This document shows, one piece after another, positions 1 to 64,000 of a stretch of 64,000 bases of DNA; the first letter of the stretch is position 1; the number at the start of each line of letters is the position of its first letter. The stretch covers positions 62,001-126,000 of the forward strand of contig NZ_JACHJH010000006.1 in the NCBI RefSeq assembly GCF_014203555.1, in the 5' to 3' direction. The DNA is from Streptomyces olivoverticillatus. GTDB lineage: Bacteria > Actinomycetota > Actinomycetes > Streptomycetales > Streptomycetaceae. The notes under the pieces were generated by a model that was not told where the DNA came from, searched no databases, and saw only the letters and a program-made list of their open reading frames with translations. The position numbers and the translations under genes are program-made.

Positions 1-460
1 CACCGCCGGGGCCGCACTCTCGCGCGAGGCCGAAGAGGGCGGGCTGGCGGGGGAGATCGCCCGCTGCCTCGCCGACCTGGTCACCCTGCCCGCACCCACC
101 CTGTGCCTGCTGCTCGGCCAGGGCGCGGGCGGCGCCGCGCTCGCGCTGCTCCCGGCGGACCGGGTGGTCGCCGCCCGGCACGCATGGCTCTCCCCGCTGC
201 CGCCCGAGGGCGCGTCGGCCATTCTCCACCGCACCACCGACCGGGCCTACGAGGTCGCTGAGCGCCAAGGCGTGCGCTCCGCCGACCTCATGGCCAGCGG
301 CATCGTGGACCGGCTCGTGGAGGAGGACGGCGAGACCGGCCTCCTGCTGACCCTCGGACCGCTGCTGGGCGCGGAGTTGGCCGCTCTGAGGGCGTGCGAC
401 CAAGGCGAGCGCCTCGCCGCACGGCGCGCACGCTACCGCCGCCTGGGGAGCGCGAAGTGA
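1..460 (+). CDS. Acyl-CoA carboxylase carboxyltransferase subunit, C-terminal part
   Basis: The reading frame is open from base 2 to the TGA at 458-460, so the gene begins upstream of the window and only about 152 residues are visible. The segment with a small-residue-rich GAGGAALALLPADRVVAA stretch, followed by a helical end with repeated acidic and arginine residues, is the C-terminal half of the crotonase-fold carboxyltransferase domain. This enzyme moves carboxyl from carboxybiotin to an acyl-CoA. A MASGIVDRLV segment is typical of the alpha-type half of this fold. Whether the whole protein is a fused beta-alpha subunit or a shorter one cannot be seen. It ends 37 bases before the iron box of the next operon and is probably not co-regulated with it. 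Confidence 0.75.
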   Translation, partial: TAGAALSREAEEGGLAGEIARCLADLVTLPAPTLCLLLGQGAGGAALALLPADRVVAARHAWLSPLPPEGASAILHRTTDRAYEVAERQGVRSADLMASGIVDRLVEEDGETGLLLTLGPLLGAELAALRACDQGERLAARRARYRRLGSAK

Positions 461-487
461 GGCACGCACCGGCACTCCCTCGGGGAA

Positions 488-518
488 TTGACAGACTTAG
501 GGTTACCTAACCTAGGGT
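488..518 (+). promoter_or_regulatory. Promoter of the siderophore operon
   Basis: A perfect -35 hexamer TTGACA lies at 488-493 and a TAGGGT -10 hexamer at 513-518, with a 19-base spacer. The promoter is in the intergenic gap, about 110 bases before the GTG start of the ATP-grasp gene, and overlaps the iron box. The spacing is slightly long, so the -10 assignment is an inference. Confidence 0.55.
497..515 (+). promoter_or_regulatory. Iron box (DmdR/IdeR/DtxR-type operator)
   Basis: The 19-base sequence TTAGGGTTACCTAACCTAG agrees at 14 of 19 positions with the actinobacterial iron box TTAGGTGAGCCTAACCTAA (my recollection of the consensus). It sits inside the promoter spacer and -10 region of the siderophore operon, the classic position for repression by Fe(II)-loaded DmdR1/IdeR. 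This implies the operon is switched on under iron starvation. Confidence 0.75.
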
Positions 519-627
519 CGTCCCCGTGGTGCGGCGGTGTCGACACGGCGGAGGGCGAGGGCAAGAGTGGCGGCAGCGTCACCCGCGCAAGCACCCCTCG
601 TCCACCCCGGCCCGAAAGGCGCCTGCC

Positions 628-1848
628 GTGCGGCTGCATCTGCTCGCGCTCAAACCGACCGACTCCGTCACCGAGGGCTTCCTGCCCGCCGCCGCCCGGC
701 TCGGCCTGACGGTCACCCTCCTCACCGACCAGCCCACGGCACACAGACGCGCCTACGAGCGGCACACGGCCCACGGCGGCGCCCCGCTGCCCGCACTGGA
801 CGTCGTCCCCTGCGACGTCGGCGACTACCGCGAGGTCATCGACCGGATCGCCGCCCTCGGCCGCCCCGACGCCGTCTTCACCAACAGCGACCACCTCCAG
901 ACCCAGGCCGCCCTGGCCGCCGCTTACTTCGGCCTCCGCGGCAAGGACTGGCGGGCCACGTACAACGCCAAGAACAAGGCGCAGCTGCGCCGCGTCCTCG
1001 CCGCAGCGGGCCTGGACACCGTCCGCTCCGCCGAGCTGGCGCCGGACGACGACCCGGCCGCCCTCGCCGCGACGGACCTGCCCTTCCCCTGCGTCCTCAA
1101 GCCCCGCGAAGGCGTGGCCAGCGAGGACGTCGTCCTGGTCGGCAGCGCGAGCGAACTCGTCGGCCGCTGCCGCGAGATCAGGGCCCGGCGGCCCGGCGCC
1201 GCGCTCGTCGCCGAGGAGTACCTCGACGGAGAGCTGCACACCCTGGAGACCCTCGGCGACGGCAGCACCCTGCACACGGTCGCCGCCTTCCGCACCGAGC
1301 TCTCCCCGCTGCCGTACTTCACCGAGGAACGCTGCCACCTGCTGCCCGCCCCGCCCCAGCCGCACAGCGCGCAGGTCGTCGCCCAGCTCGAAGCCCTCGG
1401 CGTCGGCCTCGGCGCCTGCCACACCGAGTACGTGGCCCAGGGCGACCGGGCCAGGATCATCGAGGTCAACTACCGCGCCGTCGGCGACCACAGCGACCTG
1501 GCCCTCGCCGAACTGCTCGGCGTCCCGCTCTTCGAGGACATCCTGCGCACCCACCTGGGCGAGCGGCTGCCCGCCCGCCCAGGTGCGCCCGCCGGCGCCC
1601 GGGTACGTATGGAGTACGTGCGCGCCGAGCGCGGCGGCACCCTCAAGGCCGCGCCCGGGGCGAGCGACACCGAGCGCGACGGCGTCCGGCTGGTCTACCG
1701 GCCGCTGCGCGCACTCGGCGAGGAACACCCGCTCCACCACTCGAACCGCGACTTCCTGGGCGCGCTGTGGGCCACCGGCACCGACGACGACCGGATGGAC
1801 CGCGCAGTCGCGGACTTCCTGGCGTCCCGGCGATGGGAGATCGGCTGA
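628..1848 (+). CDS. ATP-grasp ligase of NIS siderophore pathway (PvsA-like)
   Basis: A 406-residue ATP-grasp protein. The GTG start at 628 is preceded by GAAAGG at 613-618; the frame stays open further upstream but that part is low-complexity and crosses the promoter. The VLKPREG segment near residue 158 supplies the ATP-binding lysine, and RIIEVNYRAVGDHSD near residue 280 gives the acidic and asparagine Mg-binding residues. ATP-grasp enzymes join a carboxylate to an amine via an acyl phosphate. It is the first gene of a four-gene operon and its TGA shares one base with the ATG of the next gene (TGATG). By position and partners it corresponds to PvsA of vibrioferrin synthesis; the exact substrates are not deducible here. 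Confidence 0.85.
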   Translation: MRLHLLALKPTDSVTEGFLPAAARLGLTVTLLTDQPTAHRRAYERHTAHGGAPLPALDVVPCDVGDYREVIDRIAALGRPDAVFTNSDHLQTQAALAAAYFGLRGKDWRATYNAKNKAQLRRVLAAAGLDTVRSAELAPDDDPAALAATDLPFPCVLKPREGVASEDVVLVGSASELVGRCREIRARRPGAALVAEEYLDGELHTLETLGDGSTLHTVAAFRTELSPLPYFTEERCHLLPAPPQPHSAQVVAQLEALGVGLGACHTEYVAQGDRARIIEVNYRAVGDHSDLALAELLGVPLFEDILRTHLGERLPARPGAPAGARVRMEYVRAERGGTLKAAPGASDTERDGVRLVYRPLRALGEEHPLHHSNRDFLGALWATGTDDDRMDRAVADFLASRRWEIG

Positions 1849-3590
1849 TGAGCAGGACCACGACCGACACGGCGGAGAACGCGCTCCTGGTCCGGGTCCT
1901 GACCACCCTGCTGCGCGAGGACCCCTACGGACTGCGCCGCACCGCCCGCACCGAGCACCGCCCGGACGGCGACTGGCTCCGGCTCCGGGCCGCGGGCGGC
2001 ACGCTGCTGGTGCCGGTCGCCGCCGACGGCTTCCAGTGCGAGATCCAGGCCCGCGAGGCCCTGCTGGAGACCGCCGACGGCACCCGCCTCACCGGCCTCC
2101 GCCCCGTCCTGGACCGGCTCCGCGGGGCCGTGGCCGCCGAGGACCGGCCCGGCTTCGACGCCTTCGCCGCCGAGTGCCGCGAGGCCCTCGCCACCGCCCA
2201 CCTGCACGACCGGCTGCGCCCGGGCGTCGTCGAACGGCTGGCAGGGACGTACGGGGACACCGTCACCGCCTGGACCGGGCAGCGCGGCGCGCTCGCCTTC
2301 GACACCCTCGCCGCCTTCCGCGACCACCCCGTCCACCCCACCGGCCGCGCCAGGTCGGGCCTGGGTGAGGACGAACTGCGGGCCCACGCACCCGAGTTCC
2401 ACCCCCGCTTCCCGCTGCGCTGGCTCGCCCTCCCGCACACGGCCGTGCGCGGCGAGCGGGCGGAGCTGCCCGCGTGGTGGCCCGCACCCTCGGCCCTCGG
2501 CCTGAGCGGGCTGGACGCCACCCACCTCGCCCTGCCCGTCCACCCGCTCACCGCCGCCGGGCCGCTCGCCCCGGCCCTGCGCGCCACCGGACTCGCCGGC
2601 CGCGCCCACCTCGCCGAGCAGCCGTGGCTGGAGGTGATCCCCACCCTGTCCACCCGTACGGTCGCGGTCGCGGGCGACCTCGCCACCCACCTCAAACTGC
2701 CCCTCACCACCGCCACTCTGGGCCGGCTCAACCGGCGCACCATCAAACCCGGCACGCTCCTCGACGGCGAGGTCTCCCAGCGGCTGCTGGAGGAGATCAC
2801 CGCCCGCGAGCCGCGCTTCGCCGCCACCGTCCTGCTGGCCGACGAGCGCACCCACCTGGACGCGGACCACGAACTCCTCGCCGCCCTGGTGCGCCGCCAC
2901 CCACCCGGCCTCCACGAAGCCCACATCGTCCCCGTCGCCGCACTGCTCGCCCGCGCCCCCGACGGCCGTCTCGTCGCCGAAGCCCTCGCCGAGCGCTACT
3001 ACGGCGGCTGCCTCGCCACCTTCCTCGACGCCTATCTGACGCTGCTGATGGACTGGCACACCACCCTCTTCTCGTACGGCATCGCCCTCGAATCCCACCA
3101 GCAGAACACCTCCGTCGTCCTGGACGAGGCCGACGGCCGGCCCCGGCTGCGGCTGCTGCTCAAGGACAACGACGACCCCCGCGTGCACCCCGCCCGGCTC
3201 GCGGCCCGGATCGGCCGTGCGACGGACGGCCTGCTCGGCTTCGGCGACCGGCGGATACTCGTCGCCGGGGACGGGCCCGTCGCCGACGTCTTCGCGACCA
3301 TCACCGTCCACCTGTGCGCCGGCGCCCTCGCCTTCGAGCTGGCCCGGCTCGGCCGGGGCACCCTGGACGGCTGGCTGGCCCAGCTGCGCGACCGGCTCGC
3401 CGAAGCCATCGCCCGGCTCGCCCCTGGGCCCGCCGCCGTCCTGCGCGCCCGGGTCCTGGCCGCCCGCCGGCTGCCGGTCAAGGCCATGGTCACGGCCGGC
3501 ACGCTGCTCACCAAGGAGCGCTCCGGCGCCACCGACATCAACAAGTACTACGTCGACGGCCCCAACTACCTGCTGCCGACGGCCCGGTGA
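1848..3590 (+). CDS. IucA/IucC-family NIS siderophore synthetase (PvsB-like position)
   Basis: A 580-residue protein of the aerobactin synthetase superfamily, at the usual length. Motifs visible in order: LPVHPL near residue 230, the S-x-R-T motif in TLSTRTV near 267, HLKLPLTTATLGRLNRR near 278, ESHQQN near 410 and LLKDND near 438. These line the ATP and carboxylate sites of NIS enzymes, which adenylate a citrate-type carboxylate and condense it with an amine or alcohol. It is translationally coupled to the upstream ATP-grasp gene and followed by a 47-base gap before a second NIS gene. The motifs are more divergent than in the second NIS protein (for example LKDND in place of RDLEG), suggesting a different substrate. 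Confidence 0.9.
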   Translation: MSRTTTDTAENALLVRVLTTLLREDPYGLRRTARTEHRPDGDWLRLRAAGGTLLVPVAADGFQCEIQAREALLETADGTRLTGLRPVLDRLRGAVAAEDRPGFDAFAAECREALATAHLHDRLRPGVVERLAGTYGDTVTAWTGQRGALAFDTLAAFRDHPVHPTGRARSGLGEDELRAHAPEFHPRFPLRWLALPHTAVRGERAELPAWWPAPSALGLSGLDATHLALPVHPLTAAGPLAPALRATGLAGRAHLAEQPWLEVIPTLSTRTVAVAGDLATHLKLPLTTATLGRLNRRTIKPGTLLDGEVSQRLLEEITAREPRFAATVLLADERTHLDADHELLAALVRRHPPGLHEAHIVPVAALLARAPDGRLVAEALAERYYGGCLATFLDAYLTLLMDWHTTLFSYGIALESHQQNTSVVLDEADGRPRLRLLLKDNDDPRVHPARLAARIGRATDGLLGFGDRRILVAGDGPVADVFATITVHLCAGALAFELARLGRGTLDGWLAQLRDRLAEAIARLAPGPAAVLRARVLAARRLPVKAMVTAGTLLTKERSGATDINKYYVDGPNYLLPTAR

Positions 3591-3637
3591 CGGCGCACAC
3601 CGGCCCGCCCCCTCCCCCCTCCGCTGGAGCCGCTGAC

Positions 3638-5383
3638 ATGACAACAGGCCCATCCGCCCCCACCTCCCCCCTCGCCGGTCACATCGTCGCCCACACCCTC
3701 CTCAACTGCCTGCTCCGCGAGGTCTGCGGCCCGGAGCACCAGACCGCCGTCAGCGACGGGCACCTGCTGCTGCGCCTGCCCCGGTGCGGCGAGCTGCTCC
3801 GGGTCCGGCTGCGCCGCACCTCCCTCATCGGCGCCCACCGCTTCACCGGCCCCGTCACCGCACAGCACGGCGGCACCTGGAGCGCACTGCCCTGGCAGGC
3901 CCTCGCCGAGTGCATCCACCGTGAACTCGCCCTGCGCACCGGCTTCCGCAACGACGAATTCCTGGACCAGGTGGCCGCCAGCCACGCCGGCGTCGCCGCC
4001 GCCCTCGCCACCGCCGGGGCCGGCGACCACCCCGCCGACCCCTACCTGGCCTCCGAACAGTCCCTGCTCTTCGGCCACCGCTTCCACCCCACCCCCAAGG
4101 CCCGCACCGGCACTCCCGAGGACTGGCGGCGCTACGCCCCCGAGGCCCGCGCCCGGTTCGCCCTGCGCCATCTGGCCGTGCGCCGCAGGTACGTACGCCA
4201 GGAGGCCGCCGCCCCCGGCGCCCCGGCCGCCTTCGAGCGGCAGGGCGGCGTGCCCGACGGCTACGTCCTGCTGCCCGCCCACCCCTGGCAGTACGGCATG
4301 CTGCGCGACCACCCCGCCCTGCGCGCCGCCGTCGCCCGCCGCGACGTCCTCGACCTCGGCCCGCGCGGCACCCCCTTCGCGCCCACCGCCTCGGTGCGCA
4401 CCCTCTACGACGGCCGGGACTTCCTGAAGTTCAGCCTCAACGTGCGCATCACCAATTGCCTGCGCAAGAACGCCGAGTACGAGCTGGCCGGCGCGGTCGC
4501 CCTGACCCGGCTGCTCGCCCCCGCCGCCGCCGACCTCGCCGCCCGCTTCCCCGGCACCGCGCTGCTGGGCGAACCCGCCTACCGCACCCTCGACCTCGGC
4601 AGCCGCGACCTCGCCGAAGGCTTCGGCGTCATCGCCCGCGACGGCCTCGGCGCCCACCTCGCGCCGGGCCTGACCGCCCTGCTGGCCGCCGCCGTGGCCG
4701 ACGAGTACCCCAGCTGCGGCGCCCAGCTGGGCCGGCTGCTGGACGGCCGCAGCCAGGCCGAGGCCCTCGCCTGGTGGGACGCCTACCTGCGGCTGCTGAT
4801 CCCCCCGGTGCTGGCCGCCTACTTCGACCACGGCGTGGTCCTCGAACCCCACCTGCAGAACGTCGTCATCGGCATCGACGACCGGGGCAGCCCCCTCCAG
4901 GTTGTCTTCCGCGACCTGGAGGGCACCAAGCTGCTCACCGGCCACCCCGGCCTCGCGGGCCTCGACGAGATGGTCGCCCGCCCCATGACGTACGGCCGCG
5001 AACGCGGCTGGGACCGCGTCGTCTACTGCCTCCTCGTCAACCACGTCGCCGAGATGCTCGCCGCCCTCGCCGACCGGCACCCGCGCCTGGAAGGCGCCTT
5101 GTGGTCCGCCGTCCGCCGCGTCCTCGCCGACCGCGCCGCCGCGCACGGCCAACCGCCTCTGTTGCGGGCCCTGGTCGCGGGCGTGCCGCTGCCCGCCAAG
5201 GCGAACCTGATCACTCGCTGGCAGCGCCTGGCCGACCGGGACGCCGGGTACGTCCGGATCGGCTCGCCCCTGGTGCCCGACGTGCTGAGCGCCCTGCGGG
5301 TACTGCCGGAAGCCGGCACCCGCGCGGCCGGGGGTGACGGTCCGCCCGTACCGCCGCGCCGGCCTTTGGAGACCACCCCGTGA
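3638..5383 (+). CDS. IucA/IucC-family NIS siderophore synthetase (PvsD-like position)
   Basis: A 581-residue NIS synthetase starting at ATG 3638 after GGAG at 3625-3628. It has the full classical motif set: LPAHPWQYG near residue 211, TASVRT near 250, FLKFSLNVRITNCLRKN near 262, LEPHLQN near 401 and RDLEGTKLL near 424. These are the ATP- and citrate-binding signatures of enzymes such as AcsD and IucA. Its TGA overlaps the GTG of the downstream decarboxylase (GTGA at 5380-5383), showing tight coupling. In the vibrioferrin pathway the equivalent enzyme starts assembly by coupling citrate to a serine-type amino acid; that role is proposed here by analogy only. Confidence 0.92.
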   Translation: MTTGPSAPTSPLAGHIVAHTLLNCLLREVCGPEHQTAVSDGHLLLRLPRCGELLRVRLRRTSLIGAHRFTGPVTAQHGGTWSALPWQALAECIHRELALRTGFRNDEFLDQVAASHAGVAAALATAGAGDHPADPYLASEQSLLFGHRFHPTPKARTGTPEDWRRYAPEARARFALRHLAVRRRYVRQEAAAPGAPAAFERQGGVPDGYVLLPAHPWQYGMLRDHPALRAAVARRDVLDLGPRGTPFAPTASVRTLYDGRDFLKFSLNVRITNCLRKNAEYELAGAVALTRLLAPAAADLAARFPGTALLGEPAYRTLDLGSRDLAEGFGVIARDGLGAHLAPGLTALLAAAVADEYPSCGAQLGRLLDGRSQAEALAWWDAYLRLLIPPVLAAYFDHGVVLEPHLQNVVIGIDDRGSPLQVVFRDLEGTKLLTGHPGLAGLDEMVARPMTYGRERGWDRVVYCLLVNHVAEMLAALADRHPRLEGALWSAVRRVLADRAAAHGQPPLLRALVAGVPLPAKANLITRWQRLADRDAGYVRIGSPLVPDVLSALRVLPEAGTRAAGGDGPPVPPRRPLETTP

Positions 5384-6567
5384 TCACCCCCCGCGCTGCC
5401 GGCCACGCCGCCCACCTGGCTGCCGATCAACTGCCCGCCTACGTCTACGACCTGGCCGACCTGGCCGACAGCGCCCGAGCCGTGCGGGCCGCCCTGCCCG
5501 AGCGGGCCGAGCTGTACTACGCGGCCAAGGCCAACCCCGCCGCCGAGATCCTCCGCACGCTCGCCCCGCACGTCAGCGGCTACGAGACGGCCTCCGGCGG
5601 CGAGCTCGCGCACGTCCGCGAGGCCGTACCCGGCATGCCACTAGCCTTCGGTGGCCCCGGCAAGACCGAGGCAGAACTCCGGCTCGCCCTGGACCTGGGC
5701 GTCGAGCGCTTCCACGTGGAGAGCGAGCAGGAGCTGCGGCTGCTCGCGGACCTCGCCGACGAACGGCCCGGCGGCGCACCGGCCGACATCCTGCTGCGCG
5801 TCAACCTGCCCGCCGTCGATGCCGAGACGAGCGGAGCGGCGCTCGCCATGGGCGGCCGGCCCAGCCCCTTCGGCCTCGACCCGCGGAGCGCCGAAGCCTG
5901 CCTGCCGCTGCTGCGCGGGCGCCGGCTGCGGCTGCGCGGCATCCACGCCCACCTGGCCAGCGGCCTCGGCCCCGAGGCCCAGCTGGCCGTCGCGGCCCGC
6001 GTCACCGACTGGGCGCGGGACCTCGCCGGCCGGCACCGCCTCCAGGTGACCGAGGTCGACGTGGGCGGCGGCATGGCCGTCGACTACGCCCGGCCGGGCG
6101 CCCGCTTCGACTGGCAGACCTACGGCCGGGGCCTGCGCGAACTGACCGCCAAGCACCCCGACTTCACCCTGCGCGTGGAGCCGGGCCGGGCGCTGACCGC
6201 CTACTGCGGCTGGTACGTCACCGAGGTCCTCGACCTCAAGCACACCCACGGCGAGGCCTTCGCCGTCCTGCGCGGCGGCACGCACCACCTGCGCACCCCC
6301 GCCGCCAAGGGCCACGACCACCCCTTCACCGTGCTGCCCGTCGACGACTGGGCCCAGCCCTGGCTGCGCCCGGCGGCCCTCGGCGAACCGGTGACCCTCA
6401 GCGGGCAACTGTGCACGCCCAAGGACGTCTTCGCGCGGCGGGTGCCCGTCGCACGGCTGCGGGCGGGGGACCGGGTCGCCTTCGCGATGGCCGGTGCGTA
6501 CGCCTGGAACATCTCGCACCACGACTTCCTGATGCACCCGCCGCCCACGTTCCACTTTTTGTCATAA
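5380..6567 (+). CDS. PLP-dependent fold-III decarboxylase (PvsE/SbnH-like)
   Basis: A 395-residue alanine-racemase-fold decarboxylase of the LysA/ornithine decarboxylase family. The PLP-binding lysine is in YYAAKANP near residue 49, the phosphate-binding glycine loop is VDVGGGMAVDY near 228, and EPGRALTAYCGWYV near 268 is the typical C-terminal segment. The catalytic cysteine lies in GQLCTPKDVF near 344. The family decarboxylates amino acids; those inside NIS clusters (PvsE, SbnH) decarboxylate a citryl-amino acid intermediate or diamine precursor. It starts at GTG overlapping the NIS stop codon and is the last coupled gene. No transporter or monooxygenase follows, so a carboxylate-type rather than hydroxamate siderophore is expected. 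Confidence 0.88.
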   Translation: MITPRAAGHAAHLAADQLPAYVYDLADLADSARAVRAALPERAELYYAAKANPAAEILRTLAPHVSGYETASGGELAHVREAVPGMPLAFGGPGKTEAELRLALDLGVERFHVESEQELRLLADLADERPGGAPADILLRVNLPAVDAETSGAALAMGGRPSPFGLDPRSAEACLPLLRGRRLRLRGIHAHLASGLGPEAQLAVAARVTDWARDLAGRHRLQVTEVDVGGGMAVDYARPGARFDWQTYGRGLRELTAKHPDFTLRVEPGRALTAYCGWYVTEVLDLKHTHGEAFAVLRGGTHHLRTPAAKGHDHPFTVLPVDDWAQPWLRPAALGEPVTLSGQLCTPKDVFARRVPVARLRAGDRVAFAMAGAYAWNISHHDFLMHPPPTFHFLS

Positions 6568-6600
6568 GCAGGGGCTGTCATGAGTGGGGCCTGTCATGAG
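6561..6600 (+). repeat. Three GTCATRAG direct repeats at 16-bp period
   Basis: GTCATAAG at 6561, GTCATGAG at 6577 and GTCATGAG at 6593 start exactly 16 bases apart. The first copy overlaps the TAA of the decarboxylase. Between the latter copies the flanking GGGG(C)CT is also repeated. They lie upstream of the amidotransferase gene and may be protein-binding iterons or a small tandem duplication. Confidence 0.6.
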
Positions 6601-6625
6601 TCCCGGGCGAAAGGTTTTACCGTAA

Positions 6626-6646
6626 ATAGATGGTGTCTGCATCTAT
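6626..6646. promoter_or_regulatory. Inverted repeat ATAGATG-N7-CATCTAT (candidate operator)
   Basis: The arms ATAGATG at 6626-6632 and CATCTAT at 6640-6646 are perfect inverted repeats around a 7-base spacer, in an AT-rich patch 88 bases before the amidotransferase ATG. It resembles a dimeric repressor site; the downstream GntR-like protein is one candidate ligand. Confidence 0.45.
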
Positions 6647-6733
6647 GTCGGCGTAGCGTCGTCCGCCAGCGGGGGGCAGTGCCATGCTCCGGAACCCACC
6701 GGGGCGGCCAACCGAAAGGGGACACCGCCAACC

Positions 6734-8587
6734 ATGTGCGGCATCACCGGATGGATCTCCTACGACCACGACCTCACCACCGAGCGCGACACGCTCGACG
6801 CGATGACCGCGACCATGGCCTGCCGCGGGCCGGACGCATCCGGCATATGGCTGGACACCCACGCAGCCCTGGGCCACCGCCGCCTCGCCGTCATCGACCT
6901 CGAAGGCGGCACACAGCCCATGCTCGTCGAACGCGACGGGCGCACCCTGCTCGCCGTCACCTACAGCGGCGAGGTCTACAACTACCGCGAACTGCGCCGC
7001 GAACTGCTCGCCCGCGGCCACGCCTTCCGCACCAGCAGCGACACCGAGGTCGTGCTCCACGCCTACCTCGAATGGGGCGAGGCCTTCACCGAGCACCTCA
7101 ACGGCATGTACGCCTTCGCCCTGTGGGACCCGCGCCGCGAGGAACTCCTCCTCGTCCGCGACCGCATGGGCATCAAGCCGCTCTACTACCACCCCACCCC
7201 CGACGGCGTGGTCTTCGGCTCCGAGCCCAAGGCCATCCTCGCCCACCCCGCCGTGCGGCCCGCCGTCGACGCCGAGGGCCTCGCCGAGATCACGGCCTTC
7301 ACCAAGACCCCCGGCCACGCCGTCTACCGCGGCATGCACGAGCTGCGCCCCGGCCACACCGCACGGGTGCGCCGCGAGGGCCTGACCGTCCGCCGCTACT
7401 GGGGACTCGAGGCACGCGAGCACACCGACGACACCGCCACCACCGTCCGGCGGGTGCGCGAGCTGCTCGACGACATCGTGGCCCGCCAGCTCATCGCCGA
7501 CGTCCCGCTGTGCACCCTGCTCTCCGGCGGCCTCGACTCCTCCGCCATCACCGCGCTCTCCGCCTTAGGGCTGGCCGAGGCCGGCCGCGGTCCGGTGCGC
7601 TCCTTCTCGGTGGACTTCACCGGCCACACCGAGAACTTCAAGGCCGACAGCCTGCGGCCCACCCCCGACGGTCCCTACGCGCACGCCCTCGCCGAGCACG
7701 TGGGATCCGACCACGCCGACATCGTCCTCGACACCGCCGCCCTGATGGACCGCGCCCACCGCGACGCGGTGCTCACCGCCCGCGACCTGCCCATCAGCTT
7801 CGGCGACGGCGACACCTCGCTCTACCTCCTCTTCAAGGCCATCCGCGAACACTCGACCGTGGCCCTGTCCGGGGAGTCCGCCGACGAGATATTCGGCGGC
7901 TACAAATGGTTCCACGACCCGGAATCCGTGCACGCCGACACCTTCCCCTGGCTCGCCGCCGGCGTCTTCGACAACTTCTCCGGTGAAGGGGCCGGCCGCC
8001 GCACCGACCTCCTCGACCCGGGCATCCTCGGCAAGCTCGACCTGCCCGGCTACCAGGACGCCCGCTACCGCGAGGCGCTCGCCGAAGTGCCCCGGCTGCC
8101 GGGCGAGACGGGCCTGCAACGCCGCATGCGCGAGGTCAGCTACCTGCACCTGACCCGGTTCGTCCAGCTGCTGCTCGACCGCAAGGACCGCGTCAGCATG
8201 GCCGTCGGCCTCGAAGTGCGCGTGCCGTTCTGCGACCACCGGCTCGTCGAATACGTCTTCAACACGCCCTGGGCGATGAAGACTTTCGACGGCCGCGAGA
8301 AGTCCCTGCTGCGCGCCGCCGTCCGCGACGTCCTCCCGGCGTCCGTCGCCGACCGCGTCAAGAGCCCCTACCCCAGCACCCAGGATCCCCGCTACGCCGC
8401 CGCCCTCCGCGCGGAACTGCGGCGCGTCCTCGCCGATACCGACGCACCCGTCCGCCCCCTGCTCGACACCGCCGGCGTGGCCCGGGCGCTGAAGGAGGAC
8501 ACCGGCGAGACCTACCGGACCGGCACCGAACTGGTCCTCGGCCTCAACAGCTGGCTCGCCGCCTACGGCACGGCCCTGGAGCTCTAG
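6734..8587 (+). CDS. asnB: Asparagine synthase-like class II glutamine amidotransferase (contains a TTA codon)
   Basis: A 617-residue AsnB-type enzyme. MCGITGWI places the nucleophilic Cys at residue 2 of the Ntn glutaminase domain (about 1-210). The synthetase domain has the PP-loop SGGLDSS near residue 264, which binds ATP and adenylates the acceptor carboxylate, followed by SGESADEIFGGYKWF near 380. The start is fixed by the invariant N-terminal Met-Cys and a GAAAGGGG ribosome site. Housekeeping role would be Asn from Asp and Gln; such enzymes also amidate natural products. A TTA leucine codon at 7565-7567 (residue 278) makes translation depend on bldA tRNA, arguing for a developmental or secondary-metabolism role. 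It lies 166 bases after the siderophore operon with its own upstream signals, so membership in that pathway is unproven. Confidence 0.88.
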   Translation: MCGITGWISYDHDLTTERDTLDAMTATMACRGPDASGIWLDTHAALGHRRLAVIDLEGGTQPMLVERDGRTLLAVTYSGEVYNYRELRRELLARGHAFRTSSDTEVVLHAYLEWGEAFTEHLNGMYAFALWDPRREELLLVRDRMGIKPLYYHPTPDGVVFGSEPKAILAHPAVRPAVDAEGLAEITAFTKTPGHAVYRGMHELRPGHTARVRREGLTVRRYWGLEAREHTDDTATTVRRVRELLDDIVARQLIADVPLCTLLSGGLDSSAITALSALGLAEAGRGPVRSFSVDFTGHTENFKADSLRPTPDGPYAHALAEHVGSDHADIVLDTAALMDRAHRDAVLTARDLPISFGDGDTSLYLLFKAIREHSTVALSGESADEIFGGYKWFHDPESVHADTFPWLAAGVFDNFSGEGAGRRTDLLDPGILGKLDLPGYQDARYREALAEVPRLPGETGLQRRMREVSYLHLTRFVQLLLDRKDRVSMAVGLEVRVPFCDHRLVEYVFNTPWAMKTFDGREKSLLRAAVRDVLPASVADRVKSPYPSTQDPRYAAALRAELRRVLADTDAPVRPLLDTAGVARALKEDTGETYRTGTELVLGLNSWLAAYGTALEL

Positions 8588-8660
8588 CCGCACGTGCAGG
8601 CACGGTGGTCCCGCCTGGCGCACAATGGACGGCACAACACCGTCCACCCAGGAGTCCACC

Positions 8661-9035
8661 GTGGCCTTGCAGATGACCGTCGACCCGGACGCCGCCGAAC
8701 CCCCCTACGAGCAGATCCGCGCCCGCATCGCGGAGCGCGCCCGCTCGGGCGCGCTCCCGGTGGGCTACAAGCTGCCGACCGTGCGCGGCTTCGCCGAGGA
8801 ACTGGGGCTGGCCGCCAACACGGTGGCCAAGGCCTACCGGGCGCTCGAAGCGGACGGCGTCATCGAGACGCGCGGCCGCAACGGCACCTTCATCGCCGCC
8901 CCCGGCGACACGGCCGACCGCGAGGCGGCCGCCGCCGCACAGGCCTACGCCCAGCGCGCCCACCGCCTGGGCCTGGACCGGGCCGCCGCGCTGACCGCCG
9001 CCGAGAACGCGCTGCGGGCGGTCTACGGCGACTGA
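8661..9035 (+). CDS. GntR-family transcriptional regulator, YtrA-like
   Basis: A 124-residue regulator with an N-terminal winged helix (EPPYEQIRARIAERARSGAL, KLPTVRGFAEELGLAANTVAKAYRALEADG) and only a short helical tail of about 50 residues. That is the layout of the YtrA subfamily, which dimerises through two helices and usually binds no small-molecule domain. The GTG start at 8661 has GGAG at 8651; ATG 8673 is possible. YtrA-type genes commonly sit next to transporters, but none is present here. From memory, SCO1728 is the S. coelicolor counterpart, acting in development and vegetative growth. It may control the amidotransferase or the glycosidase next to it. Confidence 0.85.
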   Translation: MALQMTVDPDAAEPPYEQIRARIAERARSGALPVGYKLPTVRGFAEELGLAANTVAKAYRALEADGVIETRGRNGTFIAAPGDTADREAAAAAQAYAQRAHRLGLDRAAALTAAENALRAVYGD

Positions 9036-9104
9036 CGCACGACCCCTGCGGCGATTGAGGACAAAAGGGGGAAGGCACGGACAGGGCCGGTTACCCTTGC
9101 CCTG

Positions 9105-10481
9105 ATGGGACGTCATGGTGAAGGTCGGACGTTGCCGCGGGCGAGGCGATGGAAGCTCACCGCGCTGCTGGGAGCCGTCGTCGTGGTGCTCGCGCTGCTG
9201 GTCACCGTGGTCGTCGCCGACTGGCAGTCGGGCGGCCGCGCCCGGGGCGTCACGGGCCGCCTCGGCGGACACGCGGCCGACGTCGGCTGGGGGTTCACCC
9301 ACACCCAGTACAGCGCCGACCTCGGCCAGGACGCCGCCCGCAAGAAGGCGGCACAGACCCTCTCCGCCGACCCCATGCCGCAGAACCAGCACATCATGGG
9401 CTGGGGGGCCGACAACCCCGAGCCCCGGCCCGGCGTCTACAACTTCGCCGACCTGGACCGCAGGATCGCCCTGATGCGGGCGACCGGCGGCACCCCCGTG
9501 CTCACCCTGTGCTGCGCCCCGGACTGGATGAAGGGCGGCGGTGACCGCACCGACTGGTCGCAGCAGTCCCTGGAGAAGGCCCCGGACCGCGCCCACTACA
9601 GGGACTTCGCCCAACTGGCCGGAGTGATCGCCGCCCGCTATCCGGACGTCCGCCACTTCATCGTCTGGAACGAGTTCAAGGGCTTCTACGACGATTCCAG
9701 GAACCGCTGGGACTACGAGGGCTACACCGAGTTCTACAACCTCGTCTACGAGGAGCTCAAGAAGCGGAACAAGAACGCCCTCGTCGGCGGGCCGTACGTC
9801 GTCATGGACAGCCAGGCGCCCGGCTCCACCGCCAACTCCTCCTCGGTGAGCGGACCGTGGGGATCGCTCGACCAGCGGGCCGTCGACGCCGTGGAGTACT
9901 GGGACCAGCACAAGGAGGGGGCCGACTTCGTCGTCGTCGACGGCTCCAGCTACACCCGCGACGGCAGCAGACTCATCCCCGACGAGTTCGCGGCCACCCG
10001 GAAGTTCGCCGACGTCACCACCTGGCTGAACCGGACCACCGGGCTGCCCGTGTGGTGGGCCGAGTGGTACGTCGAGCCCGCCGACGCCCAGGACAACCGC
10101 ACGGGCTGGACCGAGCCGCACCGCATCGCCGTGCAGGCCACCGCCATGATGCGGCTGGCCGAGTCGGGTGTGGCCGGCGCCTTCTACTGGAACCCGGAGG
10201 AACAGGGCGCCAACTGCCCCGGCTGCCTGTGGCGCAGCACCGAACTGGGCGACGGCGGGGGAGAGCTGCCCATGCTGGACCTGCTCACCCACTTCGCCAA
10301 GGCCTTTCCGCCGGGCACGCGGCTGCGCCCGGTGGACGTGGGCGGACCCGACGCCGGGCAGGTGCAGGCCCTGGCCTCCGGCAAGACCGTGCTGGCCGTC
10401 AATACCGCGGACCGGCAGATCTCGGCCCGGGTCGACGGCCGCCTGCTCGGCCTCGGGGCGTACGAAGTCCGCTGGCTGTAG
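9105..10481 (+). CDS. Membrane-anchored GH39/cellulase-superfamily glycoside hydrolase
   Basis: A 458-residue extracellular glycosidase. A basic N-terminus is followed by a hydrophobic segment at about 17-39 that serves as a signal anchor or uncleaved signal. The catalytic barrel carries FIVWNEFKGF near residue 190, where the Asn-Glu pair is the clan-A acid/base, and WWAEWYVEP near residue 319 as nucleophile. Both are expected positions for xylosidase-like GH39 enzymes. Substrate is unknown; the neighbouring polysaccharide genes on the other strand suggest a role in processing a cell-surface glycan. No good ribosome site precedes the ATG at 9105, so the start is moderately sure. Confidence 0.8.
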   Translation: MGRHGEGRTLPRARRWKLTALLGAVVVVLALLVTVVVADWQSGGRARGVTGRLGGHAADVGWGFTHTQYSADLGQDAARKKAAQTLSADPMPQNQHIMGWGADNPEPRPGVYNFADLDRRIALMRATGGTPVLTLCCAPDWMKGGGDRTDWSQQSLEKAPDRAHYRDFAQLAGVIAARYPDVRHFIVWNEFKGFYDDSRNRWDYEGYTEFYNLVYEELKKRNKNALVGGPYVVMDSQAPGSTANSSSVSGPWGSLDQRAVDAVEYWDQHKEGADFVVVDGSSYTRDGSRLIPDEFAATRKFADVTTWLNRTTGLPVWWAEWYVEPADAQDNRTGWTEPHRIAVQATAMMRLAESGVAGAFYWNPEEQGANCPGCLWRSTELGDGGGELPMLDLLTHFAKAFPPGTRLRPVDVGGPDAGQVQALASGKTVLAVNTADRQISARVDGRLLGLGAYEVRWL

Positions 10482-10493
10482 CCGGTTCTGGCG

Positions 10494-10520
10494 GTTGCCT
10501 TCGCCGCCCGGGGAGGCAAC
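10494..10520 (+). terminator. Hairpin after glycosidase gene
   Basis: GTTGCCT at 10494-10500 pairs perfectly with AGGCAAC at 10514-10520 around a 13-base loop, starting 13 bases after the stop. There is no T-run, so it may be a weak terminator or processing site ahead of the small gene at 10575. Confidence 0.4.
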
Positions 10521-10574
10521 ACTTCCCTCGGCGTCCACCGAGCGAGAGACGCCCCTGGCGAAAGAAGGGCCGCC

Positions 10575-10829
10575 GTGCCGGAAAACGCGAGTCAGGCGTT
10601 GGTCATCGTCGACGCGGAACGGAACTACTACGTGCTGCCCCGGGAGGCCGTCGCCACGGCGAAGGCCGCCCCCGAGGCCAGGGCCCTGATCGAGGCGCAC
10701 CTGGGGGAGCGTGCGGACGTGCCGCTGTGCGAGGGCTACTCCTTCGCCGGCGTGCTGAACCTGCCGGCCGAGGCGGACATGGCCCACTACACCTCCGAAG
10801 CCTCCTGGCCGGTCGCCTCCGTCTCCTGA
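10575..10829 (+). CDS. Small 84-aa protein of unknown function (candidate peptide precursor)
   Basis: An 84-residue protein I do not recognise. GTG start at 10575 follows GAAAGAAGGG at 10559-10568. The N-terminal half (ALVIVDAERNYYVLPREAV) looks structured, followed by an alpha-helical stretch rich in Ala and Glu. It has a single Cys in VPLCEGYSF near residue 52 and a Ser/Thr/aromatic-rich end (AHYTSEASWPVASVS). There is no signal peptide or transmembrane segment. It lies 14 bases before a small PhyH-like oxygenase on the same strand. The pairing of a short protein with a flexible Ser/Trp tail and an oxygenase would fit a modified peptide, but an ordinary small accessory protein is equally possible. 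Confidence 0.7.
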   Translation: MPENASQALVIVDAERNYYVLPREAVATAKAAPEARALIEAHLGERADVPLCEGYSFAGVLNLPAEADMAHYTSEASWPVASVS

Positions 10830-10843
10830 CGGGCGCCGCCGAC

Positions 10844-11479
10844 GTGAGCACGCAAGCCGACGCCGCACCTAACGGCCGCCCCGTGACCCCCGCCGAACGG
10901 CGGGCCTTCACCGCCGACGGCTACGTCCACCTCCCCGGACTGTGGGACGGCCGGCTGTCCGACGCCATCGCCGCGGAGGGGCGCGAGCGCCACGCCCACG
11001 CCGCGATCCCCCTGAGCGGGCCGCGCACGCCCGTCGTGACCCGCCGGCTGCCCCGCCGCGCCACCCCCGCCGCGAGCGGCCCGCTGCTGGCCCAAGTGCA
11101 CCTGGCCCTGACCGGCACGGCCCGGGCGCTGACCGGCCGGCTGCTGGTGCCGACCTTCGCCGCCTACGGCTACTACGAGGGCGACGACGAGGTCTTCCTC
11201 CACATCGACACCGAACAGTGCGACCTGACCCTGCTGACCACCGCCTTCGGCGCCGTCGGCCCGCTCCACCTCCACCCCGGCCTGGTCGGCGCCACCATGG
11301 AGCGGCTTGGCCAGCTGGAGAGCGACCCCGAGTGGGACCGCACGGCGGGCACGCGCATCAGCTATCCGCCGACCGGCGTCACTGCCCTCGACGGCCACGT
11401 CCTCCCGCACCACCGGCCCGGCCGCCCCGCCCCCGGGGTGCAGGCCGTGGCCGCCCTCTGCTACCGCGCCCTGTTCTGA
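10844..11479 (+). CDS. PhyH-like Fe(II)/2-oxoglutarate-type oxygenase, small
   Basis: A 211-residue protein from GTG 10844. The opening FTADGYVHLPGLWDGRL resembles the N-terminus of phytanoyl-CoA dioxygenase relatives. A His-x-Asp pair (FLHIDTEQCD, His about 120 and Asp about 122) and a distal PHHRPGRP near residue 189 could provide the facial triad and the 2-oxoglutarate-binding Arg. It is shorter than typical PhyH proteins (250-300 aa), so the assignment is tentative. It follows the 84-aa gene by 14 bases and meets the flippase gene tail-to-tail at 11487. Substrate unknown; modification of the upstream small protein or of a glycan or lipid are the obvious options. Confidence 0.6.
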   Translation: MSTQADAAPNGRPVTPAERRAFTADGYVHLPGLWDGRLSDAIAAEGRERHAHAAIPLSGPRTPVVTRRLPRRATPAASGPLLAQVHLALTGTARALTGRLLVPTFAAYGYYEGDDEVFLHIDTEQCDLTLLTTAFGAVGPLHLHPGLVGATMERLGQLESDPEWDRTAGTRISYPPTGVTALDGHVLPHHRPGRPAPGVQAVAALCYRALF

Positions 11480-11486
11480 CGCACCC

Positions 11487-14400
11487 CTACGACATCGTGG
11501 CCAGCCGCCACACCAACGACCCCAGCACCACGGCCAGCAGCGGCAACGCAAACCAGAAGGAGCCCTGCAACCACCTCAGCTGCTGCACCCCCGGCCGCAC
11601 CCCGACCCGCACCAGCTCCCGCACCGTCAGCAGCACCAGCAGCGCCACGGCCGCCAGGGCGCCGACCACGGACACCGGCGTCCAGGTCACCCGCGGCCCG
11701 GCGGGACCGGGCCGCGGCTGCGGCACCTCCCCGGCGGGGCGGTCCTTGAGCGAATAGAGCACCGCGTCGTCGTTGGCCAGCATCCGGCGCAGCTCCGGCC
11801 GGCCGTCCAGGGTGCGGCGCAGCCGCCCGTCCCAGTCGGGCACGTAACCCGCGCTGAGTTCCAGATACTCCGACTGGCTGCGGTTGACCACGAGATAGGA
11901 GTTCGGCCCAGCCTTGCGCAGGGCCTCGACCAGGCTCGGGCCCCGGCCCGGGTCGCGCGGGGCGAGGACCGGCTCGTAGAGGACCCGCTCCATGTCCCGG
12001 GCGCCCCAGGGCAGCGCGGGGGTGACGTTGGTGAGGGTGTCGCTGCTCATCCACAGCAGCCGTACGGTCGGCTCGTCGTGCTCGTAGACGTAGTCCATGG
12101 CGGCGACCTCGCCCGAACGCACCTGCTCGAAGGGTTCGTTGCCCCAGCGCGCCACCAGGAAGCCGAAGACGAGCACCACCCCGGCCAGCAGGGCCGCGAG
12201 CGGCGCCGCGAAGGAGCGGCCGCCGGCGCCGGCGGGGCGCGGGAAGAGCGCGAGCGCCGCGAGGACACAGGCGCCGGGCAGGGCGAACAGGAAGACCCGC
12301 AGGGCCACCTCGCCGCCGTAGGACTGCATCCCGAAGGCCAGGAACGGCACAGAGGTGAGGACCAGCAGCGACCGGTCACCGATCCCGGCACGGCGCCTCC
12401 GCCACCAGCCGAGCCCGGCCAGGGCCAGCGTGCCGCCCGCGAGCGCCACCCGGACGTAGAGCACCATCTTGTGGGTGGCACTGCCGCCTTCGATACGGCC
12501 CGATACGGACGAGGAGACATTGCCGCCCAGCGAACCGAGGCCGCCGAAGAGCTCGTTGAAGTGGCCCGACCAGTACGGCTCCGCCAGGAACCCCACCCAC
12601 ACCGCCAGCATCACCGCGCACAGCAGCGGGAGCCCGGCCGCCGTGCAGCGGCGCGCCAGGACCAGGGCCGTCAGCACGCCCAGCATGACGAACGGGGTCA
12701 GCTGGTGGCTGGCGACCGAGGCGGTGAACAGGGCGACGAGCAGGGCCAGCAGCACCGCGAGCTCGCCCCGCCCGGCGGGCCGGACCTCCCGCTCGCCGGG
12801 CAGCAGCCTGCCGCGCAGCTGCCCCGGCCAGCGGAACCACACCAGCAGCACCGCCACGAACAGCAGATAGAAGACGTAGTTGAGCGACTGGGGGGAGAAG
12901 TAGTCCTGCCCGACCCAGCCGCACAGCGCGAACAGCCACAGCGCCGTCCACTTCGCCCGCCAGCTCGCCCGTACCGCCCGCAGCAGCAGGGCCAGCGGTG
13001 CCAGGCAGGCCAGCTGGACGGCCAGCGGCCACCAGCGCAGCACCTCGCCGAGGTCCGTCACACCGCAGGCCCGGGCCGCGAACACGGCGAGCGCGAAGAA
13101 GCCCGGCCAGCTCCAGCGGGCGTCCAGGTCGGGCGCGGCGGTGCCGGTGCGGTCGATGTAGTCCAGGAAGCCCAGGTGCTGCCAGGCCGTCGGGAAGCGC
13201 GGCTGGGCCTCCAGCAGCGCGGGCACGGCGTGCAGCGAGACCACCGTCGCCAGCAGCAGCGCCGCCAGCAGCCACCGGCGCGCCCGGTCCAGACACAGCG
13301 CGCACGCGAAGGCCAGCACCAGCAGCGCGGCCCCCAGCAGCGTGGCCACCGGCAGCACGGACACCAGCCCGAAGCCGCCCATGCCCTCCAGGTCGACCGA
13401 GCCGACCGCCTCCAGCGGCACCCAGTACATCGCCAGCGCCGCGACGGCCAGCAGCCGGATTCCCGCCACCGGCGTACGCCACCATGCCACGGCCCCCGGC
13501 CGCACGGCCTCCCCGGCGGCTTCCCGCGCGGGCGGCAGGGCCGGCAGCCGCTCCGGCTTCGGCGGAGTGCGCGCGGCCTTCTCCGGCCGCTCCGCCTTCT
13601 CCAGGCCCCCGGCAGGCGTGTGCCGCAGGTCCGGCCGCCGCTCCAGATGGTCGAAGTCCAGCCGCACGCCCAGCGGCATGGTGTCCGCGTCCAGCGCCGA
13701 GCGCAGCGCCCAGCGCGTGCCGTGCCCGGCCTCCTCCCGCCCTCCCACCGTCTCGTCCCTGCGGTCGCCGCGCACCGGCAGATCCGCGAGGTCCCCGTCG
13801 GGCGGCGTCCTGTCGCCACCTTGCCCGGCGGCGGGCGCGGCCTTCAGGACGCCCCGCAGCTTGACCGCCGCGATCGAGACGATCACGGTCAGGCTGCTGA
13901 TCTCCGCGACCCCCGCCCCCGTCAGCCCCATCCGCGGCAGCAGAATCAGCGTCAGCCCCAGCACCAGTGCACACAACAACCCCTGGAGATAGGCCAGTCC
14001 GGCCGTGCGGCTCTGCGCGCGCAGCACCGCGAAGTAGACCTCCATCACCACCCGCAGCGCCGCGCCCACCGCGAACCAGCGCAGCAGCGGCGTCGCCGCC
14101 TCGGCGTAGCCCCGGCCGAAGACCTGCAGGATGTACGGCGCGAGGGCGAACAGCAGCACGCACACCGGCACCATGATCTTGGCCATCCGGCGCAGCGCCG
14201 CCCGGCAGTTGTCGGCCAGCCGCGCCGGATCGTGCGAGCCCTCGACGGTCAGGGACGCGCCCATGTTGATGGCGAGCAGATTGACCGTGCCGCCGATGGT
14301 GGAGGTGATGTAGAAGTAGGCGTTGTCGGTCGAGCTGACCTGGGCGGCCACGATCACCGGTACCAGGTAGACCACGGCCAGCGAGAACAGCGAGCCGGTG

Positions 14401-15149
14401 TAGTCACCGGCCAGGAAGCGCCCCATCTCCCGGTAGGACGCCGGGAGGGCGCTCTCCTCGGTGGCCCGGACGTGCGCCGGCACCAGGCGCCGGAACACCA
14501 GCCACCCCAGCGGCACCACCGAGACGGCGATGGAGACGACCCAGGAGACGAACACCCCGGACATCGGCAGCGCCGCCGCCAGCCCCACCAGCAGCGCCAG
14601 CTTCACCGCCGAGAAGACGGTGTTGCCCACCGGCACCCACAGCGCGCTGCGCAGCCCGGTGAGCACCCCGTCCTGCAGCGTGAGCACCGACCAGGCCACG
14701 ACGGCCGCCATGAAGCCCAGGCCCGGCAGCAGCCCGTGCAGGAAGTGGTAGGACGGGCCCCACAGGCCCAGGGTGAGCAGGAAGACGCCCGCCGCCGCCG
14801 CGACGAGCAGCGAACTGGCCGCGTACGTACGGAAGACCAGCCGCCCCGTCGTCCGCCCGGCGACCGGGATGAACCGGGCCAGCGCCCCGGTCAGGGTGAC
14901 CGCCGTGAGCCCCGCGAGGAGCTTCATCGCGGCGATGGCGGCCGAGCTCTGGCCGACCGAGTCCTCGCTGTAGTAGCGGGCGGCGACCAGCCAGAACCCC
15001 ACCCCGAGGACCGCGCTGATGCCCGTGTTGAGCATCAGCGCGAAGGCGTTGCGGAACAGCGGTGTCCCGCCGCCTCGCCCGGGAAGCCGCAGCCGCCGGG
15101 CGGGGGCGTCCACGGCTCTTTCCTCGGTCCGGGTGGACGTGTCAGACAC
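11487..15149 (-). CDS. Fusion of MOP/Wzx-type flippase and a second polytopic membrane domain
   Basis: A 1220-residue membrane protein. Residues about 25-440 form a polysaccharide flippase-like domain of the MOP superfamily with some 12-14 hydrophobic helices (FRNAFALMLNTGISAVLGVG, then LARFIPVAGRTTGRLVFRTY). A charged Pro/Arg/Glu-rich cytoplasmic linker spans about 440-545. The C-terminal 670 residues are another set of 12 or more helices with large loops, including VGQDYFSPQSLNYVFYLLFV. This half looks like a GT-C-type or surface-polysaccharide membrane enzyme. The GTG start overlaps the deacetylase stop by 8 bases. Such a fusion could couple transfer or trimming of a lipid-linked glycan to its export. 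The function of the second half is inferred from topology only. Confidence 0.8.
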   Translation of the reverse strand: MSDTSTRTEERAVDAPARRLRLPGRGGGTPLFRNAFALMLNTGISAVLGVGFWLVAARYYSEDSVGQSSAAIAAMKLLAGLTAVTLTGALARFIPVAGRTTGRLVFRTYAASSLLVAAAAGVFLLTLGLWGPSYHFLHGLLPGLGFMAAVVAWSVLTLQDGVLTGLRSALWVPVGNTVFSAVKLALLVGLAAALPMSGVFVSWVVSIAVSVVPLGWLVFRRLVPAHVRATEESALPASYREMGRFLAGDYTGSLFSLAVVYLVPVIVAAQVSSTDNAYFYITSTIGGTVNLLAINMGASLTVEGSHDPARLADNCRAALRRMAKIMVPVCVLLFALAPYILQVFGRGYAEAATPLLRWFAVGAALRVVMEVYFAVLRAQSRTAGLAYLQGLLCALVLGLTLILLPRMGLTGAGVAEISSLTVIVSIAAVKLRGVLKAAPAAGQGGDRTPPDGDLADLPVRGDRRDETVGGREEAGHGTRWALRSALDADTMPLGVRLDFDHLERRPDLRHTPAGGLEKAERPEKAARTPPKPERLPALPPAREAAGEAVRPGAVAWWRTPVAGIRLLAVAALAMYWVPLEAVGSVDLEGMGGFGLVSVLPVATLLGAALLVLAFACALCLDRARRWLLAALLLATVVSLHAVPALLEAQPRFPTAWQHLGFLDYIDRTGTAAPDLDARWSWPGFFALAVFAARACGVTDLGEVLRWWPLAVQLACLAPLALLLRAVRASWRAKWTALWLFALCGWVGQDYFSPQSLNYVFYLLFVAVLLVWFRWPGQLRGRLLPGEREVRPAGRGELAVLLALLVALFTASVASHQLTPFVMLGVLTALVLARRCTAAGLPLLCAVMLAVWVGFLAEPYWSGHFNELFGGLGSLGGNVSSSVSGRIEGGSATHKMVLYVRVALAGGTLALAGLGWWRRRRAGIGDRSLLVLTSVPFLAFGMQSYGGEVALRVFLFALPGACVLAALALFPRPAGAGGRSFAAPLAALLAGVVLVFGFLVARWGNEPFEQVRSGEVAAMDYVYEHDEPTVRLLWMSSDTLTNVTPALPWGARDMERVLYEPVLAPRDPGRGPSLVEALRKAGPNSYLVVNRSQSEYLELSAGYVPDWDGRLRRTLDGRPELRRMLANDDAVLYSLKDRPAGEVPQPRPGPAGPRVTWTPVSVVGALAAVALLVLLTVRELVRVGVRPGVQQLRWLQGSFWFALPLLAVVLGSLVWRLATMS

Positions 15150-15957
15150 GGGCTTCGATCACTTTCCTGACGACTCGGCGGCTTCTGCGGACGACGGCGT
15201 ACCCCTTGGTCAGGGCCCGGTCACCGGCGAAGTGCCGGCCCAGCCCCCGGCCCTCGACGAGCCGTTCGAAGTCGGCTATGCCCGTGGTGCGGCGCACGGT
15301 CACCCGCTCCAGGGCGTACGGGCCCTGGCGGCGCGCGGCCAGGGTGTTGCCCACGGCCAGGGACACCCCGAAGCCGGCCGTGCGCACCGCGCCGCGCACC
15401 CGGCGGCTGGAGTAGCCGTACGGGTAGGCGAAGGACACCGGCGGGCGGTCCAGCTCGGCGGCGAGCACCTCCCGGCAGTGCTGCACCTCGAACCACAGCC
15501 GGTCGTCCGTGAGCTGGTCGAGCTGGGGGTGGGTGTGGCTGTGCCCGCCGATCTCCAGCCCCGCCGCGGCCAGCTCGCGCACCTGGTCCCAGCTCAGCAT
15601 CAGATCGAGCGCGCCCCCCGTCTCGTGGGCGCCGCGCAGCCAGCCCGTGGAGGCGAACAGCGTGGCCGTGAAGCCGTGTTCGAGGAGGACGGGCAGGGCG
15701 TAGCGGTGCACGCCCTCGTAGCCGTCGTCGAAAGTGATCAGTACCGGCTTCGGGGGCAGCGGGCGCCCTGCCCGCCAGGCGGCGGCCAGCTGCTCGGCCG
15801 TCACCGGGGTGAAGCCGAAGCCGTCCAGCAGCCGCATCTGCTCGTCGAACGCCTCGGGGGAGACCGACAGCCCGTAGGCCGCACGGGCCGGGGTGCGGGC
15901 CACCGAGTGGTACATCAATATGGGCACCGGCCGCTGCGCGACGCTCGGACCGTTCAT
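15142..15957 (-). CDS. Polysaccharide deacetylase (CE4)
   Basis: A 271-residue NodB-fold enzyme. Motifs: VLITFDDGYEG (catalytic Asp and metal Asp), HSHTHPQL (two metal-binding His) and the FAYPYGYSS segment of CE4 esterases. MYHSVA near the start is also typical. These enzymes remove N- or O-acetyl groups from glycans such as peptidoglycan, chitin or exopolysaccharide. No signal peptide is evident, so it may act in the cytoplasm or leave by another route. ATG at 15957 overlaps the stop of the upstream glycosyltransferase (ATGA), and its own stop overlaps the flippase start. It is the middle of a coupled operon. Confidence 0.9.
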   Translation of the reverse strand: MNGPSVAQRPVPILMYHSVARTPARAAYGLSVSPEAFDEQMRLLDGFGFTPVTAEQLAAAWRAGRPLPPKPVLITFDDGYEGVHRYALPVLLEHGFTATLFASTGWLRGAHETGGALDLMLSWDQVRELAAAGLEIGGHSHTHPQLDQLTDDRLWFEVQHCREVLAAELDRPPVSFAYPYGYSSRRVRGAVRTAGFGVSLAVGNTLAARRQGPYALERVTVRRTTGIADFERLVEGRGLGRHFAGDRALTKGYAVVRRSRRVVRKVIEARV

Positions 15958-17000
15958 GCCGCCGCCCCCTCGCCCGCGCTGCTCGCCGGCACGTCCGCCA
16001 CCGCGAACCGCCCGCCGTCCCGGCGCGCCCGCCAGACCCCCAGTGCGTAGCCGGCGGTGGTCGCCGCCAGCCCCGCCACGATGGCCCCGGCCCGCCCGGC
16101 GCCGCCCGGCCGGCCCAGCAGTGCGTCCCGCACCCCGCGCGCGACGCCCGCGGGCAGCACGCGGGTGGTGTACCGGCGCTCGCTCTCCAGCCCGGCCCGG
16201 GCCCCCACGCTGTGCGTCACCAGGGCCTTGGAGAGGCCTTCGGCGTACGCGCGGTCGCGGAAGTAGCCGAACCGCTCGCGGGCGGCGGGGACCCGGTGGT
16301 GGATCACCGAGCGGTCGTCGATCAGCAGCAGCGCCTCCGGCACGGCCCGGGTCAGCCGGATGCACAGCTCCGTCTCCTCGCAGCCGAGCGGCAGCCGGTG
16401 GCCGTCGCGCCCGATGCCGCTGGCGAACCCCCCGACCGCCTCCAGGGCCGAGCGGCGGAACGAGGCGTTGCCGCCCAGCACATTGCGCACGACCGTCTTG
16501 CCCGGCGGCAGGCCGCGGTAGGTGCAGCCCACCACCCAGTCGAACTCCTCCGGGAACCAGGCGGGGCGGCGCCGGGACGCCCACACCGGCTGGGTGCGGC
16601 CGCCCACCGCCATCACCCTGGGGTCGGCGTAGCCCTCGGCGAAGTGCAGCAGCCAGTCCCGCTCGGCCACCGCGTCGTCGTCGAGGAAGGCGATGACCTC
16701 GCCGGCGCTGGCCGCGAGGCCGGTGTTGCGGCCCGCCGACAGGCCACGCGGGCCCGCGTTGGCCAGCACCCGCACGGGACGGGCGCCGGCCCCCGCCCCG
16801 TCGTCCCCGTAGGCCTTGGCGAGCCGGCGCAGCAGCGCCGGATTGTGGTCGACCACGAGCAGCGTCTCCAGCGCGGGGTACGACTGGTCGAGCACCGAGG
16901 CCACCGCGGCGAGGATGTCGCCCCAACGGTCCTCGGTGTAGACGCAGATGACCACCGAGACGCTCGGTGCACCGGTCCGTCCGGTCGGTGCAGTGCTCAA
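15954..17000 (-). CDS. Family 2 glycosyltransferase (TTG start)
   Basis: A 348-residue GT-A enzyme. SVSVVICVYTEDRW begins the nucleotide-binding fold, GLSAGRNTGL and FLDDDAV supply the acceptor and metal-binding DDD motifs, and NVLGGNASFRRSALE plus GCEETELCIRL complete the GT2 pattern. A C-terminal Ala/Gly-rich helix may touch the membrane. The likely start is TTG at 17000, since it overlaps the TGA of the preceding gene as TTGA, has GGGGAAG upstream, and the longer frame upstream is non-protein-like. It should transfer a sugar in assembly of the same polysaccharide exported by the downstream flippase. Confidence 0.88.
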   Translation of the reverse strand: MSTAPTGRTGAPSVSVVICVYTEDRWGDILAAVASVLDQSYPALETLLVVDHNPALLRRLAKAYGDDGAGAGARPVRVLANAGPRGLSAGRNTGLAASAGEVIAFLDDDAVAERDWLLHFAEGYADPRVMAVGGRTQPVWASRRRPAWFPEEFDWVVGCTYRGLPPGKTVVRNVLGGNASFRRSALEAVGGFASGIGRDGHRLPLGCEETELCIRLTRAVPEALLLIDDRSVIHHRVPAARERFGYFRDRAYAEGLSKALVTHSVGARAGLESERRYTTRVLPAGVARGVRDALLGRPGGAGRAGAIVAGLAATTAGYALGVWRARRDGGRFAVADVPASSAGEGAAA

Positions 17001-17818
17001 GAGACTTCCCCGTGATTCGCCGCCGGTGCGATGGCCAGCCGCTGCCGCGGATGCCGGGCGCGGCGGGTGCCGCGCTCGTGCAGGATCACCTTGAGCACGC
17101 GCAGCCCGTCGCGCACGGCCCGCAGATTGCTCGCGCCGTGGATCCGGACGAATTCGTGGCTGGGAATCTCCTGGACCCGCAGCCCTGCCTTGACCACTCT
17201 GATGTTCATCAGGGTCTCGACCTCGAAGCCGGCGCAGTCCAGCGCGATCGCGTCCAGGCAGTGTTTCCAGAACGCGTTGTACCCGTAGCACAGATCGGTA
17301 TAGCGAGCACCGAACTTGTGATTGACGATCGAACACAGCACCCGGTTGCCGAGCTTGCGGATCAGCGTCATGTCGTCCGTGCCGCCCCCGTTGGCGAACC
17401 GGGAGCCCTTGGCGAAGTCCGCGCCGCCCACCAGGGCGGAGACATAGCTGACGATCTCGCCGCCGTCGGCCGAGCCGTCCGCGTCGACCATCACGATGAT
17501 CTCGCCGGTGCAGGCGGCGAAACCGGTGATCAGCGCGTCGCCCTTGCCCTTGCCGCGCTGTTCGACCACCTTGACGTCCGGGTACAGGTCGCGGGCGACC
17601 CGGACCGTGTCGTCGGTGGAATTGCCGTCGACTAGGACCACTTCGTGGATCCAGTCGGGAAGTGTCTTGAAGACGTACGGGAGGTTCTCCGCCTCGTTCA
17701 TGGCGGGAATGACGACGCTCACCGGTGGCGCTATCGCGAACTGCGAGGTCACCGGACGGTAGCGGCCTGAGACTTCAGGATCATCCTCACCGGCCGCCGG
17801 GCGCACGAACGCACTCAT
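16997..17818 (-). CDS. Family 2 glycosyltransferase, polyprenyl-phosphate sugar type
   Basis: A 273-residue GT2 of the DPM1/GtrB type without trailing transmembrane helices. Visible motifs are VSVVIPAMNEAENL, VVLVDGNSTDDTV, GKGKGDALITGF and MVDADGSADGGEI; the DADGS pair binds metal and nucleotide sugar. Such enzymes usually load a sugar onto polyprenyl phosphate. ATG at 17818 with GAAAGAAG upstream. It is the first gene of the coupled group GT2-GT2-deacetylase-flippase, with the 420-base region upstream serving as promoter. Confidence 0.9.
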   Translation of the reverse strand: MSAFVRPAAGEDDPEVSGRYRPVTSQFAIAPPVSVVIPAMNEAENLPYVFKTLPDWIHEVVLVDGNSTDDTVRVARDLYPDVKVVEQRGKGKGDALITGFAACTGEIIVMVDADGSADGGEIVSYVSALVGGADFAKGSRFANGGGTDDMTLIRKLGNRVLCSIVNHKFGARYTDLCYGYNAFWKHCLDAIALDCAGFEVETLMNIRVVKAGLRVQEIPSHEFVRIHGASNLRAVRDGLRVLKVILHERGTRRARHPRQRLAIAPAANHGEVS

Positions 17819-18239
17819 GAGTCTTCTTTCCCTCTCGTCCGGTGGACCGCCCGCCCTAGAGCGGTCCGGTTGTCTGTCCGGTTCGAAAAGGGGGTACTCG
17901 CCGTTGTCCGTACGGCATTGCTGGCCCCGTACGGGCAGGGCGAGTTGGCAAGTAACGCCGGCCGCGCGGCACGCGACTCGGCACTGCTGAAAGCCGAGCG
18001 CGGCACCCCCTGCCGCGCCCCGCGTCGGACACCATCGCGACGCTTTTCGAAGCCCTCCCCGGAGCCGCTTGGACATGATGGGCCGATGCGGGTAGATGTA
18101 CGACGGTATTGAAGCTTGAGACTGTATGGCAAGAGGTGGGGCGGAGACTCCTCCTTTGGTGTTTTTTGCGCCGATGCAACTGCCAGCGGCGCCGCGGGTA
18201 TTGACGGGCCGCGCGGCCCCGACGGTTCCGGCCGGACCC
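17819..18239. other. Intergenic region upstream of the polysaccharide operon
   Basis: A 421-base gap with no believable gene. Frames that remain open here are arginine- and proline-rich without a start or ribosome site. It must contain the promoter for the minus-strand GT2 operon. At its right end an inverted repeat GGTTCCGGCCGGACC (18224-18238) and a GC-rich arm around 18204-18220 follow directly after the GNAT stop codon and may act as terminator. A T6 run (18163-18168) lies further downstream on the plus strand. Confidence 0.5.
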
Positions 18240-19334
18240 TCAGCCGCCTTCCCGGATCCGCCCCATCCGCCTCAGCAGCCGGTCCGCCGGCTCGAACAGT
18301 TCGGGGCGGGACAGCACGGTGTTGCGCAGCGCGCGCACCGGCGCCCGGCGCGCCCGGTAGCCCAGGGCCACCGGGTGGCGGCGGGTCACCCACCCCTCGG
18401 AGACGCTGAGTTCACGGGTCTTGAGCGAGTCCTTGTACGCCTTCCCGCCCCGCCCCAGGTCCAGGTAGGCCAGCCCCTCGGCGGCCGCTTCCTCGGCCAT
18501 CCGCAAGTGGAGTACGAGCCCCGGCGAGTACTTGGCGAATTCCGTGTCGTAGGCCGGGAACCAGCAAGCCAGCACCGCGGGGGAACGCAGCCCGAAGTGC
18601 GCGGCGACCGGCCGCCCCGCCGCGTAGAGCACCGACAGCAGCCCGCTGAAGGTCTCCGTGCGGGTGTGGAACAGCTGCTCGACGAGATGCGCTATCCAGG
18701 GGCGCGCGAAGCGGTCTGCGCGCCCCGTTCTTCGGTACTGCGCCGACTTCCAGCCCGTCAGGGTGCGCAGCACGGCCGGGTCTCGCTCGTCGTGCACGTA
18801 GCGCACCTCGCCGACGTCCCGGCCGAGCCTGCGCTCCTTGGCCAGCGTGGTGCGGGTGAACTTCGGCGACTGCTTGCGCAGCGCCGCCAGATACCGCTCG
18901 TACCCCTGGTCGACGTCGATGACGGGCGAGGCGTACGACCCGGAGGCCGCCACCTCGAACGGCTTCTGCCCCTCGATCAGATGGTCGAACTCCCACAGGG
19001 ACAGCCCGCAGGCCTGCAGCAGCTCGCGCGTGTCCCACTGGAAGCCCGGTCGGTGGACGAGGCCCTGCGCGTCCGAGACGCCCAGGCCTATCGCCCGGCC
19101 CACCCCGAGCGAAGTGCGCTGGAAGGGGAAGAAGGCCACGGGCTCGCCCTCCTCGCGCACGACCGCGATGCGCGCCCCGCGGCGGCAGCGGCCGACGGCG
19201 AGTGCGAACTCGGGTGCGAGGAAAGGATTCGCGAGCTGCGGCGAACCGTCTTCGACCGCCCGTGCCTGCAGGGCCGACCACGCCGCCCGGTCGACGGCCG
19301 TGAGCTCACCCGGCCGGCACACGCTGATGTCCAC
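18240..19334 (-). CDS. GNAT-fold acyltransferase of CelD/BcsL type
   Basis: A 364-residue protein with the double-GNAT layout seen in the CelD/FemAB-like family: an N-terminal half ending near SYASPVIDVDQGYERYLAAL, then FTRTTLAKERRLGRDVGEV and the C-terminal acetyl-CoA-type half with GRPVAAHFGL and LAYLDLGRGGKAYKDSLKTR. The GTG start at 19334 lies one base after the stop of the upstream membrane protein (TGACGTG), which fixes it. These proteins are commonly found in exopolysaccharide or cellulose loci and acylate sugars or cross-bridge residues. Substrate unknown. Confidence 0.82.
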   Translation of the reverse strand: MDISVCRPGELTAVDRAAWSALQARAVEDGSPQLANPFLAPEFALAVGRCRRGARIAVVREEGEPVAFFPFQRTSLGVGRAIGLGVSDAQGLVHRPGFQWDTRELLQACGLSLWEFDHLIEGQKPFEVAASGSYASPVIDVDQGYERYLAALRKQSPKFTRTTLAKERRLGRDVGEVRYVHDERDPAVLRTLTGWKSAQYRRTGRADRFARPWIAHLVEQLFHTRTETFSGLLSVLYAAGRPVAAHFGLRSPAVLACWFPAYDTEFAKYSPGLVLHLRMAEEAAAEGLAYLDLGRGGKAYKDSLKTRELSVSEGWVTRRHPVALGYRARRAPVRALRNTVLSRPELFEPADRLLRRMGRIREGG

Positions 19335-19335
19335 G

Positions 19336-19791
19336 TCACGAAGCCCGACTTCTCGCCGCGCGGCCGCGGTGGTGCCGCACGTGTGCCAGCAGGAACAGCA
19401 GCAGGCTGAGCGCCGCCACCGCGGCCACACCGCCCCGCACCGTCCAGGCGTGCAGCGCGAGCATGGTCTGTGCGATCAGCAGGTCGACGGCGATGGCCCC
19501 ACCGGTGGCGATCACCGCCCGGCTGAGCGGATCGAGGCTGCGCAGCGCGGCGCCCACGGCGCACGCGGGCGCCACGATCAGGAAGAAGAGCGTGAACGGC
19601 GCACGCAGCGGCGAGCCGATGTCGGCGAGCGCCAGCGCGCCCCCCACCCCCGCGATGGCCGCCGCGGCCCCCGCGACCACCGGAAGGGAGTCCGCGGCGG
19701 GCGGCCTCCTCCCGCGGTGACCTGCCGCTTCGCCCATGTCGTCTGGTTCTGTCGGACCGTCGAGACCGGTGAGATCCGTGAAGTTCTGCAT
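19336..19791 (-). CDS. Small integral membrane protein of unknown function
   Basis: A 151-residue protein from ATG 19791. After an acidic cytoplasmic N-terminus come four hydrophobic stretches: LPVVAGAAAAIAGVGGALAL, FTLFFLIVAPACAVGAAL, AVIATGGAIAVDLLIAQTML and GGVAAVAALSLLLFLLAHV. The C-terminus is basic. I recognise no domain. It precedes the GNAT gene by one base and is surely co-transcribed, pointing to a role in the surface-glycan locus. A longer start at 19896 is possible, but the added residues look unstructured. Confidence 0.75.
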   Translation of the reverse strand: MQNFTDLTGLDGPTEPDDMGEAAGHRGRRPPAADSLPVVAGAAAAIAGVGGALALADIGSPLRAPFTLFFLIVAPACAVGAALRSLDPLSRAVIATGGAIAVDLLIAQTMLALHAWTVRGGVAAVAALSLLLFLLAHVRHHRGRAARSRAS

Positions 19792-20103
19792 TGGCGACTT
19801 TGCCCCCCGAAGCGCCGGATGCCGGGCTTCAATGTCGCGCAATCGGCGGAGGCACGTCAAGATGTGAAGGCCATGCGAAAAGCCTCCGGTTGGCACTGAT
19901 CACCACAACCGGAGCTTGTCCGTCAGATGAACAGTCGGGAACCGGACGAGGGTCCGCCGCCCGCTCTGACGAGACGTCATCCTCGCGCCATGCAACCGCA
20001 ATCCATATGACGGACCGCTTTCCAGTTTTGACATGGACACTTCCGACGCGACAGGGTCGCTGCTACCACGGAGATGGCGGAAAACCCTGCTAAAGGAGGT
20101 TCC
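19792..20103. promoter_or_regulatory. Divergent promoter region with -35 TTGACA for the SGNH esterase
   Basis: A 312-base divergent gap between the membrane-protein operon and the esterase. A TTGACA hexamer at 20028-20033 is followed after 18 bases by CAGGGT at 20052-20057, a plausible vegetative promoter for the esterase. The esterase ribosome site AAAGGAGG at 20092-20099 is very strong. No gene is visible in the rest. Confidence 0.5.
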
Positions 20104-20907
20104 ATGAAACTGTCCAGATGTGCGGCTTCTCTGTCCGCACTCCTCGTCACCGCGGCTCTCGCCCTCGGGGGAGCCGGTACCGCGCAAGCCACTCCCCACC
20201 TGTCAACTCCCGGTTATGTGGCGCTCGGTGACTCCTACTCGTCCGGCGTCGGTGCCGGCAGTTACGACTCCGCAAGCGGAAGCTGCAAGCGCAGCAACCG
20301 GGCCTACCCCAAGCTGTGGGCGGCCGCGCACTCACCCTCGAGCTTCGCCTTCACCGCGTGTTCGGGCGCGCGTACGGGTGATGTGCTCAGCGGGCAGCTG
20401 ACCCCGCTGAACGCCTCCACCGGGCTCGTCTCCATCTCCATCGGCGGCAACGACGCGGGGTTCGCCGACACCATGAGCACCTGCGTCTTCGGCTCGGACA
20501 GCTCCTGCCTGGACAGGATCGCCAAGGCCCGCGCCTTCATCAGCGACGCACTGCCCGCGAAGCTCGACAGCGTCTACTCGGCCATCAGCGCCAAGGCGCC
20601 CTCGGCCCACGTCGTCGTCCTCGGCTATCCGCGCTTCTACAAGCTCGGCGGCAGCTGCATCGGGCTGAGCGACACCAAGCGGTCGGCCATCAATGCCGCG
20701 GCCGACCACATCGACTCGGTGATCGCCAAGCGCGCCGCCGACCACGGCTTCTCCTACGGGGACGTCACGGCCACCTTCTCCGGCCACGAGCTGTGCTCCG
20801 GCAGTCCGTGGCTGAACAGCGTGACGCTGCCCGTCGACGAGTCCTACCACCCCACCGCGGCCGGGCAGTCCGGCGGCTATCTGCCGGTCTTCTCCTCAGC
20901 GGTCTGA
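20104..20907 (+). CDS. Secreted SGNH-hydrolase esterase/lipase
   Basis: A 267-residue secreted enzyme. A Sec signal peptide occupies about residues 1-29 (basic start, hydrophobic core, ending at TAQA). The GDSYSSGVGAG motif holds the catalytic Ser, SIGGNDAGFA is the oxyanion block III, and DESYHPTAAGQ carries the catalytic Asp/His pair. Six Cys residues likely form three disulfides, as in the Streptomyces SGNH lipases. ATG 20104 is chosen because it follows AAAGGAGG directly and begins the signal peptide. From memory this corresponds to SCO1725, an esterase of modest chain-length specificity. It overlaps the convergent kinase gene by 12 bases. Confidence 0.93.
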   Translation: MKLSRCAASLSALLVTAALALGGAGTAQATPHLSTPGYVALGDSYSSGVGAGSYDSASGSCKRSNRAYPKLWAAAHSPSSFAFTACSGARTGDVLSGQLTPLNASTGLVSISIGGNDAGFADTMSTCVFGSDSSCLDRIAKARAFISDALPAKLDSVYSAISAKAPSAHVVVLGYPRFYKLGGSCIGLSDTKRSAINAAADHIDSVIAKRAADHGFSYGDVTATFSGHELCSGSPWLNSVTLPVDESYHPTAAGQSGGYLPVFSSAV

Positions 20908-22533
20908 GCCCCCGTATGTGGAAGGGGCCGTCGGAGTCGGCACCGACGGGCTCGCGGAACCAGGGGAACCGGAAGACGAAGCAGACGAAGGAGAGGTCCT
21001 GCCCGTAGGGGACGTACGGCAGGTCACGGTGAAGGGGACGTGCCGGGACGTCTGCTGCCGGGGTGCCTTGACCTCCAGGGCGATCCAGTCGTCGTCGGGC
21101 GTGCCCGCGCGGTGGTTCACCTCCGTGTGCCGCAGGAGCGCGGTACGGGAGGAGCCGGTGAAGTGGACGGTCTGCCAGCCGCCATCGGTGACGGCGCCGC
21201 TGCCGGTGATCCAGCGGTAGACGACGTCCGCCGGGGTGCGGTCCACGGCGAGGGAAGCGGTAAAGGCCGGAGCCGAATCCTCCGGCGGCGGACAGGCCCC
21301 CGCATAGCGGTTGCGCAGGGCGGTCAGCTCGATCGTCACGGAGAAAGAAGGAGAGGCGGAGGAGTAAGAAGAGGAAGGAGGGGCGGAAGAGGACGTGGAG
21401 CCCCCGGCACTGCTGGGGGCCACCGCGTTCTTGCCGCCGTCACCGGTGGCCCCGCCCGTGGACGCACCGCCGCCCGAGCCACCGTCCAGCGTCCACACCA
21501 GAACGCCCGCGGCGATCGCGGCGGCGACCACCGCGGCCGCCACCCCGGCCCAGAGCCGCCGGGACCGCCGCCGGCCGGGCTCGGGGGAGCCGGCACCGGG
21601 GGAGTCCGGGGCGGCCGGCGGTGTGGACGGTGCGGGGCCGTCGCTCCGCGCCACCGCCACCGTCGGCGCGTGCGCCCCCGCCGGGCCCGCAGCCGGGCGC
21701 GGCGCGCGCCCGGCCGCCACCGTCCGTAGTAGGCGCTCCGCCTCCGCCGCGCCCATTCGCTCCGCGGGGTCCTTGCGCAGCAGCCCCTCCAGCACGGGGG
21801 CGAGCGATCCGGCCCGCCGGGGCGGCGGCAGCGCGTCGTCCACCACGGCCCGCATCGTGCTCAGCGGGGTGTCCTGCCGGAAGGGGGAGTACCCTTCCAC
21901 CGCCATGTACAGCATCACCCCGAGCGACCACAGGTCCGACTCGGGGCCGGGGGCGCGGCCCAGGGCGCGCTCCGGGGCCAGGTACTCGGGCGAGCCCACC
22001 AGCTGCCCGGTCGCGGTCAGCGCCGAGCTGCCCTCGATCGCCGCGATGCCGAAATCGGTGAGGACGACACGCCCGTCGTTGCCGAGGAGCACATTTCCCG
22101 GTTTCACGTCCCGGTGCAGTACGCCCACGGCGTGCGCGCTCCGGAGTGCGGCCAGCACCTCCACACCGATGTGCGCCGCGCGCGCCGGGTCCATCGGACC
22201 CTCCGCCTCCAGCGTCTGCGCAAGTGACAGACCCGGCACCAGCTCCATGACGATCCACGGGCGGCCGTCCTCGGTGGCCACGTCGTGCACGGTGACGACG
22301 TTGCGGTGCGCGACACGCGCGGCCGCGCGCCCTTCCCGCTCCAGCCGTGCGTACAACTGCCGGACCTCGTGTTCCTGCAGGCCGGCGGGCGCGCGCACCT
22401 CCTTGACGGCCACATCGCGGGCCAGCACCTCGTCCCGGGCCCGCCATACCACGCCCATACCGCCGCGCCCCAGCTCGCCCAGCAGCCGGTACCGCCCCGC
22501 CAGCACGCGCCCGGCGTCGGAACTCCCGCTCAT
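20896..22533 (-). CDS. Membrane Ser/Thr protein kinase with extracellular sensor domain
   Basis: A 545-residue Hanks-type kinase. GRGGMGVVWRA is the glycine loop, AVKEV the ATP-anchoring Lys, HRDVKPGNVLL the catalytic loop, DFGIAAI the Mg loop and SPEYLAPERA the activation-segment end. The kinase domain is about 1-270. A Pro/Ala linker follows, then one transmembrane helix near 325-347 and a Ser-rich stalk leading to a 130-residue external domain without PASTA repeats. ATG at 22533 is preceded by a GGGGGTGGG stretch; GTG 22542 is an alternative. It lies tail-to-tail with the esterase, and the same pairing is recalled from S. coelicolor. Confidence 0.92.
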   Translation of the reverse strand: MSGSSDAGRVLAGRYRLLGELGRGGMGVVWRARDEVLARDVAVKEVRAPAGLQEHEVRQLYARLEREGRAAARVAHRNVVTVHDVATEDGRPWIVMELVPGLSLAQTLEAEGPMDPARAAHIGVEVLAALRSAHAVGVLHRDVKPGNVLLGNDGRVVLTDFGIAAIEGSSALTATGQLVGSPEYLAPERALGRAPGPESDLWSLGVMLYMAVEGYSPFRQDTPLSTMRAVVDDALPPPRRAGSLAPVLEGLLRKDPAERMGAAEAERLLRTVAAGRAPRPAAGPAGAHAPTVAVARSDGPAPSTPPAAPDSPGAGSPEPGRRRSRRLWAGVAAAVVAAAIAAGVLVWTLDGGSGGGASTGGATGDGGKNAVAPSSAGGSTSSSAPPSSSYSSASPSFSVTIELTALRNRYAGACPPPEDSAPAFTASLAVDRTPADVVYRWITGSGAVTDGGWQTVHFTGSSRTALLRHTEVNHRAGTPDDDWIALEVKAPRQQTSRHVPFTVTCRTSPTGRTSPSSASSSGSPGSASPSVPTPTAPSTYGGSDR

Positions 22534-22651
22534 GCCGCCCACCCCCGCCAGAGCAATGCCAGAGCAATTCGGGGTGAATGTACCGCAACGGAGCGTGATT
22601 GCCCCTACCTTGATGCCGTATTGTCCTGGTCAACTCGCGCTGGGTTACGAC

Positions 22652-22697
22652 AGGTTCACGCCAGGCTCGTCAACGCCCTTGACGGGCTGGTGAATCG
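22652..22697. repeat. Long imperfect inverted repeat with CGTCAA-N5-TTGACG core
   Basis: The core arms CGTCAA (22668-22673) and TTGACG (22679-22684) are perfect. Imperfect pairing extends outwards through CAG/CTG and TTCAC/GTGAA to cover about 46 bases. It lies in the divergent gap between the kinase and the small gene at 22780 and could be an operator or an RNA hairpin. Confidence 0.45.
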
Positions 22698-22779
22698 GCA
22701 CCGCGAATGCGCGGGTGACGCGATGGGGCGATAGGGTTACCCTGCCTGGGCCGGGTGCCTCGTACGGGTGGGGAGTCTC

Positions 22780-23061
22780 ATGGATCAGATAGCTATGCGC
22801 AGCAGGCCACGTGTGCCTGCGATCAGTTACGGAAGCGGTGCGTCGAGTGCGCGCCTCGACCGGCACCTCGCGGTGCTCGGCGGGCCCGCCCTGCCGCAGC
22901 GCGAGGTCGAGGGTGCGACCGTGCTGATGCGCGAGCTGACGGCGCGTGACCACACGCGGGCCGGCCAGAGCCGCACCGCCCGGGTCTCCCTGTTCGCCCC
23001 GCTGCGCCGGCTGCGGCGCTCGCTCTTCGGCAGCCGCGGCAGCCAGAACGGCCACGCCTGA
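22780..23061 (+). CDS. Small basic protein of unknown function
   Basis: A 93-residue protein from ATG 22780, preceded by GGTGGGGAG at 22768-22776. The sequence has no recognised domain. It has a conserved-looking middle (LDRHLAVLGGPALPQREVEGATVLMRELTARDH) and a basic tail (PLRRLRRSLFGSRG). Small proteins of this type occur in many streptomycetes but I cannot name a function. Third-position GC and a clean ribosome site support it as real. It is isolated between two divergent or convergent regulators. Confidence 0.6.
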   Translation: MDQIAMRSRPRVPAISYGSGASSARLDRHLAVLGGPALPQREVEGATVLMRELTARDHTRAGQSRTARVSLFAPLRRLRRSLFGSRGSQNGHA

Positions 23062-23135
23062 CCCTCCTCCCCGTCTCCCCCGGCCCGAGCCCCGGCGGCC
23101 CGCCCGTACCGTCGGTCCGGCGCTCAAAGCGTGCC

Positions 23136-23885
23136 CTAGCGGGCGTCGAGGGTGACGGTGAAGGAGAAGCGGTCGCCCCGGTAGCGGATGCAGGCCACGT
23201 CGACAGCCCGGCCGGTGTCGTCGTAGGTGACGCCCGTGTAGTGCAGGATCGGGCTGAGCAGCGGCACCTGGAGCAGCCGTGCCGTCTCGGGGTCGGCGAG
23301 CCGGGCCTCGACCGTGTCCGTGATCCGGCTGATGCGGACCCCCAGCGCATCGCGCAGCACCTTCGTCATCGGCCAGCGGGCCAGGTCCGCCAGGTCGATG
23401 CGGCCGGCCAGCTCGGGGCGGAGCAGGTTCTCCGCCCAGTTGACCGGTTCGCCGGACTTCTCGTCACAGCGCAGCCGCCGGAAGGCCACCGCCTCCGTCA
23501 GGTCCGGGAAGTGCTCGGCGTATCCGGCCGGGACCGCCACCGGGCCGTGTCCCAGCACCGTGGTGCGCTCCCCGGACTGCTGGGCGACGATCGTGTCCAC
23601 CGAGCCGAGCAGCCGCACGGGTGAGCCCCGCCGGGCGCCCGGCTCGATGAAGGTGCCCCGCCGCCGGTGCCGGCTGATGAGCCCCTCCGCCTCCAGCTCC
23701 TTGAGCGCCTGGCGCATCGTCAGCACGCTCACGCCGTAGTGCTCGGCCAGCGCGTCCTCGGTGGGCAGCCGCAGTGGGTCCTCCGGGCGCCGGCCGAGTA
23801 TGGAGGCGCGCAGCGACTGCGACACCTGATACCACAGCGGGAGCTTGCGGTTGAGCGCGAGGGAGTCGGGGGCGAAGGCGGTCAC
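23136..23885 (-). CDS. GntR-family regulator with UTRA domain (HutC subfamily)
   Basis: A 249-residue regulator. The N-terminal winged helix (LPLWYQVSQSLRASI, RLPTEDALAEHYGVSVLTMRQALKELEAEGLI, RRRGTFIEPG) is followed by a UTRA ligand-binding domain from about residue 90 to the end (FRRLRCDEKSGEPVNWAENLLRPE). It lies 51 bases downstream of hmgA on the same strand, so it may be the local regulator of homogentisate degradation, with a carboxylic acid or aromatic intermediate as effector. The target site is not shown by the sequence; the palindrome upstream of hmgA is one candidate. Confidence 0.88.
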   Translation of the reverse strand: MTAFAPDSLALNRKLPLWYQVSQSLRASILGRRPEDPLRLPTEDALAEHYGVSVLTMRQALKELEAEGLISRHRRRGTFIEPGARRGSPVRLLGSVDTIVAQQSGERTTVLGHGPVAVPAGYAEHFPDLTEAVAFRRLRCDEKSGEPVNWAENLLRPELAGRIDLADLARWPMTKVLRDALGVRISRITDTVEARLADPETARLLQVPLLSPILHYTGVTYDDTGRAVDVACIRYRGDRFSFTVTLDAR

Positions 23886-23936
23886 GGGAACTCCGGCTCT
23901 ACGGGGCGGGCGTGGCGGCGGCGGGTCCCGCGGGGC

Positions 23937-25274
23937 TCACCCCCGGGACACCCAATGGCGCTCCAGACCCTGCCACACCCCGTCGTACCCCTGCTGCAGG
24001 TGGTCGGCGCCCGCCGCCTGCGCGGTCAGGGTCACCGGCCAGCGCGTCTCGAACATGAAGGCCAGGCCGTCGTCCACCTTGCGCGGCGTCAGCTCGGCGG
24101 CGCTCGCCTTGTCGAAGGTCTCCCGGTCCGGGCCGTGCGCCGACATCATGTTGTGCAGCGAGCCGCCACCCGGTACGAACCCGCCCTTTCCGCCCGTCTT
24201 GGCGTCGTAGGCCCCCTCGATCAGGCCCATGTATTCGCTCATCACGTTGCGGTGGAAGTACGGCGGCCGGAAGGTGTCCTCGCCGACCAGCCAGCGCGGG
24301 GCGAAGACCACGAAGTCGACCCCGGCCAGGCCCGGGGTGTCCGACGGCGAGGTGAGGACCGTGAAGATCGACGGGTCCGGGTGGTCGTAGCTGATCGAGC
24401 CCAGCACATTGAAGGTGCGCAGGTCGTAGACGTACGGCACCAGGTTTCCGTGCCAGGCCACGACGTCCAGCGGCGAGTGGTCGTACGTCGCCGACCAGAG
24501 GTTGCCGCAGAACTTGTTGACCACCTCGACCGGGCCCTCGGTCTCCTCGTAGGCGGCGGTCGGCGCGAGGAAGTCGCGCGGGTTCGCCAGCCCGTTGGCG
24601 CCGATCGGGCCGAGGTCGGGGAGGACGAAGTGCTGCCCGTAGTTCTCGCAGACGTAGCCGCGGGCGGTGGCGTCCAGCAGCTCCACCCGGAAGCGCACGC
24701 CGCGCGGGATCAGCACCACCTGGCCCGGCTCGGCCCGCAGCAGGCCGAACTCCGTGCGCAGCAGCAGCCCGCCGCTCTCGGGCACGATCAGCAGCTCGCC
24801 GTCGGCGTCGCTGAACACCCGGCTCATGGAGGCGTTGGCGGCGTACAGGTGCACAGCCATGCCGGTGCGCTGGGTGGCGTCGCCGTTGCCCCCCAGGGTC
24901 CACAGCCCGGCCAGGAAGTCGGTGCCCTCGGGGGGCTGGGGCAGCGGGTCCCAGCGCAGCCGGTTGGGGTCGGGCACGGTCTCGGTGAAGGGCGCCCCGC
25001 GCAGGGCGCCGCCGTCGATGCGGGTGAACGGCGGGTGGGCGGCGGAGGGACGGATCCGGTAGAGCCAGGACCTGCGGTTGTTGCGCCGCGGCTCGGTGAA
25101 GGCGGTGCCGCTCAGCTGCTCCGCGTACAGCCCCAGCGGTGCCCGCTGGGGGGAGTTGCGGCCGTGCGGGAGGGCGCCCGGGTGTGCCTCGCTGCTGTGC
25201 TCGTTGCCGAACCCCGACAGATAGGCGAGCCCCTCGGCCGTCCTCCGCGCCTGCTCGCTGCCCATACCGCTCAT
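23937..25274 (-). CDS. hmgA: Homogentisate 1,2-dioxygenase
   Basis: A 445-residue cupin-fold Fe(II) dioxygenase, the standard length. It opens the aromatic ring of homogentisate to maleylacetoacetate in tyrosine and phenylalanine breakdown. Recognisable family segments are [13 protein letters not shown] at the start, [25 protein letters not shown], the [20 protein letters not shown] region and [18 protein letters not shown] near the metal site with [13 protein letters not shown] 25274 is preferred over GTG 25277 because GGGAG lies at a good distance. A 24-base palindrome lies just upstream. The GntR/UTRA gene follows. Confidence 0.95.
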
Positions 25275-25296
25275 CACGTGCTCCCACCGCCGAAGA

Positions 25297-25320
25297 AATC
25301 CTATGGATGACCGTAGGATT
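25297..25320. promoter_or_regulatory. 24-bp palindrome upstream of hmgA
   Basis: The half AATCCTATGG at 25297-25306 mirrors CCGTAGGATT at 25311-25320 with one mismatch in ten, spaced by four bases. Placed 22 bases before the hmgA start codon, it would block transcription or translation initiation if bound by a dimeric repressor. Confidence 0.55.
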
Positions 25321-25407
25321 CCCGGCCGGGCACGTCAATGACCGATTCCCGGCGAGCGCGGACGCGGCCGGACGGCCGGAACCGGCATGTGGGTCTGTCA
25401 GTTGGCA

Positions 25408-25421
25408 CTACCCGTGGGTAG
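25408..25421. promoter_or_regulatory. Palindrome CTACCC-GT-GGGTAG upstream of aldehyde dehydrogenase
   Basis: A perfect 6+2+6 inverted repeat 48 bases before the GTG of the aldehyde dehydrogenase, directly after a TTGGCA hexamer (25402-25407). It may be an operator for the dehydrogenase operon. Confidence 0.35.
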
Positions 25422-25469
25422 GGTCGGTCGGGAACGAAACGGGGCGACCGACATGCAAGGAGACGACCT

Positions 25470-26888
25470 GTGATCGCGCACGACGGGATGTTCATCGACG
25501 GCGCCTGGCGCCCTGCCTCCGGCACCGACACCATCGAGGTGCTGAACCCGGCCGACGAGAGCGTCCTCGGCACCGTCCCCGCGGGCACGGCCGACGACGT
25601 GGACGCCGCGGTGCGGGCCGCCCGCGCGGCCCTGCCCGCCTGGGCCGCCACCCCGCCCGCCCGCCGCGCCGAGTACCTGACCGCCCTGCGGGACGCGCTC
25701 GCCGAGCGCGGCGAGGAGATCGCCCGGACCGTCGTCGCCGAGCTGGGGTCGACCGTCGGCTTCGCCCGCGCCGTGCACGCCGGGCTGCCGGTCGCCGTCA
25801 CCGGCTCGTACGCCGAACTGGCCGCGAGCTTCGCCTTCGAGGAGCGGATCGGCAATTCGACCGTCTTCCACGAGCCCGTCGGCGTGGTCGGCGCGATCAC
25901 GCCGTGGAACTACCCGCTCCACCAGATCGTGGCCAAGGTCGCTCCGGCGCTGGCCGCGGGCTGCACGGTCGTCCTCAAGCCCGCCGAAGACACGCCGCTG
26001 ACCGCTCGGCTCTTCGCCGAGTGCGTGGCCGTCGCGGGTCTGCCCGCGGGCGTCTTCAACCTCGTCACCGGCCTCGGCCCGGTCGCCGGGCAGGCGCTCG
26101 CCGAGCACGAGGACGTGGATCTGGTCTCCTTCACGGGCTCGACCGCCGTCGGCAGGCGGATCGGCGCGATCGCCGGAGGTGCGGTCAAGCGCGTCGCCCT
26201 CGAGCTCGGCGGCAAGTCCGCCTGCGTCGTGCTGCCCGGCGCGGACCTGCCCAAGGCCGTCGGCGCCACCGTCGCCGACGTCTGCCGCAACTCCGGGCAG
26301 TCCTGCAACGCCCTGACCCGGCTGCTCGTCCACGCCGACCACTACGAGGAGGCCGTCGCGCTGGCCGCGGAGGCCGTCGCCCCGTATGTGCCCGGCGACC
26401 CGGGCGATCCCGCCACCCGCCTCGGCCCGGTGGTCAGCGGCCGCCAGCGCGACCGCGTCCGCGGCTACATCGAGAAGGGCGTCGAGGAGGGCGCGCGCCT
26501 GGTCACGGGCGGCCCCGAGGCGCCCGAGGGCCGGGATAAGGGCCACTGGGTGCGCCCGACGGTCTTCGCCGACGTCACCCCGGAGATGACCATCGCCCAG
26601 GAGGAGATCTTCGGGCCCGTCGTCTCGATCATGAAGTACCGCGACGAGGAGGAGGCCCTGCGCATCGCCAACGGCACCGTCTACGGCCTCGGCGGCGCCG
26701 TGTGGGCCGCGGACGAGAGCACGGCGGTGGCCTTCGCCCGCCGCATGGACACCGGGCAGATCGACATCAACGGCGGCCGGTACAACCTGCGGGCGCCCTT
26801 CGGCGGGTACAAGCAGTCCGGCGTCGGCCGGGAGCTGGGCGAGCACGGTCTGGCGGAGTACCTCCAGACCAAGTCGCTGCAGTTCTGA
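25470..26888 (+). CDS. NAD(P)+-dependent aldehyde dehydrogenase
   Basis: A 472-residue member of the ALDH superfamily. PWNYPLHQIVAKVAPALAAG binds the cofactor, TGSTAVGRRI is the Rossmann glycine turn, ELGGKS contains the general-base Glu and NSGQSCNALTRLLV the catalytic Cys. EEIFGPVVSIMKY and FGGYKQSGVGRELG complete the fold. The enzyme oxidises an aldehyde to an acid. GTG 25470 is preceded by AAGGAGA at 25457-25463. It is followed after 53 bases by a zinc alcohol dehydrogenase, so the two may act successively on an alcohol substrate, which is not identifiable. Confidence 0.92.
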   Translation: MIAHDGMFIDGAWRPASGTDTIEVLNPADESVLGTVPAGTADDVDAAVRAARAALPAWAATPPARRAEYLTALRDALAERGEEIARTVVAELGSTVGFARAVHAGLPVAVTGSYAELAASFAFEERIGNSTVFHEPVGVVGAITPWNYPLHQIVAKVAPALAAGCTVVLKPAEDTPLTARLFAECVAVAGLPAGVFNLVTGLGPVAGQALAEHEDVDLVSFTGSTAVGRRIGAIAGGAVKRVALELGGKSACVVLPGADLPKAVGATVADVCRNSGQSCNALTRLLVHADHYEEAVALAAEAVAPYVPGDPGDPATRLGPVVSGRQRDRVRGYIEKGVEEGARLVTGGPEAPEGRDKGHWVRPTVFADVTPEMTIAQEEIFGPVVSIMKYRDEEEALRIANGTVYGLGGAVWAADESTAVAFARRMDTGQIDINGGRYNLRAPFGGYKQSGVGRELGEHGLAEYLQTKSLQF

Positions 26889-26941
26889 CCGGCGCGACCG
26901 CGTCCGTTTTCGCAATCGGAACCGCCTAGGAAGGGGCCGGC

Positions 26942-28027
26942 ATGGTCCGCGCCGCCGTACTGCCCGCCGTTGGCGCCCCGCTGAGGATCGCCGCGATAGA
27001 GCTGCCCCCGCCCGGCCCCGGCCGGGTGCGGGTCAAGCTCGCCGCCGCCGGGGTGTGCCACTCCGACCTCTCCCTCTCCAACGGCACGCTGCGCCAGCCC
27101 GTGCCGGCCGTGCTGGGGCACGAGGGCGCGGGCACCGTCACCGCCGTCGGCGAGGGCGTCACCGCGGTGGCGCCCGGCGACCGGGTGGTCCTCAACTGGG
27201 CCCCCTCCTGCGGCGGGTGCCACTTCTGCGCCCTGGGCGAGCCGTGGCTGTGCGCCCGCGCCGCCGACGGCCACGGCACCCCCTACGCCACCCTCGCCGA
27301 CAGCGGCGGCGAGCTCTACGCGGGCCTGGGCACCGCCGTCTTCGCCGAGGAGACCGTGGTGCCGGCGAGCGCCGTCCTCCCGCTGCCGGAGGGCGTGCCG
27401 CTCGCCGAGGGCGCGCTGCTGGGCTGCGCGGTGCTCACCGGCTACGGGGCCGTGCACCACAGCGCCCGGGTGCGGGCGGGCGAGTCGGTGGTGGTGTACG
27501 GCGTCGGCGGCGTGGGACTGGCCGCCCTGCAGGCCGCGCGGATCGCGGGCGCGCACCCGCTGATCGCCGTCGACGTCTCGCCCGGCAAGGAGGCGCTGGC
27601 CCGCGCCGCCGGAGCCACCGACTTCCTCCTCGCCTCGCCCGACACCGCCAAGGAGGTCCGCAAGCTGACCGGCGGGCACGGCGCGGACGTCGCCGTCGAG
27701 TGCGTGGGCCGGGCCGACACCATCCGCACCGCCTGGTCCTCCACCCGGCGGGGCGGCCGCACCACGGTCGTCGGCATCGGCGGCAAGGACCAGCAGGTCT
27801 CCTTCTCCGCGCTGGAGCTCTTCCACTTCGGCCGCACGCTCTCCGGCTGCGTCTACGGCAACAGCGACCCCGCGCGGGACCTGCCGGTCATCGCCGGGCA
27901 CGTCCGCGCGGGCCGCTTCGACCTGTCCGCCATGGTCACCGACCGCATCGGACTCGACGGCATCCCCGGCGCGTTCGAGGCGATGCTCGCCGGGCGCGGC
28001 GGGCGGGCCCTGGTGGTCTTCGAGTAG
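26942..28027 (+). CDS. Zinc-dependent alcohol dehydrogenase (class III-like MDR)
   Basis: A 361-residue medium-chain dehydrogenase. GVCHSDLS gives the first catalytic-zinc Cys, GHEGAGTV the His-Glu pair, and CGGCHFCALGEPWLC the four structural-zinc Cys. GVGGVGLAALQAARIAGAHPLIAVD is the Rossmann fold with Asp for NAD. Start ATG 26942 follows AAGGGG. It probably forms an operon with the aldehyde dehydrogenase, oxidising an alcohol or a mycothiol/thiol adduct to the aldehyde level. Substrate unknown. Confidence 0.92.
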   Translation: MVRAAVLPAVGAPLRIAAIELPPPGPGRVRVKLAAAGVCHSDLSLSNGTLRQPVPAVLGHEGAGTVTAVGEGVTAVAPGDRVVLNWAPSCGGCHFCALGEPWLCARAADGHGTPYATLADSGGELYAGLGTAVFAEETVVPASAVLPLPEGVPLAEGALLGCAVLTGYGAVHHSARVRAGESVVVYGVGGVGLAALQAARIAGAHPLIAVDVSPGKEALARAAGATDFLLASPDTAKEVRKLTGGHGADVAVECVGRADTIRTAWSSTRRGGRTTVVGIGGKDQQVSFSALELFHFGRTLSGCVYGNSDPARDLPVIAGHVRAGRFDLSAMVTDRIGLDGIPGAFEAMLAGRGGRALVVFE

Positions 28028-28044
28028 CCGCGGGTCGGCGCCCT

Positions 28045-28605
28045 TCACCCTCCGTCGTGCGCCCACTGAGGAGACGGCAGATGGATCAGCACCAGGACTG
28101 TCCCGGCGAGCGTGAAATTGCGCAACGCCGCCTGCAGGCCGTTCCACTTCGCCGACTGCCACATCGCGAACCACTCGCCGCCGATGGCGATGAAGCCCAG
28201 CCCGAAGAGCAGCATGAGCATCAACAGCCCCAGGGTGGAGGCCCGGCGGGCCGGCCCGTAATCGGCGCGGCCCGACCGGCGGTCCCCCAGCAGCTCGCGC
28301 ACCCACAGCACCGAAGCCGCCACGAGGACGAACGCGCAGAGCGTCTCCCAGATCACGATGGCGACGTAGGTGAGGTCCTGGACGGTGTGCGAGGTGATCG
28401 CGCGCCACATCAGGTCCGCGTCCTGGAACGTGGTGTCCATCGCGAGCACATGGCGGACGAACTGCTGGTTGGTGCCGAAGTCGGTGATGTTGCCGAAGGT
28501 GACCAAGGTGATGTAGACCGCTACCGTCGCGGTCAGGGCGGCGGCCGCCACCGGCAGCGTGCCCAGCGGCCGCAGACCGCGCGCCCCCTTGCTGTTCCAG
28601 GCCAT
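28045..28605 (-). CDS. DUF2165-family small membrane protein
   Basis: A 186-residue integral membrane protein with four hydrophobic segments (VAAAALTATVAVYITLVTF, LTYVAIVIWETLCAFVLV, STLGLLMLMLLFGLGFIAI and a C-terminal one). The NITDFGTNQQFVRHVLAMDTTF loop and GGEWFAMWQSAKWNGLQAALRNF are signature segments of DUF2165. Function is not known. ATG at 28605 has GGGGAGGG upstream. It is divergent from the TetR gene at 28758, sharing a gap with a palindromic operator, so it may be that regulator's target. Confidence 0.85.
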   Translation of the reverse strand: MAWNSKGARGLRPLGTLPVAAAALTATVAVYITLVTFGNITDFGTNQQFVRHVLAMDTTFQDADLMWRAITSHTVQDLTYVAIVIWETLCAFVLVAASVLWVRELLGDRRSGRADYGPARRASTLGLLMLMLLFGLGFIAIGGEWFAMWQSAKWNGLQAALRNFTLAGTVLVLIHLPSPQWAHDGG

Positions 28606-28672
28606 CCGCCCTCCCCGTCGGCCGTGGCTTACCTGCGTGAATGCATTCCCGTGGGAAGGGCCGCGTACGCCA

Positions 28673-28690
28673 TCTAAGCGCTTGCTCAGC
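28673..28690. promoter_or_regulatory. TetR-type operator (TAAGCGCTTGCTCAGC)
   Basis: An 8-base perfect palindrome AAGCGCTT (28676-28683) lies within CTAAGCGCTTGCTC, a pattern I associate with TetR regulators of acyl-CoA metabolism in actinomycetes. It sits between DUF2165 and the TetR gene, 75 bases before the latter. Confidence 0.5.
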
Positions 28691-28757
28691 TTCGGGGTAT
28701 GGTGTTCGTTCTTCTGTCGGCGAGGGGCCCCGGCGGGCCCGGAGAGCGGGGCGCGGT

Positions 28758-29393
28758 ATGGGCACGGAGGCGGAGCGGAACGGGGAGTGGGCAGAGGTCA
28801 CCCCCGACGCCGCCCGGCGGCTGCTGACCGCGGGGGTCCAGGCCTTCGCCGAGCGCGGCTACCACGCCACCACCACCCGGGACATCGCCGGCCGCGCCGG
28901 CATGAGCCCCGCGGCTCTCTACATCCACTACAAGACCAAGGAAGAGCTGCTCTACCGGATCAGCTCCGTCGGCCACCGGCTGGCACTCGGCATCCTTGAG
29001 CGCGCCCGCGACGGCGCGGGCGGCCCCGCCGAGCGGCTCGCCGACGCCGTCCGCCACTTCGTGCGCTGGCACGCCGAGCACCACACCACCGCCCGCGTCG
29101 TGCAGTACGAACTCGGTGCGCTCGGCGAGGAGCACTACGCCGAGATCGTCGGGCTGCGCCGCGAGACCGACGCGGCGGTGCGCGACATCATCGAAGACGG
29201 CGTGCGGACGGGTGACTTCGACGTCCCGGACGTGCGCGGCACCGGCCTGGCCGTGGTCTCCCTGTGCATCGACGTGGCCCGCTGGTTCACGTCCGACGGC
29301 AAGCGCACCCCCGACGAGATCGGCGACCTCTACGCCGGGCTCGTCCTGCGCATGGTGGGGTGCACCGGGCACCGGCCCGGGGATCACCGCTGA
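28758..29393 (+). CDS. TetR-family transcriptional regulator
   Basis: A 211-residue regulator with the TetR N-terminal helix-turn-helix: LLTAGVQAFAERGYHATTTRDIAGRAGMSPAALYIHYKTKEELLYRI. The C-terminal ligand domain (about 60-211) is of the fatty-acid-type helical kind (LADAVRHFVRWHAEHHTTARVVQYELGAL). ATG 28758 gives the usual short N-terminal arm; the frame is open further upstream through the operator and is not used. It is divergent from DUF2165 and 15 bases before soxR. A role in lipid or acyl-CoA control is an inference from the operator type. Confidence 0.9.
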   Translation: MGTEAERNGEWAEVTPDAARRLLTAGVQAFAERGYHATTTRDIAGRAGMSPAALYIHYKTKEELLYRISSVGHRLALGILERARDGAGGPAERLADAVRHFVRWHAEHHTTARVVQYELGALGEEHYAEIVGLRRETDAAVRDIIEDGVRTGDFDVPDVRGTGLAVVSLCIDVARWFTSDGKRTPDEIGDLYAGLVLRMVGCTGHRPGDHR

Positions 29394-29408
29394 CGTAAAG
29401 TCCACGCC

Positions 29409-29870
29409 ATGCCGCAGATTTCCACCCAGGTCCACGAGCTGACCGTCGGTCAGCTCTCCGCGCGCAGCGGCGCGGCCGTCTCAGCACTGCACTTCTACGA
29501 GGCCAAGGGGCTGATTTCCAGCCGCCGCACCTCCGGCAACCAGCGCCGCTACGGCCGTGACGCACTGCGCCGGGTCGCCTTCATACGGGCCTCCCAGCGC
29601 GTCGGCATCCCGCTCGCCACCATTCGCGATGCGCTCGCCGAGCTGCCCGACGAGCGCACGCCCAACCGCGAGGACTGGGCGCGGCTGTCCGAGGTCTGGC
29701 GGGCCGAGCTCGACCGGCGCATCCAGCAGCTGGGGAAGCTGCGCGACCACCTCGACGACTGCATCGGCTGCGGCTGCCTCTCGCTCGACAAGTGCGCGCT
29801 GTCCAACCCCGACGACCGCTTCGGCGGCCTGGGCACCGGCTCGATGCTCTACGGCCAGCGCAACGCCTGA
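29409..29870 (+). CDS. soxR: Redox-sensing MerR-family activator SoxR
   Basis: A 153-residue MerR regulator. [26 protein letters not shown] is the MerR winged helix-turn-helix, followed by the dimerisation coil. [12 protein letters not shown] near residues 118-129 matches the CX2CXCX5C motif that binds the [2Fe-2S] cluster oxidised by redox-cycling compounds. In streptomycetes SoxR responds to endogenous antibiotics such as actinorhodin and controls a small regulon of oxidoreductases and exporters. No SoxR box was located in the flanking gaps. A strong palindromic terminator follows. Confidence 0.95.
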
Positions 29871-29891
29871 CGCCCGCCCGGCCGGGCGGAC

Positions 29892-29915
29892 GTTCCCCGG
29901 GGCGCCCCGGGGAAC
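29892..29915. terminator. Bidirectional hairpin terminator
   Basis: GTTCCCCGGGGC followed immediately by GCCCCGGGGAAC forms a perfect 24-base palindrome between the convergent soxR and zinc-ribbon genes. It probably stops both transcripts. Confidence 0.7.
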
Positions 29916-29919
29916 GCCC

Positions 29920-30531
29920 TCACACCGCCGCGTACCGCTCCGCCAGGGCGTAGCGCCGGGCCGCGGAGAGCGCGGCCGCGGTGAGCACCGGGGGCGGCAC
30001 CACGATGCCGCAGTCCGTGCAGACCGGCCCCTGGAGCGGGAAGCGCTCGAGGTCGGTGCGCCACTCGATGCGCTCCTGGGCGCAGACCGGGCAGGTGTCG
30101 CCCGGCGCGGACTCCATCGCCTTGATCACCCGCCGCAGCACCTCCGCGAGCCGCGCGTCCGGCTGCACCAGCGGCGAGGCGCAGGGCACGATGTCGCAGC
30201 CGCCCCAGGTGTTGCGGTGCCAGTCGTCGACCGCACTGGGCTGGCGGATGCCGTCGTGCTTCTCGCTCCTGCGCCGTCCCGCGAACTCGGCCTCGTACGC
30301 CAGCCAGAGCTCACGGGCCTCCTCGAGCTCGGCCAGCGCCGCGAGGAGCGATGCGGGGTCGGGAGCCCGGTCGTCGGGGGCGAACCCGGCACGTGAGCAC
30401 AGATGGTGCCAGGTCGCCCGGTGCCCGTACGGGGCGAAGCGTTCGAGGCATTTGCGCAAGCAGGTCCGTCGCAGCGCGATCGTGTTCCGTGGATTGCGCA
30501 CCTCTCGAGCCAGTGCTCTGAAACCTGCCAC
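29920..30531 (-). CDS. Zinc-ribbon protein of unknown function
   Basis: A 203-residue protein. The GTG at 30531 is preceded by GGAGG nine bases away. The N-terminal half is Arg- and Trp-rich (TCLRKCLERFAPYGHRATWHHLCSR), the middle has WGGCDIVPCASP, and the end has CPVC then CTDCG spaced by about 22 residues, the pattern of a zinc ribbon. Ten Cys residues in 203 suggest metal binding. I do not recognise the family; DNA- or RNA-binding is plausible but unsupported. It converges on soxR. Confidence 0.65.
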   Translation of the reverse strand: MAGFRALAREVRNPRNTIALRRTCLRKCLERFAPYGHRATWHHLCSRAGFAPDDRAPDPASLLAALAELEEARELWLAYEAEFAGRRRSEKHDGIRQPSAVDDWHRNTWGGCDIVPCASPLVQPDARLAEVLRRVIKAMESAPGDTCPVCAQERIEWRTDLERFPLQGPVCTDCGIVVPPPVLTAAALSAARRYALAERYAAV

Positions 30532-30682
30532 TGCATCCCACCTCCGGCGGCGCGGACTCGGATCGACATGGAAGGGACGTAACCCGCCGCGAATCGGATC
30601 CATCGGATCGAGACCGGATGGATCCGCCGGGCGCGGTACGCCGCCGACTCCGCTCTGCTACCCCCATCGGGCGCACAGATGT

Positions 30683-30709
30683 GGGCTTCGCCGAAGGTGG
30701 CGCAAGCCC
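30683..30709 (-). terminator. Hairpin after alpha/beta hydrolase gene
   Basis: GGGCTTCGCC pairs with GGCG-C-AAGCCC around a short loop, beginning 10 bases past the stop of the minus-strand hydrolase. There is no T-run, as usual for streptomycete terminators. Confidence 0.5.
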
Positions 30710-30718
30710 GACCGCCGT

Positions 30719-32041
30719 TCAGCGCAGGATCCGGCCTGTCAGCAGGACCAGCCGGGCCAGTTCCGGGTGACAGATGTCGCTGTGGGCGCCCGAGGGCGGG
30801 CCGCCGCGCCGCACCACGGAGGAGCAGTCGACGTTGACGCAGCCCGCGCCGGGCAGCGCGCCGCCCAGGGCCGAGTCGAGGGTGAGCTGCGCACAGCCGT
30901 CGACGGCCTGGATGCCGTCGTGGCCCATGGCGCCCCACCGGGAGTCGTCCAGCCAGGCCAGCGAGTCGGGGTCGTCCGCGACCCGGGAGGCCAGCGGGTA
31001 GAGCATGCCCAGGGCCTGGTCGTAGCGCGAGTGACAGCAGACCACCGGCCCCTGCACCCGGTCCGGCGTCCCCTCCAGGGCCCCCGCGCGGCCGGTGGCG
31101 AAGGGCAGCCGGGGCGTGAACGCGTAGTGCGAGAAGGCGCCTTGGAGCATGGTGAGGGAGTGCACGCAGCCGCCGCGCTCCGTCAGGGTCCGGGCGGCGA
31201 AGGAGACGAGCCGCCCGCCGAAGCTGTGGCCCACCAGGTGGACGCGGAGGCCGGGGGCGGAGGCTGCGAGCGCCGCGAGGAGCGGGCCGAGACCCGCCCG
31301 GCCGACCGTGCCCGCCCGCCGCTTCATCTCCCAGTACGAGGCCTGGCGCAGCAGCTCCAGCGCCCCGCTCCACAGCCGCTGCCACACGTCGCCGAAGAGC
31401 TCGGCGGGCACCGCGCCCGCGGCCGTCAGCGCGTCCGCGAAGCGCCCGCACACCTCGGGGGCGGGGCGGACGAGCATGGCGGGATCCGCCGCGTCGACGT
31501 CGTCCATGTCTTGTATGTCGGCGGCGGTCGGCGCCGTGGAGGTCCCCTCGGTCCGGCCGTGCGCGACGAGGGTGCGCACGAGGCCGGCGAACTCCTCCAG
31601 GCGCGCGTCGTCCGGCGGCCGCCGCTCGATGAGTTCGGCCAGCCGGTCCAGCAGCGCTTCGCTGCCGGGGAAGACGCCGGCCAGCGCCCGCAGCGTGTCC
31701 GGGCCGAGCTCGGGCCCCGCGGCGGTCAGAGCTGGGCGGGAGGGCGGGAAGTCGGGCACCGGCTCGTCCGTGAACCGCATCGACGGCCAGATCACGCCGC
31801 CGTAGCCGAGGCACACGGGGCCGGGGGCGCCCGCGAGGAGGCCGGGGAAGGGGGCGAAGAAGGAGCGGTAGAGCCCGGTGGCGGTCGACCGGCTGTTGTT
31901 CCAGCCGTGTGCGAAGACCACCAGATCGGTCAGGCCCGCCGCTGCTGCCCCGCCCAGCAGGGCGTCCCGCTCGCCGGGGTCGGGATCCCCCTGCGCGTCG
32001 AACGTCGTCTCCCAGTACGGTGCCACGCCCATGTCCGCCAT
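30719..32041 (-). CDS. Alpha/beta-hydrolase-fold protein, serine-hydrolase type
   Basis: A 440-residue protein. VVFAHGWNNSRSTA gives the oxyanion-hole HG motif and LVGHSFGGRLVSFAA the nucleophile elbow with Ser about residue 275. The late SGAHSDICHPE supplies a likely catalytic His. The insert between these elements is large and helical, unlike typical lipases. No signal peptide is visible, so it is probably cytoplasmic. Start ATG 32041 is preceded by GGGGGAC. It is divergent from the TetR gene at 32173. Substrate unknown. Confidence 0.8.
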   Translation of the reverse strand: MADMGVAPYWETTFDAQGDPDPGERDALLGGAAAAGLTDLVVFAHGWNNSRSTATGLYRSFFAPFPGLLAGAPGPVCLGYGGVIWPSMRFTDEPVPDFPPSRPALTAAGPELGPDTLRALAGVFPGSEALLDRLAELIERRPPDDARLEEFAGLVRTLVAHGRTEGTSTAPTAADIQDMDDVDAADPAMLVRPAPEVCGRFADALTAAGAVPAELFGDVWQRLWSGALELLRQASYWEMKRRAGTVGRAGLGPLLAALAASAPGLRVHLVGHSFGGRLVSFAARTLTERGGCVHSLTMLQGAFSHYAFTPRLPFATGRAGALEGTPDRVQGPVVCCHSRYDQALGMLYPLASRVADDPDSLAWLDDSRWGAMGHDGIQAVDGCAQLTLDSALGGALPGAGCVNVDCSSVVRRGGPPSGAHSDICHPELARLVLLTGRILR

Positions 32042-32172
32042 GCGTCCCCCTGACCTGCTCCGCTGTGGGCGCATCGTCCTGCCGTCAAGGGTGCATGTCC
32101 AGCCTTCGCCCGCTCTGTTCACCCGACGGTGGGGGCTACTCTGCCGACAGCCGAGCCGAAGGAGACGTGAAC

Positions 32173-32769
32173 GTGAACAGCGTGCGCAGCGCGGTAGTTG
32201 CCAGGACGGTTCCGCAGCGGCTGCTGGCAGCCGCCACCCGGCTCTTCGCCGAGCAGGGCTACGACCGCACCTCCGTCCAGGAGATCGTGGAGGCGGCGGG
32301 CGTCACCAAGGGCGCGCTCTATCACTACTTCGGCTCGAAGGACGATTTGCTGCACGAGGTGTACGGGCGGGTCCTGCGGCTGCAGCAGGAGCGGCTGGAC
32401 GCCTTCGCGGACGCGGCGGCGCCGGTGGAGCAGCGGTTGCGGGAGGCCGCTGCGGACGTCGTCGTCACGAGCATAGAGAACCTCGACGACACGAAGATCT
32501 TCTTCCGGTCGATGCACCACCTCGGCCCGGACCGGCTCCGGCAGGTCCGCGCCGAGCGGCGCCGCTACCACGAGCGCTTCCGCGCGCTGGTGGAGGAGGG
32601 GCAGCGGTCGGGCGTCTTCAACGCGACCACCCCCGCCGACCTGGTGGTGGACTACCACTTCGGGTCGGTCCACCACCTGGGCAGCTGGTACCGGCCGGGC
32701 GGCCCGCTGGGCCCGCAGCAGGTGGCCGACCACCTGGCCGACCTGCTGCTGCGGGCGCTGCGACCCTAG
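32173..32769 (+). CDS. TetR-family transcriptional regulator
   Basis: A 198-residue TetR regulator: RLLAAATRLFAEQGYDRTSVQEIVEAAGVTKGALYHYFGSKDDLLHEV is the DNA-binding domain, followed by a C-terminal helical domain similar to lipid/CoA-responsive TetRs. GTG 32173 is preferred to GTG 32167 because AAGGAG at 32157-32162 is then well spaced. It converges on the acyl-CoA dehydrogenase operon and is the likely regulator of the palindrome at 35115. Its TAG stop lies in a CTAG followed by the same ten bases that begin the MITE at 39219. Confidence 0.9.
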   Translation: MNSVRSAVVARTVPQRLLAAATRLFAEQGYDRTSVQEIVEAAGVTKGALYHYFGSKDDLLHEVYGRVLRLQQERLDAFADAAAPVEQRLREAAADVVVTSIENLDDTKIFFRSMHHLGPDRLRQVRAERRRYHERFRALVEEGQRSGVFNATTPADLVVDYHFGSVHHLGSWYRPGGPLGPQQVADHLADLLLRALRP

Positions 32770-32779
32770 GGCGTGTCCG
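32766..32779. repeat. 14-base match to the MITE end
   Basis: CTAGGGCGTGTCCG here is identical to the left flank plus terminal inverted repeat start at 39215-39228. After these bases the two diverge. It may be a decayed solo end of the same element at the TetR stop codon, or chance. Confidence 0.4.
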
Positions 32780-32790
32780 CCCTGGCCGGC

Positions 32791-34023
32791 TCACACGTAG
32801 CGCTTCAACTCCCGCCGCGCCAGCGACCGCTGGTGCACCTCGTCCGGGCCGTCGGCCAGGCGCAGCGTGCGTGCCGCGGCCCACAGCTCCGCCAGCGGGA
32901 AGTCCTGGCTCACCCCGCCCGCGCCGTGCAGCTGCACCGCCTTGTCGATGATGTCCGCCACCGCCCGCGGCGTCGCGATCTTGATCGCCTGGATCTCGGT
33001 GTGCGCACCCCGGTTGCCGACCGTGTCCATCAGCCAGGCCGTCTTGAGCACCAGCAGCCGCAGCTGCTCCACCGCCACCCGCGAGTCGGCGATCCACTCG
33101 TGCACCACCCCCTGCCGCGCGAGGGGCTTGCCGAACGCCTCGCGGGCCACCGCCCGCCGGCACATCAGCTCGATCGCCCGCTCGGCCATGCCGATCAGCC
33201 GCATGCAGTGGTGGATCCGGCCGGGCCCCAGCCGCGCCTGGGCGATGGCGAAGCCGCCCCCCTCCTCCCCGACGAGGTTGGCCGCCGGCACCCGCACCCG
33301 GTCGAGGACGACCTCCGCGTGCCCGCCGTGGTAGTGGTCCTCGTAGCCGTACACCTGCATGGCGCGGCGGACCTCCACCCCCGGCGCGTCCCGGGGGACC
33401 AGGACCATCGACTGCTGCCGGCGCACGTCGGCGCCGTCCGGGTCGGTCTTGCCCATGACGATGAAGACCCGGCAATCGGGGTGCAGGGCGCCCGAGATGT
33501 ACCACTTGCGCCCGGTGATGACGTAGTCGCCGCCGTCCCGCTCGATCCGGGTCTCGATGTTCGTGGCGTCCGACGAGGCCACGTCCGGCTCGGTCATCGC
33601 GAAGGCCGAGCGGATCTCGCCCGCCAGCAGCGGCGTGAGCCACCGCTCGCGCTGCTCCTCGGTGCCGAACTGTGCCAGCAGCTCCATGTTCCCGGTGTCC
33701 GGGGCCGCGCAGTTGAGGGCGAGCGGGGCCAACTGCGGGCTGCGGCCGGTGATCTCGGCCAGTGGCGCGTACTGCAGGTTGGTCAGCCCGGCCCCCCGCG
33801 GGCCGCCGGCCCCGCCGTGCTCGTCGGTGAAGAAGAGGTTCCACAGGCCGCGCCGCCGCGCCTCGGCCTTGAGTTCCTCGACGACGGGCGGGACGTCCCA
33901 GGGGGAGGCCGCCTTGGCGCGCTGCTCCCCGGCGACGGCCTCGGCCGGGTACACGTGCTCGTCCATGAAGGCCAGCAGGCTCTCCCGCAGGGCCAGCGTC
34001 CGGGCGTCGTAGGCGAAGTCCAT
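32791..34023 (-). CDS. Acyl-CoA dehydrogenase
   Basis: A 410-residue flavoprotein of the ACAD family. FAMTEPDVASSDATNIET binds FAD and substrate, ITGRKWYISGA is the strand region, and LHGAGGVSQDFPLAELWAAARTLRLADGPDEVH is the typical C-terminal signature. It oxidises an acyl-CoA to the enoyl-CoA. Proteins of this subtype pair with an APH-like kinase, as in ACAD10/11 where 4-hydroxy acids are phosphorylated before dehydration; exactly such a kinase lies 7 bases upstream. The terminal segment LKRYV matches the subgroup. Start ATG 34023. Confidence 0.92.
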   Translation of the reverse strand: MDFAYDARTLALRESLLAFMDEHVYPAEAVAGEQRAKAASPWDVPPVVEELKAEARRRGLWNLFFTDEHGGAGGPRGAGLTNLQYAPLAEITGRSPQLAPLALNCAAPDTGNMELLAQFGTEEQRERWLTPLLAGEIRSAFAMTEPDVASSDATNIETRIERDGGDYVITGRKWYISGALHPDCRVFIVMGKTDPDGADVRRQQSMVLVPRDAPGVEVRRAMQVYGYEDHYHGGHAEVVLDRVRVPAANLVGEEGGGFAIAQARLGPGRIHHCMRLIGMAERAIELMCRRAVAREAFGKPLARQGVVHEWIADSRVAVEQLRLLVLKTAWLMDTVGNRGAHTEIQAIKIATPRAVADIIDKAVQLHGAGGVSQDFPLAELWAAARTLRLADGPDEVHQRSLARRELKRYV

Positions 34024-34030
34024 GGCGTGC

Positions 34031-35053
34031 TCAGCCCTCCTGCAGGGTGGTGAGGCCGTTGTCGATGAAGAGCGGGACGAGCTGCCCGATACGGTCGAAG
34101 CCCGCGCCGACGGTCTGCCCGAGGGTGTAGCGGTAGTGGATGCCTTCGAGGATGACGGCGAGCTTGAAGTAGGCGAAGGCGGTGTACCAGGGCAGGGCCG
34201 TGACGTCCCGGCCCGAGCCCGCGGCGTAGCGCTCGACGATCTCGGCGGGCTCGGGGTGCCCCGGGGCGCCGCGCGTGGTGGTCAGCGGCGAGCCGGGCAC
34301 GTCCTGCTGCTCGCTGTACATCACCAGCAGGCCGAGGTCGGTGAGCGGGTCGCCGAGCGTGGACATCTCCCAGTCCAGCACGGCCGTGACGGTGTCGTCG
34401 GCGCCGACGAGGACGTTGTCGAGCCGGTAGTCGCCGTGCACGACGGTGGGCGCGGGGGAGTGGGGCAGCGCCAGGCCCAGCGCCTGGTGCAGCGCGTCGA
34501 TGCCGGGCAGGTCGCGGTTGCGCGACGCCTCCAGCTGCTTGCCCCAGCGGCGCAACTGCCGTTCCAGGAAGCCGTCGGGCCGCCCGAAGTCCGCGAGCCC
34601 CACTTCGTGCGGATCCACGGCGTGCAGACGGACGAGGGTGTCGGCCAGGCCCAGGACGACCGTGCGGGTGCGGTCCGGGCCGATGGCGGCGAGCTGCTCC
34701 GCCGTGCGGTAGGGCGTGCCCTCGGCGAACTCCATGACGTAGAAGGGCGATCCGATGACGTCCTCGTCCTCGCACAAGAGCACCGTCTCCGGCACCGGGA
34801 CGTCCGTCGTGCGCAGCGCGCTGATCACCCGGTGCTCGCGCCGCATGTCGTGCGCGGTGGCGAGCACATGGCCCAGCGGCGGCCTGCGCACCACCCAGCG
34901 CCGGACGCCGTCGCCGACCGCGTAGGTGAGGTTGGACCGCCCCCCTTCGACCAGCTCGGCGCCGAGCGGCCCGGCCACCAGGCCCGGCCGCTCCCGGTCC
35001 AGGTGTGCGCGCAGCCGTTCCAGGTCGAGGCCCGGGGGGTTGCCCTTGCTCAT
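34031..35053 (-). CDS. APH-fold phosphotransferase (ACAD10/11-type kinase)
   Basis: A 340-residue aminoglycoside-phosphotransferase-like kinase. LVEGGRSNLTYAVGDGVRRWVVRRPP is the nucleotide-binding loop with Lys/Arg, VVHGDYRLDNVLVG the catalytic Brenner motif with the Asp base, and VLDWEMSTLGDPLTDLG the Mg-binding segment. This family is fused or linked to acyl-CoA dehydrogenases and phosphorylates hydroxyacyl-CoA substrates. ATG 35053 begins a tight two-gene unit with the dehydrogenase. A palindromic operator lies 62 bases upstream. Confidence 0.9.
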   Translation of the reverse strand: MSKGNPPGLDLERLRAHLDRERPGLVAGPLGAELVEGGRSNLTYAVGDGVRRWVVRRPPLGHVLATAHDMRREHRVISALRTTDVPVPETVLLCEDEDVIGSPFYVMEFAEGTPYRTAEQLAAIGPDRTRTVVLGLADTLVRLHAVDPHEVGLADFGRPDGFLERQLRRWGKQLEASRNRDLPGIDALHQALGLALPHSPAPTVVHGDYRLDNVLVGADDTVTAVLDWEMSTLGDPLTDLGLLVMYSEQQDVPGSPLTTTRGAPGHPEPAEIVERYAAGSGRDVTALPWYTAFAYFKLAVILEGIHYRYTLGQTVGAGFDRIGQLVPLFIDNGLTTLQEG

Positions 35054-35114
35054 CGAGTGCTCCTCTGCGGGGAGTCGGGCTGATCGCCGTACGTGCGTAC
35101 GGCCCTGGATCATG

Positions 35115-35132
35115 ATGCCGACCGGTCGGTAT
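35115..35132. promoter_or_regulatory. TetR-type operator, 18-bp palindrome
   Basis: ATGCCGACCGGTCGGTAT has a perfect 12-base core CCGACCGGTCGG with matching AT flanks. It lies in the gap upstream of the APH/acyl-CoA dehydrogenase pair. The ACCGACCGGTCGGT core is a motif I associate with TetR regulators of acyl-CoA genes. Confidence 0.6.
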
Positions 35133-35173
35133 GGCGTCCAGGGCCCCGGAGCACTCTCCCGTAGCGAAGCGCC

Positions 35174-36100
35174 TCAGGCGTGACAGGCCATCGGTTTCCC
35201 GCCGTTCATCGTCATCATGTCGCCCAGCACCGTGGCCAGATCCAGCGGCGCCCCCGGCGGCAGCCCGTCCAGCTCGGCGTAGGCGCGGTGCAGATTGCCG
35301 ACCAGGCGCTCGCTCTCGCGCAGCGCGGCGAACTCGCCGAGGTCGGCGCCGCGCGCGGCCTCCAGTGGAGTGCGCCCGGCGGCGTGGGAGGTGCGGGCCA
35401 GGTCGTCGACGAAGCGCAGATAGCCCTCGATGGTGTCGTAGACGCCGGGGTCGGTCACCCGGCCGTGGCCGGGCACGACGGTCTCCGCGTCGAGCGCCCG
35501 CAGCGCCTCCAGTGCGCGCAGCGAGCCGCTGAGCGAGCCCATGACGATGAAGGGGGTGCCGCCCTCGAAGATGAGGTCGCCGGTGAAGACGACGCGCTGC
35601 TCGGGCAGCCAGGCGATCGTGTCGCCGACGGTGTGCGCCGTCCCCGGGTGCAGCAGCCGCACCTCGGTCTCGCCCAGGTGGAGGGTGAGCTCGTCGGTGT
35701 AGGTGAGCGTGGGCGCGCTGACCTCGATGTCGCCGTAGTCGACGGAGGGCCAGATGGCGTGCAGTTGCAGCCCCTCGGCCAGGGTCTCGCGGCGGCACGC
35801 GACGTGCCCGACGACGGTGGCCTCGGGGGTGAAGACGCAGTTGCCGTAGGTGTGGTCGCCGTGGTGGTGGGTGTTGACCACCAGGGAGGGCCGCGGCGCC
35901 CCGCTCTCCTCGACCGCGTCGCGCAGCAGCCGGGCCCGCCGCTCGGTGGCGGCGGTGTCGATCAGCAGGGTGCGGCCGCCGCCGGTGACGAACCCGGCGT
36001 TGTTCAGGCACCAGCCCCCGTCCGGCTGGACGAAGGCGCTCACGCCCGGCGCGAGCGTGACGGTGTAAGGCTGGTACGTGCTGTCGGTCGTCGTTCCCAC
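35174..36100 (-). CDS. Metallo-beta-lactamase-fold hydrolase
   Basis: A 308-residue MBL-fold protein. VVNTHHHGDHTYGN holds the HXHXDH metal motif, LHPGTAHTVGDTIAWL the third His, VVFTGDLIFEGG the bridging Asp and VPGHGRVTD the last His. This arrangement is typical of thioesterase or lactonase members in catabolic clusters. GTG 36100 has GGGGAGG upstream. It precedes the APH kinase on the same strand with a 120-base gap containing the operator, so it may have a separate promoter. Confidence 0.9.
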   Translation of the reverse strand: MGTTTDSTYQPYTVTLAPGVSAFVQPDGGWCLNNAGFVTGGGRTLLIDTAATERRARLLRDAVEESGAPRPSLVVNTHHHGDHTYGNCVFTPEATVVGHVACRRETLAEGLQLHAIWPSVDYGDIEVSAPTLTYTDELTLHLGETEVRLLHPGTAHTVGDTIAWLPEQRVVFTGDLIFEGGTPFIVMGSLSGSLRALEALRALDAETVVPGHGRVTDPGVYDTIEGYLRFVDDLARTSHAAGRTPLEAARGADLGEFAALRESERLVGNLHRAYAELDGLPPGAPLDLATVLGDMMTMNGGKPMACHA

Positions 36101-36139
36101 GCGTGCCTCCCCGGTGCGGTCCGTCTCTCGGAGCCGACT

Positions 36140-36157
36140 GCCCGTCAGAATACGGGC
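36140..36157 (-). terminator. Weak hairpin after marR
   Basis: GCCCGT and ACGGGC form a 6-bp stem 27 bases beyond the marR stop. It could be a weak terminator. Confidence 0.3.
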
Positions 36158-36183
36158 GCGGGGCAAGGCCGCCGTGCGCGCGG

Positions 36184-36621
36184 TCAGGCCCGGTGCTCCA
36201 GGTCCGGGCGGAGCCGCTCCAGCAGCCGGTAGAGGGTGCTGCGCTCGTCCTCGTCGAGGGCGTCGAGCGCGCTGTGCGTGGCCTGCATCTCGTCCCGCAC
36301 CCGGCGGATGGTCTCGACGCCCTCCTCGGTGGCCACCACGTTCTTCACCCGGCGGTCGGAGGGGTCGGGCTCGCGCCGGACCAGGCCGCGCGCTTCGAGA
36401 CGGTCCACGATGCCGGTGACGTTGGAGGCGTCGCAGACCAGCACGGTGGCCAGGCCGCGCATCGGCACCGGGCCCTTGAGCTGGGCGAGCAGCTTGGCCT
36501 GGACGGAGGTGAGGCCGTGCCGGGCGGCGGTGGCCGCGAAGTCCTGCCACTGGGCGGTGCCGAGCGCCGCGACGAGCTCCAGGAGCTGGGCCTTGGTCGG
36601 GGGCGAAGGGGTGCCGGTCAT
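36184..36621 (-). CDS. MarR-family transcriptional regulator
   Basis: A 145-residue winged-helix regulator: GLTSVQAKLLAQLKGPVPMRGLATVLVCDASNVTGIVDRLEARGLVRREPDPSDRRVKNVVATEEG contains the recognition helix and wing. It is divergent from an MFS exporter and an oxidoreductase, the classical arrangement for control of drug or phenolic resistance. The 121-base shared gap contains several TTGA/TCAA inverted repeats, suggesting autorepression and control of the exporter. One Cys (VCDAS) is present; there is no obvious OhrR-type redox site. Confidence 0.92.
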   Translation of the reverse strand: MTGTPSPPTKAQLLELVAALGTAQWQDFAATAARHGLTSVQAKLLAQLKGPVPMRGLATVLVCDASNVTGIVDRLEARGLVRREPDPSDRRVKNVVATEEGVETIRRVRDEMQATHSALDALDEDERSTLYRLLERLRPDLEHRA

Positions 36622-36634
36622 GGGTGAAGTGTAC

Positions 36635-36651
36635 TCAAGAGCTTGAAGCTC
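36635..36651. promoter_or_regulatory. MarR-type inverted repeats next to marR start
   Basis: TCAAG-AG-CTTGA (36635-36646) and GAGCTT-G-AAGCTC (36639-36651) overlap each other immediately upstream of the marR ATG. They are candidate autoregulatory binding sites. Confidence 0.5.
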
Positions 36652-36661
36652 TAAATCATTA

Positions 36662-36721
36662 ACTTGACTACCTGAAGTATTCCGCCGTAACGTAGGCCCA
36701 GTTGCTTGACGATCTCAAGCA
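36662..36721. promoter_or_regulatory. Two TTGA-N5-TCAA-type operators before the MFS gene
   Basis: ACTTGA-N5-TGAAGT at 36662-36678 (one mismatch) and TGCTTGA-N5-TCAAGCA at 36703-36721 (perfect, 19 bases) share the 5-base spacing typical of MarR-family operators. They flank the probable promoter of the exporter. Confidence 0.6.
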
Positions 36722-36742
36722 TCAACGTCGTGAAGTAACCAG

Positions 36743-38263
36743 ATGGACCCCAAAGGACTCCGCATTCCCATGACCTCCCAAGCGCCCGCCACGCCCGGCA
36801 GCCGGCGGAACGAGACGGTGATCGTCTTCGCCCTGAGCCTGGCCGCCATGGTCGTCTCGATGATGCAGACCCTGGTGGTGCCGATCCTCGGCCTGATCCA
36901 GAAGGACCTGCACACCACCTCGGCCAACGTCAGCTGGGTCACCACCGCCACCCTGCTCTCCGCGGCCGTCTTCACCCCGCTGCTCGGCCGCTTCGGCGAC
37001 CAGCACGGCAAGAAGAAGACGCTCGTCGGCGTGCTGATCGTCATGGTCGCCGGGTCCGTCCTCGCCGCCGTGACGCACTCCCTGCTCTGGCTGATCGTCG
37101 GCCGGGTGCTCCAGGGCGCCGCGACCGCGATCTTCCCGCTGGCGCTCTCCGTGCTGCGCGAGGAGGTCCGCCCGGCCAAGCTGCCCGGCGCCATGGCCAT
37201 GGTCAGCGGCACCCTCGCCTTCGGCAGCGGCCTGGCGCTCGTCGCCACCGGCCTGCTCACCTCCGGCGACAACCCCGACTACCGCAGCGCCTTCTGGCTG
37301 GCCACCGGCCTCGCCGCGCTCGCCCTGCTCGCCGTCGTCACCCTCGTCCCGGCCACCCGGGAGACCACCGGCGGACGCACCGACGTGCTCGGCGCGCTCA
37401 GCCTGGCCGCCACCCTCGTCCTGCTCCTGCTGCCCATCACCCAGGGCCACGAGTGGGGCTGGTCCTCCGCCCGTACGATCGGCTGCTTCGTGGGCGCCGC
37501 CGTGATGGCCGCCGTCTGGACGCTGGTCGAGCGCAAGGTGCGCGAGCCGCTGGTCGACATGAAGATGTTCGTCCACCGCCCGGTGCTCTTCGCCAACCTC
37601 TCCGGCCTGCTCGTCGGCTTCGGCTCCTTCGCCCTCTTCATCGGCGTCTCCTACCTGGTCCAGATGCCGTCGAAGATCACGGGCTACGGCTTCGACGCCA
37701 GCGTGCTGCGCGCCTCCGTCGAGTTCCTGCTGCCCAGCACCGTCGTCTCGCTGCTCGCGGCCCCCGTCGGCGGCCAGCTCGTCCGCCACAAGGGCCCCCG
37801 CCTGGTGCTGCTGCTCGCCTCGCTGATCGGCACCGCCGGCTTCGTGTGGATCGCGCTCGACCACGAGCACGCCTTCTCGGTGATCGCCGCCGGCATGTTC
37901 GTCGGCGCCGCCATCAGCTTCGGCTACGCGGCCATGCCCGCCGTGATCGTCACCAGCGTGCCGCACCACCAGACCGGCATAGCCAACGGCATCAACTCCA
38001 TCTCCCGCTCCACCGGCAGCGCCATCGGCAGCGCGATGATCACCACGGTCCTCGCCTCCAAGAGCATCGCCCACCTGCCGCCCGGCGCGCCCAAGCTGCC
38101 CGCCGAGAGCCAGTTCACGCTCACCTTCGTCATCGCGGGGACCGCCTTCGCGCTGGTCTCCGTGGTGGCCGGGCTGGGCCTGCGCACCATCCACGGCCCG
38201 CGGGCAGCGGTGGCGGGCTCGGCCGCCGCGTCCGAGGCTGAAACCGCACCCGCCACCCGCTGA
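36743..38263 (+). CDS. MFS exporter, DHA2-like drug transporter
   Basis: A 506-residue membrane protein with about 14 hydrophobic helices. VNVSWVTTATLLSAAVFTPLLGRFGDQHGKKK covers helix 2 and the conserved GRxGDxxGKK loop of MFS antiporters; VGRVLQGAATAIFPLALSVLREEV is the motif B/C region. It should extrude small molecules with proton exchange. The start may be ATG 36743 or ATG 36770 since neither has a strong ribosome site. It is divergently controlled by MarR and followed 31 bases later by an oxidoreductase. Confidence 0.9.
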   Translation: MDPKGLRIPMTSQAPATPGSRRNETVIVFALSLAAMVVSMMQTLVVPILGLIQKDLHTTSANVSWVTTATLLSAAVFTPLLGRFGDQHGKKKTLVGVLIVMVAGSVLAAVTHSLLWLIVGRVLQGAATAIFPLALSVLREEVRPAKLPGAMAMVSGTLAFGSGLALVATGLLTSGDNPDYRSAFWLATGLAALALLAVVTLVPATRETTGGRTDVLGALSLAATLVLLLLPITQGHEWGWSSARTIGCFVGAAVMAAVWTLVERKVREPLVDMKMFVHRPVLFANLSGLLVGFGSFALFIGVSYLVQMPSKITGYGFDASVLRASVEFLLPSTVVSLLAAPVGGQLVRHKGPRLVLLLASLIGTAGFVWIALDHEHAFSVIAAGMFVGAAISFGYAAMPAVIVTSVPHHQTGIANGINSISRSTGSAIGSAMITTVLASKSIAHLPPGAPKLPAESQFTLTFVIAGTAFALVSVVAGLGLRTIHGPRAAVAGSAAASEAETAPATR

Positions 38264-38294
38264 GTCACGCCACCGAGCACGGAGGAGCACCACG

Positions 38295-39218
38295 ATGAAG
38301 GCTGTCAGCTACCGCGTCTACGGCGGCCCCGAGGTCCTCGAATACGGGGAGCTGCCCAAGCCCAAGGTGGGCCCGGACTCCGTCCTGGTCCGGGTGAAGG
38401 CGGCGGCCGTCAACCCCGTCGACTGGAAGGCCCAGGCGGGCTACCTGGAACCGCTGCTCGACGCGGTCTTCCCCGTGATCCCCGGCTGGGACGTCTCCGG
38501 CGTGGTCGTCGCCGTGGGCTCCGACGTTCCCGAGTTCCAGGAGGGCGACGAGGTCATCGGCTACGTACGCGAGGACGTCCTCTCCCGCGGTACCTTCGCG
38601 GAGTACGTGGCGGCCCCGGTGCGCACCCTGGCCCGCAAGCCCGCCGGCCTCAGCCACGAGGAGGCGGCCGGCCTCCCGCTGGCCGGCCTGACCGCCTACC
38701 AGGCGCTGAAGGCCGTGGGGGCCGCCTCGGGCGACACCGTCCTGGTGCACGCCGCCGCCGGCGGGGTGGGCTCGATGGCCGTCCAGCTCGCACGCCACTT
38801 CGGCGCCCGCGTCATCGGCACCGCCAGCGAGCGCAACCACGACTACCTGCGCGCGCTGGGCGCCGAGCCCGTCGTCTACGGGGACGGGCTGACCGAGCGC
38901 GTACGGGCCCTGGCGCCCGAGGGCGTCGACGTCGTCCTCGACCTGGTCGGCGGCGGCGTGATCCGTACCTCGGCCGAGGTGAGCGCGCCCGGCGCCCGGC
39001 TGGTCTCCATCGCCGACCCGGAGGTGGCCGACCTCAACGGCCGCCTGCTGTGGGTGCGCCCCGACGCCGACGACCTGACCGCGCTGAGCCACCTGGCGGA
39101 GCAGGGCGTCCTCTCGGTCGAGGTGGCGGAGGTCTTCCCGCTGGAGAAGACGGCGGACGCGCAGCGCCTGAGCGCCCAGGGCCACACCCGGGGCAAGATC
39201 GTGGTGACGGTGCCCTAG
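38295..39218 (+). CDS. NADP-dependent quinone oxidoreductase-like MDR protein
   Basis: A 307-residue medium-chain reductase lacking zinc ligands. YRVYGGPEVLEYGELPKPK opens the GroES-like domain, GWDVSGVVVAVG follows, and VHAAAGGVGSMAVQLARHFGARVIGTAS is the Rossmann motif. It likely reduces a quinone or enone with NADPH. ATG 38295 has AGCACGGAGGAG upstream. It shares an operon with the MFS exporter, consistent with detoxification. Its TAG stop is formed by the CTAG flanking the inserted element at 39219. Confidence 0.9.
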   Translation: MKAVSYRVYGGPEVLEYGELPKPKVGPDSVLVRVKAAAVNPVDWKAQAGYLEPLLDAVFPVIPGWDVSGVVVAVGSDVPEFQEGDEVIGYVREDVLSRGTFAEYVAAPVRTLARKPAGLSHEEAAGLPLAGLTAYQALKAVGAASGDTVLVHAAAGGVGSMAVQLARHFGARVIGTASERNHDYLRALGAEPVVYGDGLTERVRALAPEGVDVVLDLVGGGVIRTSAEVSAPGARLVSIADPEVADLNGRLLWVRPDADDLTALSHLAEQGVLSVEVAEVFPLEKTADAQRLSAQGHTRGKIVVTVP

Positions 39219-39428
39219 GGCGTGTCCGATGGGTCGGCACAGGCCCCGCGACTCCCCCAGCTACCGCTGGGAGGTGCCCCCGGCACGGCACCTCGCTGCG
39301 TTGTCGCACGACCCGAGTACGCCCAGTACGCGGGTCATGCTCCGCCTTGCGATGCTCCCCCAGCTACCGCTGGGAGGTGCCCCCAGCGCCAGACGCCGCG
39401 GGACCCGCACTGACCCATCGGACACGCC
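39219..39428. mobile_element. MITE-like element with 17-bp TIRs and CTAG duplications
   Basis: A 210-base non-coding element. Terminal inverted repeats GGCGTGTCCGATGGGTC at 39219-39235 and its exact complement at 39412-39428 are flanked by CTAG at 39215-39218 and 39429-39432, as expected for a 4-bp target duplication of IS5-type transposases. Inside are two identical 30-base direct repeats (39252-39281 and 39355-39384), each containing the small hairpin CCCAGCTACCGCTGGG, and a central ACCCGAGTACGCCCAGTACGCGGGT-like palindrome (written here only to show symmetry; 39310-39336). No ORF encodes a transposase, so it must be mobilised in trans. Confidence 0.8.
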
Positions 39429-39965
39429 CTAGCGCGTGCCGGAGGCCGAGGGCATCGCCCTCAGCCTCCGGTAGGCCTCGAAGCCGTCCGGCACCCAGTC
39501 CCACTCGCCGAGCCGCTGCGCCAGCTCCGCCTCGGAGAGGAAGGCGTGCCAGGCCACCTCTTCCTCCTGGGGGCTGACCGGCAGCGCGCACCGAACCTCA
39601 TACACCGCCGACCACCAGCTGTGCTCGGCGGTTTCGTACAGGAACCGGAAGAGCGGCACGGGGGCCGGGAGGCCGCTGACGCCCAGCTCCTCCTCGGCCT
39701 CGCGCAGGGCCGCCTCGTCGTAGGTCTCGCCCGCGCCGACGACCCCGCCCACGAACATGTCGTAGCGGGAGGGGAAGACGAGCTTGCGGTCGGTGCGGCG
39801 GTGCACGAAGATCCGCCCCCGGGGATCCCGGGCAAGGACGAAGACGCACCGGTGCCGCAACCGCCGGGCGTAGCTCTCGGCGCGCAGCGCCTGCCCGACG
39901 ACCCGGTCGTGTTCGTCGACGATGTCCAGCAGTTCGTCTTCCGCGAGCGGTCGCTGATCGGTCAT
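39429..39965 (-). CDS. Nudix hydrolase
   Basis: A 178-residue protein with the Nudix box GGVVGAGETYDEAALREAEEELGVSG (GX5EX7REUXEEXGU). RHRCVFVLARDPRGRIFVHRRTDRKLVFPSRYD is the upstream strand region. This subtype, with an N-terminal DEHDRVVGQALRAESY stretch, resembles isopentenyl-diphosphate-isomerase-like Nudix enzymes such as YfcD. It hydrolyses a nucleoside-diphosphate-like substrate not determinable here. ATG 39965. Its TAG stop lies in the right CTAG copy of the MITE. Confidence 0.9.
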   Translation of the reverse strand: MTDQRPLAEDELLDIVDEHDRVVGQALRAESYARRLRHRCVFVLARDPRGRIFVHRRTDRKLVFPSRYDMFVGGVVGAGETYDEAALREAEEELGVSGLPAPVPLFRFLYETAEHSWWSAVYEVRCALPVSPQEEEVAWHAFLSEAELAQRLGEWDWVPDGFEAYRRLRAMPSASGTR

Positions 39966-39997
39966 GGCCCCATCCAACCAGCCGGTGCGCTTCTTGG

Positions 39998-40882
39998 TCA
40001 GTGCGGCTGGAGGTCGCGCATCCGCCCGGTCTCGGCCATTCCCGAGGGCATCGCCGGATGCCGGCCGATCAGCACGATCCCGACCACGATGGCCGCCAGG
40101 CCCGCCGCCTCCCAGGCCAGCGCCCCGGGCGTGGTCCGCAGCCGGTCGCCCATGAAGCCGACCCCGCAGGCGATCCCCGCCAGCGGCTGGGCGGCGGTCA
40201 GCGCGGGCAGCGACATCCGCAGCGGGGCCGTCTCGAAGGCGCTCTGCACCAGCACCAGCCCCGTGACGCCGAGGGCCAGCACCCCGTACGGATGCCAGCT
40301 GGTGACGAGCACCGGCCAGCCGCCGTGCGCCCACTGCTCGCCGCTGACCCGGGTCAGCGCGTCCTGGACGCCGTAGAGCAGCCCGGCGGCCACCGCCAGC
40401 AGCGCGGCCTCCGTGCTCATCCGCACCCGCTTGGAGACGGCGGCGAGCAGCATCGCCGTGCCCACCATCACCCCGATGATCAGCCAGTGCCGCAGCGGGT
40501 CGGTGACGGTGTCGCCGCTGTGCGGGCGGCCCGCGACGATGAACGCCGTCACCCCGCCGGCCAGCAGCCACAGTCCGCCCCAGCCCGTCCGGCCGAGCGG
40601 CTGTTTCGTCTGGTACCGCGAGAGGGCCATGGCGAACAGCAGGTTCGTCGCCAGCAGGGGCTCCACCAGCGACACCTCGCCCCCGCTCAGCGCCACCGCG
40701 CCCAGCGCCATCCCGCAGACCATCAGCGCGATGCCCGCCAGCCAGCGGGGCATCCGCATCAGGTCGAGCAGCAGGCGCAGGGAGAGGAAGTCGCTCATCG
40801 GGGCCCGCTGGGCGGCGTTCTGCTGGAGAACGAAGCCCACACCCAGACAGGCCGCCGCGCCGACGGCGAAGGCGAAGATCAT
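39998..40882 (-). CDS. DMT-superfamily transporter (EamA-like)
   Basis: A 294-residue membrane protein with about ten hydrophobic helices and the two-fold repeat of the drug/metabolite transporters. Segments such as VEPLLATNLLFAMALSRYQ and AAQPLAGIACGVGFMGDRL are in the equivalent position of each repeat. Substrate and direction are not apparent. ATG 40882 is favoured since GAGGTG lies 9 bases upstream; GTG 40894 is also possible. It ends 33 bases before the Nudix gene, same strand. Confidence 0.85.
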   Translation of the reverse strand: MIFAFAVGAAACLGVGFVLQQNAAQRAPMSDFLSLRLLLDLMRMPRWLAGIALMVCGMALGAVALSGGEVSLVEPLLATNLLFAMALSRYQTKQPLGRTGWGGLWLLAGGVTAFIVAGRPHSGDTVTDPLRHWLIIGVMVGTAMLLAAVSKRVRMSTEAALLAVAAGLLYGVQDALTRVSGEQWAHGGWPVLVTSWHPYGVLALGVTGLVLVQSAFETAPLRMSLPALTAAQPLAGIACGVGFMGDRLRTTPGALAWEAAGLAAIVVGIVLIGRHPAMPSGMAETGRMRDLQPH

Positions 40883-40894
40883 CACGTCGTGCAC

Positions 40895-41277
40895 CTCAAG
40901 ACCGGCCGGTCGTAGGAGACTTGACAGAAAAACGATAGCCGCCTTGTGGGCGGAGTGACGTCCGAGTACCCCTCTTTCGGCCGTTCATCCAGTCGAACGG
41001 TGGACCGGAGTCGGAAGTGCCGCACAAGAGAGGGGTGAGTGTCGAATGTATGTACGTCGTATGTACGTGCGGATGGGCAGTGCCGCCGAGGCGCTCCGCC
41101 GTCGACCCGCGCCGCCAACTGGAGCTGACGGCACGTCACTTGACGTGATGTCAGTACAAGACCGGCCTTGACGCGGAGCCGTGACTACCGGTTTGCTGTG
41201 CGTGATGGGGAATACCTGTTCACGGACGCCGGGCTGTGGCGCCCGGAGGGGACGCACGCCGTGGAGGGAGCACGCCG
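40895..41277. other. Divergent intergenic region with repeats and a 30-bp palindrome
   Basis: A 383-base gap without a gene. It contains GTATGTACGT twice in tandem separated by one base (41048-41068) and a 30-base near-perfect palindrome at 41125-41154. The ribosome site GGAGGGAG (41262-41269) of the TPR gene closes the region. A GACTTGACAG near 40917 could be the -35 of a plus-strand transcript. Confidence 0.6.
41125..41154. promoter_or_regulatory. 30-bp palindrome, CACGTCA-CT-TGACGTG core
   Basis: The core CACGTCA (41132-41138) and TGACGTG (41141-41147) are perfect; outer arms CTGAC and GTCAG (41125-41129, 41150-41154) extend the symmetry, with 12 of 14 arm bases matching. A strong candidate operator in front of the TPR-permease genes. 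Confidence 0.6.
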
Positions 41278-42261
41278 ATGACGCCCCCACCCCCCTTGGG
41301 TCGTCCCCGGTACAAGGGCGGGCCGACCTTCGATCCGGTCCTGGACGACACCGAGCTGGCCACGGTCCGTGATGCCCTGGCCCGGGGGCGCTGGGGTGAG
41401 GCCCGGCAGCTCCTCGCCCGCACCGGCGACGACTGGGACCGCCGCGGCCACCGCCTCGTCGTCCTCGCCGAAGGGGGCAGCAGCCTCGCCTGGGCCCGCG
41501 ACTGGCAGCTGGCCGAGCCCGACAGCCCCGACGCCGCCCTCCTCCTCGCCTGCGCCACCGTCTTCCGCGCCCTGCAGGGCAAGGACCAGCCCGATGCGGC
41601 CCGCGCCCTGTGCCTGACCGCCGCCCGGATGGCCCCCCGCGACCCGACCCCCTGGCTCTGCGCCCTTATCCTCGCCCGCCGCACCGGCACCGACGACGAG
41701 CGCGTCCGCGCCTTCGACCAGGTCCGCGCACGCCACCGCGACCACCACCACGCGCACCACCTGATGGCCGCCTGCCTGGCCGAACACCAGGAGGGCGACC
41801 GCGACGACCCGCTCCACGAGGTCTACGACTTCGCCTCCTGGGCCGCCGAGCAGGCCCCCGCCGACTCGCCCCTGGCCGTCCTGCCCGTCGTGGCCCACGC
41901 CGAGCGCTACCGCGTCCTGGCCCGCGCCGGAGTCGAACCGGCCGACCCCGCCCGCTCGGGCCACTGGACCACCCGCCGTGCCCGCCAGGTGATGAAGGCC
42001 GCCTTCGACTGGTGGCTCGAATGGGACACCGACGAAGAAGGGCCGGACGCGGCGGACAGCACCGCCGCCACCCACCCCCGGCGCAAGGTCGACCTGAACT
42101 ACCTCGCCCACGCCAAACTGCACGAAGGCCGGCTCGCCGAAGCCGCCGCCCTGCTCACCCGCATCGGCCCGCACGCCACCCACGCCCCCTGGTGCTACCC
42201 CGACCGGGACCCGCGGGGGGCGTTCCGGGCCGCCCGCCGCGCCGCCCTCGGCGCGGCCTGA
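41278..42261 (+). CDS. Tetratricopeptide-like helical protein
   Basis: A 327-residue soluble alpha-helical protein. ATG 41278 follows GGAGGGAG. Repeated helix pairs (ALARGRWGEARQLLARTG, AARALCLTAARMAPRDPTPWLCALILAR, FDQVRARHRDHHHAHHLMAACLAEHQEGD, AHAKLHEGRLAEAAALLTRIG) look like degenerate TPR or Sel1-type repeats. No catalytic motif is seen. It precedes an amino-acid permease by 53 bases and is co-oriented, so it may modulate that transporter, but this is an inference. Confidence 0.75.
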   Translation: MTPPPPLGRPRYKGGPTFDPVLDDTELATVRDALARGRWGEARQLLARTGDDWDRRGHRLVVLAEGGSSLAWARDWQLAEPDSPDAALLLACATVFRALQGKDQPDAARALCLTAARMAPRDPTPWLCALILARRTGTDDERVRAFDQVRARHRDHHHAHHLMAACLAEHQEGDRDDPLHEVYDFASWAAEQAPADSPLAVLPVVAHAERYRVLARAGVEPADPARSGHWTTRRARQVMKAAFDWWLEWDTDEEGPDAADSTAATHPRRKVDLNYLAHAKLHEGRLAEAAALLTRIGPHATHAPWCYPDRDPRGAFRAARRAALGAA

Positions 42262-42314
42262 CGCCGAGGGCGGCACCCCCGACCCGCTCACCCCATGGGA
42301 AGGACGACCCCGCC

Positions 42315-43853
42315 ATGCCGACGGGCACCACGAGCGAGATCAGCACCTATCTGGGGCAGGGCAGACGGCTGCGCGCCAACCGGATAGGAGTGCCGGGGCT
42401 CCTGCTGTCGGTCGTCGCCGCCAGCGCTCCCCTGATGGTCACGGCGGGCGTCATGCCCACCATCTACGGCACGATGGGCATCGTCGGCCAGCCCCTGCTC
42501 TTCGTCATCCTCGGCGTCGTGCTGACCCTCTTCAGCTTCGGATACGCCGAGATGAGCCGGCACGTCCACAACGCCGGCGCCTTCTACGCCTACATCGCCC
42601 GCGGCCTCGGAGGCACCGCCGGAGCCGCCGCCTCCGTCGTCGCCCTGGTCGCCTACAGCGCCATGCAGTTCGGGATCTACGGCCTGTTCGGCTTCGAACT
42701 CTCCGGGCTCCTCGGCGAACACCTCGGCCTGAACGTCGGCTGGTGGGTGCCCGCCACCGCCGCCGTGCTCGCCGTCGGCGCGCTCGGCTGGCTCAAGATA
42801 GACCTCAACGCCAAGGTCCTGGGCGCCTCGCTCCTCGTCGAATGCGCCATGGTCGTCGTTTTCGACGTCGCCGGGATCGCCCAACCCGGCCGGGACGGCT
42901 TCTCGCTGCACGCCTTCGACCCCACCACCCTCGGCGGCGCGGGCCTGGGCACCGCGCTCTCCTTCACCATCGCCTCCTTCGTCGGCTTCGAACAGGCCGC
43001 CGTCTACGCCGAGGAGACCAGCCGCCCCCACGTCGTCGTCGCCCGGGTGACCTTCCTCGCCGTCGGCTTCGTCGCCCTCTTCTTCGCCCTCTCCTCCTGG
43101 GCGCTGAGCGTGGCTGCCGGACCTTCCCGGATCACCGCCCTGGCGCAGCAGGAGGGGCCGGGCCTGCTCTTCACCCTCACCGAAGCGCGGTTCGGCGCCG
43201 CCTTCACCGACGTCATGCACCTCTTCTACGTGACCGGCATGTTCGCCGCCATGCTCAGCTTCCACAACGTCGTCGCCCGCTACGCCTTCGCCATGGGCCG
43301 TGAGGGCCTGCTGCCCGCCGCCGTCGGTCGCACCTCCCGCTCCAGCGGCGCACCCGCCTACGGCTCCCTGCTGCAGAGCGTCGTCTCCCTGCTGGCCGTC
43401 GTGGTGTTCGCGGCCACCGACCACCGGCCGCACGGCGACCCCACCGCGCCCGTCCTGCGCCTGTTCACCTGGATGGGCAACATCGGCGCGCTCGGCGTGA
43501 TCGTCCTCATGGCCACCGCCTGCGCCGCCGTCATCGCCTTCTTCGTGCGCCGCGGAGCGGGCCGGGCGCAGGCCCCGCGGCTGATCGCCTCCGGCCTGGC
43601 CGGGCTCGCCCTGCTGGTGATCGTCGGCTGTGCAGTCGAGGACTTCGACGTGCTGCTCGGCGCCGACCCCGGCCCGGTGCTGCGCTGGATCCTTCCGGGC
43701 ATCGTCGGCGCCTCGGTCCTCCTCGGGGTGGTCTACGGACTGCTGCTGCGACACCTGCGGCCCGAGGTGCACGCCCGCATCGGGCTGGGCAACGAGGCGT
43801 TCCTGCTCGACAAGGCGGCGGCCTCCCGCCTGACCCGAAAGGCTTCCTCATGA
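42315..43853 (+). CDS. APC-family amino acid/polyamine permease
   Basis: A 512-residue transporter with 12 hydrophobic segments. RIGVPGLLLSVVAASAPLMVTAGVMPTIYG and FSFGYAEMSRHVHNAGAFYAYIARGLGG are the helix-1 and helix-2/3 signatures of the APC superfamily; FVGFEQAAVYAEETSRPHVVVAR is the family motif of helix 6-7. ATG 42315 with AAGGAC upstream. Substrate is unknown, an amino acid or amine being usual. It converges on the ferredoxin-like gene. Confidence 0.92.
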   Translation: MPTGTTSEISTYLGQGRRLRANRIGVPGLLLSVVAASAPLMVTAGVMPTIYGTMGIVGQPLLFVILGVVLTLFSFGYAEMSRHVHNAGAFYAYIARGLGGTAGAAASVVALVAYSAMQFGIYGLFGFELSGLLGEHLGLNVGWWVPATAAVLAVGALGWLKIDLNAKVLGASLLVECAMVVVFDVAGIAQPGRDGFSLHAFDPTTLGGAGLGTALSFTIASFVGFEQAAVYAEETSRPHVVVARVTFLAVGFVALFFALSSWALSVAAGPSRITALAQQEGPGLLFTLTEARFGAAFTDVMHLFYVTGMFAAMLSFHNVVARYAFAMGREGLLPAAVGRTSRSSGAPAYGSLLQSVVSLLAVVVFAATDHRPHGDPTAPVLRLFTWMGNIGALGVIVLMATACAAVIAFFVRRGAGRAQAPRLIASGLAGLALLVIVGCAVEDFDVLLGADPGPVLRWILPGIVGASVLLGVVYGLLLRHLRPEVHARIGLGNEAFLLDKAAASRLTRKASS

Positions 43854-43885
43854 CGTGCTGCCACCGGCCGACGGGGAAGGCGCCC

Positions 43886-44293
43886 TCAGCCCTCCAGCGC
43901 CTTGCCGACCCGCCGCGACACCGTGAACGCGTACAGATCCAGCACCCCCGGCGGCTCGGCCAGCCCCGGGCCGCCGGCCCGGACCCACTCGGCGATGTCC
44001 GCCAGGGCGCCGTCGTCGTTGACCAGCCCCAGCCACACCGGCCGCCCGCCTGCCGCGCGCCCCGCCGCCGACGGCTGCACCACCATCACATTCGCCTGGT
44101 CGCACACGTCCAGGCACTCCGACGCCCGCACCCGGGCCGCATCCCCCACGGCACCGCGCAGCCGGGCGATCTGCCCCGCGTGGTCGACACCCGGCACCTT
44201 GCGGGCGTCACCACAGCAGCAGCCGCGGCAGACCGTTATCCGGCAGGGGGCGGCGGCGGACGGTGCGGCACGGCGGGAGCTGTTGGAGATCAT
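43886..44293 (-). CDS. (2Fe-2S) ferredoxin-like small protein
   Basis: A 135-residue protein with CRITVCRGCCCGDARKVPGVDH near residues 15-36 and ECLDVCDQANVMVVQPS near 67. The Cys pattern matches the thioredoxin-like [2Fe-2S] ferredoxin group, in which four Cys from two segments hold the cluster. ATG 44293 is an assumed start because the ribosome site is weak; the frame is open to 44350. Function is unknown; related small proteins occur beside cobalamin genes, which are not present here. Confidence 0.75.
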   Translation of the reverse strand: MISNSSRRAAPSAAAPCRITVCRGCCCGDARKVPGVDHAGQIARLRGAVGDAARVRASECLDVCDQANVMVVQPSAAGRAAGGRPVWLGLVNDDGALADIAEWVRAGGPGLAEPPGVLDLYAFTVSRRVGKALEG

Positions 44294-44365
44294 CCGCCCG
44301 ATGATACGCAAGGCCGGTTGGCCGGCCCGCCGTTGAGAGGAACGCCTCATGGCGGGCCCGGCGCC

Positions 44366-45154
44366 CTAGGGAACCGCGCGGATCAGCACGAGCGAGCCGA
44401 CCAGGGACGGCTGCCCGCGCAGGGCGCCGTGCCGCTCGTCCCACGCCCCGCTGTCGAGGTCGCGGCGGAGCCGGTCCGTGTACCGCTCCGCCACGTCCGC
44501 CTCGACGAAGCTCCACGCCGAGCACGCCTGCCGGGCCCCGGGGTCCAGCAGGCGCTCGGGGCGGGCGTAGTACGCCTCGTTGAAGCCGTCGCTGCAGTCC
44601 GCGGGGACCGGCACCGGCTCGACCGTGGTCCGGCCGCCGAGCGCCCGGGTGATGTCCTCGACCGCCGGATACCGCCGGGCCTCGGTGTCCAGCACGAGCG
44701 GGGCATAGTCGTACAGCCAGAACTCCCGTACGAGGTCCGGGTCGCAGGTCAGGACGGCCACGGGGCCGCGCGTCACGCGCCGCATCTCCCGCAGGCCGGC
44801 CTTCAGGTCGCTCCACTGGTGCACGCTGAAGGTGGTCATCGCGGCGTCGAACGCGCCGTCGTCGAACGGCAGCCGCTCGGCCACGGCGTCCACGGCGGTC
44901 GGTAGATGCGCGGGCCGCTGGGCCCGCATCGACGCCGACGGCTCCACCGCCGTCACCAGCGCCCCGGCCGGCTCGTACGACCCGGCCCCCGCCCCCACGT
45001 TGATCACGGTACGGGCGTCGCCCAGGGCCCGGGAAACCGCCGCCGCGATGCGCGGATCGGGCCGGCGGTAGCGGCTGTAACCCGCGCCGATCGTGCCGTA
45101 GTCCGCGTCCCCCGCGCTGCCGTCGGCCGCCCGGCCGGTCGCATGTTCGGTCAT
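44366..45154 (-). CDS. SAM-dependent methyltransferase
   Basis: A 262-residue class I methyltransferase. TVINVGAGAGSYEPAGALVTAVEPSASM is the SAM-binding motif I and acidic motif II, then LPFDDGAFDAAMTTFSVHQWSDLKAGLREMRRVTRGPVAVLTCD covers motifs III-IV. The acceptor substrate cannot be seen. The beginning GTIGAGYSRYRRPDPRI is typical of the UbiE-like group. ATG 45154. It lies downstream of the tRNA-Leu gene and its terminator, in the same direction. Confidence 0.9.
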   Translation of the reverse strand: MTEHATGRAADGSAGDADYGTIGAGYSRYRRPDPRIAAAVSRALGDARTVINVGAGAGSYEPAGALVTAVEPSASMRAQRPAHLPTAVDAVAERLPFDDGAFDAAMTTFSVHQWSDLKAGLREMRRVTRGPVAVLTCDPDLVREFWLYDYAPLVLDTEARRYPAVEDITRALGGRTTVEPVPVPADCSDGFNEAYYARPERLLDPGARQACSAWSFVEADVAERYTDRLRRDLDSGAWDERHGALRGQPSLVGSLVLIRAVP

Positions 45155-45217
45155 GATCCTGAACCTATCCCCGCCGTCAATGCCCCGGGGCGCCCGCAAG
45201 ACCCCCCGGAAACGCAG

Positions 45218-45244
45218 AAAAACCCCAGCTGAGCTGGGGTTTTT
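45218..45244 (-). terminator. Rho-independent terminator of tRNA-Leu
   Basis: AAAAACCCCAGCT and AGCTGGGGTTTTT form a perfect 13-bp stem around a central G; on the minus strand the U-tract follows. It begins 4 bases past the CCA of the tRNA. Confidence 0.85.
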
Positions 45245-45247
45245 CGT

Positions 45248-45335
45248 TGGTGTCCGAGGGGGGACTTGAACCCCCACGCCCGATAAAGGGCACTAGCACC
45301 TCAAGCTAGCGCGTCTGCCATTCCGCCACCCGGAC
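45248..45335 (-). tRNA. tRNA-Leu(GAG)
   Basis: Read on the minus strand, the 88-base gene has acceptor stem GTCCGGG pairing with CTCGGAC, D-arm GGCGGAATGGCAGACGC, anticodon stem CTAGC/GCTAG with loop TTGAGGT giving anticodon GAG, a long class II variable arm and T-arm GGGGGTTCAAGTCCCCC. CCA is encoded. It reads CUC/CUU leucine codons, frequent in GC-rich genes. Confidence 0.95.
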
Positions 45336-45576
45336 TAGGTGTCTGTCTCTGCGGGGTGTTCCCCGCGGCGACATGGAAAACAATAGCAAACATCCGGACG
45401 TGCTCGATCACCCGGACGCCGCAGCCCCCGGCAGGGGGTCGGCGCCGCGGAACATTGCGGGCGCATGTCGGCGGCATTACGGCCTTGGGCCCGCGGAGCG
45501 GGGGAGGCAGGATGGCGGTGGACCACGTCGGGGCCCGCCGCGGGCGGGACCCGGCAGCGAACCACGAGGAGGCAGC

Positions 45577-46911
45577 GTGAGCGAGTCGAAGCCGGCCACC
45601 GCCGGCCCGGGCAAGGGCGCCGAGGCAGAGGTCACGGACCTCTGCCGGGACCTGATCCGGATCGACACCAGCAACTACGGCGACCACTCCGGACCGGGTG
45701 AGCGAGCCGCCGCCGAATACGTGGCCGAGAAGCTCGCCGAGGTCGGTCTCGAACCGCAGATCTTCGAGTCGCACCCCGGCAGGGCCTCGACCGTGGCCCG
45801 GATCGAGGGCGCCGACCCGTCCCGCCCGGCGCTGCTCATCCACGGCCACACCGACGTCGTGCCGGCCAACGCCGACGACTGGACCCACCACCCCTTCGCC
45901 GGCGAGATCGCCGACGGGTGTGTATGGGGCCGCGGCGCGGTCGACATGAAGGACATGGACGCGATGACCCTCGCGGTCGTCCGCGACCGGCTGCGCACCG
46001 GGCGCAAGCCCCCGCGCGACATCGTGCTCGCCTTCCTCGCCGACGAGGAGGCCGGCGGCATCTACGGCGCCCGGCACCTGGTCGACAAGCACCCCGGCCT
46101 CTTCGAAGGCGTCACCGAGGCCATCGGCGAGGTCGGCGGCTTCTCCTTCACCGTCAACGAGAACCTGCGGCTCTATCTGATCGAGACCGCCCAGAAGGGC
46201 ATGCACTGGATGCGGCTCACCGTGGACGGCACGGCGGGCCACGGCTCGATGACCAACAAGGACAACGCCATCACCGAGCTGTGCGAGGCGGTCGGCAGGC
46301 TGGGGCGGCACGAGTTCCCGGTCCGGGTGACCAAGTCCGTGCGGTCCTTCCTCGACGAGCTCTCCGACGCCCTCGGCACCCCGCTCGACCCCGAGGACAT
46401 GGAGGCCACGCTCGCCAAGCTCGGCGGCATCGCCAAGATGATCGGCACCACGCTGCGCAACTCCGCGGCCCCCACGATGCTGGGCGCCGGGTACAAGGTG
46501 AACGTCATCCCCGGGCAGGCCACCGCGCACGTCGACGGACGGTTCCTGCCGGGGTACGAGGAGGAGTTCCTCGCCGACCTCGACCGGATCCTGGGCCCGC
46601 GCGTCAAGCGGGAGGACGTCCACGCGGACAAGGCGCTGGAGACGAGCTTCGACGGCGACCTCGTCGAGGCCATGCAGTCGGCGCTCAAGGCCGAGGACCC
46701 CATCGCGCGCGCCGTGCCGTACATGCTCTCCGGCGGTACCGACGCCAAGCACTTCGACAACCTCGGTGTGCGCTGCTTCGGCTTTGCGCCGCTGCAGTTG
46801 CCGCCCGAACTGGATTTCGCCGGAATGTTCCACGGAGTTGACGAACGCGTGCCCGTCGATGGTCTGAAATTCGGGGTGCGCGTGCTGGACCGTTTCATCG
46901 ATCAGAGCTGA
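45577..46911 (+). CDS. M20-family metallopeptidase
   Basis: A 444-residue M20 peptidase/amidohydrolase. LLIHGHTDVVPAN holds the first metal His and Asp, GRGAVDMKDMDAM the bridging Asp, and FLADEEAGG the catalytic Glu; HVDGRFLPG and FGFAPLQLP lie in the lid and last metal segment. It cleaves a dipeptide, acyl-amino acid or related amide with two zinc ions. GTG 45577 follows GAGGAGGCAGC. Substrate unknown. It is transcribed away from the tRNA and towards the chaplins. Confidence 0.92.
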   Translation: MSESKPATAGPGKGAEAEVTDLCRDLIRIDTSNYGDHSGPGERAAAEYVAEKLAEVGLEPQIFESHPGRASTVARIEGADPSRPALLIHGHTDVVPANADDWTHHPFAGEIADGCVWGRGAVDMKDMDAMTLAVVRDRLRTGRKPPRDIVLAFLADEEAGGIYGARHLVDKHPGLFEGVTEAIGEVGGFSFTVNENLRLYLIETAQKGMHWMRLTVDGTAGHGSMTNKDNAITELCEAVGRLGRHEFPVRVTKSVRSFLDELSDALGTPLDPEDMEATLAKLGGIAKMIGTTLRNSAAPTMLGAGYKVNVIPGQATAHVDGRFLPGYEEEFLADLDRILGPRVKREDVHADKALETSFDGDLVEAMQSALKAEDPIARAVPYMLSGGTDAKHFDNLGVRCFGFAPLQLPPELDFAGMFHGVDERVPVDGLKFGVRVLDRFIDQS

Positions 46912-46981
46912 GAACCGCTCCGAATCCACCCTCCTCTGCGCATTGTTGGCGCATCTTTAACCGGAAAGAGTGAACGCGGTC

Positions 46982-46997
46982 AGGGTTACGTAGCCCT
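46982..46997. promoter_or_regulatory. Palindrome AGGGTTACGTAGCCCT before chpH
   Basis: A 16-base near-perfect inverted repeat (one mismatch per arm) 68 bases upstream of chpH. It may be a regulator site for a developmentally controlled promoter; chaplin promoters are known to use the sigma factor BldN. Confidence 0.4.
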
Positions 46998-47021
46998 ATT
47001 ACCTCCTCGTCGTTACAGGTG

Positions 47022-47044
47022 TGCGGTCCGCGGCTGGGACCGCA
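47022..47044 (+). promoter_or_regulatory. 5'-UTR hairpin upstream of chpH ribosome site
   Basis: TGCGGTCC (47022-47029) pairs with GGACCGCA (47037-47044) in an 8-bp stem, ending 8 bases before the AAGGAGGA ribosome site at 47053-47060. It might stabilise the mRNA or tune translation. Confidence 0.45.
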
Positions 47045-47064
47045 GTGCCAACAAGGAGGAATCC

Positions 47065-47298
47065 ATGCTGAAGAAGGTCGTCGCCGTATCGGCTGCCACC
47101 GGCGGACTCGTGCTCGCGGGGGCGGGGCTCGCCGCCGCCAGCTCGGGCGCTCAGGGCGCTGCCGTGGGCTCTCCCGGCGTCGTCTCGGGCAACGTCATCC
47201 AGGTCCCTGTCGCGGTTCCGGTGAATGTTTGCGGCAACACCATCGACGTCGTCGGTCTGCTCAACCCCACGTTCGGCAACACCTGCATCAACAAGTGA
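47065..47298 (+). CDS. chpH: Short chaplin ChpH
   Basis: A 77-residue secreted amyloid-forming surfactant. The Sec signal is about residues 1-26 (basic start, LVLAGAGLAAAS), leaving a 50-residue chaplin domain: GAQGAAVGSPGVVSGNVIQVPVAVPVNVCGN then TIDVVGLLNPTFGNTCINK. The two Cys form the conserved disulfide. Chaplins assemble with rodlins on aerial hyphae and lower surface tension, letting them leave the medium. ATG 47065 has a perfect AAGGAGGA. It is followed by the long chaplin gene, the chpH-chpC arrangement recalled from S. coelicolor (SCO1675-SCO1674). Confidence 0.95.
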   Translation: MLKKVVAVSAATGGLVLAGAGLAAASSGAQGAAVGSPGVVSGNVIQVPVAVPVNVCGNTIDVVGLLNPTFGNTCINK

Positions 47299-47448
47299 CG
47301 TTTTGTCCGAGCCCGTGAGGGAATGAGCCAAGCGGCTCCGGAGAGCGCCTCACGCGCCCCGGGGCCGCCGGGCTTTCGACTGGGCTTTCATGAGCGGGCA
47401 TCTGGCCCGCCCGTAATCCGCATGGCAAAAGCAGAGGGGCAGAAGTAA

Positions 47449-48321
47449 ATGCGACAGGTCAACAAAAAGGGCCTGCTCACCGTAGCGGCGGCGAGTGGAG
47501 TGCTCGCCGTCACCGGCGGTTACGCAATCGCGGACTCCGGCGCCCAGGGCGCCACCGCACACTCCCCGGGCGTCGCTTCCGGGAATACCGTCCAGGTGCC
47601 GGTCACTGTGCCGGTCAACGCCTGCGGCAACACCGTGAACGTGGTCGGCCTGCTCAACCCGGCCTCCGGCAACCGGTGTGTCAACGGCGGTGGCGGCTTC
47701 CACGGGCACGGCGGCAAGAAGGGCCACGGCGGCGGCTCCGCCCAGGCCCAGGGCAAGGCCGTCGGCTCGCCCGGCGTCCTCTCCGGCAACGTCGCCCAGG
47801 CGCCGGTCACTGTGCCGGTCAACGCCTGCGGCAACAGCGTCGACGTCATCGGCATCGGCAACCCCGCCAGCGGCAACGAGTGCGTGAACTCCGGGGGCGG
47901 CCACGGCTGGGAGGGCCACAGCCACCAGCCGCCGCACCGGGGGCAGCCCGGTCACCCGGGTCACCCTGGGCACCCCGGTCACCCGGGCACCCACGGCCCC
48001 GGCGGCCACCACAACCCGCCCGGCCACCCCGGGAACCCGGGCGAGCAGCAGCCCGGCCACAAGCCGCCGGCCGGCGAGCACAACCCGCCGGCCGCTCACC
48101 CGGGCAACCCGGGTGACCACGCGGTCAAGCCGGTCACCGCGGTGAAGGACGCCCACCGCCCGCAGGTGATGGACGCCCACCGCCCGGCCGGCGTGGCCGA
48201 GCAGGCCGCCCAGCTCGCGCACACCGGTGCGGGCCAGCTCGGTGCGGCCGGTGCGGCCAGCGCCGCGCTGCTGCTCGGCGGCGCGGTGCTCTACCGCCGC
48301 GCCCGCGGCGCGCAGGGCTGA
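47449..48321 (+). CDS. chpC: Long, cell-wall-anchored chaplin ChpC
   Basis: A 290-residue chaplin. After a signal peptide of about 28 residues come two chaplin domains (about 35-80 and 100-148), each with two Cys and the VPVTVPVNACGN-type core. A wall-spanning region of His-Pro-Gly triplets (HPGHPGHPGHPG) and NPPGHPGNPG runs from about 165 to 225. The LPXTG-like sorting signal LAHTG is at about 258, followed by a hydrophobic helix and RRARGAQG tail. Class E sortases recognise LAxTG and attach the protein to peptidoglycan, presenting chaplin domains for polymerisation. ATG 47449 with AGAGGGGCAG upstream. Confidence 0.95.
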   Translation: MRQVNKKGLLTVAAASGVLAVTGGYAIADSGAQGATAHSPGVASGNTVQVPVTVPVNACGNTVNVVGLLNPASGNRCVNGGGGFHGHGGKKGHGGGSAQAQGKAVGSPGVLSGNVAQAPVTVPVNACGNSVDVIGIGNPASGNECVNSGGGHGWEGHSHQPPHRGQPGHPGHPGHPGHPGTHGPGGHHNPPGHPGNPGEQQPGHKPPAGEHNPPAAHPGNPGDHAVKPVTAVKDAHRPQVMDAHRPAGVAEQAAQLAHTGAGQLGAAGAASAALLLGGAVLYRRARGAQG

Positions 48322-48325
48322 CGGA

Positions 48326-48402
48326 CCGGCCCGGCGGCAGTGAGCCGCCGGGCCGGCCGCAGCGAAGGGAGCGGACCCCGCATCGGCGGGGCCCGCTCCC
48401 TT
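48326..48402. terminator. Double hairpin terminator after chpC
   Basis: A first 13-bp stem (CCGGCCCGGCGGC/GCCGCCGGGCCGG, 48326-48356) and a second stem AAGGGAGCGG/CCGCTCCCTT (48365-48402) with inner CCCC/GGGG pairs. The region also lies at the end of the convergent DUF5703 gene. Confidence 0.75.
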
Positions 48403-48439
48403 CCGCGTTCACCCCCGCATGCTCAGGGCGTTCGAACGT

Positions 48440-48628
48440 TCACCAGGTGGCGCGCAGCTGACGGATGATCCGGCGCCGCAGCCGCACCTTCCGGCTGCCG
48501 TCCGGGTAGAGGCGTAGTCGGTCCAACTCCCAGTGTCCGTACTCGGCGTGGTCGGTCAGCAGGCGTGTGGCTGCTCTCCGGGAGACCCCCCGGGGCACAT
48601 ACACATCACAGAATTCGTATTCCGGCAT
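48440..48628 (-). CDS. DUF5703-family small protein
   Basis: A 62-residue protein matching the actinomycete DUF5703 family: MPEYEFCDVYVPRGVSRRAA then LLTDHAEYGHWELDRLRLYPDGSRKVRLRRRIIRQLRATW. It is acidic at the start and strongly basic at the end. Function unknown. It converges on chpC and is divergent from the next gene, with 47 bases between starts. Confidence 0.85.
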   Translation of the reverse strand: MPEYEFCDVYVPRGVSRRAATRLLTDHAEYGHWELDRLRLYPDGSRKVRLRRRIIRQLRATW

Positions 48629-48675
48629 CGCATCTATTGTGCGGGAACGGGCCCGGTGCGGATAGCGTCTGCACT

Positions 48676-49353
48676 ATGTCTGATGCTGCGCAGCCGACCG
48701 CTGCCGAGGTACGGGCCGCCGCCGAGGCGGTCAAAGCCGCTCTGGACCGCCACCTCGAGGCCGTCGAACGCCGTTCCGGGGAGGACGACCCGGCCGTCTA
48801 CGCCGCGTTCAACGAGCTGGCCGCGACAGCCGAGGCCTACGACGAACTGCTCTACGACGCCTATGACGAGGTCACCCCCTTCGAGATCCCCGGCGACGAC
48901 ACGCTGCCCGCGTACGCCGGGCCGGAGGAGCCCAGCGTGCTGAGCGTGCTGATCCGCCGGGACTACGCGGTGGTCGAACCCCAGCGGCTGCTCGCACAGG
49001 CGCAGCGGGTGGCCGATCTGGACCCGGACGTCGACGCCGACCCGGAGGCGGGCGGGCCCGGCGGCGCCGCGGGCAGCGTGCACGCGGCGCTCGGCGTGCT
49101 GTTCGGCGAGTACGAGCCCGACGAAATCGCCTCCCGGCACAAGGAATTCGGCCTGGAGGAAGGCGACTCCACCCTGTGGGTGGCCGCGGGCGATGAGCCC
49201 GCCGAACCGGGGGAGTGGCTGTCGACCCCCTTCGACCAGGCCGATCCCCAGCGGGTGGTGTGCCGCTTCGACGTCAGTGCCGTCTTCGACGAGGAGCTGG
49301 ACCTCGACGAGGAGATCGAGGACGAGGGGGAATTCGGCTCCTCCGAGGACTGA
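48676..49353 (+). CDS. Acidic conserved protein of unknown function
   Basis: A 225-residue very acidic protein from ATG 48676. The N-terminal helix AAEVRAAAEAVKAALDRHLEAVERR is followed by a conserved middle (LIRRDYAVVEPQRLLAQAQRVADLD) and an acidic end DEELDLDEEIEDEGEFGSSED. No catalytic motif, signal or membrane segment is seen. Homologues occur next to the chaplin region in streptomycetes. Possible protein-interaction role, not established. Confidence 0.7.
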   Translation: MSDAAQPTAAEVRAAAEAVKAALDRHLEAVERRSGEDDPAVYAAFNELAATAEAYDELLYDAYDEVTPFEIPGDDTLPAYAGPEEPSVLSVLIRRDYAVVEPQRLLAQAQRVADLDPDVDADPEAGGPGGAAGSVHAALGVLFGEYEPDEIASRHKEFGLEEGDSTLWVAAGDEPAEPGEWLSTPFDQADPQRVVCRFDVSAVFDEELDLDEEIEDEGEFGSSED

Positions 49354-49362
49354 GGGCGGAAG

Positions 49363-49379
49363 GCGCCCGGCCCGGGCGC
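49363..49379. terminator. Hairpin between convergent genes
   Basis: GCGCCCG-GCC-CGGGCGC is a perfect 7-bp stem with a 3-base loop, in the 46-base gap between the acidic protein and the RecD2-like gene. Confidence 0.5.
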
Positions 49380-49399
49380 ACGCCGGGCCGGGGCCGCGC

Positions 49400-51379
49400 T
49401 CACCCCTCGGCCGCGCCCTGCGCCTGCGCCTGCAGCAGCGAGGCCAGCCGTGTGCTCCGCTCCTTGGCCGGCACCTCCGCGACCGCCCGCGGCAGCGCCT
49501 GGTCCACACCGTGCACGACCGACAGATGCCGCTCGGCCCGGCTGAACGCCGTATAGACCCAGGCCCGGGTCAGCGTCTGCGCCGCGTCGCCCGGCAGTAC
49601 CACGACGACGGCGGGCCAGCGTGCCCCCACCGCCTGGTGGGCGGTCACGGCCCAGCCGTGCCGGACCTCTTCGGCCACCCGGCCGGGCGGCACGACCACG
49701 GCCGCACCCGCGCAGTCCAGCCGCAGGCCCTCGACGTCCGCCGAGACCACGGTGCCCTGCACCATCCGGCCGGGGGCCGGGACGTACGCCACCCGGTCGC
49801 CCGGGTCGAAGCCGCCGAACCGGCCCGGCCCGGGGTTCAGCCGCTCCTTGAGCGCCGCGTTGAGCGCCCGGGTGCCGACGGCCCCGCCGTGGCCGGGGGT
49901 GACGACCTGGGTGTGCTCGGCCGGCACGCCGATCGCGCGCGGCACGGAGTCGGCGACGAGCTGCACCGTGCGGTGCACCGCCTCGCCCGCATCCCGCACC
50001 GGGACGATCACGACCTCCTTGCCGGGCGCCTCCACCTGCTGGAGCTCGCCGATGCCGATGCCGGAGACCAGCTCGCCGATCGGGCCGGGGTCGGGGGTCC
50101 GGGAGACGACCGCGGGGCAGATGCGGGCCGCCACGACATCGGCGAACACCCGGCCGGGGCCCGCCGACCACAGCACCCCCGGGTCGCCGCTGAGCACCAG
50201 CCGGGCGCCGTCCGCCAGCGACTCCACCAGCAGTGCAGCCGTCTCCACGTCCACCTGGGGGGCGTCCAGCACGGCCAGCAGGTCGAGGGCCCAGGCGCCG
50301 TCCTCATCGCGCCCGGGACCCTCGCGGTCCGAGAGCAGCCCGGCCAGGGTCACGGCCTCCGTCTCGCCGAGCTCGACCAGGCGCCGCCTGCCGTCCTCGG
50401 TGTGCGCGGCGGCACAGGCGCGCAGCCCCAGCGCGCGGGCCGCGGCCACCAGCGCGGCGGGCTCGGCGCGAGCCGCCTCGCCGCCGCTGTGCGTGACCAG
50501 GCCGGACGCGGCGACGGCGCGGATCAGCTCGGCGGCCGAGGGGGAGGGGGCGGTCGCCGCCGCGCCTTCCCAGTCGAGCTCCTGATCCGCCTCGAAGGTG
50601 CCGGCCAGCCGGGTCAGGCCGTCGGCGAGGCTCTCCTCGGCCATGGCGTACCGGTCGAGCCCGAGCAGCAGCCGCACCGAGGCGTCCTCCGCGGTCTCGC
50701 CCTCCGCCTCCTGCTCCTCCTCGCCTTCGGGGCCCTCGCGGAAGACCAGCACCGCGCCCTCGGCGATGGCGCCGTGCAGCGCCTCGTCCGGATCCGGCAC
50801 CGAGCGGCGGCCCAGCTCGGCCAGGAGCGCGGAGGACTCCAGCACGGTGTGGCCCGCGAGCGCGGCGCGCTCCAGCAGCCAGCCGGTCAGGGCCTGTGCC
50901 CGGCGCTCGTCGCCCGGGGTGCACTCGGCGCCGAGCAGCGCCCTGGCGAAGCCGTCGGCCTGGTCTGGCCGTACGCCCGGCACGGCCAGCAGCCGCCAGG
51001 GGTCCTCCCGCAGCGTCGTGGCGGCCTGCTCGCCCAGCGCCTCCACAACCTGCCCGGCCAGCTGCTCGGGTGCTCCTCCCGCGGCGAGCACTTGCCGGAC
51101 GTCCCCGGTGAGCGTGGGGTCCGGCGCGGGGCGCTGCCCGGGGCCGGGGGCGGGCGTCCGCTGGGGGACGGGCCGTGCCGGGCGGGCGGGCGCGGGCCGC
51201 TTGGGCTCGGTGAAGAAGGACGCCGCCGACCGCTCGCCGCTCTCCACGGCCCGGACCGCCGCGGCCAGCATCTCGGCGGCCGAGGAACGCTTGCCCGGCT
51301 CCGGGCCGTCCGCCGGGCGGCCCTCGGGGGCGTCGGCTCCGGCGTCCGCGGCTCCGCCGGCGAGGCGGTCGTTGCTCAC
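49400..51379 (-). CDS. RecD2/TraA-like protein with HhH region and lost ATPase motifs
   Basis: A 659-residue protein with the layout of RecD2 helicases: a disordered Pro/Ala start, a helix-hairpin-helix-type region (DPWRLLAVPGVRPDQADGFARALLG near 155), then helicase-like 1A and 2A cores. The 2A end is well preserved: TAHQAVGARWPAVVVVLPG and RAWVYTAFSRAERHLSVV. However the Walker A loop expected after GLVTHSG reads GEAARAEPA with no GKT, and the Walker B segment reads LLAVLDAPQVD with Ala for the catalytic Glu. The protein probably binds DNA or a partner without hydrolysing ATP. GTG 51379 overlaps the aldo/keto reductase stop (GTGA). Confidence 0.8.
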   Translation of the reverse strand: MSNDRLAGGAADAGADAPEGRPADGPEPGKRSSAAEMLAAAVRAVESGERSAASFFTEPKRPAPARPARPVPQRTPAPGPGQRPAPDPTLTGDVRQVLAAGGAPEQLAGQVVEALGEQAATTLREDPWRLLAVPGVRPDQADGFARALLGAECTPGDERRAQALTGWLLERAALAGHTVLESSALLAELGRRSVPDPDEALHGAIAEGAVLVFREGPEGEEEQEAEGETAEDASVRLLLGLDRYAMAEESLADGLTRLAGTFEADQELDWEGAAATAPSPSAAELIRAVAASGLVTHSGGEAARAEPAALVAAARALGLRACAAAHTEDGRRRLVELGETEAVTLAGLLSDREGPGRDEDGAWALDLLAVLDAPQVDVETAALLVESLADGARLVLSGDPGVLWSAGPGRVFADVVAARICPAVVSRTPDPGPIGELVSGIGIGELQQVEAPGKEVVIVPVRDAGEAVHRTVQLVADSVPRAIGVPAEHTQVVTPGHGGAVGTRALNAALKERLNPGPGRFGGFDPGDRVAYVPAPGRMVQGTVVSADVEGLRLDCAGAAVVVPPGRVAEEVRHGWAVTAHQAVGARWPAVVVVLPGDAAQTLTRAWVYTAFSRAERHLSVVHGVDQALPRAVAEVPAKERSTRLASLLQAQAQGAAEG

Positions 51380-52359
51380 AGGGTGCTCCAGTCCTGGTCG
51401 GGGTAGCGGTGCACGGGCGCCGACACGTCGTCGAGCGCCTGGCAGATCTCGTCCGGAAGCGTAAGGCTCTCCACTGACAATGCCGCTCTGAGCTGCTGCG
51501 CCGTGCGCGCACCGACGATGGGCGCGACCACGCCGGGGCGGTCGCGCACCCAGGCCAGGGCCACTTCCAGGGGCGTGGTGGCGAGCCCGTTCGCCGCGGT
51601 GAGGACCGCATCCACGATCCGGCTCGCCACCTCGTCCAGATAAGGGGCGACGAACGGTGCGAGGTGGTCGGAGGCGCCGCGGGAGTCGGCCGGGGTCGCG
51701 TGCCGGTACTTGCCCGTCAGCACGCCGCGGCCCAGTGGTGAGGACGGCAGCACGCCGAGTCCCAGGTCCACGGCCGCCGGCAGGACTTCGCGCTCGATGC
51801 CGCGCTGCAGCAGCGAGTACTCCATCTGCGTGCTGGCCAGCGGGGTGCGGACGCCCGGCGCGGCCAGCTGCCACGTCGCGGCCTTGGCCAGCTGCCAGCC
51901 GCAGAAGTTGGAGACCCCGGCATAGCGCGCCCGGCCGCTGCTGACGGCCAGGTCGACGGCGTGCAGGGTCTCCTCGACGGGCGTGGCGGGATCGAAGGCG
52001 TGTATCTGCCAGAGGTCGACGTGGTCGGTGCCGAGCCGCTTGAGCGAGGCGTCCAGCGCGGCCAGCAGGTGGCCCCGCGAGCCGTCCACCCGCCGGCTGG
52101 GGTCCAGGACGCTGCCCGCCTTGGTGGCGATCACCAGATCGCGCCGCGGGACGAGCGATTCCAGGAGCCGGCCCAGGACGTACTCCGCACCGCCGTCCGC
52201 ATAGACGTCCGCCGTGTCGACGAGGGTGCCGCCCGCTTCCCAGAACGCCTTGAGCTGCTCGGCGGCGTCCCCCTCCGGCGTGTCCCGGCCCCAGGTGAGG
52301 GTGCCGAGCCCGATCCGGGATACCCGCAGGCCCGTGCGGCCGAGATGTCTTGGCTCCAT
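51376..52359 (-). CDS. Aldo/keto reductase
   Basis: A 327-residue NADPH-dependent TIM-barrel reductase. Catalytic residues appear as DTADVYADGGAEYVLG (Asp and Tyr), VIATKAG (Lys) and DLWQIHAFDP (His). SNFCGWQL and GVVAPIVGARTAQQL are cofactor segments. It reduces an aldehyde or ketone of unknown kind. Start ATG 52359. It is coupled to the downstream RecD2-like gene by a 4-base overlap, a surprising partnership. Confidence 0.92.
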   Translation of the reverse strand: MEPRHLGRTGLRVSRIGLGTLTWGRDTPEGDAAEQLKAFWEAGGTLVDTADVYADGGAEYVLGRLLESLVPRRDLVIATKAGSVLDPSRRVDGSRGHLLAALDASLKRLGTDHVDLWQIHAFDPATPVEETLHAVDLAVSSGRARYAGVSNFCGWQLAKAATWQLAAPGVRTPLASTQMEYSLLQRGIEREVLPAAVDLGLGVLPSSPLGRGVLTGKYRHATPADSRGASDHLAPFVAPYLDEVASRIVDAVLTAANGLATTPLEVALAWVRDRPGVVAPIVGARTAQQLRAALSVESLTLPDEICQALDDVSAPVHRYPDQDWSTL

Positions 52360-52497
52360 GAGCGCCGAGATTACTGGCCGCGCCCGGATCCGTCGCCGCC
52401 CCGCCGCGGCCTGTGGACAACTCGCCGGTGACGTACTCCAGGTCCGCGCGCTAGAGTCCCGGCAACAAGGACGTTACTGATCGGTAAGGGGTGCCAG

Positions 52498-53556
52498 ATG
52501 GGCCGGATGAGGCTCGGAATCAACCTCGGCTACTGGGGAGCCGGGATGGACGCGGACAACCTGGCCGTCGCCCGCGAGGCCGACCGGCTCGGGTACGCCG
52601 TCTGCTGGGCCGCCGAGGCCTACGGCTCCGACGCGCCCACCGTGCTGTCCTGGGTCGCGGCACAGACCGAGCGGATCGACGTCGGCTCCGCCATCTTCCA
52701 GATCCCCGCCCGCACGCCCACGATGACGGCCATGACCGCCGCCACCCTCGACTCGCTCTCCGGCGGCCGCTTCCGCCTCGGCCTCGGCGTCTCCGGCCCG
52801 CAGGTCTCCGAGGGCTGGTACGGGGTGAAGTTCGACAAGCCGCTCGCCCGCACCCGCGAGTACGTCGAGATCATCCGCAAGGCCATGTCCCGCGAGCGCG
52901 TCGCCCACGACGGCGAGCACTGGACGCTGCCGCTGCCCGGCGGCCCCGGCAAGCCCATCAAGCTCACCGTCCACCCGGTGCGCGAGCACATCCCGCTCTA
53001 CATCGCCGCCATCGGCCCCAAGAACCTGGAGCAGACCGGCGAGATCGCCGACGGTGCCCTCCTCGTCTTCTTCGCCCCCGAGCACGCCGAGGAGACCACC
53101 CTCGGCGCACTGCGGGCCGGCCGCGCCAAGGCGGGCAAGGACCTCGACGGCTTCGACATCGTGCCGACCGTCCCCATGGCCGTCGGCGACGACGTGGACG
53201 CCCTCGCCGACCTCTTCCGCCCCTACACCGCCCTCTACGTCGGCGGCATGGGCAGCGCCAAGCAGAACTTCTACAACAAGCTCGCGCAGCGCATGGGCTA
53301 TGAGAAGGAAGCCGCCGAGATCCAGGAGAAGTACCTCTCCGGCGACAAGCAGGGCGCGGCGGCGGCCGTCCCCCGGCAGCTGATCGACTCCACCGCGCTG
53401 CTCGGCTCCGTGGACCGCATCGCCGAGCGCATGCAGGCCTACGCCCAGGCCGGTGTCACCACGCTGTCGCTGGCCCCCGCCGGTTTCACGCTGGACGAGC
53501 GCATCGCCGCGCTGCGCACGGGCGTCGAGGCGCTGGAGCGGGCCGGGCTCGCCTGA
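52498..53556 (+). CDS. F420-dependent LLM-class oxidoreductase
   Basis: A 352-residue luciferase-like barrel protein. LGINLGYWGAGMDADNLAVAREADRLGYAVCWAAEAY, LGLGVSGPQVSEGWYGVKFDKPLARTREYVEIIR and YIAAIGPKNLEQTGEIADGAL are signature segments of actinomycete F420-linked members. It probably transfers hydride between coenzyme F420 and an organic substrate not identifiable here. The protein starts MGRMRLGINLG at ATG 52498. Streptomycetes and mycobacteria make F420, consistent with the host. Confidence 0.9.
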   Translation: MGRMRLGINLGYWGAGMDADNLAVAREADRLGYAVCWAAEAYGSDAPTVLSWVAAQTERIDVGSAIFQIPARTPTMTAMTAATLDSLSGGRFRLGLGVSGPQVSEGWYGVKFDKPLARTREYVEIIRKAMSRERVAHDGEHWTLPLPGGPGKPIKLTVHPVREHIPLYIAAIGPKNLEQTGEIADGALLVFFAPEHAEETTLGALRAGRAKAGKDLDGFDIVPTVPMAVGDDVDALADLFRPYTALYVGGMGSAKQNFYNKLAQRMGYEKEAAEIQEKYLSGDKQGAAAAVPRQLIDSTALLGSVDRIAERMQAYAQAGVTTLSLAPAGFTLDERIAALRTGVEALERAGLA

Positions 53557-53563
53557 ACCGGCC

Positions 53564-53581
53564 GCGGGACGGCGGTCCCGC
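53564..53581 (+). terminator. Hairpin terminator after the LLM gene
   Basis: GCGGGAC-GGCG-GTCCCGC forms a perfect 7-bp stem 8 bases after the stop codon. The remaining 200 bases before the corA stop hold no gene that I can support. Confidence 0.6.
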
Positions 53582-53784
53582 AGTGGAAATCCGCGGCCGT
53601 GGTGGGGGCTCGGGGGTAGTCTTCCCCGCCACGGCCGACACCAGCACAACGCCCCGTCGGCGCCCGGGTTACGGCCTCGGGGTCCGTCATTCGGCGGAGC
53701 GCACGGCGGCCCCGTCCGGCGCGCCCCGTGTGTGGCGCTTGACTTCCCCGCGCAGGCGCTCACCGCAGTCGGCGGCGGCCGCCC

Positions 53785-54777
53785 TCACAGCCAGCCGCGC
53801 CGCTTGAACATCCGGTGCAGCCAGATGACCAGCCCGGCCATCAGTGTCAGCACCACCGGATAACCCCACGGCTCCCGCAGCTCGGGCATGTGCTGGAAGT
53901 TCATCCCGTAGATCCCGGCGATCATCGTCGGCACCGCGGCCATCGCCGCCCAGGCCGAGATCTTGCGCATGTCGTCGTTCTGCTGGACCCCCATCTGTGC
54001 CAGATGGGCCGAGAGGATGTCCGAAAGCAATCGGTCCAGGCCCTCCACCGACTCGTTCGCCCGGGTCAGGTGGTCGCTCACATCGCGGAAGAACGGCCGC
54101 GACTTGTCGTTGACGAACGGCAGCCCCGCGGACGTCAGCCGGTTCAGCGGCTCGGTCAGCGGCCAGGTGGCCCGCCGGAACTCCACCACCTGGCGCTTGA
54201 AGTTGTAGATCCGCGCAGCGGTGGACCTGGTGTCCTCGCCCAACGGCGCGAAGACCTCCGCCTCCAGTTCGTCCAGGTCGATCTGGAGCTCGGCGGCCAC
54301 CTCGGTGTAGTGGTCCACCACCGCGTCGCTCACCGCGTACAGCACCGCCGTCGGACCGTGGCGCAGCACCTCGGGATCCTGCTCCAGCCGCTGTCTGACC
54401 TCCTTCAGCGGGCTGCCCTCGCCGTGCCGCACGGTCACCACGAAGGAGTCGCCGAGGAACAGCATCAGCTCGCCGGTGGTGACGACGTCCCTGTCGTGGT
54501 CGTAGAGCACGGGCTTGAGGACCATGAACACCGAGTCGTCGTACACCTCCAGCTTCGGCCGCTGGTGCGCGTTGAGCGCGTCCTCCACGGCCAGCGGGTG
54601 CAGCCCGAACTCGCTCGTCACCAGGCCGAACTCCTCCTCCGTGGGCTCGTACAGCCCGATCCAGACGAAGGAGTCACCCTCGGCGCGCACCTCCTCGAGC
54701 GCGTCCGAGAAGTCGGCCGGGCCGTCGGTACGGCGTCCGTGCCGGTAGATGCCGCAGTCCACGATCATGCGTGGCAT
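53785..54777 (-). CDS. corA: CorA-family magnesium/divalent cation transporter
   Basis: A 330-residue CorA channel subunit. The cytoplasmic N-terminal domain and long stalk helix (ELQIDLDELEAEVFAPL through SVEGLDRLLSDILSAHLAQ) lead to two transmembrane helices. TM1 ends in YGMNFQHMPE with the signature GMN selectivity loop, and the C-terminus is the basic HRMFKRRGWL. It forms a pentamer importing Mg2+ (also Co2+). ATG 54777 or 54768 are both possible; GAGGGAG lies upstream. It is divergent from the phosphatase. Confidence 0.92.
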   Translation of the reverse strand: MPRMIVDCGIYRHGRRTDGPADFSDALEEVRAEGDSFVWIGLYEPTEEEFGLVTSEFGLHPLAVEDALNAHQRPKLEVYDDSVFMVLKPVLYDHDRDVVTTGELMLFLGDSFVVTVRHGEGSPLKEVRQRLEQDPEVLRHGPTAVLYAVSDAVVDHYTEVAAELQIDLDELEAEVFAPLGEDTRSTAARIYNFKRQVVEFRRATWPLTEPLNRLTSAGLPFVNDKSRPFFRDVSDHLTRANESVEGLDRLLSDILSAHLAQMGVQQNDDMRKISAWAAMAAVPTMIAGIYGMNFQHMPELREPWGYPVVLTLMAGLVIWLHRMFKRRGWL

Positions 54778-54840
54778 TCTCCCTCTCATCCGTCCGTCGC
54801 ACACTCGGTGGCCCCACGGCCACGTCGTAGGCTGGCGGCC

Positions 54841-55536
54841 ATGCCCACCCTGATCCTGGTCCGGCACGGCCGGTCCACCGCCAACACCGGGGGAGTGCTC
54901 GCCGGCTGGACCCCCGGCGTGGCCCTGGACGAGCGCGGCCGGGCGCAGGCGGCCGCCCTCCCCGCCCGGCTCGCCGAGCTCCCCCTCGCGGCCGCCGTCA
55001 CCAGCCCCCTCCAGCGCTGCCGCGAGACCCTCGCCCCGCTGCTCGCCGCCCGGCCCGAGCTGCCCCTGCACACCGACGAGCGCATCGGCGAGTGCCGCTA
55101 CGGCGACTGGTCGGGCCGCAAGCTCGCCGAGCTCGCCGACGAGCCGCTGTGGGAGCTCGTCCAGCGCCACCCCTCCTCCGCCGTCTTCCCCGGCGGCGAG
55201 TCCGTACGCGCCATGCAGGCCCGCGCGGTGGACGCCGTGCGGGAGTGGAACGAGCGGATCGCCCACCTCCACGGCGAGGACGCCCTCTACCTGATGTGCA
55301 CCCACGGCGACCTGATCAAGTCGATCGTCGCCGACGCCCTGGGCCTGCACCTCGACCAGTTCCAGCGCATCACCGCCGACCCCTGCTCCGTCACCGCCGT
55401 CCGCTACACCCGGCTGCGCCCGTACCTGCTGCGCCTCGGCGACACCGGCGACCTGGCCGGGCTCGCCCCCCGCGGGGACGCACCGGCCGACGGCGCGCAG
55501 GACGCGGCCGTGGGGGGCGGTGCGGGGGCACCGTGA
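54841..55536 (+). CDS. Histidine phosphatase (phosphoglycerate-mutase family)
   Basis: A 231-residue protein. LILVRHGRSTAN is the RHG catalytic motif with the phosphorylated His, SPLQRCRETLAPLL has the phosphate-binding Arg, ERIGECRYGDWSGRKLAEL the acid Glu and CTHGDLIKSIV the second catalytic His. It belongs to the actinomycete MSMEG_4193 group. Substrate unknown. It heads a run of four plus-strand genes leading to mshC with similar spacing, often conserved in actinomycetes. Confidence 0.9.
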   Translation: MPTLILVRHGRSTANTGGVLAGWTPGVALDERGRAQAAALPARLAELPLAAAVTSPLQRCRETLAPLLAARPELPLHTDERIGECRYGDWSGRKLAELADEPLWELVQRHPSSAVFPGGESVRAMQARAVDAVREWNERIAHLHGEDALYLMCTHGDLIKSIVADALGLHLDQFQRITADPCSVTAVRYTRLRPYLLRLGDTGDLAGLAPRGDAPADGAQDAAVGGGAGAP

Positions 55537-55643
55537 TCGCCGTGCGCAGTAGGGTGGGCTCGCGGGACCGCTCGCGCCGCTGCCGGTGATCCCGCATCCG
55601 GAAACCGGACTTCCGCCGACCACCGACCCAATGGAGCAGGACG

Positions 55644-56234
55644 TTGACCCGTCAGGTGTTCCTCTATGACCCGCCGGACCGCTTCATCGCCGGTACGGTC
55701 GGGCTGCCTGGCCGCCGCACTTTCTTCCTCCAGGCCACAGCGGCAGGCCGGACCACCAGCGTCGCGCTGGAAAAGGCCCAGGTAGAAGCGCTCGCCGAGC
55801 GCATCGACGAACTGCTGGACGAGGTGGTCCGGCGCACCGGAGGCAGCGCCCCGGTGCCCGCCGTCGCCCCCGTCGAATTCGCCGACACCGACCCCTTGGA
55901 ATCGCCCGTCGACGAGGAGTTCCGGGTCGGCACCATGGCCCTGGCCTGGGACGGCGAGGGCGAGCGCATGGTCGTCGAGGCCCAGGCCCTGGTCGAGCTG
56001 GAGGCCGATACCGACGAGGACCTCGCCGAGGCCGAGGAACGGCTCATCCAGGACGAGCTGAACGGCCCGCCGATGCTGCGCGTGCGGCTCACCGGCACCA
56101 TGGCCCGCGCCTTCGCCAAGCGCGCCCTGGAAGTCGTCAACGCCGGCCGCCCCCCGTGCCCGCTGTGCAGCCTGCCGCTCGACCCGGAAGGACACGTATG
56201 TCCGCGTCAGAACGGATACCGCCGCGGAGCGTGA
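55644..56234 (+). CDS. DUF3090-family protein
   Basis: A 196-residue protein of the actinobacterial DUF3090 family. RQVFLYDPPDRFIAGTVGLPGRRTFFLQATAAGRTTSVALEKAQVEALAERIDELLDEV is the conserved start. The end [22 protein letters not shown] has CxxC and a third Cys suggestive of zinc. The ORF starts at 55644 (TTG or GTG type codon) after GGAGCAGGAC. It overlaps the SCO1664-family gene by 37 bases and is almost always adjacent to it, implying joint function. Confidence 0.88.
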   Translation: MTRQVFLYDPPDRFIAGTVGLPGRRTFFLQATAAGRTTSVALEKAQVEALAERIDELLDEVVRRTGGSAPVPAVAPVEFADTDPLESPVDEEFRVGTMALAWDGEGERMVVEAQALVELEADTDEDLAEAEERLIQDELNGPPMLRVRLTGTMARAFAKRALEVVNAGRPPCPLCSLPLDPEGHVCPRQNGYRRGA

Positions 56235-57028
56235 CCCCGCACGAGCTGCTCGCCAAGGGCGAGCTGACGGTGCGTGGACGCGTCCGCGAGGCATCCAACG
56301 CGGTGCTCTACTGCACGGTCGAGTACGAGGGCGTCAGCGCGGCCTGCGTCTACAAGCCGGTCGCCGGGGAGCGGCCGCTGTGGGACTTCCCCGACGGGAC
56401 GCTCGCCCAGCGCGAGGTGGCCGCCTACGAGCTGTCCGAGGCCATGGGCTGGGGCCTGATCCCGCCCACCGTGCTGCGCGACGGCCCCTACGGCCGAGGC
56501 ATGTGCCAGCTGTGGATCGAGGCGACCGCCGACGACTCGCCCGGGACGGCGCTGCTCGCGCTCGTCGAGGGCGAGGAGCCCGGCCCCGGCTGGAAGGCCG
56601 TCGGCTTCGCGGACGTCGGCGAGGAGCGCACCGCGCTGCTCGTCCACGCCGACGACGAACGGCTGCGCCGCCTGGCCGTGCTCGACGCGGTGATCAACAA
56701 CGGCGACCGCAAGGGCGGCCACCTGCTGCCCGCCGAGGACGGGCGGCTCTACGCCATCGACCACGGTGTGACCTTCAACGCCGATGACAAGCTGCGCACC
56801 CTGCTGTGGGGCTGGGCGGGCGAGCCGCTGACCGCGGAAGCCCTGACGGCCCTACGGCGACTTTCGGCCGATCTGGCCGACGGGCGCCCGCTCGCCGTCC
56901 GGCTGGCCGAGCTCATCACCCCCGCCGAGATAGCGGCGCTGCGGGCCCGGGTGGCCGGACTGCTGCGGACCGGGCGGCACCGCGAGCCCAGCGGGCAGTG
57001 GCCCGCGATCCCCTGGCCGCCGGTCTGA
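56198..57028 (+). CDS. SCO1664-family protein, kinase-like fold
   Basis: A 276-residue protein of the actinomycete SCO1664 family. The sequence has protein-kinase/phosphatidylinositol-kinase-like features: [20 protein letters not shown] with a Lys in the nucleotide loop, [21 protein letters not shown], and [16 protein letters not shown] with the catalytic-loop-like NxDRK plus AIDHGVTFN as the metal motif. It may phosphorylate or AMPylate an unknown partner. ATG 56198 follows GGAAGG and lies inside the preceding gene. It comes directly before mshC. Confidence 0.85.
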
Positions 57029-57134
57029 GACGGCAGCCGACAGCACACGAGGGCGGGGGTGCGCAAGAGAGCATCTTCGGCCAACACCCGAGTCCGGTTC
57101 GTATCCGGAACATGCGTCCGGTTACGCTCAGGGC

Positions 57135-58364
57135 ATGCATGCCTGGCCCGCTTCAGAGGTACCCGCCCTGCCCGGCAGTGGCCGCGACCTCCGGATCCAC
57201 GACACCGCGACCGGCGAGCGAGTGACCCTCGCCCCCGGTCCCGTCGCCCGTCTCTACGTCTGCGGCATCACGCCGTACGACGCCACCCACATGGGGCACG
57301 CGGCGACCTACAACGCGTTCGACCTCGTGCAGCGCGTGTGGCTCGACACCAAGCGGCAGGTCCACTATGTCCAGAACGTCACCGACGTGGACGACCCGCT
57401 GCTGGAGCGGGCCGTCGCCAACGGCGACGACTGGACCGCTCTCGCCGAGCGGGAGACCGCCCTCTTCCGCGAGGACATGACCGCACTGCGCATGCTCCCG
57501 CCGCAGCACTACGTGGGCGCCGTGGAGTCGATACCCAAGATCGTTCCGCTGGTGGAGCGGCTGCGCGAGGCGGGCGCCGCCTACGAGCTCGAGGGCGACA
57601 TCTACTTCTCCGTCGCCTCCGACCCGTCCTTCGGCGGCGTCTCCGGCCTCGACGCCGAGGCGATGCGCCTGCTGTCCGCCGAGCGCGGCGGCGACCCCGA
57701 GCGCCCCGGCAAGAAGAACCCCCTCGACCCCATGCTGTGGATGGCCGCCCGCCCGGGCGAGCCCAGCTGGGACGGCGCTTCCCTGGGCCCCGGCCGCCCC
57801 GGCTGGCACATCGAGTGCGTCGCCATCGCCCTCGAACACCTCGGCATGGGCTTCGACGTCCAGGGCGGCGGCTCCGACCTGATCTTCCCGCACCACGAGA
57901 TGGGTGCCTCGCACGCCCAGGCGCTCACCGGCGAGCACCCGTTCGCCAAGACCTACGTCCACGCGGGCATGGTCGCCCTCCACGGCGAGAAGATGTCCAA
58001 GTCCAAGGGCAACCTCGTCTTCGTCTCCGCTCTGCGCCGCCAGGGCGTCGACCCGGCCGCCATCCGCCTCTCGCTCCTCGCGCACCACTACCGCGCCGAC
58101 TGGGAGTGGACGGACGCCGTGCTCGCGGAGGCCCTTGAGCGCCTCGACCGCTGGCGCGCCGCCGTCTCCCGCCCGGACGGCCCGTCCGCCGACGCACTGA
58201 TCGAGGAGATCCGCGAGGCCCTCACCGACGACCTCGACGCCCCGGCCGCCCTGGCGGCCGTCGACCGCTGGGCCGCCGCCCAGGCGGCCGAGGGCGGTAC
58301 GGAGGAGGGCGCACCGGGCCTTGTCTCGCGCGCCGTGGACGCACTGCTGGGCGTGGCGCTCTAG
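57135..58364 (+). CDS. mshC: Mycothiol ligase MshC (Cys:GlcN-Ins ligase)
   Basis: A 409-residue class I aminoacyl-tRNA synthetase-like enzyme. It joins L-cysteine to glucosaminyl-inositol in mycothiol synthesis, using [27 protein letters not shown] contains the zinc-binding Cys and the HMGH signature; [15 protein letters not shown] supplies further zinc ligands; [10 protein letters not shown] is the KMSKS loop. It is shorter than cysteinyl-tRNA synthetase because the anticodon domain is reduced. ATG 57135. It ends with a strong terminator and is the last gene of the DUF3090 group. Confidence 0.95.
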
Positions 58365-58385
58365 CCATCTCCCTTTCACGCCTTC

Positions 58386-58426
58386 GGGGCGTTCCCCTTC
58401 CCGGCCTCCGGAAAGGGGAACGCCCC
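58386..58426 (+). terminator. Strong hairpin terminator of the mshC operon
   Basis: GGGGCGTTCCCCTT (58386-58399) pairs perfectly with AAGGGGAACGCCCC (58413-58426), a 14-bp stem with a 13-base loop, starting 22 bases after the mshC stop. Confidence 0.85.
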
Positions 58427-58519
58427 GCTTCTGCGTGTGTGGGCAGCCGCGGATAAGTCCACGCGTGCGGCGCGCGAGTCCATGGTCGTGCCTGCCCGCC
58501 CCGCACTAAGCACGCGGGC

Positions 58520-60775
58520 ATGACAACACGCACACGACTGAGAGCGGCGGTCGCAAGTGCCCTCCTCGGGCTCGCGGCCGCCATGGCCGGGCCGGTGGGC
58601 GCCGCGCACGCCGGACCGCCGGTCTCCGGCGAGCAGACCGTCGGCGACGTGACCGGCTTCTCGACGGCGGGACCCGTCTTCCGCCTCCGGGCGGGCAAGG
58701 CCGAGGCGCGGGTCAGCTTCGTCTCGGCGGACACCTTCCGGCTGGAACTGGCACCCGACGGGGAGTTCACCGACCCGGTCGGCAAGGACGTCGCCCTGCC
58801 CCAGGGACCGCCCCCGCGCACCCGCTGGCGGGAGAAGGCCGACCGCTACGAGCTGAGCACCCCCGCCGTCACCCTGCGCGCGTACAAGAGCCCGCTGCGC
58901 TTCGCCCTCTACCGCGCCGACGGCCACCTGCTCTGGGCGGAGAGCAAGGGCCTGACCTGGAACGCCGAGCAGACCACCCAGTCCCTCGCCCGCGGCGCCC
59001 GCGAGCAGTTCTACGGCGCCGGAATGCAGAACGGCCGGGGCAACACCTCGCACCGCGATAAGACCGTCGAGGTCGGCGTCGACTACCACTGGGACGACGG
59101 CGGGCACCCCAATTCGGTGCCGTTCTACCTGTCGTCCGCGGGCTACGGCGTCTACCGCAACACCTATGCGCCGGGCACCTACGCCTTCACCGACCCGGTG
59201 ACGACGACCGAGAAGGAACGGCGCTTCGACGCCTACTACTTCGCGGGGCGGACGGCCAAGGACGCCATCGGCGGATACACCCGGCTCACTGGCAAACCGT
59301 TCATGCCGCCGCTGTACGGGCTGGAAATCGGCGACTCCGACTGCTATTTGCACAACAAGAACCGCGGCGAGCGCCATACGCTCGACGCCCTCAAGGTCGC
59401 CGACGGATACACGGCGAACGACATGCCGCTCGGCTGGATGCTCGTCAACGACGGCTACGGCTGCGGCTACGAGAACCTGGCCGACGCCGGCAAGGGTCTC
59501 GCGGACCGCAAGATGAAGATGGGCCTGTGGACCGAGGACGGCCTGGCGAAACTGGCCGACCAGGTGAAGTCCGGCCAGCGGGTCGCCAAACTGGACGTCG
59601 CCTGGGTCGGCGACGGTTACAAATTCGCCCTGGACGGCTGCAAGGACGCCTACAAGGGCATCGAGGACAACAGCGACGCCCGCGGCTTCACCTGGGCGCC
59701 GGAGAGCTGGTCGGGTGCCCAGCGCTGCGGAGTGCAGTGGTCGGGCGACCAGAAGGGCTCCTGGGAGTACATCCGCTGGCAGATTCCCACCTACGCGGGC
59801 GCGACCATGTCCGGGCTGGCCTACACCACGGGCGACGTGGACGGAATTTTCGGCGGCAGCCCCAAAACGTACGTCCGCGATCTGCAGTGGAAGGCGTTCC
59901 TGCCGGCCGTGATGACGATGGACGGCTGGGCGCCGAGCGACAAACAGCCCTACCGGTACGGGGATCCGTACACGTCCATCAACCGCAAATACCTCAAGCT
60001 CAAGGAATCGCTGCTCCCGTACATGTACTCGTACGCGGCGGAAGCCACGCGCACGGGCATCGGCCCGGTGCGGCCGCTGGCGCTGGAATACCCGGACGAT
60101 CCCAAGGCGGCGTCGGACGCGGCGAAGTACGAATTCCTCTCGGGCGAATACTTTCTGGTGGCCCCGGTGTACGAGGACAAGGAGGTCCGCAACGGCATCT
60201 ACCTGCCCAAGGGGACGTGGACCGACTACTGGACGGGCCGCACCTACCAGGGCCCGACGACGGTCGACGGCTACCGCGCCCCGCTGGACACGCTGCCGCT
60301 GTTCGTGAAGGCGGGCGCGAACGTCCCGATGTGGCCCGGGATCCGCTCGTACCAGGACCGCACGGCGGACTCGCCGCTGGCCTGGGACGTCTACCCGCGG
60401 ACGCAGGGTTCGTCCGCCTTCACGCTCTACGAGGACGACGGCGTCACCCGCGCCCACCGGACGGGCGCCTACGCCCAGCAGAAGCTGACGACCCGTACCC
60501 GGCCGAACGGCGTGACCCTGCGACTGGGCGCCTCCGAGGGCGACTTCAAGGGCAAGCAGACGGCACGCCCGTACCGCTTCACGGTCCACACGGGCGCGGG
60601 TCCGCGCACGGCGACACTGGAGGACACGGAGCTGCCGCGCCTGACCTCGCGGGCTGCGTTCGAGAAGGCGGACCGGGGCTGGTGGTACGACGCGTCGGAC
60701 CGGGGCGGGGTGGTGCAGGTGAAGACGGGGTCGCGGGCGACGGACCGGGCGTTCACGCTTCGGCTGGTCGGCTGA
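58520..60775 (+). CDS. Secreted glycoside hydrolase family 31 enzyme
   Basis: A 751-residue exported alpha-glycosidase. The signal peptide covers about residues 1-30 (TRTRLRAAVASALLGLAAAM ending AHA). The barrel shows GLEIGDSDCY, MGLWTEDGLAKLADQVKSG and KLDVAWVGDG with the nucleophile Asp, and YTTGDVDGIFGGSPKTYVRD with the acid/base region. Later RYGDPYTSINRKYLKLKESLLPYMYSYA and a beta-rich C-terminal domain (EDDGVTRAHRTGAY) are typical. GH31 cleaves alpha-glucosides, alpha-xylosides or related links; the substrate is not predictable. There is no C-terminal anchor. Confidence 0.92.
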   Translation: MTTRTRLRAAVASALLGLAAAMAGPVGAAHAGPPVSGEQTVGDVTGFSTAGPVFRLRAGKAEARVSFVSADTFRLELAPDGEFTDPVGKDVALPQGPPPRTRWREKADRYELSTPAVTLRAYKSPLRFALYRADGHLLWAESKGLTWNAEQTTQSLARGAREQFYGAGMQNGRGNTSHRDKTVEVGVDYHWDDGGHPNSVPFYLSSAGYGVYRNTYAPGTYAFTDPVTTTEKERRFDAYYFAGRTAKDAIGGYTRLTGKPFMPPLYGLEIGDSDCYLHNKNRGERHTLDALKVADGYTANDMPLGWMLVNDGYGCGYENLADAGKGLADRKMKMGLWTEDGLAKLADQVKSGQRVAKLDVAWVGDGYKFALDGCKDAYKGIEDNSDARGFTWAPESWSGAQRCGVQWSGDQKGSWEYIRWQIPTYAGATMSGLAYTTGDVDGIFGGSPKTYVRDLQWKAFLPAVMTMDGWAPSDKQPYRYGDPYTSINRKYLKLKESLLPYMYSYAAEATRTGIGPVRPLALEYPDDPKAASDAAKYEFLSGEYFLVAPVYEDKEVRNGIYLPKGTWTDYWTGRTYQGPTTVDGYRAPLDTLPLFVKAGANVPMWPGIRSYQDRTADSPLAWDVYPRTQGSSAFTLYEDDGVTRAHRTGAYAQQKLTTRTRPNGVTLRLGASEGDFKGKQTARPYRFTVHTGAGPRTATLEDTELPRLTSRAAFEKADRGWWYDASDRGGVVQVKTGSRATDRAFTLRLVG

Positions 60776-60803
60776 GGGCTCGCGCCTTGCGGTGGCCGGG
60801 GTT

Positions 60804-60840
60804 GGCGGCCCCTCACCACAACCACTGATGAGGGGCCGCC
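60804..60840. terminator. Bidirectional terminator hairpin
   Basis: GGCGGCCCCTCA and TGAGGGGCCGCC form a perfect 12-bp stem (60804-60815, 60829-60840) between the convergent GH31 gene and the small Cys/His protein. Confidence 0.8.
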
Positions 60841-60855
60841 CGGGGAGCCCGCCGC

Positions 60856-61038
60856 CTAACCCCTGGCGGTGGGCTTCCGCGGATGGCCGCAGTCGCAGTC
60901 GCAGCGGAGGCGTTCCACCGGGGCCTCGTAGGCCGGTGCTCCTGCCCGGCGGATGTCCGTGTTGCCGTGGCAGTACGCGTGTCGGCCGAGCCTGCATTCG
61001 GCGGTGGTGTACGGGGTGGTGGGTCGGTTTACGGGCAT
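60856..61038 (-). CDS. Small Cys/His-rich protein
   Basis: A 60-residue protein starting at ATG 61038, ten bases inside the end of the upstream gene (stop 61029). AECRLGRHAYCHGN and VERLRCDCDCGHPRK give five Cys and two to three His, which could chelate zinc. I do not know a family name. The overlap with its neighbour and clean coding composition support it as real, encoded with the XRE operon. Confidence 0.6.
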   Translation of the reverse strand: MPVNRPTTPYTTAECRLGRHAYCHGNTDIRRAGAPAYEAPVERLRCDCDCGHPRKPTARG

Positions 61039-61505
61039 GGGGCCGCCGCCTTTCCGGCGAGCTTTCCGGCGAGCCGGTGGTGGGCGGCGTCGAGGGCGGC
61101 GCGCAGGTCGTCCGGGGCGGTGAGGCCGGGGCGGCGGCCCGGCGCGAGTGGTTCGGGGAGGACCCAGACGCGGTCGCCCAGGTATTTGGCGGGCGGCGGC
61201 GCGAGGAGCGGCCAGTCGGTGGGGCAGACGTTGACGCCCGCGATCCCGGCGAGCCGGTAGCCCGTACCGAGCGGGAGCAGCCACCACATGGTGTGCTGCG
61301 CGCCGCTCATGAGGTAGGGGCCGATGTGGTGGCCGTGCGCTTTGAGGTGGGTGACCACGGCAGTGGCCAATGTGAAGTCGAGCTGCACCAGGTCCCATCG
61401 GTGACCGTTCAGGAGCGGTGCGGTTCTGCCCGATTCCCAGCGGGTGGTGGTGGCTTGGGGGTTGGCGGAGGCTTGGGCCAGCCAGTGGGTGGTGAGGGTG
61501 TGCAC
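61029..61505 (-). CDS. Conserved protein of unknown function linked to XRE regulator
   Basis: A 158-residue soluble protein. GTG 61505 is preceded by AAGGAG at good distance. RWDLVQLDFTLATAVVTHLKAHGHHIGPYLMSGAQHTMWWLLPLGT and TDWPLLAPPPAKYLGDRVWVLPEPLAPG resemble a group of streptomycete proteins that accompany XRE/DUF397-type regulators, sometimes described as related to a DNA primase/polymerase N-terminal domain. No catalytic Asp pair is evident. Function unknown. It overlaps the small Cys/His gene and is 101 bases downstream of the XRE gene. Confidence 0.7.
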   Translation of the reverse strand: MHTLTTHWLAQASANPQATTTRWESGRTAPLLNGHRWDLVQLDFTLATAVVTHLKAHGHHIGPYLMSGAQHTMWWLLPLGTGYRLAGIAGVNVCPTDWPLLAPPPAKYLGDRVWVLPEPLAPGRRPGLTAPDDLRAALDAAHHRLAGKLAGKAAAPCP

Positions 61506-61606
61506 AGTGCTCCTTCAGATCGGCGTGGGCGGGATCCGAAGGTGACCGTAGGTCGGTCGCCGGTGCGGAGGGGGCACGCTTTGTGCCCCCTGCTCCGGGC
61601 CTTGCG

Positions 61607-62857
61607 CTAGGCGGCCAGCAGCCCGACCTTCACGGCGAGTTGCGCGGCTCGTCGGCGGCGTTCCGGGCTCTTCGACTCGGACTCTTCGAGAATGATCGTC
61701 CGGGCGTACCCGTTGTAGCGGATCGTCTCCGGGGCGGCCTCGAAGGCTTTGTCCAGCGTGGCGAGTGCAGCGTCGCGCTGACCGTCGAGCCGGTATCCGC
61801 GGGCTTCCTCGATACGGTGACGGGCGCGTCGAGGGCGCGAGGGGATGGCCAGCGCGTCCGCTGCCGCCACCTGCCGCACGGACTCGCCGCCCGCGTGCAG
61901 CTCGACGGCGACCGTGACGGCGTGCGCGCCCATGACGGCACGGGAGAAGGACGTGACGGGATGGTAGTAGTCGGCGGGGAGCCTGTCGGCCATCGCGCGG
62001 GCCGTGTCCCAGTGGTGCCAGGCCGTGCCGCTGTCGCCTCGGCGGGCAGCGGTGTAGCCCGCCTCGAAGCGGAGGGCTCCGGTGATGGCGAGGACGTCAT
62101 CCGCCCCGTCGGGCAGCAGCGGTTCCAGGAACCGGAGGGTGTCCAGGGTGACGGCGTCGGCGGCATCGAAGTGGGCCGGTCCGCAGTCGCGGTGTGCTTG
62201 CGCCGCCAGCCATGCCGCGACGCCGATGGCATGCGGGTCCTCGGACTCCTGGGCGGCGATCATCGCTCGTTCCGCGACTCGCCACAGGAGGGCGGCATCC
62301 GGCTGGTAGGCCAGGAAGAACTGGCTGAGGCTGTACACCTGAGAGAGGGCCGACTGCGCCGCCCGGCGGTCGGCCGTGCGGTCGGCTTGCCGGACGGCGA
62401 GTTGGGCGTCACGGATCAGGTCGGGCAGCATGGTGCCGACGACGTCGCGGTGGTTGGGCGCGCAGTGGCGAGCCTGCCAGGCACGGGCGAGGCGTGCCCG
62501 TAGCTCCGCTGTTGCAGGAGCCTGACCCGTCGTGGTGCACGGGAACGCATTGACGGCGTCCCGCACGGCGGGCAGCCGCGCGTGACCGGGGCCGATGAAG
62601 AGGTCCACACGTGCGCTCTGATCACCGGTGAGTTCGGACAGCTCGCGTACGCGCAGCACCTCGGCAATGCGCAGGATGACATCGAGTTTCGGAGTCTTGA
62701 GCCGCCCGCATTCGAGGGCTTTCACCCACGAGGGCGACTTGCCGAGCAGACCGGCGAAGACGATGCGGGTCATTCCGCGGCGCGTACGCAGCAGTTGCAG
62801 GCGCTGGCCGAAGGCCAGCGGGTCGGTGTACGGCTCGTTGATGGCATCAGATGGCAC
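61607..62857 (-). CDS. XRE-family regulator with TPR-like C-terminal domain
   Basis: A 416-residue regulator. FGQRLQLLRTRRGMTRIVFAGLLGKSPSWVKALECGRLKTPKLDVILRIAEVL is the Cro/C1 helix-turn-helix. Residues about 100-416 are helical repeats of the TPR type (AWLAAQAHRDCGPAHFDAADAVTLDTLRFLEPLLPDG, GQRDAALATLDKAFEAAPETIRYNG), as in streptomycete quorum- or development-linked regulators. GTG 62857 has GGGGCGAG upstream and seems the better start than ATG 62887. It probably controls the two small genes after it. Trigger unknown. Confidence 0.88.
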   Translation of the reverse strand: MPSDAINEPYTDPLAFGQRLQLLRTRRGMTRIVFAGLLGKSPSWVKALECGRLKTPKLDVILRIAEVLRVRELSELTGDQSARVDLFIGPGHARLPAVRDAVNAFPCTTTGQAPATAELRARLARAWQARHCAPNHRDVVGTMLPDLIRDAQLAVRQADRTADRRAAQSALSQVYSLSQFFLAYQPDAALLWRVAERAMIAAQESEDPHAIGVAAWLAAQAHRDCGPAHFDAADAVTLDTLRFLEPLLPDGADDVLAITGALRFEAGYTAARRGDSGTAWHHWDTARAMADRLPADYYHPVTSFSRAVMGAHAVTVAVELHAGGESVRQVAAADALAIPSRPRRARHRIEEARGYRLDGQRDAALATLDKAFEAAPETIRYNGYARTIILEESESKSPERRRRAAQLAVKVGLLAA

Positions 62858-62955
62858 GATCTCGCCCCTCTCCGAACAGCTCGTCACCGCCAGGGTAGGG
62901 GGAACGGAGCGAGGCTGAGGGGGACGGCCGTGCCAGGCCCGTCAGGGATCGGGAA

Positions 62956-62983
62956 GGGCGGCGCCGAAAAGTTGGCGCCGCCC
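62956..62983 (-). terminator. Terminator of metH
   Basis: GGGCGGCGCC and GGCGCCGCCC form a perfect 10-bp stem around GAAAAGTT, 15 bases past the metH stop. Confidence 0.75.
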
Positions 62984-62997
62984 CCTACCCCCGCGCG

Positions 62998-64000
62998 CTA
63001 CCGCGCGTTGAAGTACTTCGCCTCCGGGTGGTGGATCACGATCGCGTCCGTCGACTGTTCGGGGTGGAGCTGGAATTCCTCGGAGAGGTGGACGCCGATG
63101 CGTTCGGGTTGGAGGAGGTCGGCGATTTTGGCGCGGTCTTCGAGGTTGGGGCAGGCGCCGTAGCCGAGGGAGAAGCGGGCGCCGCGGTATTTGAGGGCGA
63201 ACATGTCTTCCACGGCGGTGGGGTCTTCGGCGGCGAAGCCGAGTTCGGCGCGGACGCGTGCGTGCCAGTATTCGGCGAGGGCTTCGGCGAGTTGTACGGA
63301 CAGGCCGTGGAGTTCGAGGTAGTCGCGGTAGGAGTCGGCGGCGAAGAGTTCGGCGGTGGCTTCGCCGATGCGGGAGCCGACGGTGACGACCTGGAGGCCG
63401 ACGACGTCGTGTTCGCCGGATTCTTCGGGGCGGAAGTAGTCGGCGAGGCACAGGCGGCGGCCGCGGCGTTGGCGGGGGAAGGTGAAGCGGGTGCGTTCGG
63501 TGCCGTCCTCGTGGAGGAGGATGAGGTCGTCGCCTTTGCTGACGCAGGGGAAGTAGCCGTGGACGACGGCGGCTTCCAGCAGGTTTTCGGTGTGGAGTTT
63601 GTCCAGCCAGCCGCGCAGGCGGGGCCGGCCTTCGCTCTCGACGAGTTCCTCGTAGGTGGGGCCGCCGCTGCGGGCCTGCTTGAGGCCCCACTGGCCCTTG
63701 AAGAGCGCGTCCTCGTCCAGCCAGGACGCGTAGTCCTTGAGCGGAATGCCCTTGACGACCCGGGTGCCCCAGAACGGCGGCTCGGGCACCCGATTGTCCA
63801 CCGCCACATCCGAGCGCACGGATCCCTCGGGCTCGTCGATCTCCAGCACGGCGACGTCACGCTTGGGCACCCGCCGCTGCTTGAGCTCCGGCAGCGCCGC
63901 GCCCGGCACCCCGCGCTTGACGGCGATCAGGGCATCCATGAGACGGAGGCCTTCGAAGGCGTCGCGGGCGTAGCGGACTTCGCCTCCGTAGATCTCGTGG
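62998..64000 (-). CDS. metH: Cobalamin-dependent methionine synthase, C-terminal part
   Basis: The minus-strand frame is open to the window edge, so about 334 C-terminal residues of a protein over 1100 long are seen. They correspond to the reactivation domain: LKDYASWLDEDALFKGQWGLKQ, then LCLADYFRPEESGEHDVVGLQVVTVG, LAEALAEYWHARVRAELGF and the SAM-binding signature RGARFSLGYGACPNLEDRAKI, ending HHPEAKYFNAR. The enzyme methylates homocysteine with methyltetrahydrofolate; this domain remethylates oxidised cobalamin using SAM and reductant. The upstream region, where a cobalamin riboswitch would lie, is outside the window. Confidence 0.93.
   Translation of the reverse strand, partial: HEIYGGEVRYARDAFEGLRLMDALIAVKRGVPGAALPELKQRRVPKRDVAVLEIDEPEGSVRSDVAVDNRVPEPPFWGTRVVKGIPLKDYASWLDEDALFKGQWGLKQARSGGPTYEELVESEGRPRLRGWLDKLHTENLLEAAVVHGYFPCVSKGDDLILLHEDGTERTRFTFPRQRRGRRLCLADYFRPEESGEHDVVGLQVVTVGSRIGEATAELFAADSYRDYLELHGLSVQLAEALAEYWHARVRAELGFAAEDPTAVEDMFALKYRGARFSLGYGACPNLEDRAKIADLLQPERIGVHLSEEFQLHPEQSTDAIVIHHPEAKYFNAR

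Follow-up and report, generated by a model that had tools for sequence, protein, structure and literature searches.

IS870, an insertion sequence of Agrobacterium, is presumably a member of the IS5 family. According to the title of Fournier et al. (1993), reference 93 of PMC6471742, IS870 needs a 5'-CTAG-3' target, by which the stop codon of its large open reading frame is created. In Pseudomonas syringae, MITEPsy1/ISPsy2 is represented by a MITE of 100 nt; passages of PMC3189936 give it terminal repeats of 18 nt, a duplication of CTAG or YTAA and a possible origin from an insertion sequence. For ISLxc2 and ISLxx4, elements of the IS481 family in Leifsonia, an extract of PMC2516522 places the transposase stop inside the duplicated target NCTAGN.

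The window analysed here, a stretch of 64,000 nt of Streptomyces olivoverticillatus DNA, contains a 210-bp element between the ends of two convergent genes. It is probably a non-autonomous, CTAG-duplicating MITE served by an IS870-like transposase, with entry at a CTAG that ended both genes as the most likely course of events.

The element and the convergent gene ends

The features of the locus are listed in Table 1. The element is short and non-coding, carries exact terminal inverted repeats of 17 bp and is multicopy, with 16 full-span copies in the host genome. These copies and the sequence itself bear out the earlier note, which had described a 210-bp MITE with exact repeats at this position, flanked by CTAGs that contain the TAG stops of both genes; its further claim that the duplication keeps both stops intact also holds.

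Table 1. Features of the window at and near the 210-bp element.
Feature	Position	Strand	Remarks
Solitary element end CTAGGGCGTGTCC	32766-32778	+	directly at the TAG stop of another gene
Oxidoreductase gene (label of the earlier note)	38295-39218	+	TAG stop 39216-39218 inside left CTAG
Left CTAG, target duplication	39215-39218	.	contains oxidoreductase stop
210-bp MITE	39219-39428	.	between the two CTAGs
Left 17-bp terminal inverted repeat GGCGTGTCCGATGGGTC	39219-39235	+	
Nested small palindrome CTCCCCCAGCTACCGCTGGGAGGTGCCCCC	39252-39284	+	missing in 158-bp form
Match to core model R1	39268-39372	-	118.6 bits (R1 built in part from this copy); RNA-like covarying structure; common to MITEs with other ends
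Second nested small palindrome	39355-39387	+	missing in 158-bp form
Right 17-bp terminal inverted repeat	39412-39428	-	exact inverted copy of left repeat
Right CTAG, target duplication	39429-39432	.	contains Nudix stop
Nudix gene (label of the earlier note)	39429-39965	-	TAG stop in right CTAG, complement of 39429-39431

The terminal repeats are embedded in an arm of 39 nt that is 85% complementary. Open reading frames wholly within the MITE comprise 63 and 67 aa, in a list whose floor is 60 aa, and longer mechanical frames merely cross it. Homologues of the oxidoreductase in relatives stop at or near the same codon; the Nudix protein has 178 aa if its start is MTDQRP. The small palindromes at 39252-39284 and 39355-39387 have constant ends and variable loops, occupy fixed sites of the core and have kin copies elsewhere in the genome.

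The element family in the host genome

A search of the host genome (5.5 Mb in 16 contigs, 93.8% complete) returns 53 stretches similar to the element, with the window copy among the 16 that are full-span. Their lengths are 210 bp (seven copies), 196 bp (one), 185 bp (three), 182 bp (one) and 158 bp (four), and the closest other copy is 99% identical to that of the window. CTAG is found on both sides in 12 of the 16 copies, on one side in three and on neither side in one. By alignment, what sets the longer forms apart from the 158-bp form is chiefly the presence, at two fixed places, of one or two CTCCCCCAGCTACCGCTGGGAGGTGCCCCC palindromes. This palindrome also matches elsewhere in the host genome, and the nested-palindrome motif occurs once in 500 kb of host-genome background. 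In a tree of 27 rows (31 were tried and four dropped as short), the window groups with the verticillate species, although support for this position is weak (81/75).

The host genome has 44 exact copies of the 13-base end CTAGGGCGTGTCC, and no version with TGAG or TAAG was found there. At 12 of the 44 sites a second end is missing nearby. In 8 of these 12 solitary ends, a plausible gene stops with the TAG, and similarity to the element ceases within about one base after GGCGTGTCC in 10 of 12. The solitary ends look like footprints of lost elements; a search with 13 bases conceals shorter remnants. One-ended 13-base remnants that diverge after GGCGTGTCC are located in G000 at C1:716303, C1:779447, C1:813188, C3:86509 and C4:607925, and further ones at C6:218482, C6:328973, C7:124949 and C8:163683. 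The gene adjoined by the solitary end of the window at 32766-32778 has an orthologue in G018 (L328) that likewise stops in a CTAG, and the sequence next to this stop looks, by eye, like the terminus of a CTAG element of another kind.

Candidate transposases

The search of the host genome for an autonomous partner, intact and with these ends, was negative; DUF4096 gives three hits there and DDE_3 two. At the three DUF4096 hits, ends were either different or not detected; the locus L213 matches this Pfam family, described as a putative transposase of the IS4/5 family. Two IS5-type elements of the host genome have CTAG flanks and ends that are merely related, the closer one with 13 of 17 end bases.

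Outside the host genome, IS5-family elements of other Streptomyces share up to 16 of the 17 end bases with the MITE. An insertion sequence on a plasmid of Streptomyces sp. WAC00288 (L248) has CTAG on both sides, agrees in 16/17 end bases on the left and 15/17 on the right, and carries a gene annotated as IS5 family transposase. Three contigs (L297, L306, L312) of G018, a genome that probably belongs to S. cinnamoneus, break inside an element ending in CTAGGGCGTGTCCGATGGCTC (16/17 alike), which is known from these contig ends and not at full length. Read inward, its frame ends in EPSDTP (IWLRDLIKEPSDTP), followed by the TAG of the flanking CTAG. The G018 locus L032 and the named S. cinnamoneus locus L093 have the same 809-bp gap and the same gene ends.

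A stop codon taken from the target is also found on plasmids. The final base of the IS5-annotated transposase genes of L315, L316 and L317 is the last base of a flanking CTAG, CTAG and CTAA, respectively. L316 is an open frame; the annotated lengths of L315 and L317 are not multiples of three, and the translation of L315 has internal stops. The reading frame thus takes its stop from a CTAG target in L297, L306, L312, L315 and L316, and from CTAA in L317.

The ends point to mobilisation of the MITE by an IS5-family, IS870-like transposase, as we infer from sequence comparison. The earlier note had suggested an IS5-type partner with the same terminal repeats, and L248 and the G018 element support it as near-matches (16/17) in other Streptomyces. 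IS630 elements duplicate TA with a preference for CTAG. A partner of that type was considered; the transposases of the elements found to have matching ends are of the IS5 type. Single-ended plasmid matches (L249-L253, L255) were examined and not taken as partners. On the S. californicus plasmid L255, a related transposon end (2501-2522) starts at the stop of an annotated Tn3 family transposase gene, which ends on the last base of a CTAG.

Preference for gene ends

CTAG is rare in this DNA. The window has 17 occurrences against 156 expected from base composition, and 564 kb of the host genome (window included) have 104 against 1439, a depletion of about 14-fold; some three in ten of the remaining CTAGs end a gene. 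Coding ends were called for frames of at least 50 codons with GC3 of at least 0.8 that exceeds GC2 by at least 0.15. By this rule, a TAG stop adjoins 26 of 38 elements and 25 of the 82 CTAGs taken as background (one-sided p = 1e-4). The 26 comprise 10/16 host copies and 16/22 distinct elements of other genomes, the latter being the best matches to the window element and not a random sample. The 22 derive from 24 elements by removal of duplicates before the test (L171 = L300, L185 = L286), and four whose boundaries are imprecise (L192, L182, L179, L198) were retained and scored as misses. Double stops are found in 5/38 elements and 2/82 background CTAGs (p = 0.03), where for one of the five, L291, the counted frame reads through a second element end.

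A second gene caller, which did not recognise the Nudix stop at the window element, places 9 of 16 host copies and 18 of 82 CTAGs at stops (two-sided p = 0.011), and 3/16 copies and 26/82 CTAGs inside genes (p = 0.38). When these 26 intragenic background CTAGs are omitted, the excess is weaker (26/38 versus 25/56, p = 0.02), in a comparison that mixes the two gene callers and keeps the intragenic elements. Much of the excess at stops can therefore be due to survival rather than aim. We note that the nesting of the element family at gene ends is well supported.

The proposed mechanism combines these observations. An IS5-family, IS870-like transposase would insert the non-autonomous MITE at CTAG and duplicate the tetramer. 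In IS870-like elements, the transposase frame crosses the terminal repeat and stops at the TAG that the CTAG target provides. Since the scarce CTAGs often end genes, surviving insertions would be located mostly at stop codons, where the duplicated CTAG would rebuild the stop on either side and alter neither protein. For the window copy, the most likely target was a single CTAG in which both convergent genes stopped.

The gene junction in relatives

The junction was compared in the best 80 of 228 oxidoreductase loci, 60 of which have a facing Nudix gene within 3 kb; only these 60 were used. The gap between the two genes is at least 500 bp in 43 of them and 0-499 bp in 16, and in one the genes overlap. 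The latter is S. lilacinus (L095), where oxidoreductase and Nudix genes share four bases, a single CTAG that provides TAG stops on both strands, and where the oxidoreductase is one codon shorter. Genes meeting at one CTAG are what the earlier note had expected in relatives. The nearest relative, S. netropsis, is 82% identical in both proteins and S. lilacinus is no closer than several others, hence its site is a homologous configuration and not an empty allele. A near-identical empty allele of the window site was not found among the relatives examined. The earlier note's proposal that one CTAG served as both stops before insertion is thus backed by S. lilacinus and by the double-stop CTAGs without element in the host genome (2/82), and the empty allele that would complete it is missing. 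A single shared CTAG is likely, and the better reading, albeit unproven.

Alternatively, the present arrangement might have arisen in two steps, first by insertion at a CTAG in which only the oxidoreductase gene stopped, and later by loss of the intervening bases, upon which the Nudix gene came to end in the right CTAG. Several observations fit such a course. In S. griseocarneus, CTAGGGCGTGTCCTAG is found at the oxidoreductase stop (reading ...CCCTAGGGCGTGTCCTAG), likely a footprint of the same element, and 42 bp separate the two stops; S. triculaminicus has a shorter stretch similar to this one. Moreover, the oxidoreductase stop is part of a CTAG in 12 of the 60 relatives, as compared to 2 of 60 for the Nudix stop. 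At L003, the other double-stop copy of the host genome, the left gene ends in TGA in the relatives L320 and L321, with no CTAG near its end within the stretch examined. Against this stand the single shared CTAG of S. lilacinus and the two element-free double stops, and we regard the two-step origin as rather unlikely.

Entry at a shared CTAG, as well as the two-step course, involves a duplicated target, and the tetramers might instead belong to the element's own ends. CTAG on both sides of 12/16 copies would be compatible with this. A third kind of MITE in G016 (L048), however, has CTAG on both sides, the right one fitting, in our own reading, the stop of the neighbouring convergent gene, and G033 (L039) and G011 (L041) have a single CTAG at the same site. 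MITEs and insertion sequences with unrelated ends have CTAG as well, which makes CTAG as an end of the element very improbable. The flanks of the 12 copies and the filled and empty site of this other MITE class support the CTAG duplication that the earlier note had assigned to the element, whereby the palindromic CTAG makes duplications of 4 bp and of 2 bp (TA) indistinguishable at the window site.

It is scarcely credible that the 210 bp are a terminator or regulatory hairpin of ancestral origin, conserved with the gene pair, rather than a mobile element: the fold is very stable (z = -9.8 against shuffles), but 15 more full-span copies are located elsewhere in the host genome, the same 210 bp are not conserved in relatives, where blastn (E of 1e-3 or better) finds matches between the genes in 2 of 60 (L104, L122) and to the core part only, and the hairpin has no U run.

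One of these two matches, in S. coffeae (L122), is a MITE with different, decayed ends and the same core, which starts from the oxidoreductase CTAG stop and has TGAG on its right side. Together with G016 and the footprint, this case indicates that the gene-end region was hit repeatedly.

The earlier note had also suggested that the hairpin terminates both transcripts. No terminator-like site was found in 39050-39600, nor a sigma-70-like site in the scan, and the GC-rich hairpin followed by a U run that characterises intrinsic terminators is absent. Streptomyces may use other termination signals, and the suggestion is unsupported rather than disproved.

A core shared by MITEs with different ends

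In a sample of 392 Streptomyces genomes, a search with the element gave matches at E of 1e-20 or better in 43 (host included), and many of these matches are confined to its middle part. Among the MITEs so recovered there are at least six types of end, namely GGCGTGTCCGATGGGTC, GGGGGTTTCGTTTGGATCAG, TGCTGTGACCGGAAAGGTT, GGCCCTGTCCGGCGGATCTTCG, GGCGTGTTTCGAAAGT and GGGTCTGTCGTCAAAGG, and most of these MITEs have CTAG on at least one side. In 16 of them, the best matching segments (at least 60 bp) are 76-93% identical to the 158-bp form.

From 34 distinct cores, 32 were used in the covariation test and two omitted. The consensus of these 32 aligned cores, on the strand opposite to that of the window, has 24 pairs; compensatory changes occur in 11 of these, a count that is inflated by relatedness, is based on a structure derived from the same alignment, and may include the mutual correction of DNA hairpin arms. 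Paired cells amount to 97.8% versus 91.0% in shuffles, and none of 500 shuffles reaches any of the five measures. Over the 34 cores, the minus strand folds better than its complement (-26.0 versus -13.6 kcal/mol), and its non-Watson-Crick cells comprise 32 G-U in 8 columns versus 3 A-C in 3. The strand-biased folding and the excess of G-U point to an RNA or to one preferred single strand.

The core model R1, applied to 582 kb of the host genome, recovers the window copy, one of the sequences from which it was built, with 118.6 bits and then nothing above 22 bits. No Rfam 15 family matches 39000-39700 at its gathering threshold, and relaxed thresholds give hits at chance level only. The Rfam family Scr5676 reached 12.9 bits (gathering threshold 56, E = 4.8) and disappeared on a narrowed stretch, and was dismissed as chance.

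We tentatively suggest that the MITE body may be a conserved structured RNA, encoded on the minus strand, which at least six CTAG-targeting ends would have recruited and spread into the 3' ends of genes via their stops. Our guess is that swapping of one end, followed by its copying to the other arm of the hairpin, exchanged the ends of the core. This core with its exchanged ends, a candidate RNA that occurs with several transposon ends unrelated to one another, is the part worth following up.

Comparison with known systems

The proposed mechanism amounts to a transposon strategy for a dense, GC-rich genome, in which a rare tetramer would serve as the element's own stop and often as that of the host gene, and its duplication would restore the gene end. 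It entails the testable prediction that IS870-like elements land at gene ends. Among the matches listed, in which subscription journals are poorly covered, none dealt with CTAG MITEs in Streptomyces or with a body common to MITEs whose ends differ. MITEPsy1 differs from the window element in sequence, and the passages of PMC3189936 mention neither an association with stop codons nor a core found across different ends. ISLxc2 and ISLxx4, as portrayed in the extract of PMC2516522, resemble it in having a stop codon within the duplicated target, and differ in transposase family, in a duplication of 6 bp and in being autonomous. IS870, as characterised in the title of Fournier et al. (1993), is similar in that some insertion sequences whose ends resemble those of the window MITE likewise take their stop from CTAG. 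IS870 itself is autonomous and belongs to another phylum, whereas the window element is a MITE and the stops at issue are those of host genes. Among the CTAG-inserting MITEs of the IS5/IS870-like type, the window element is a new member.
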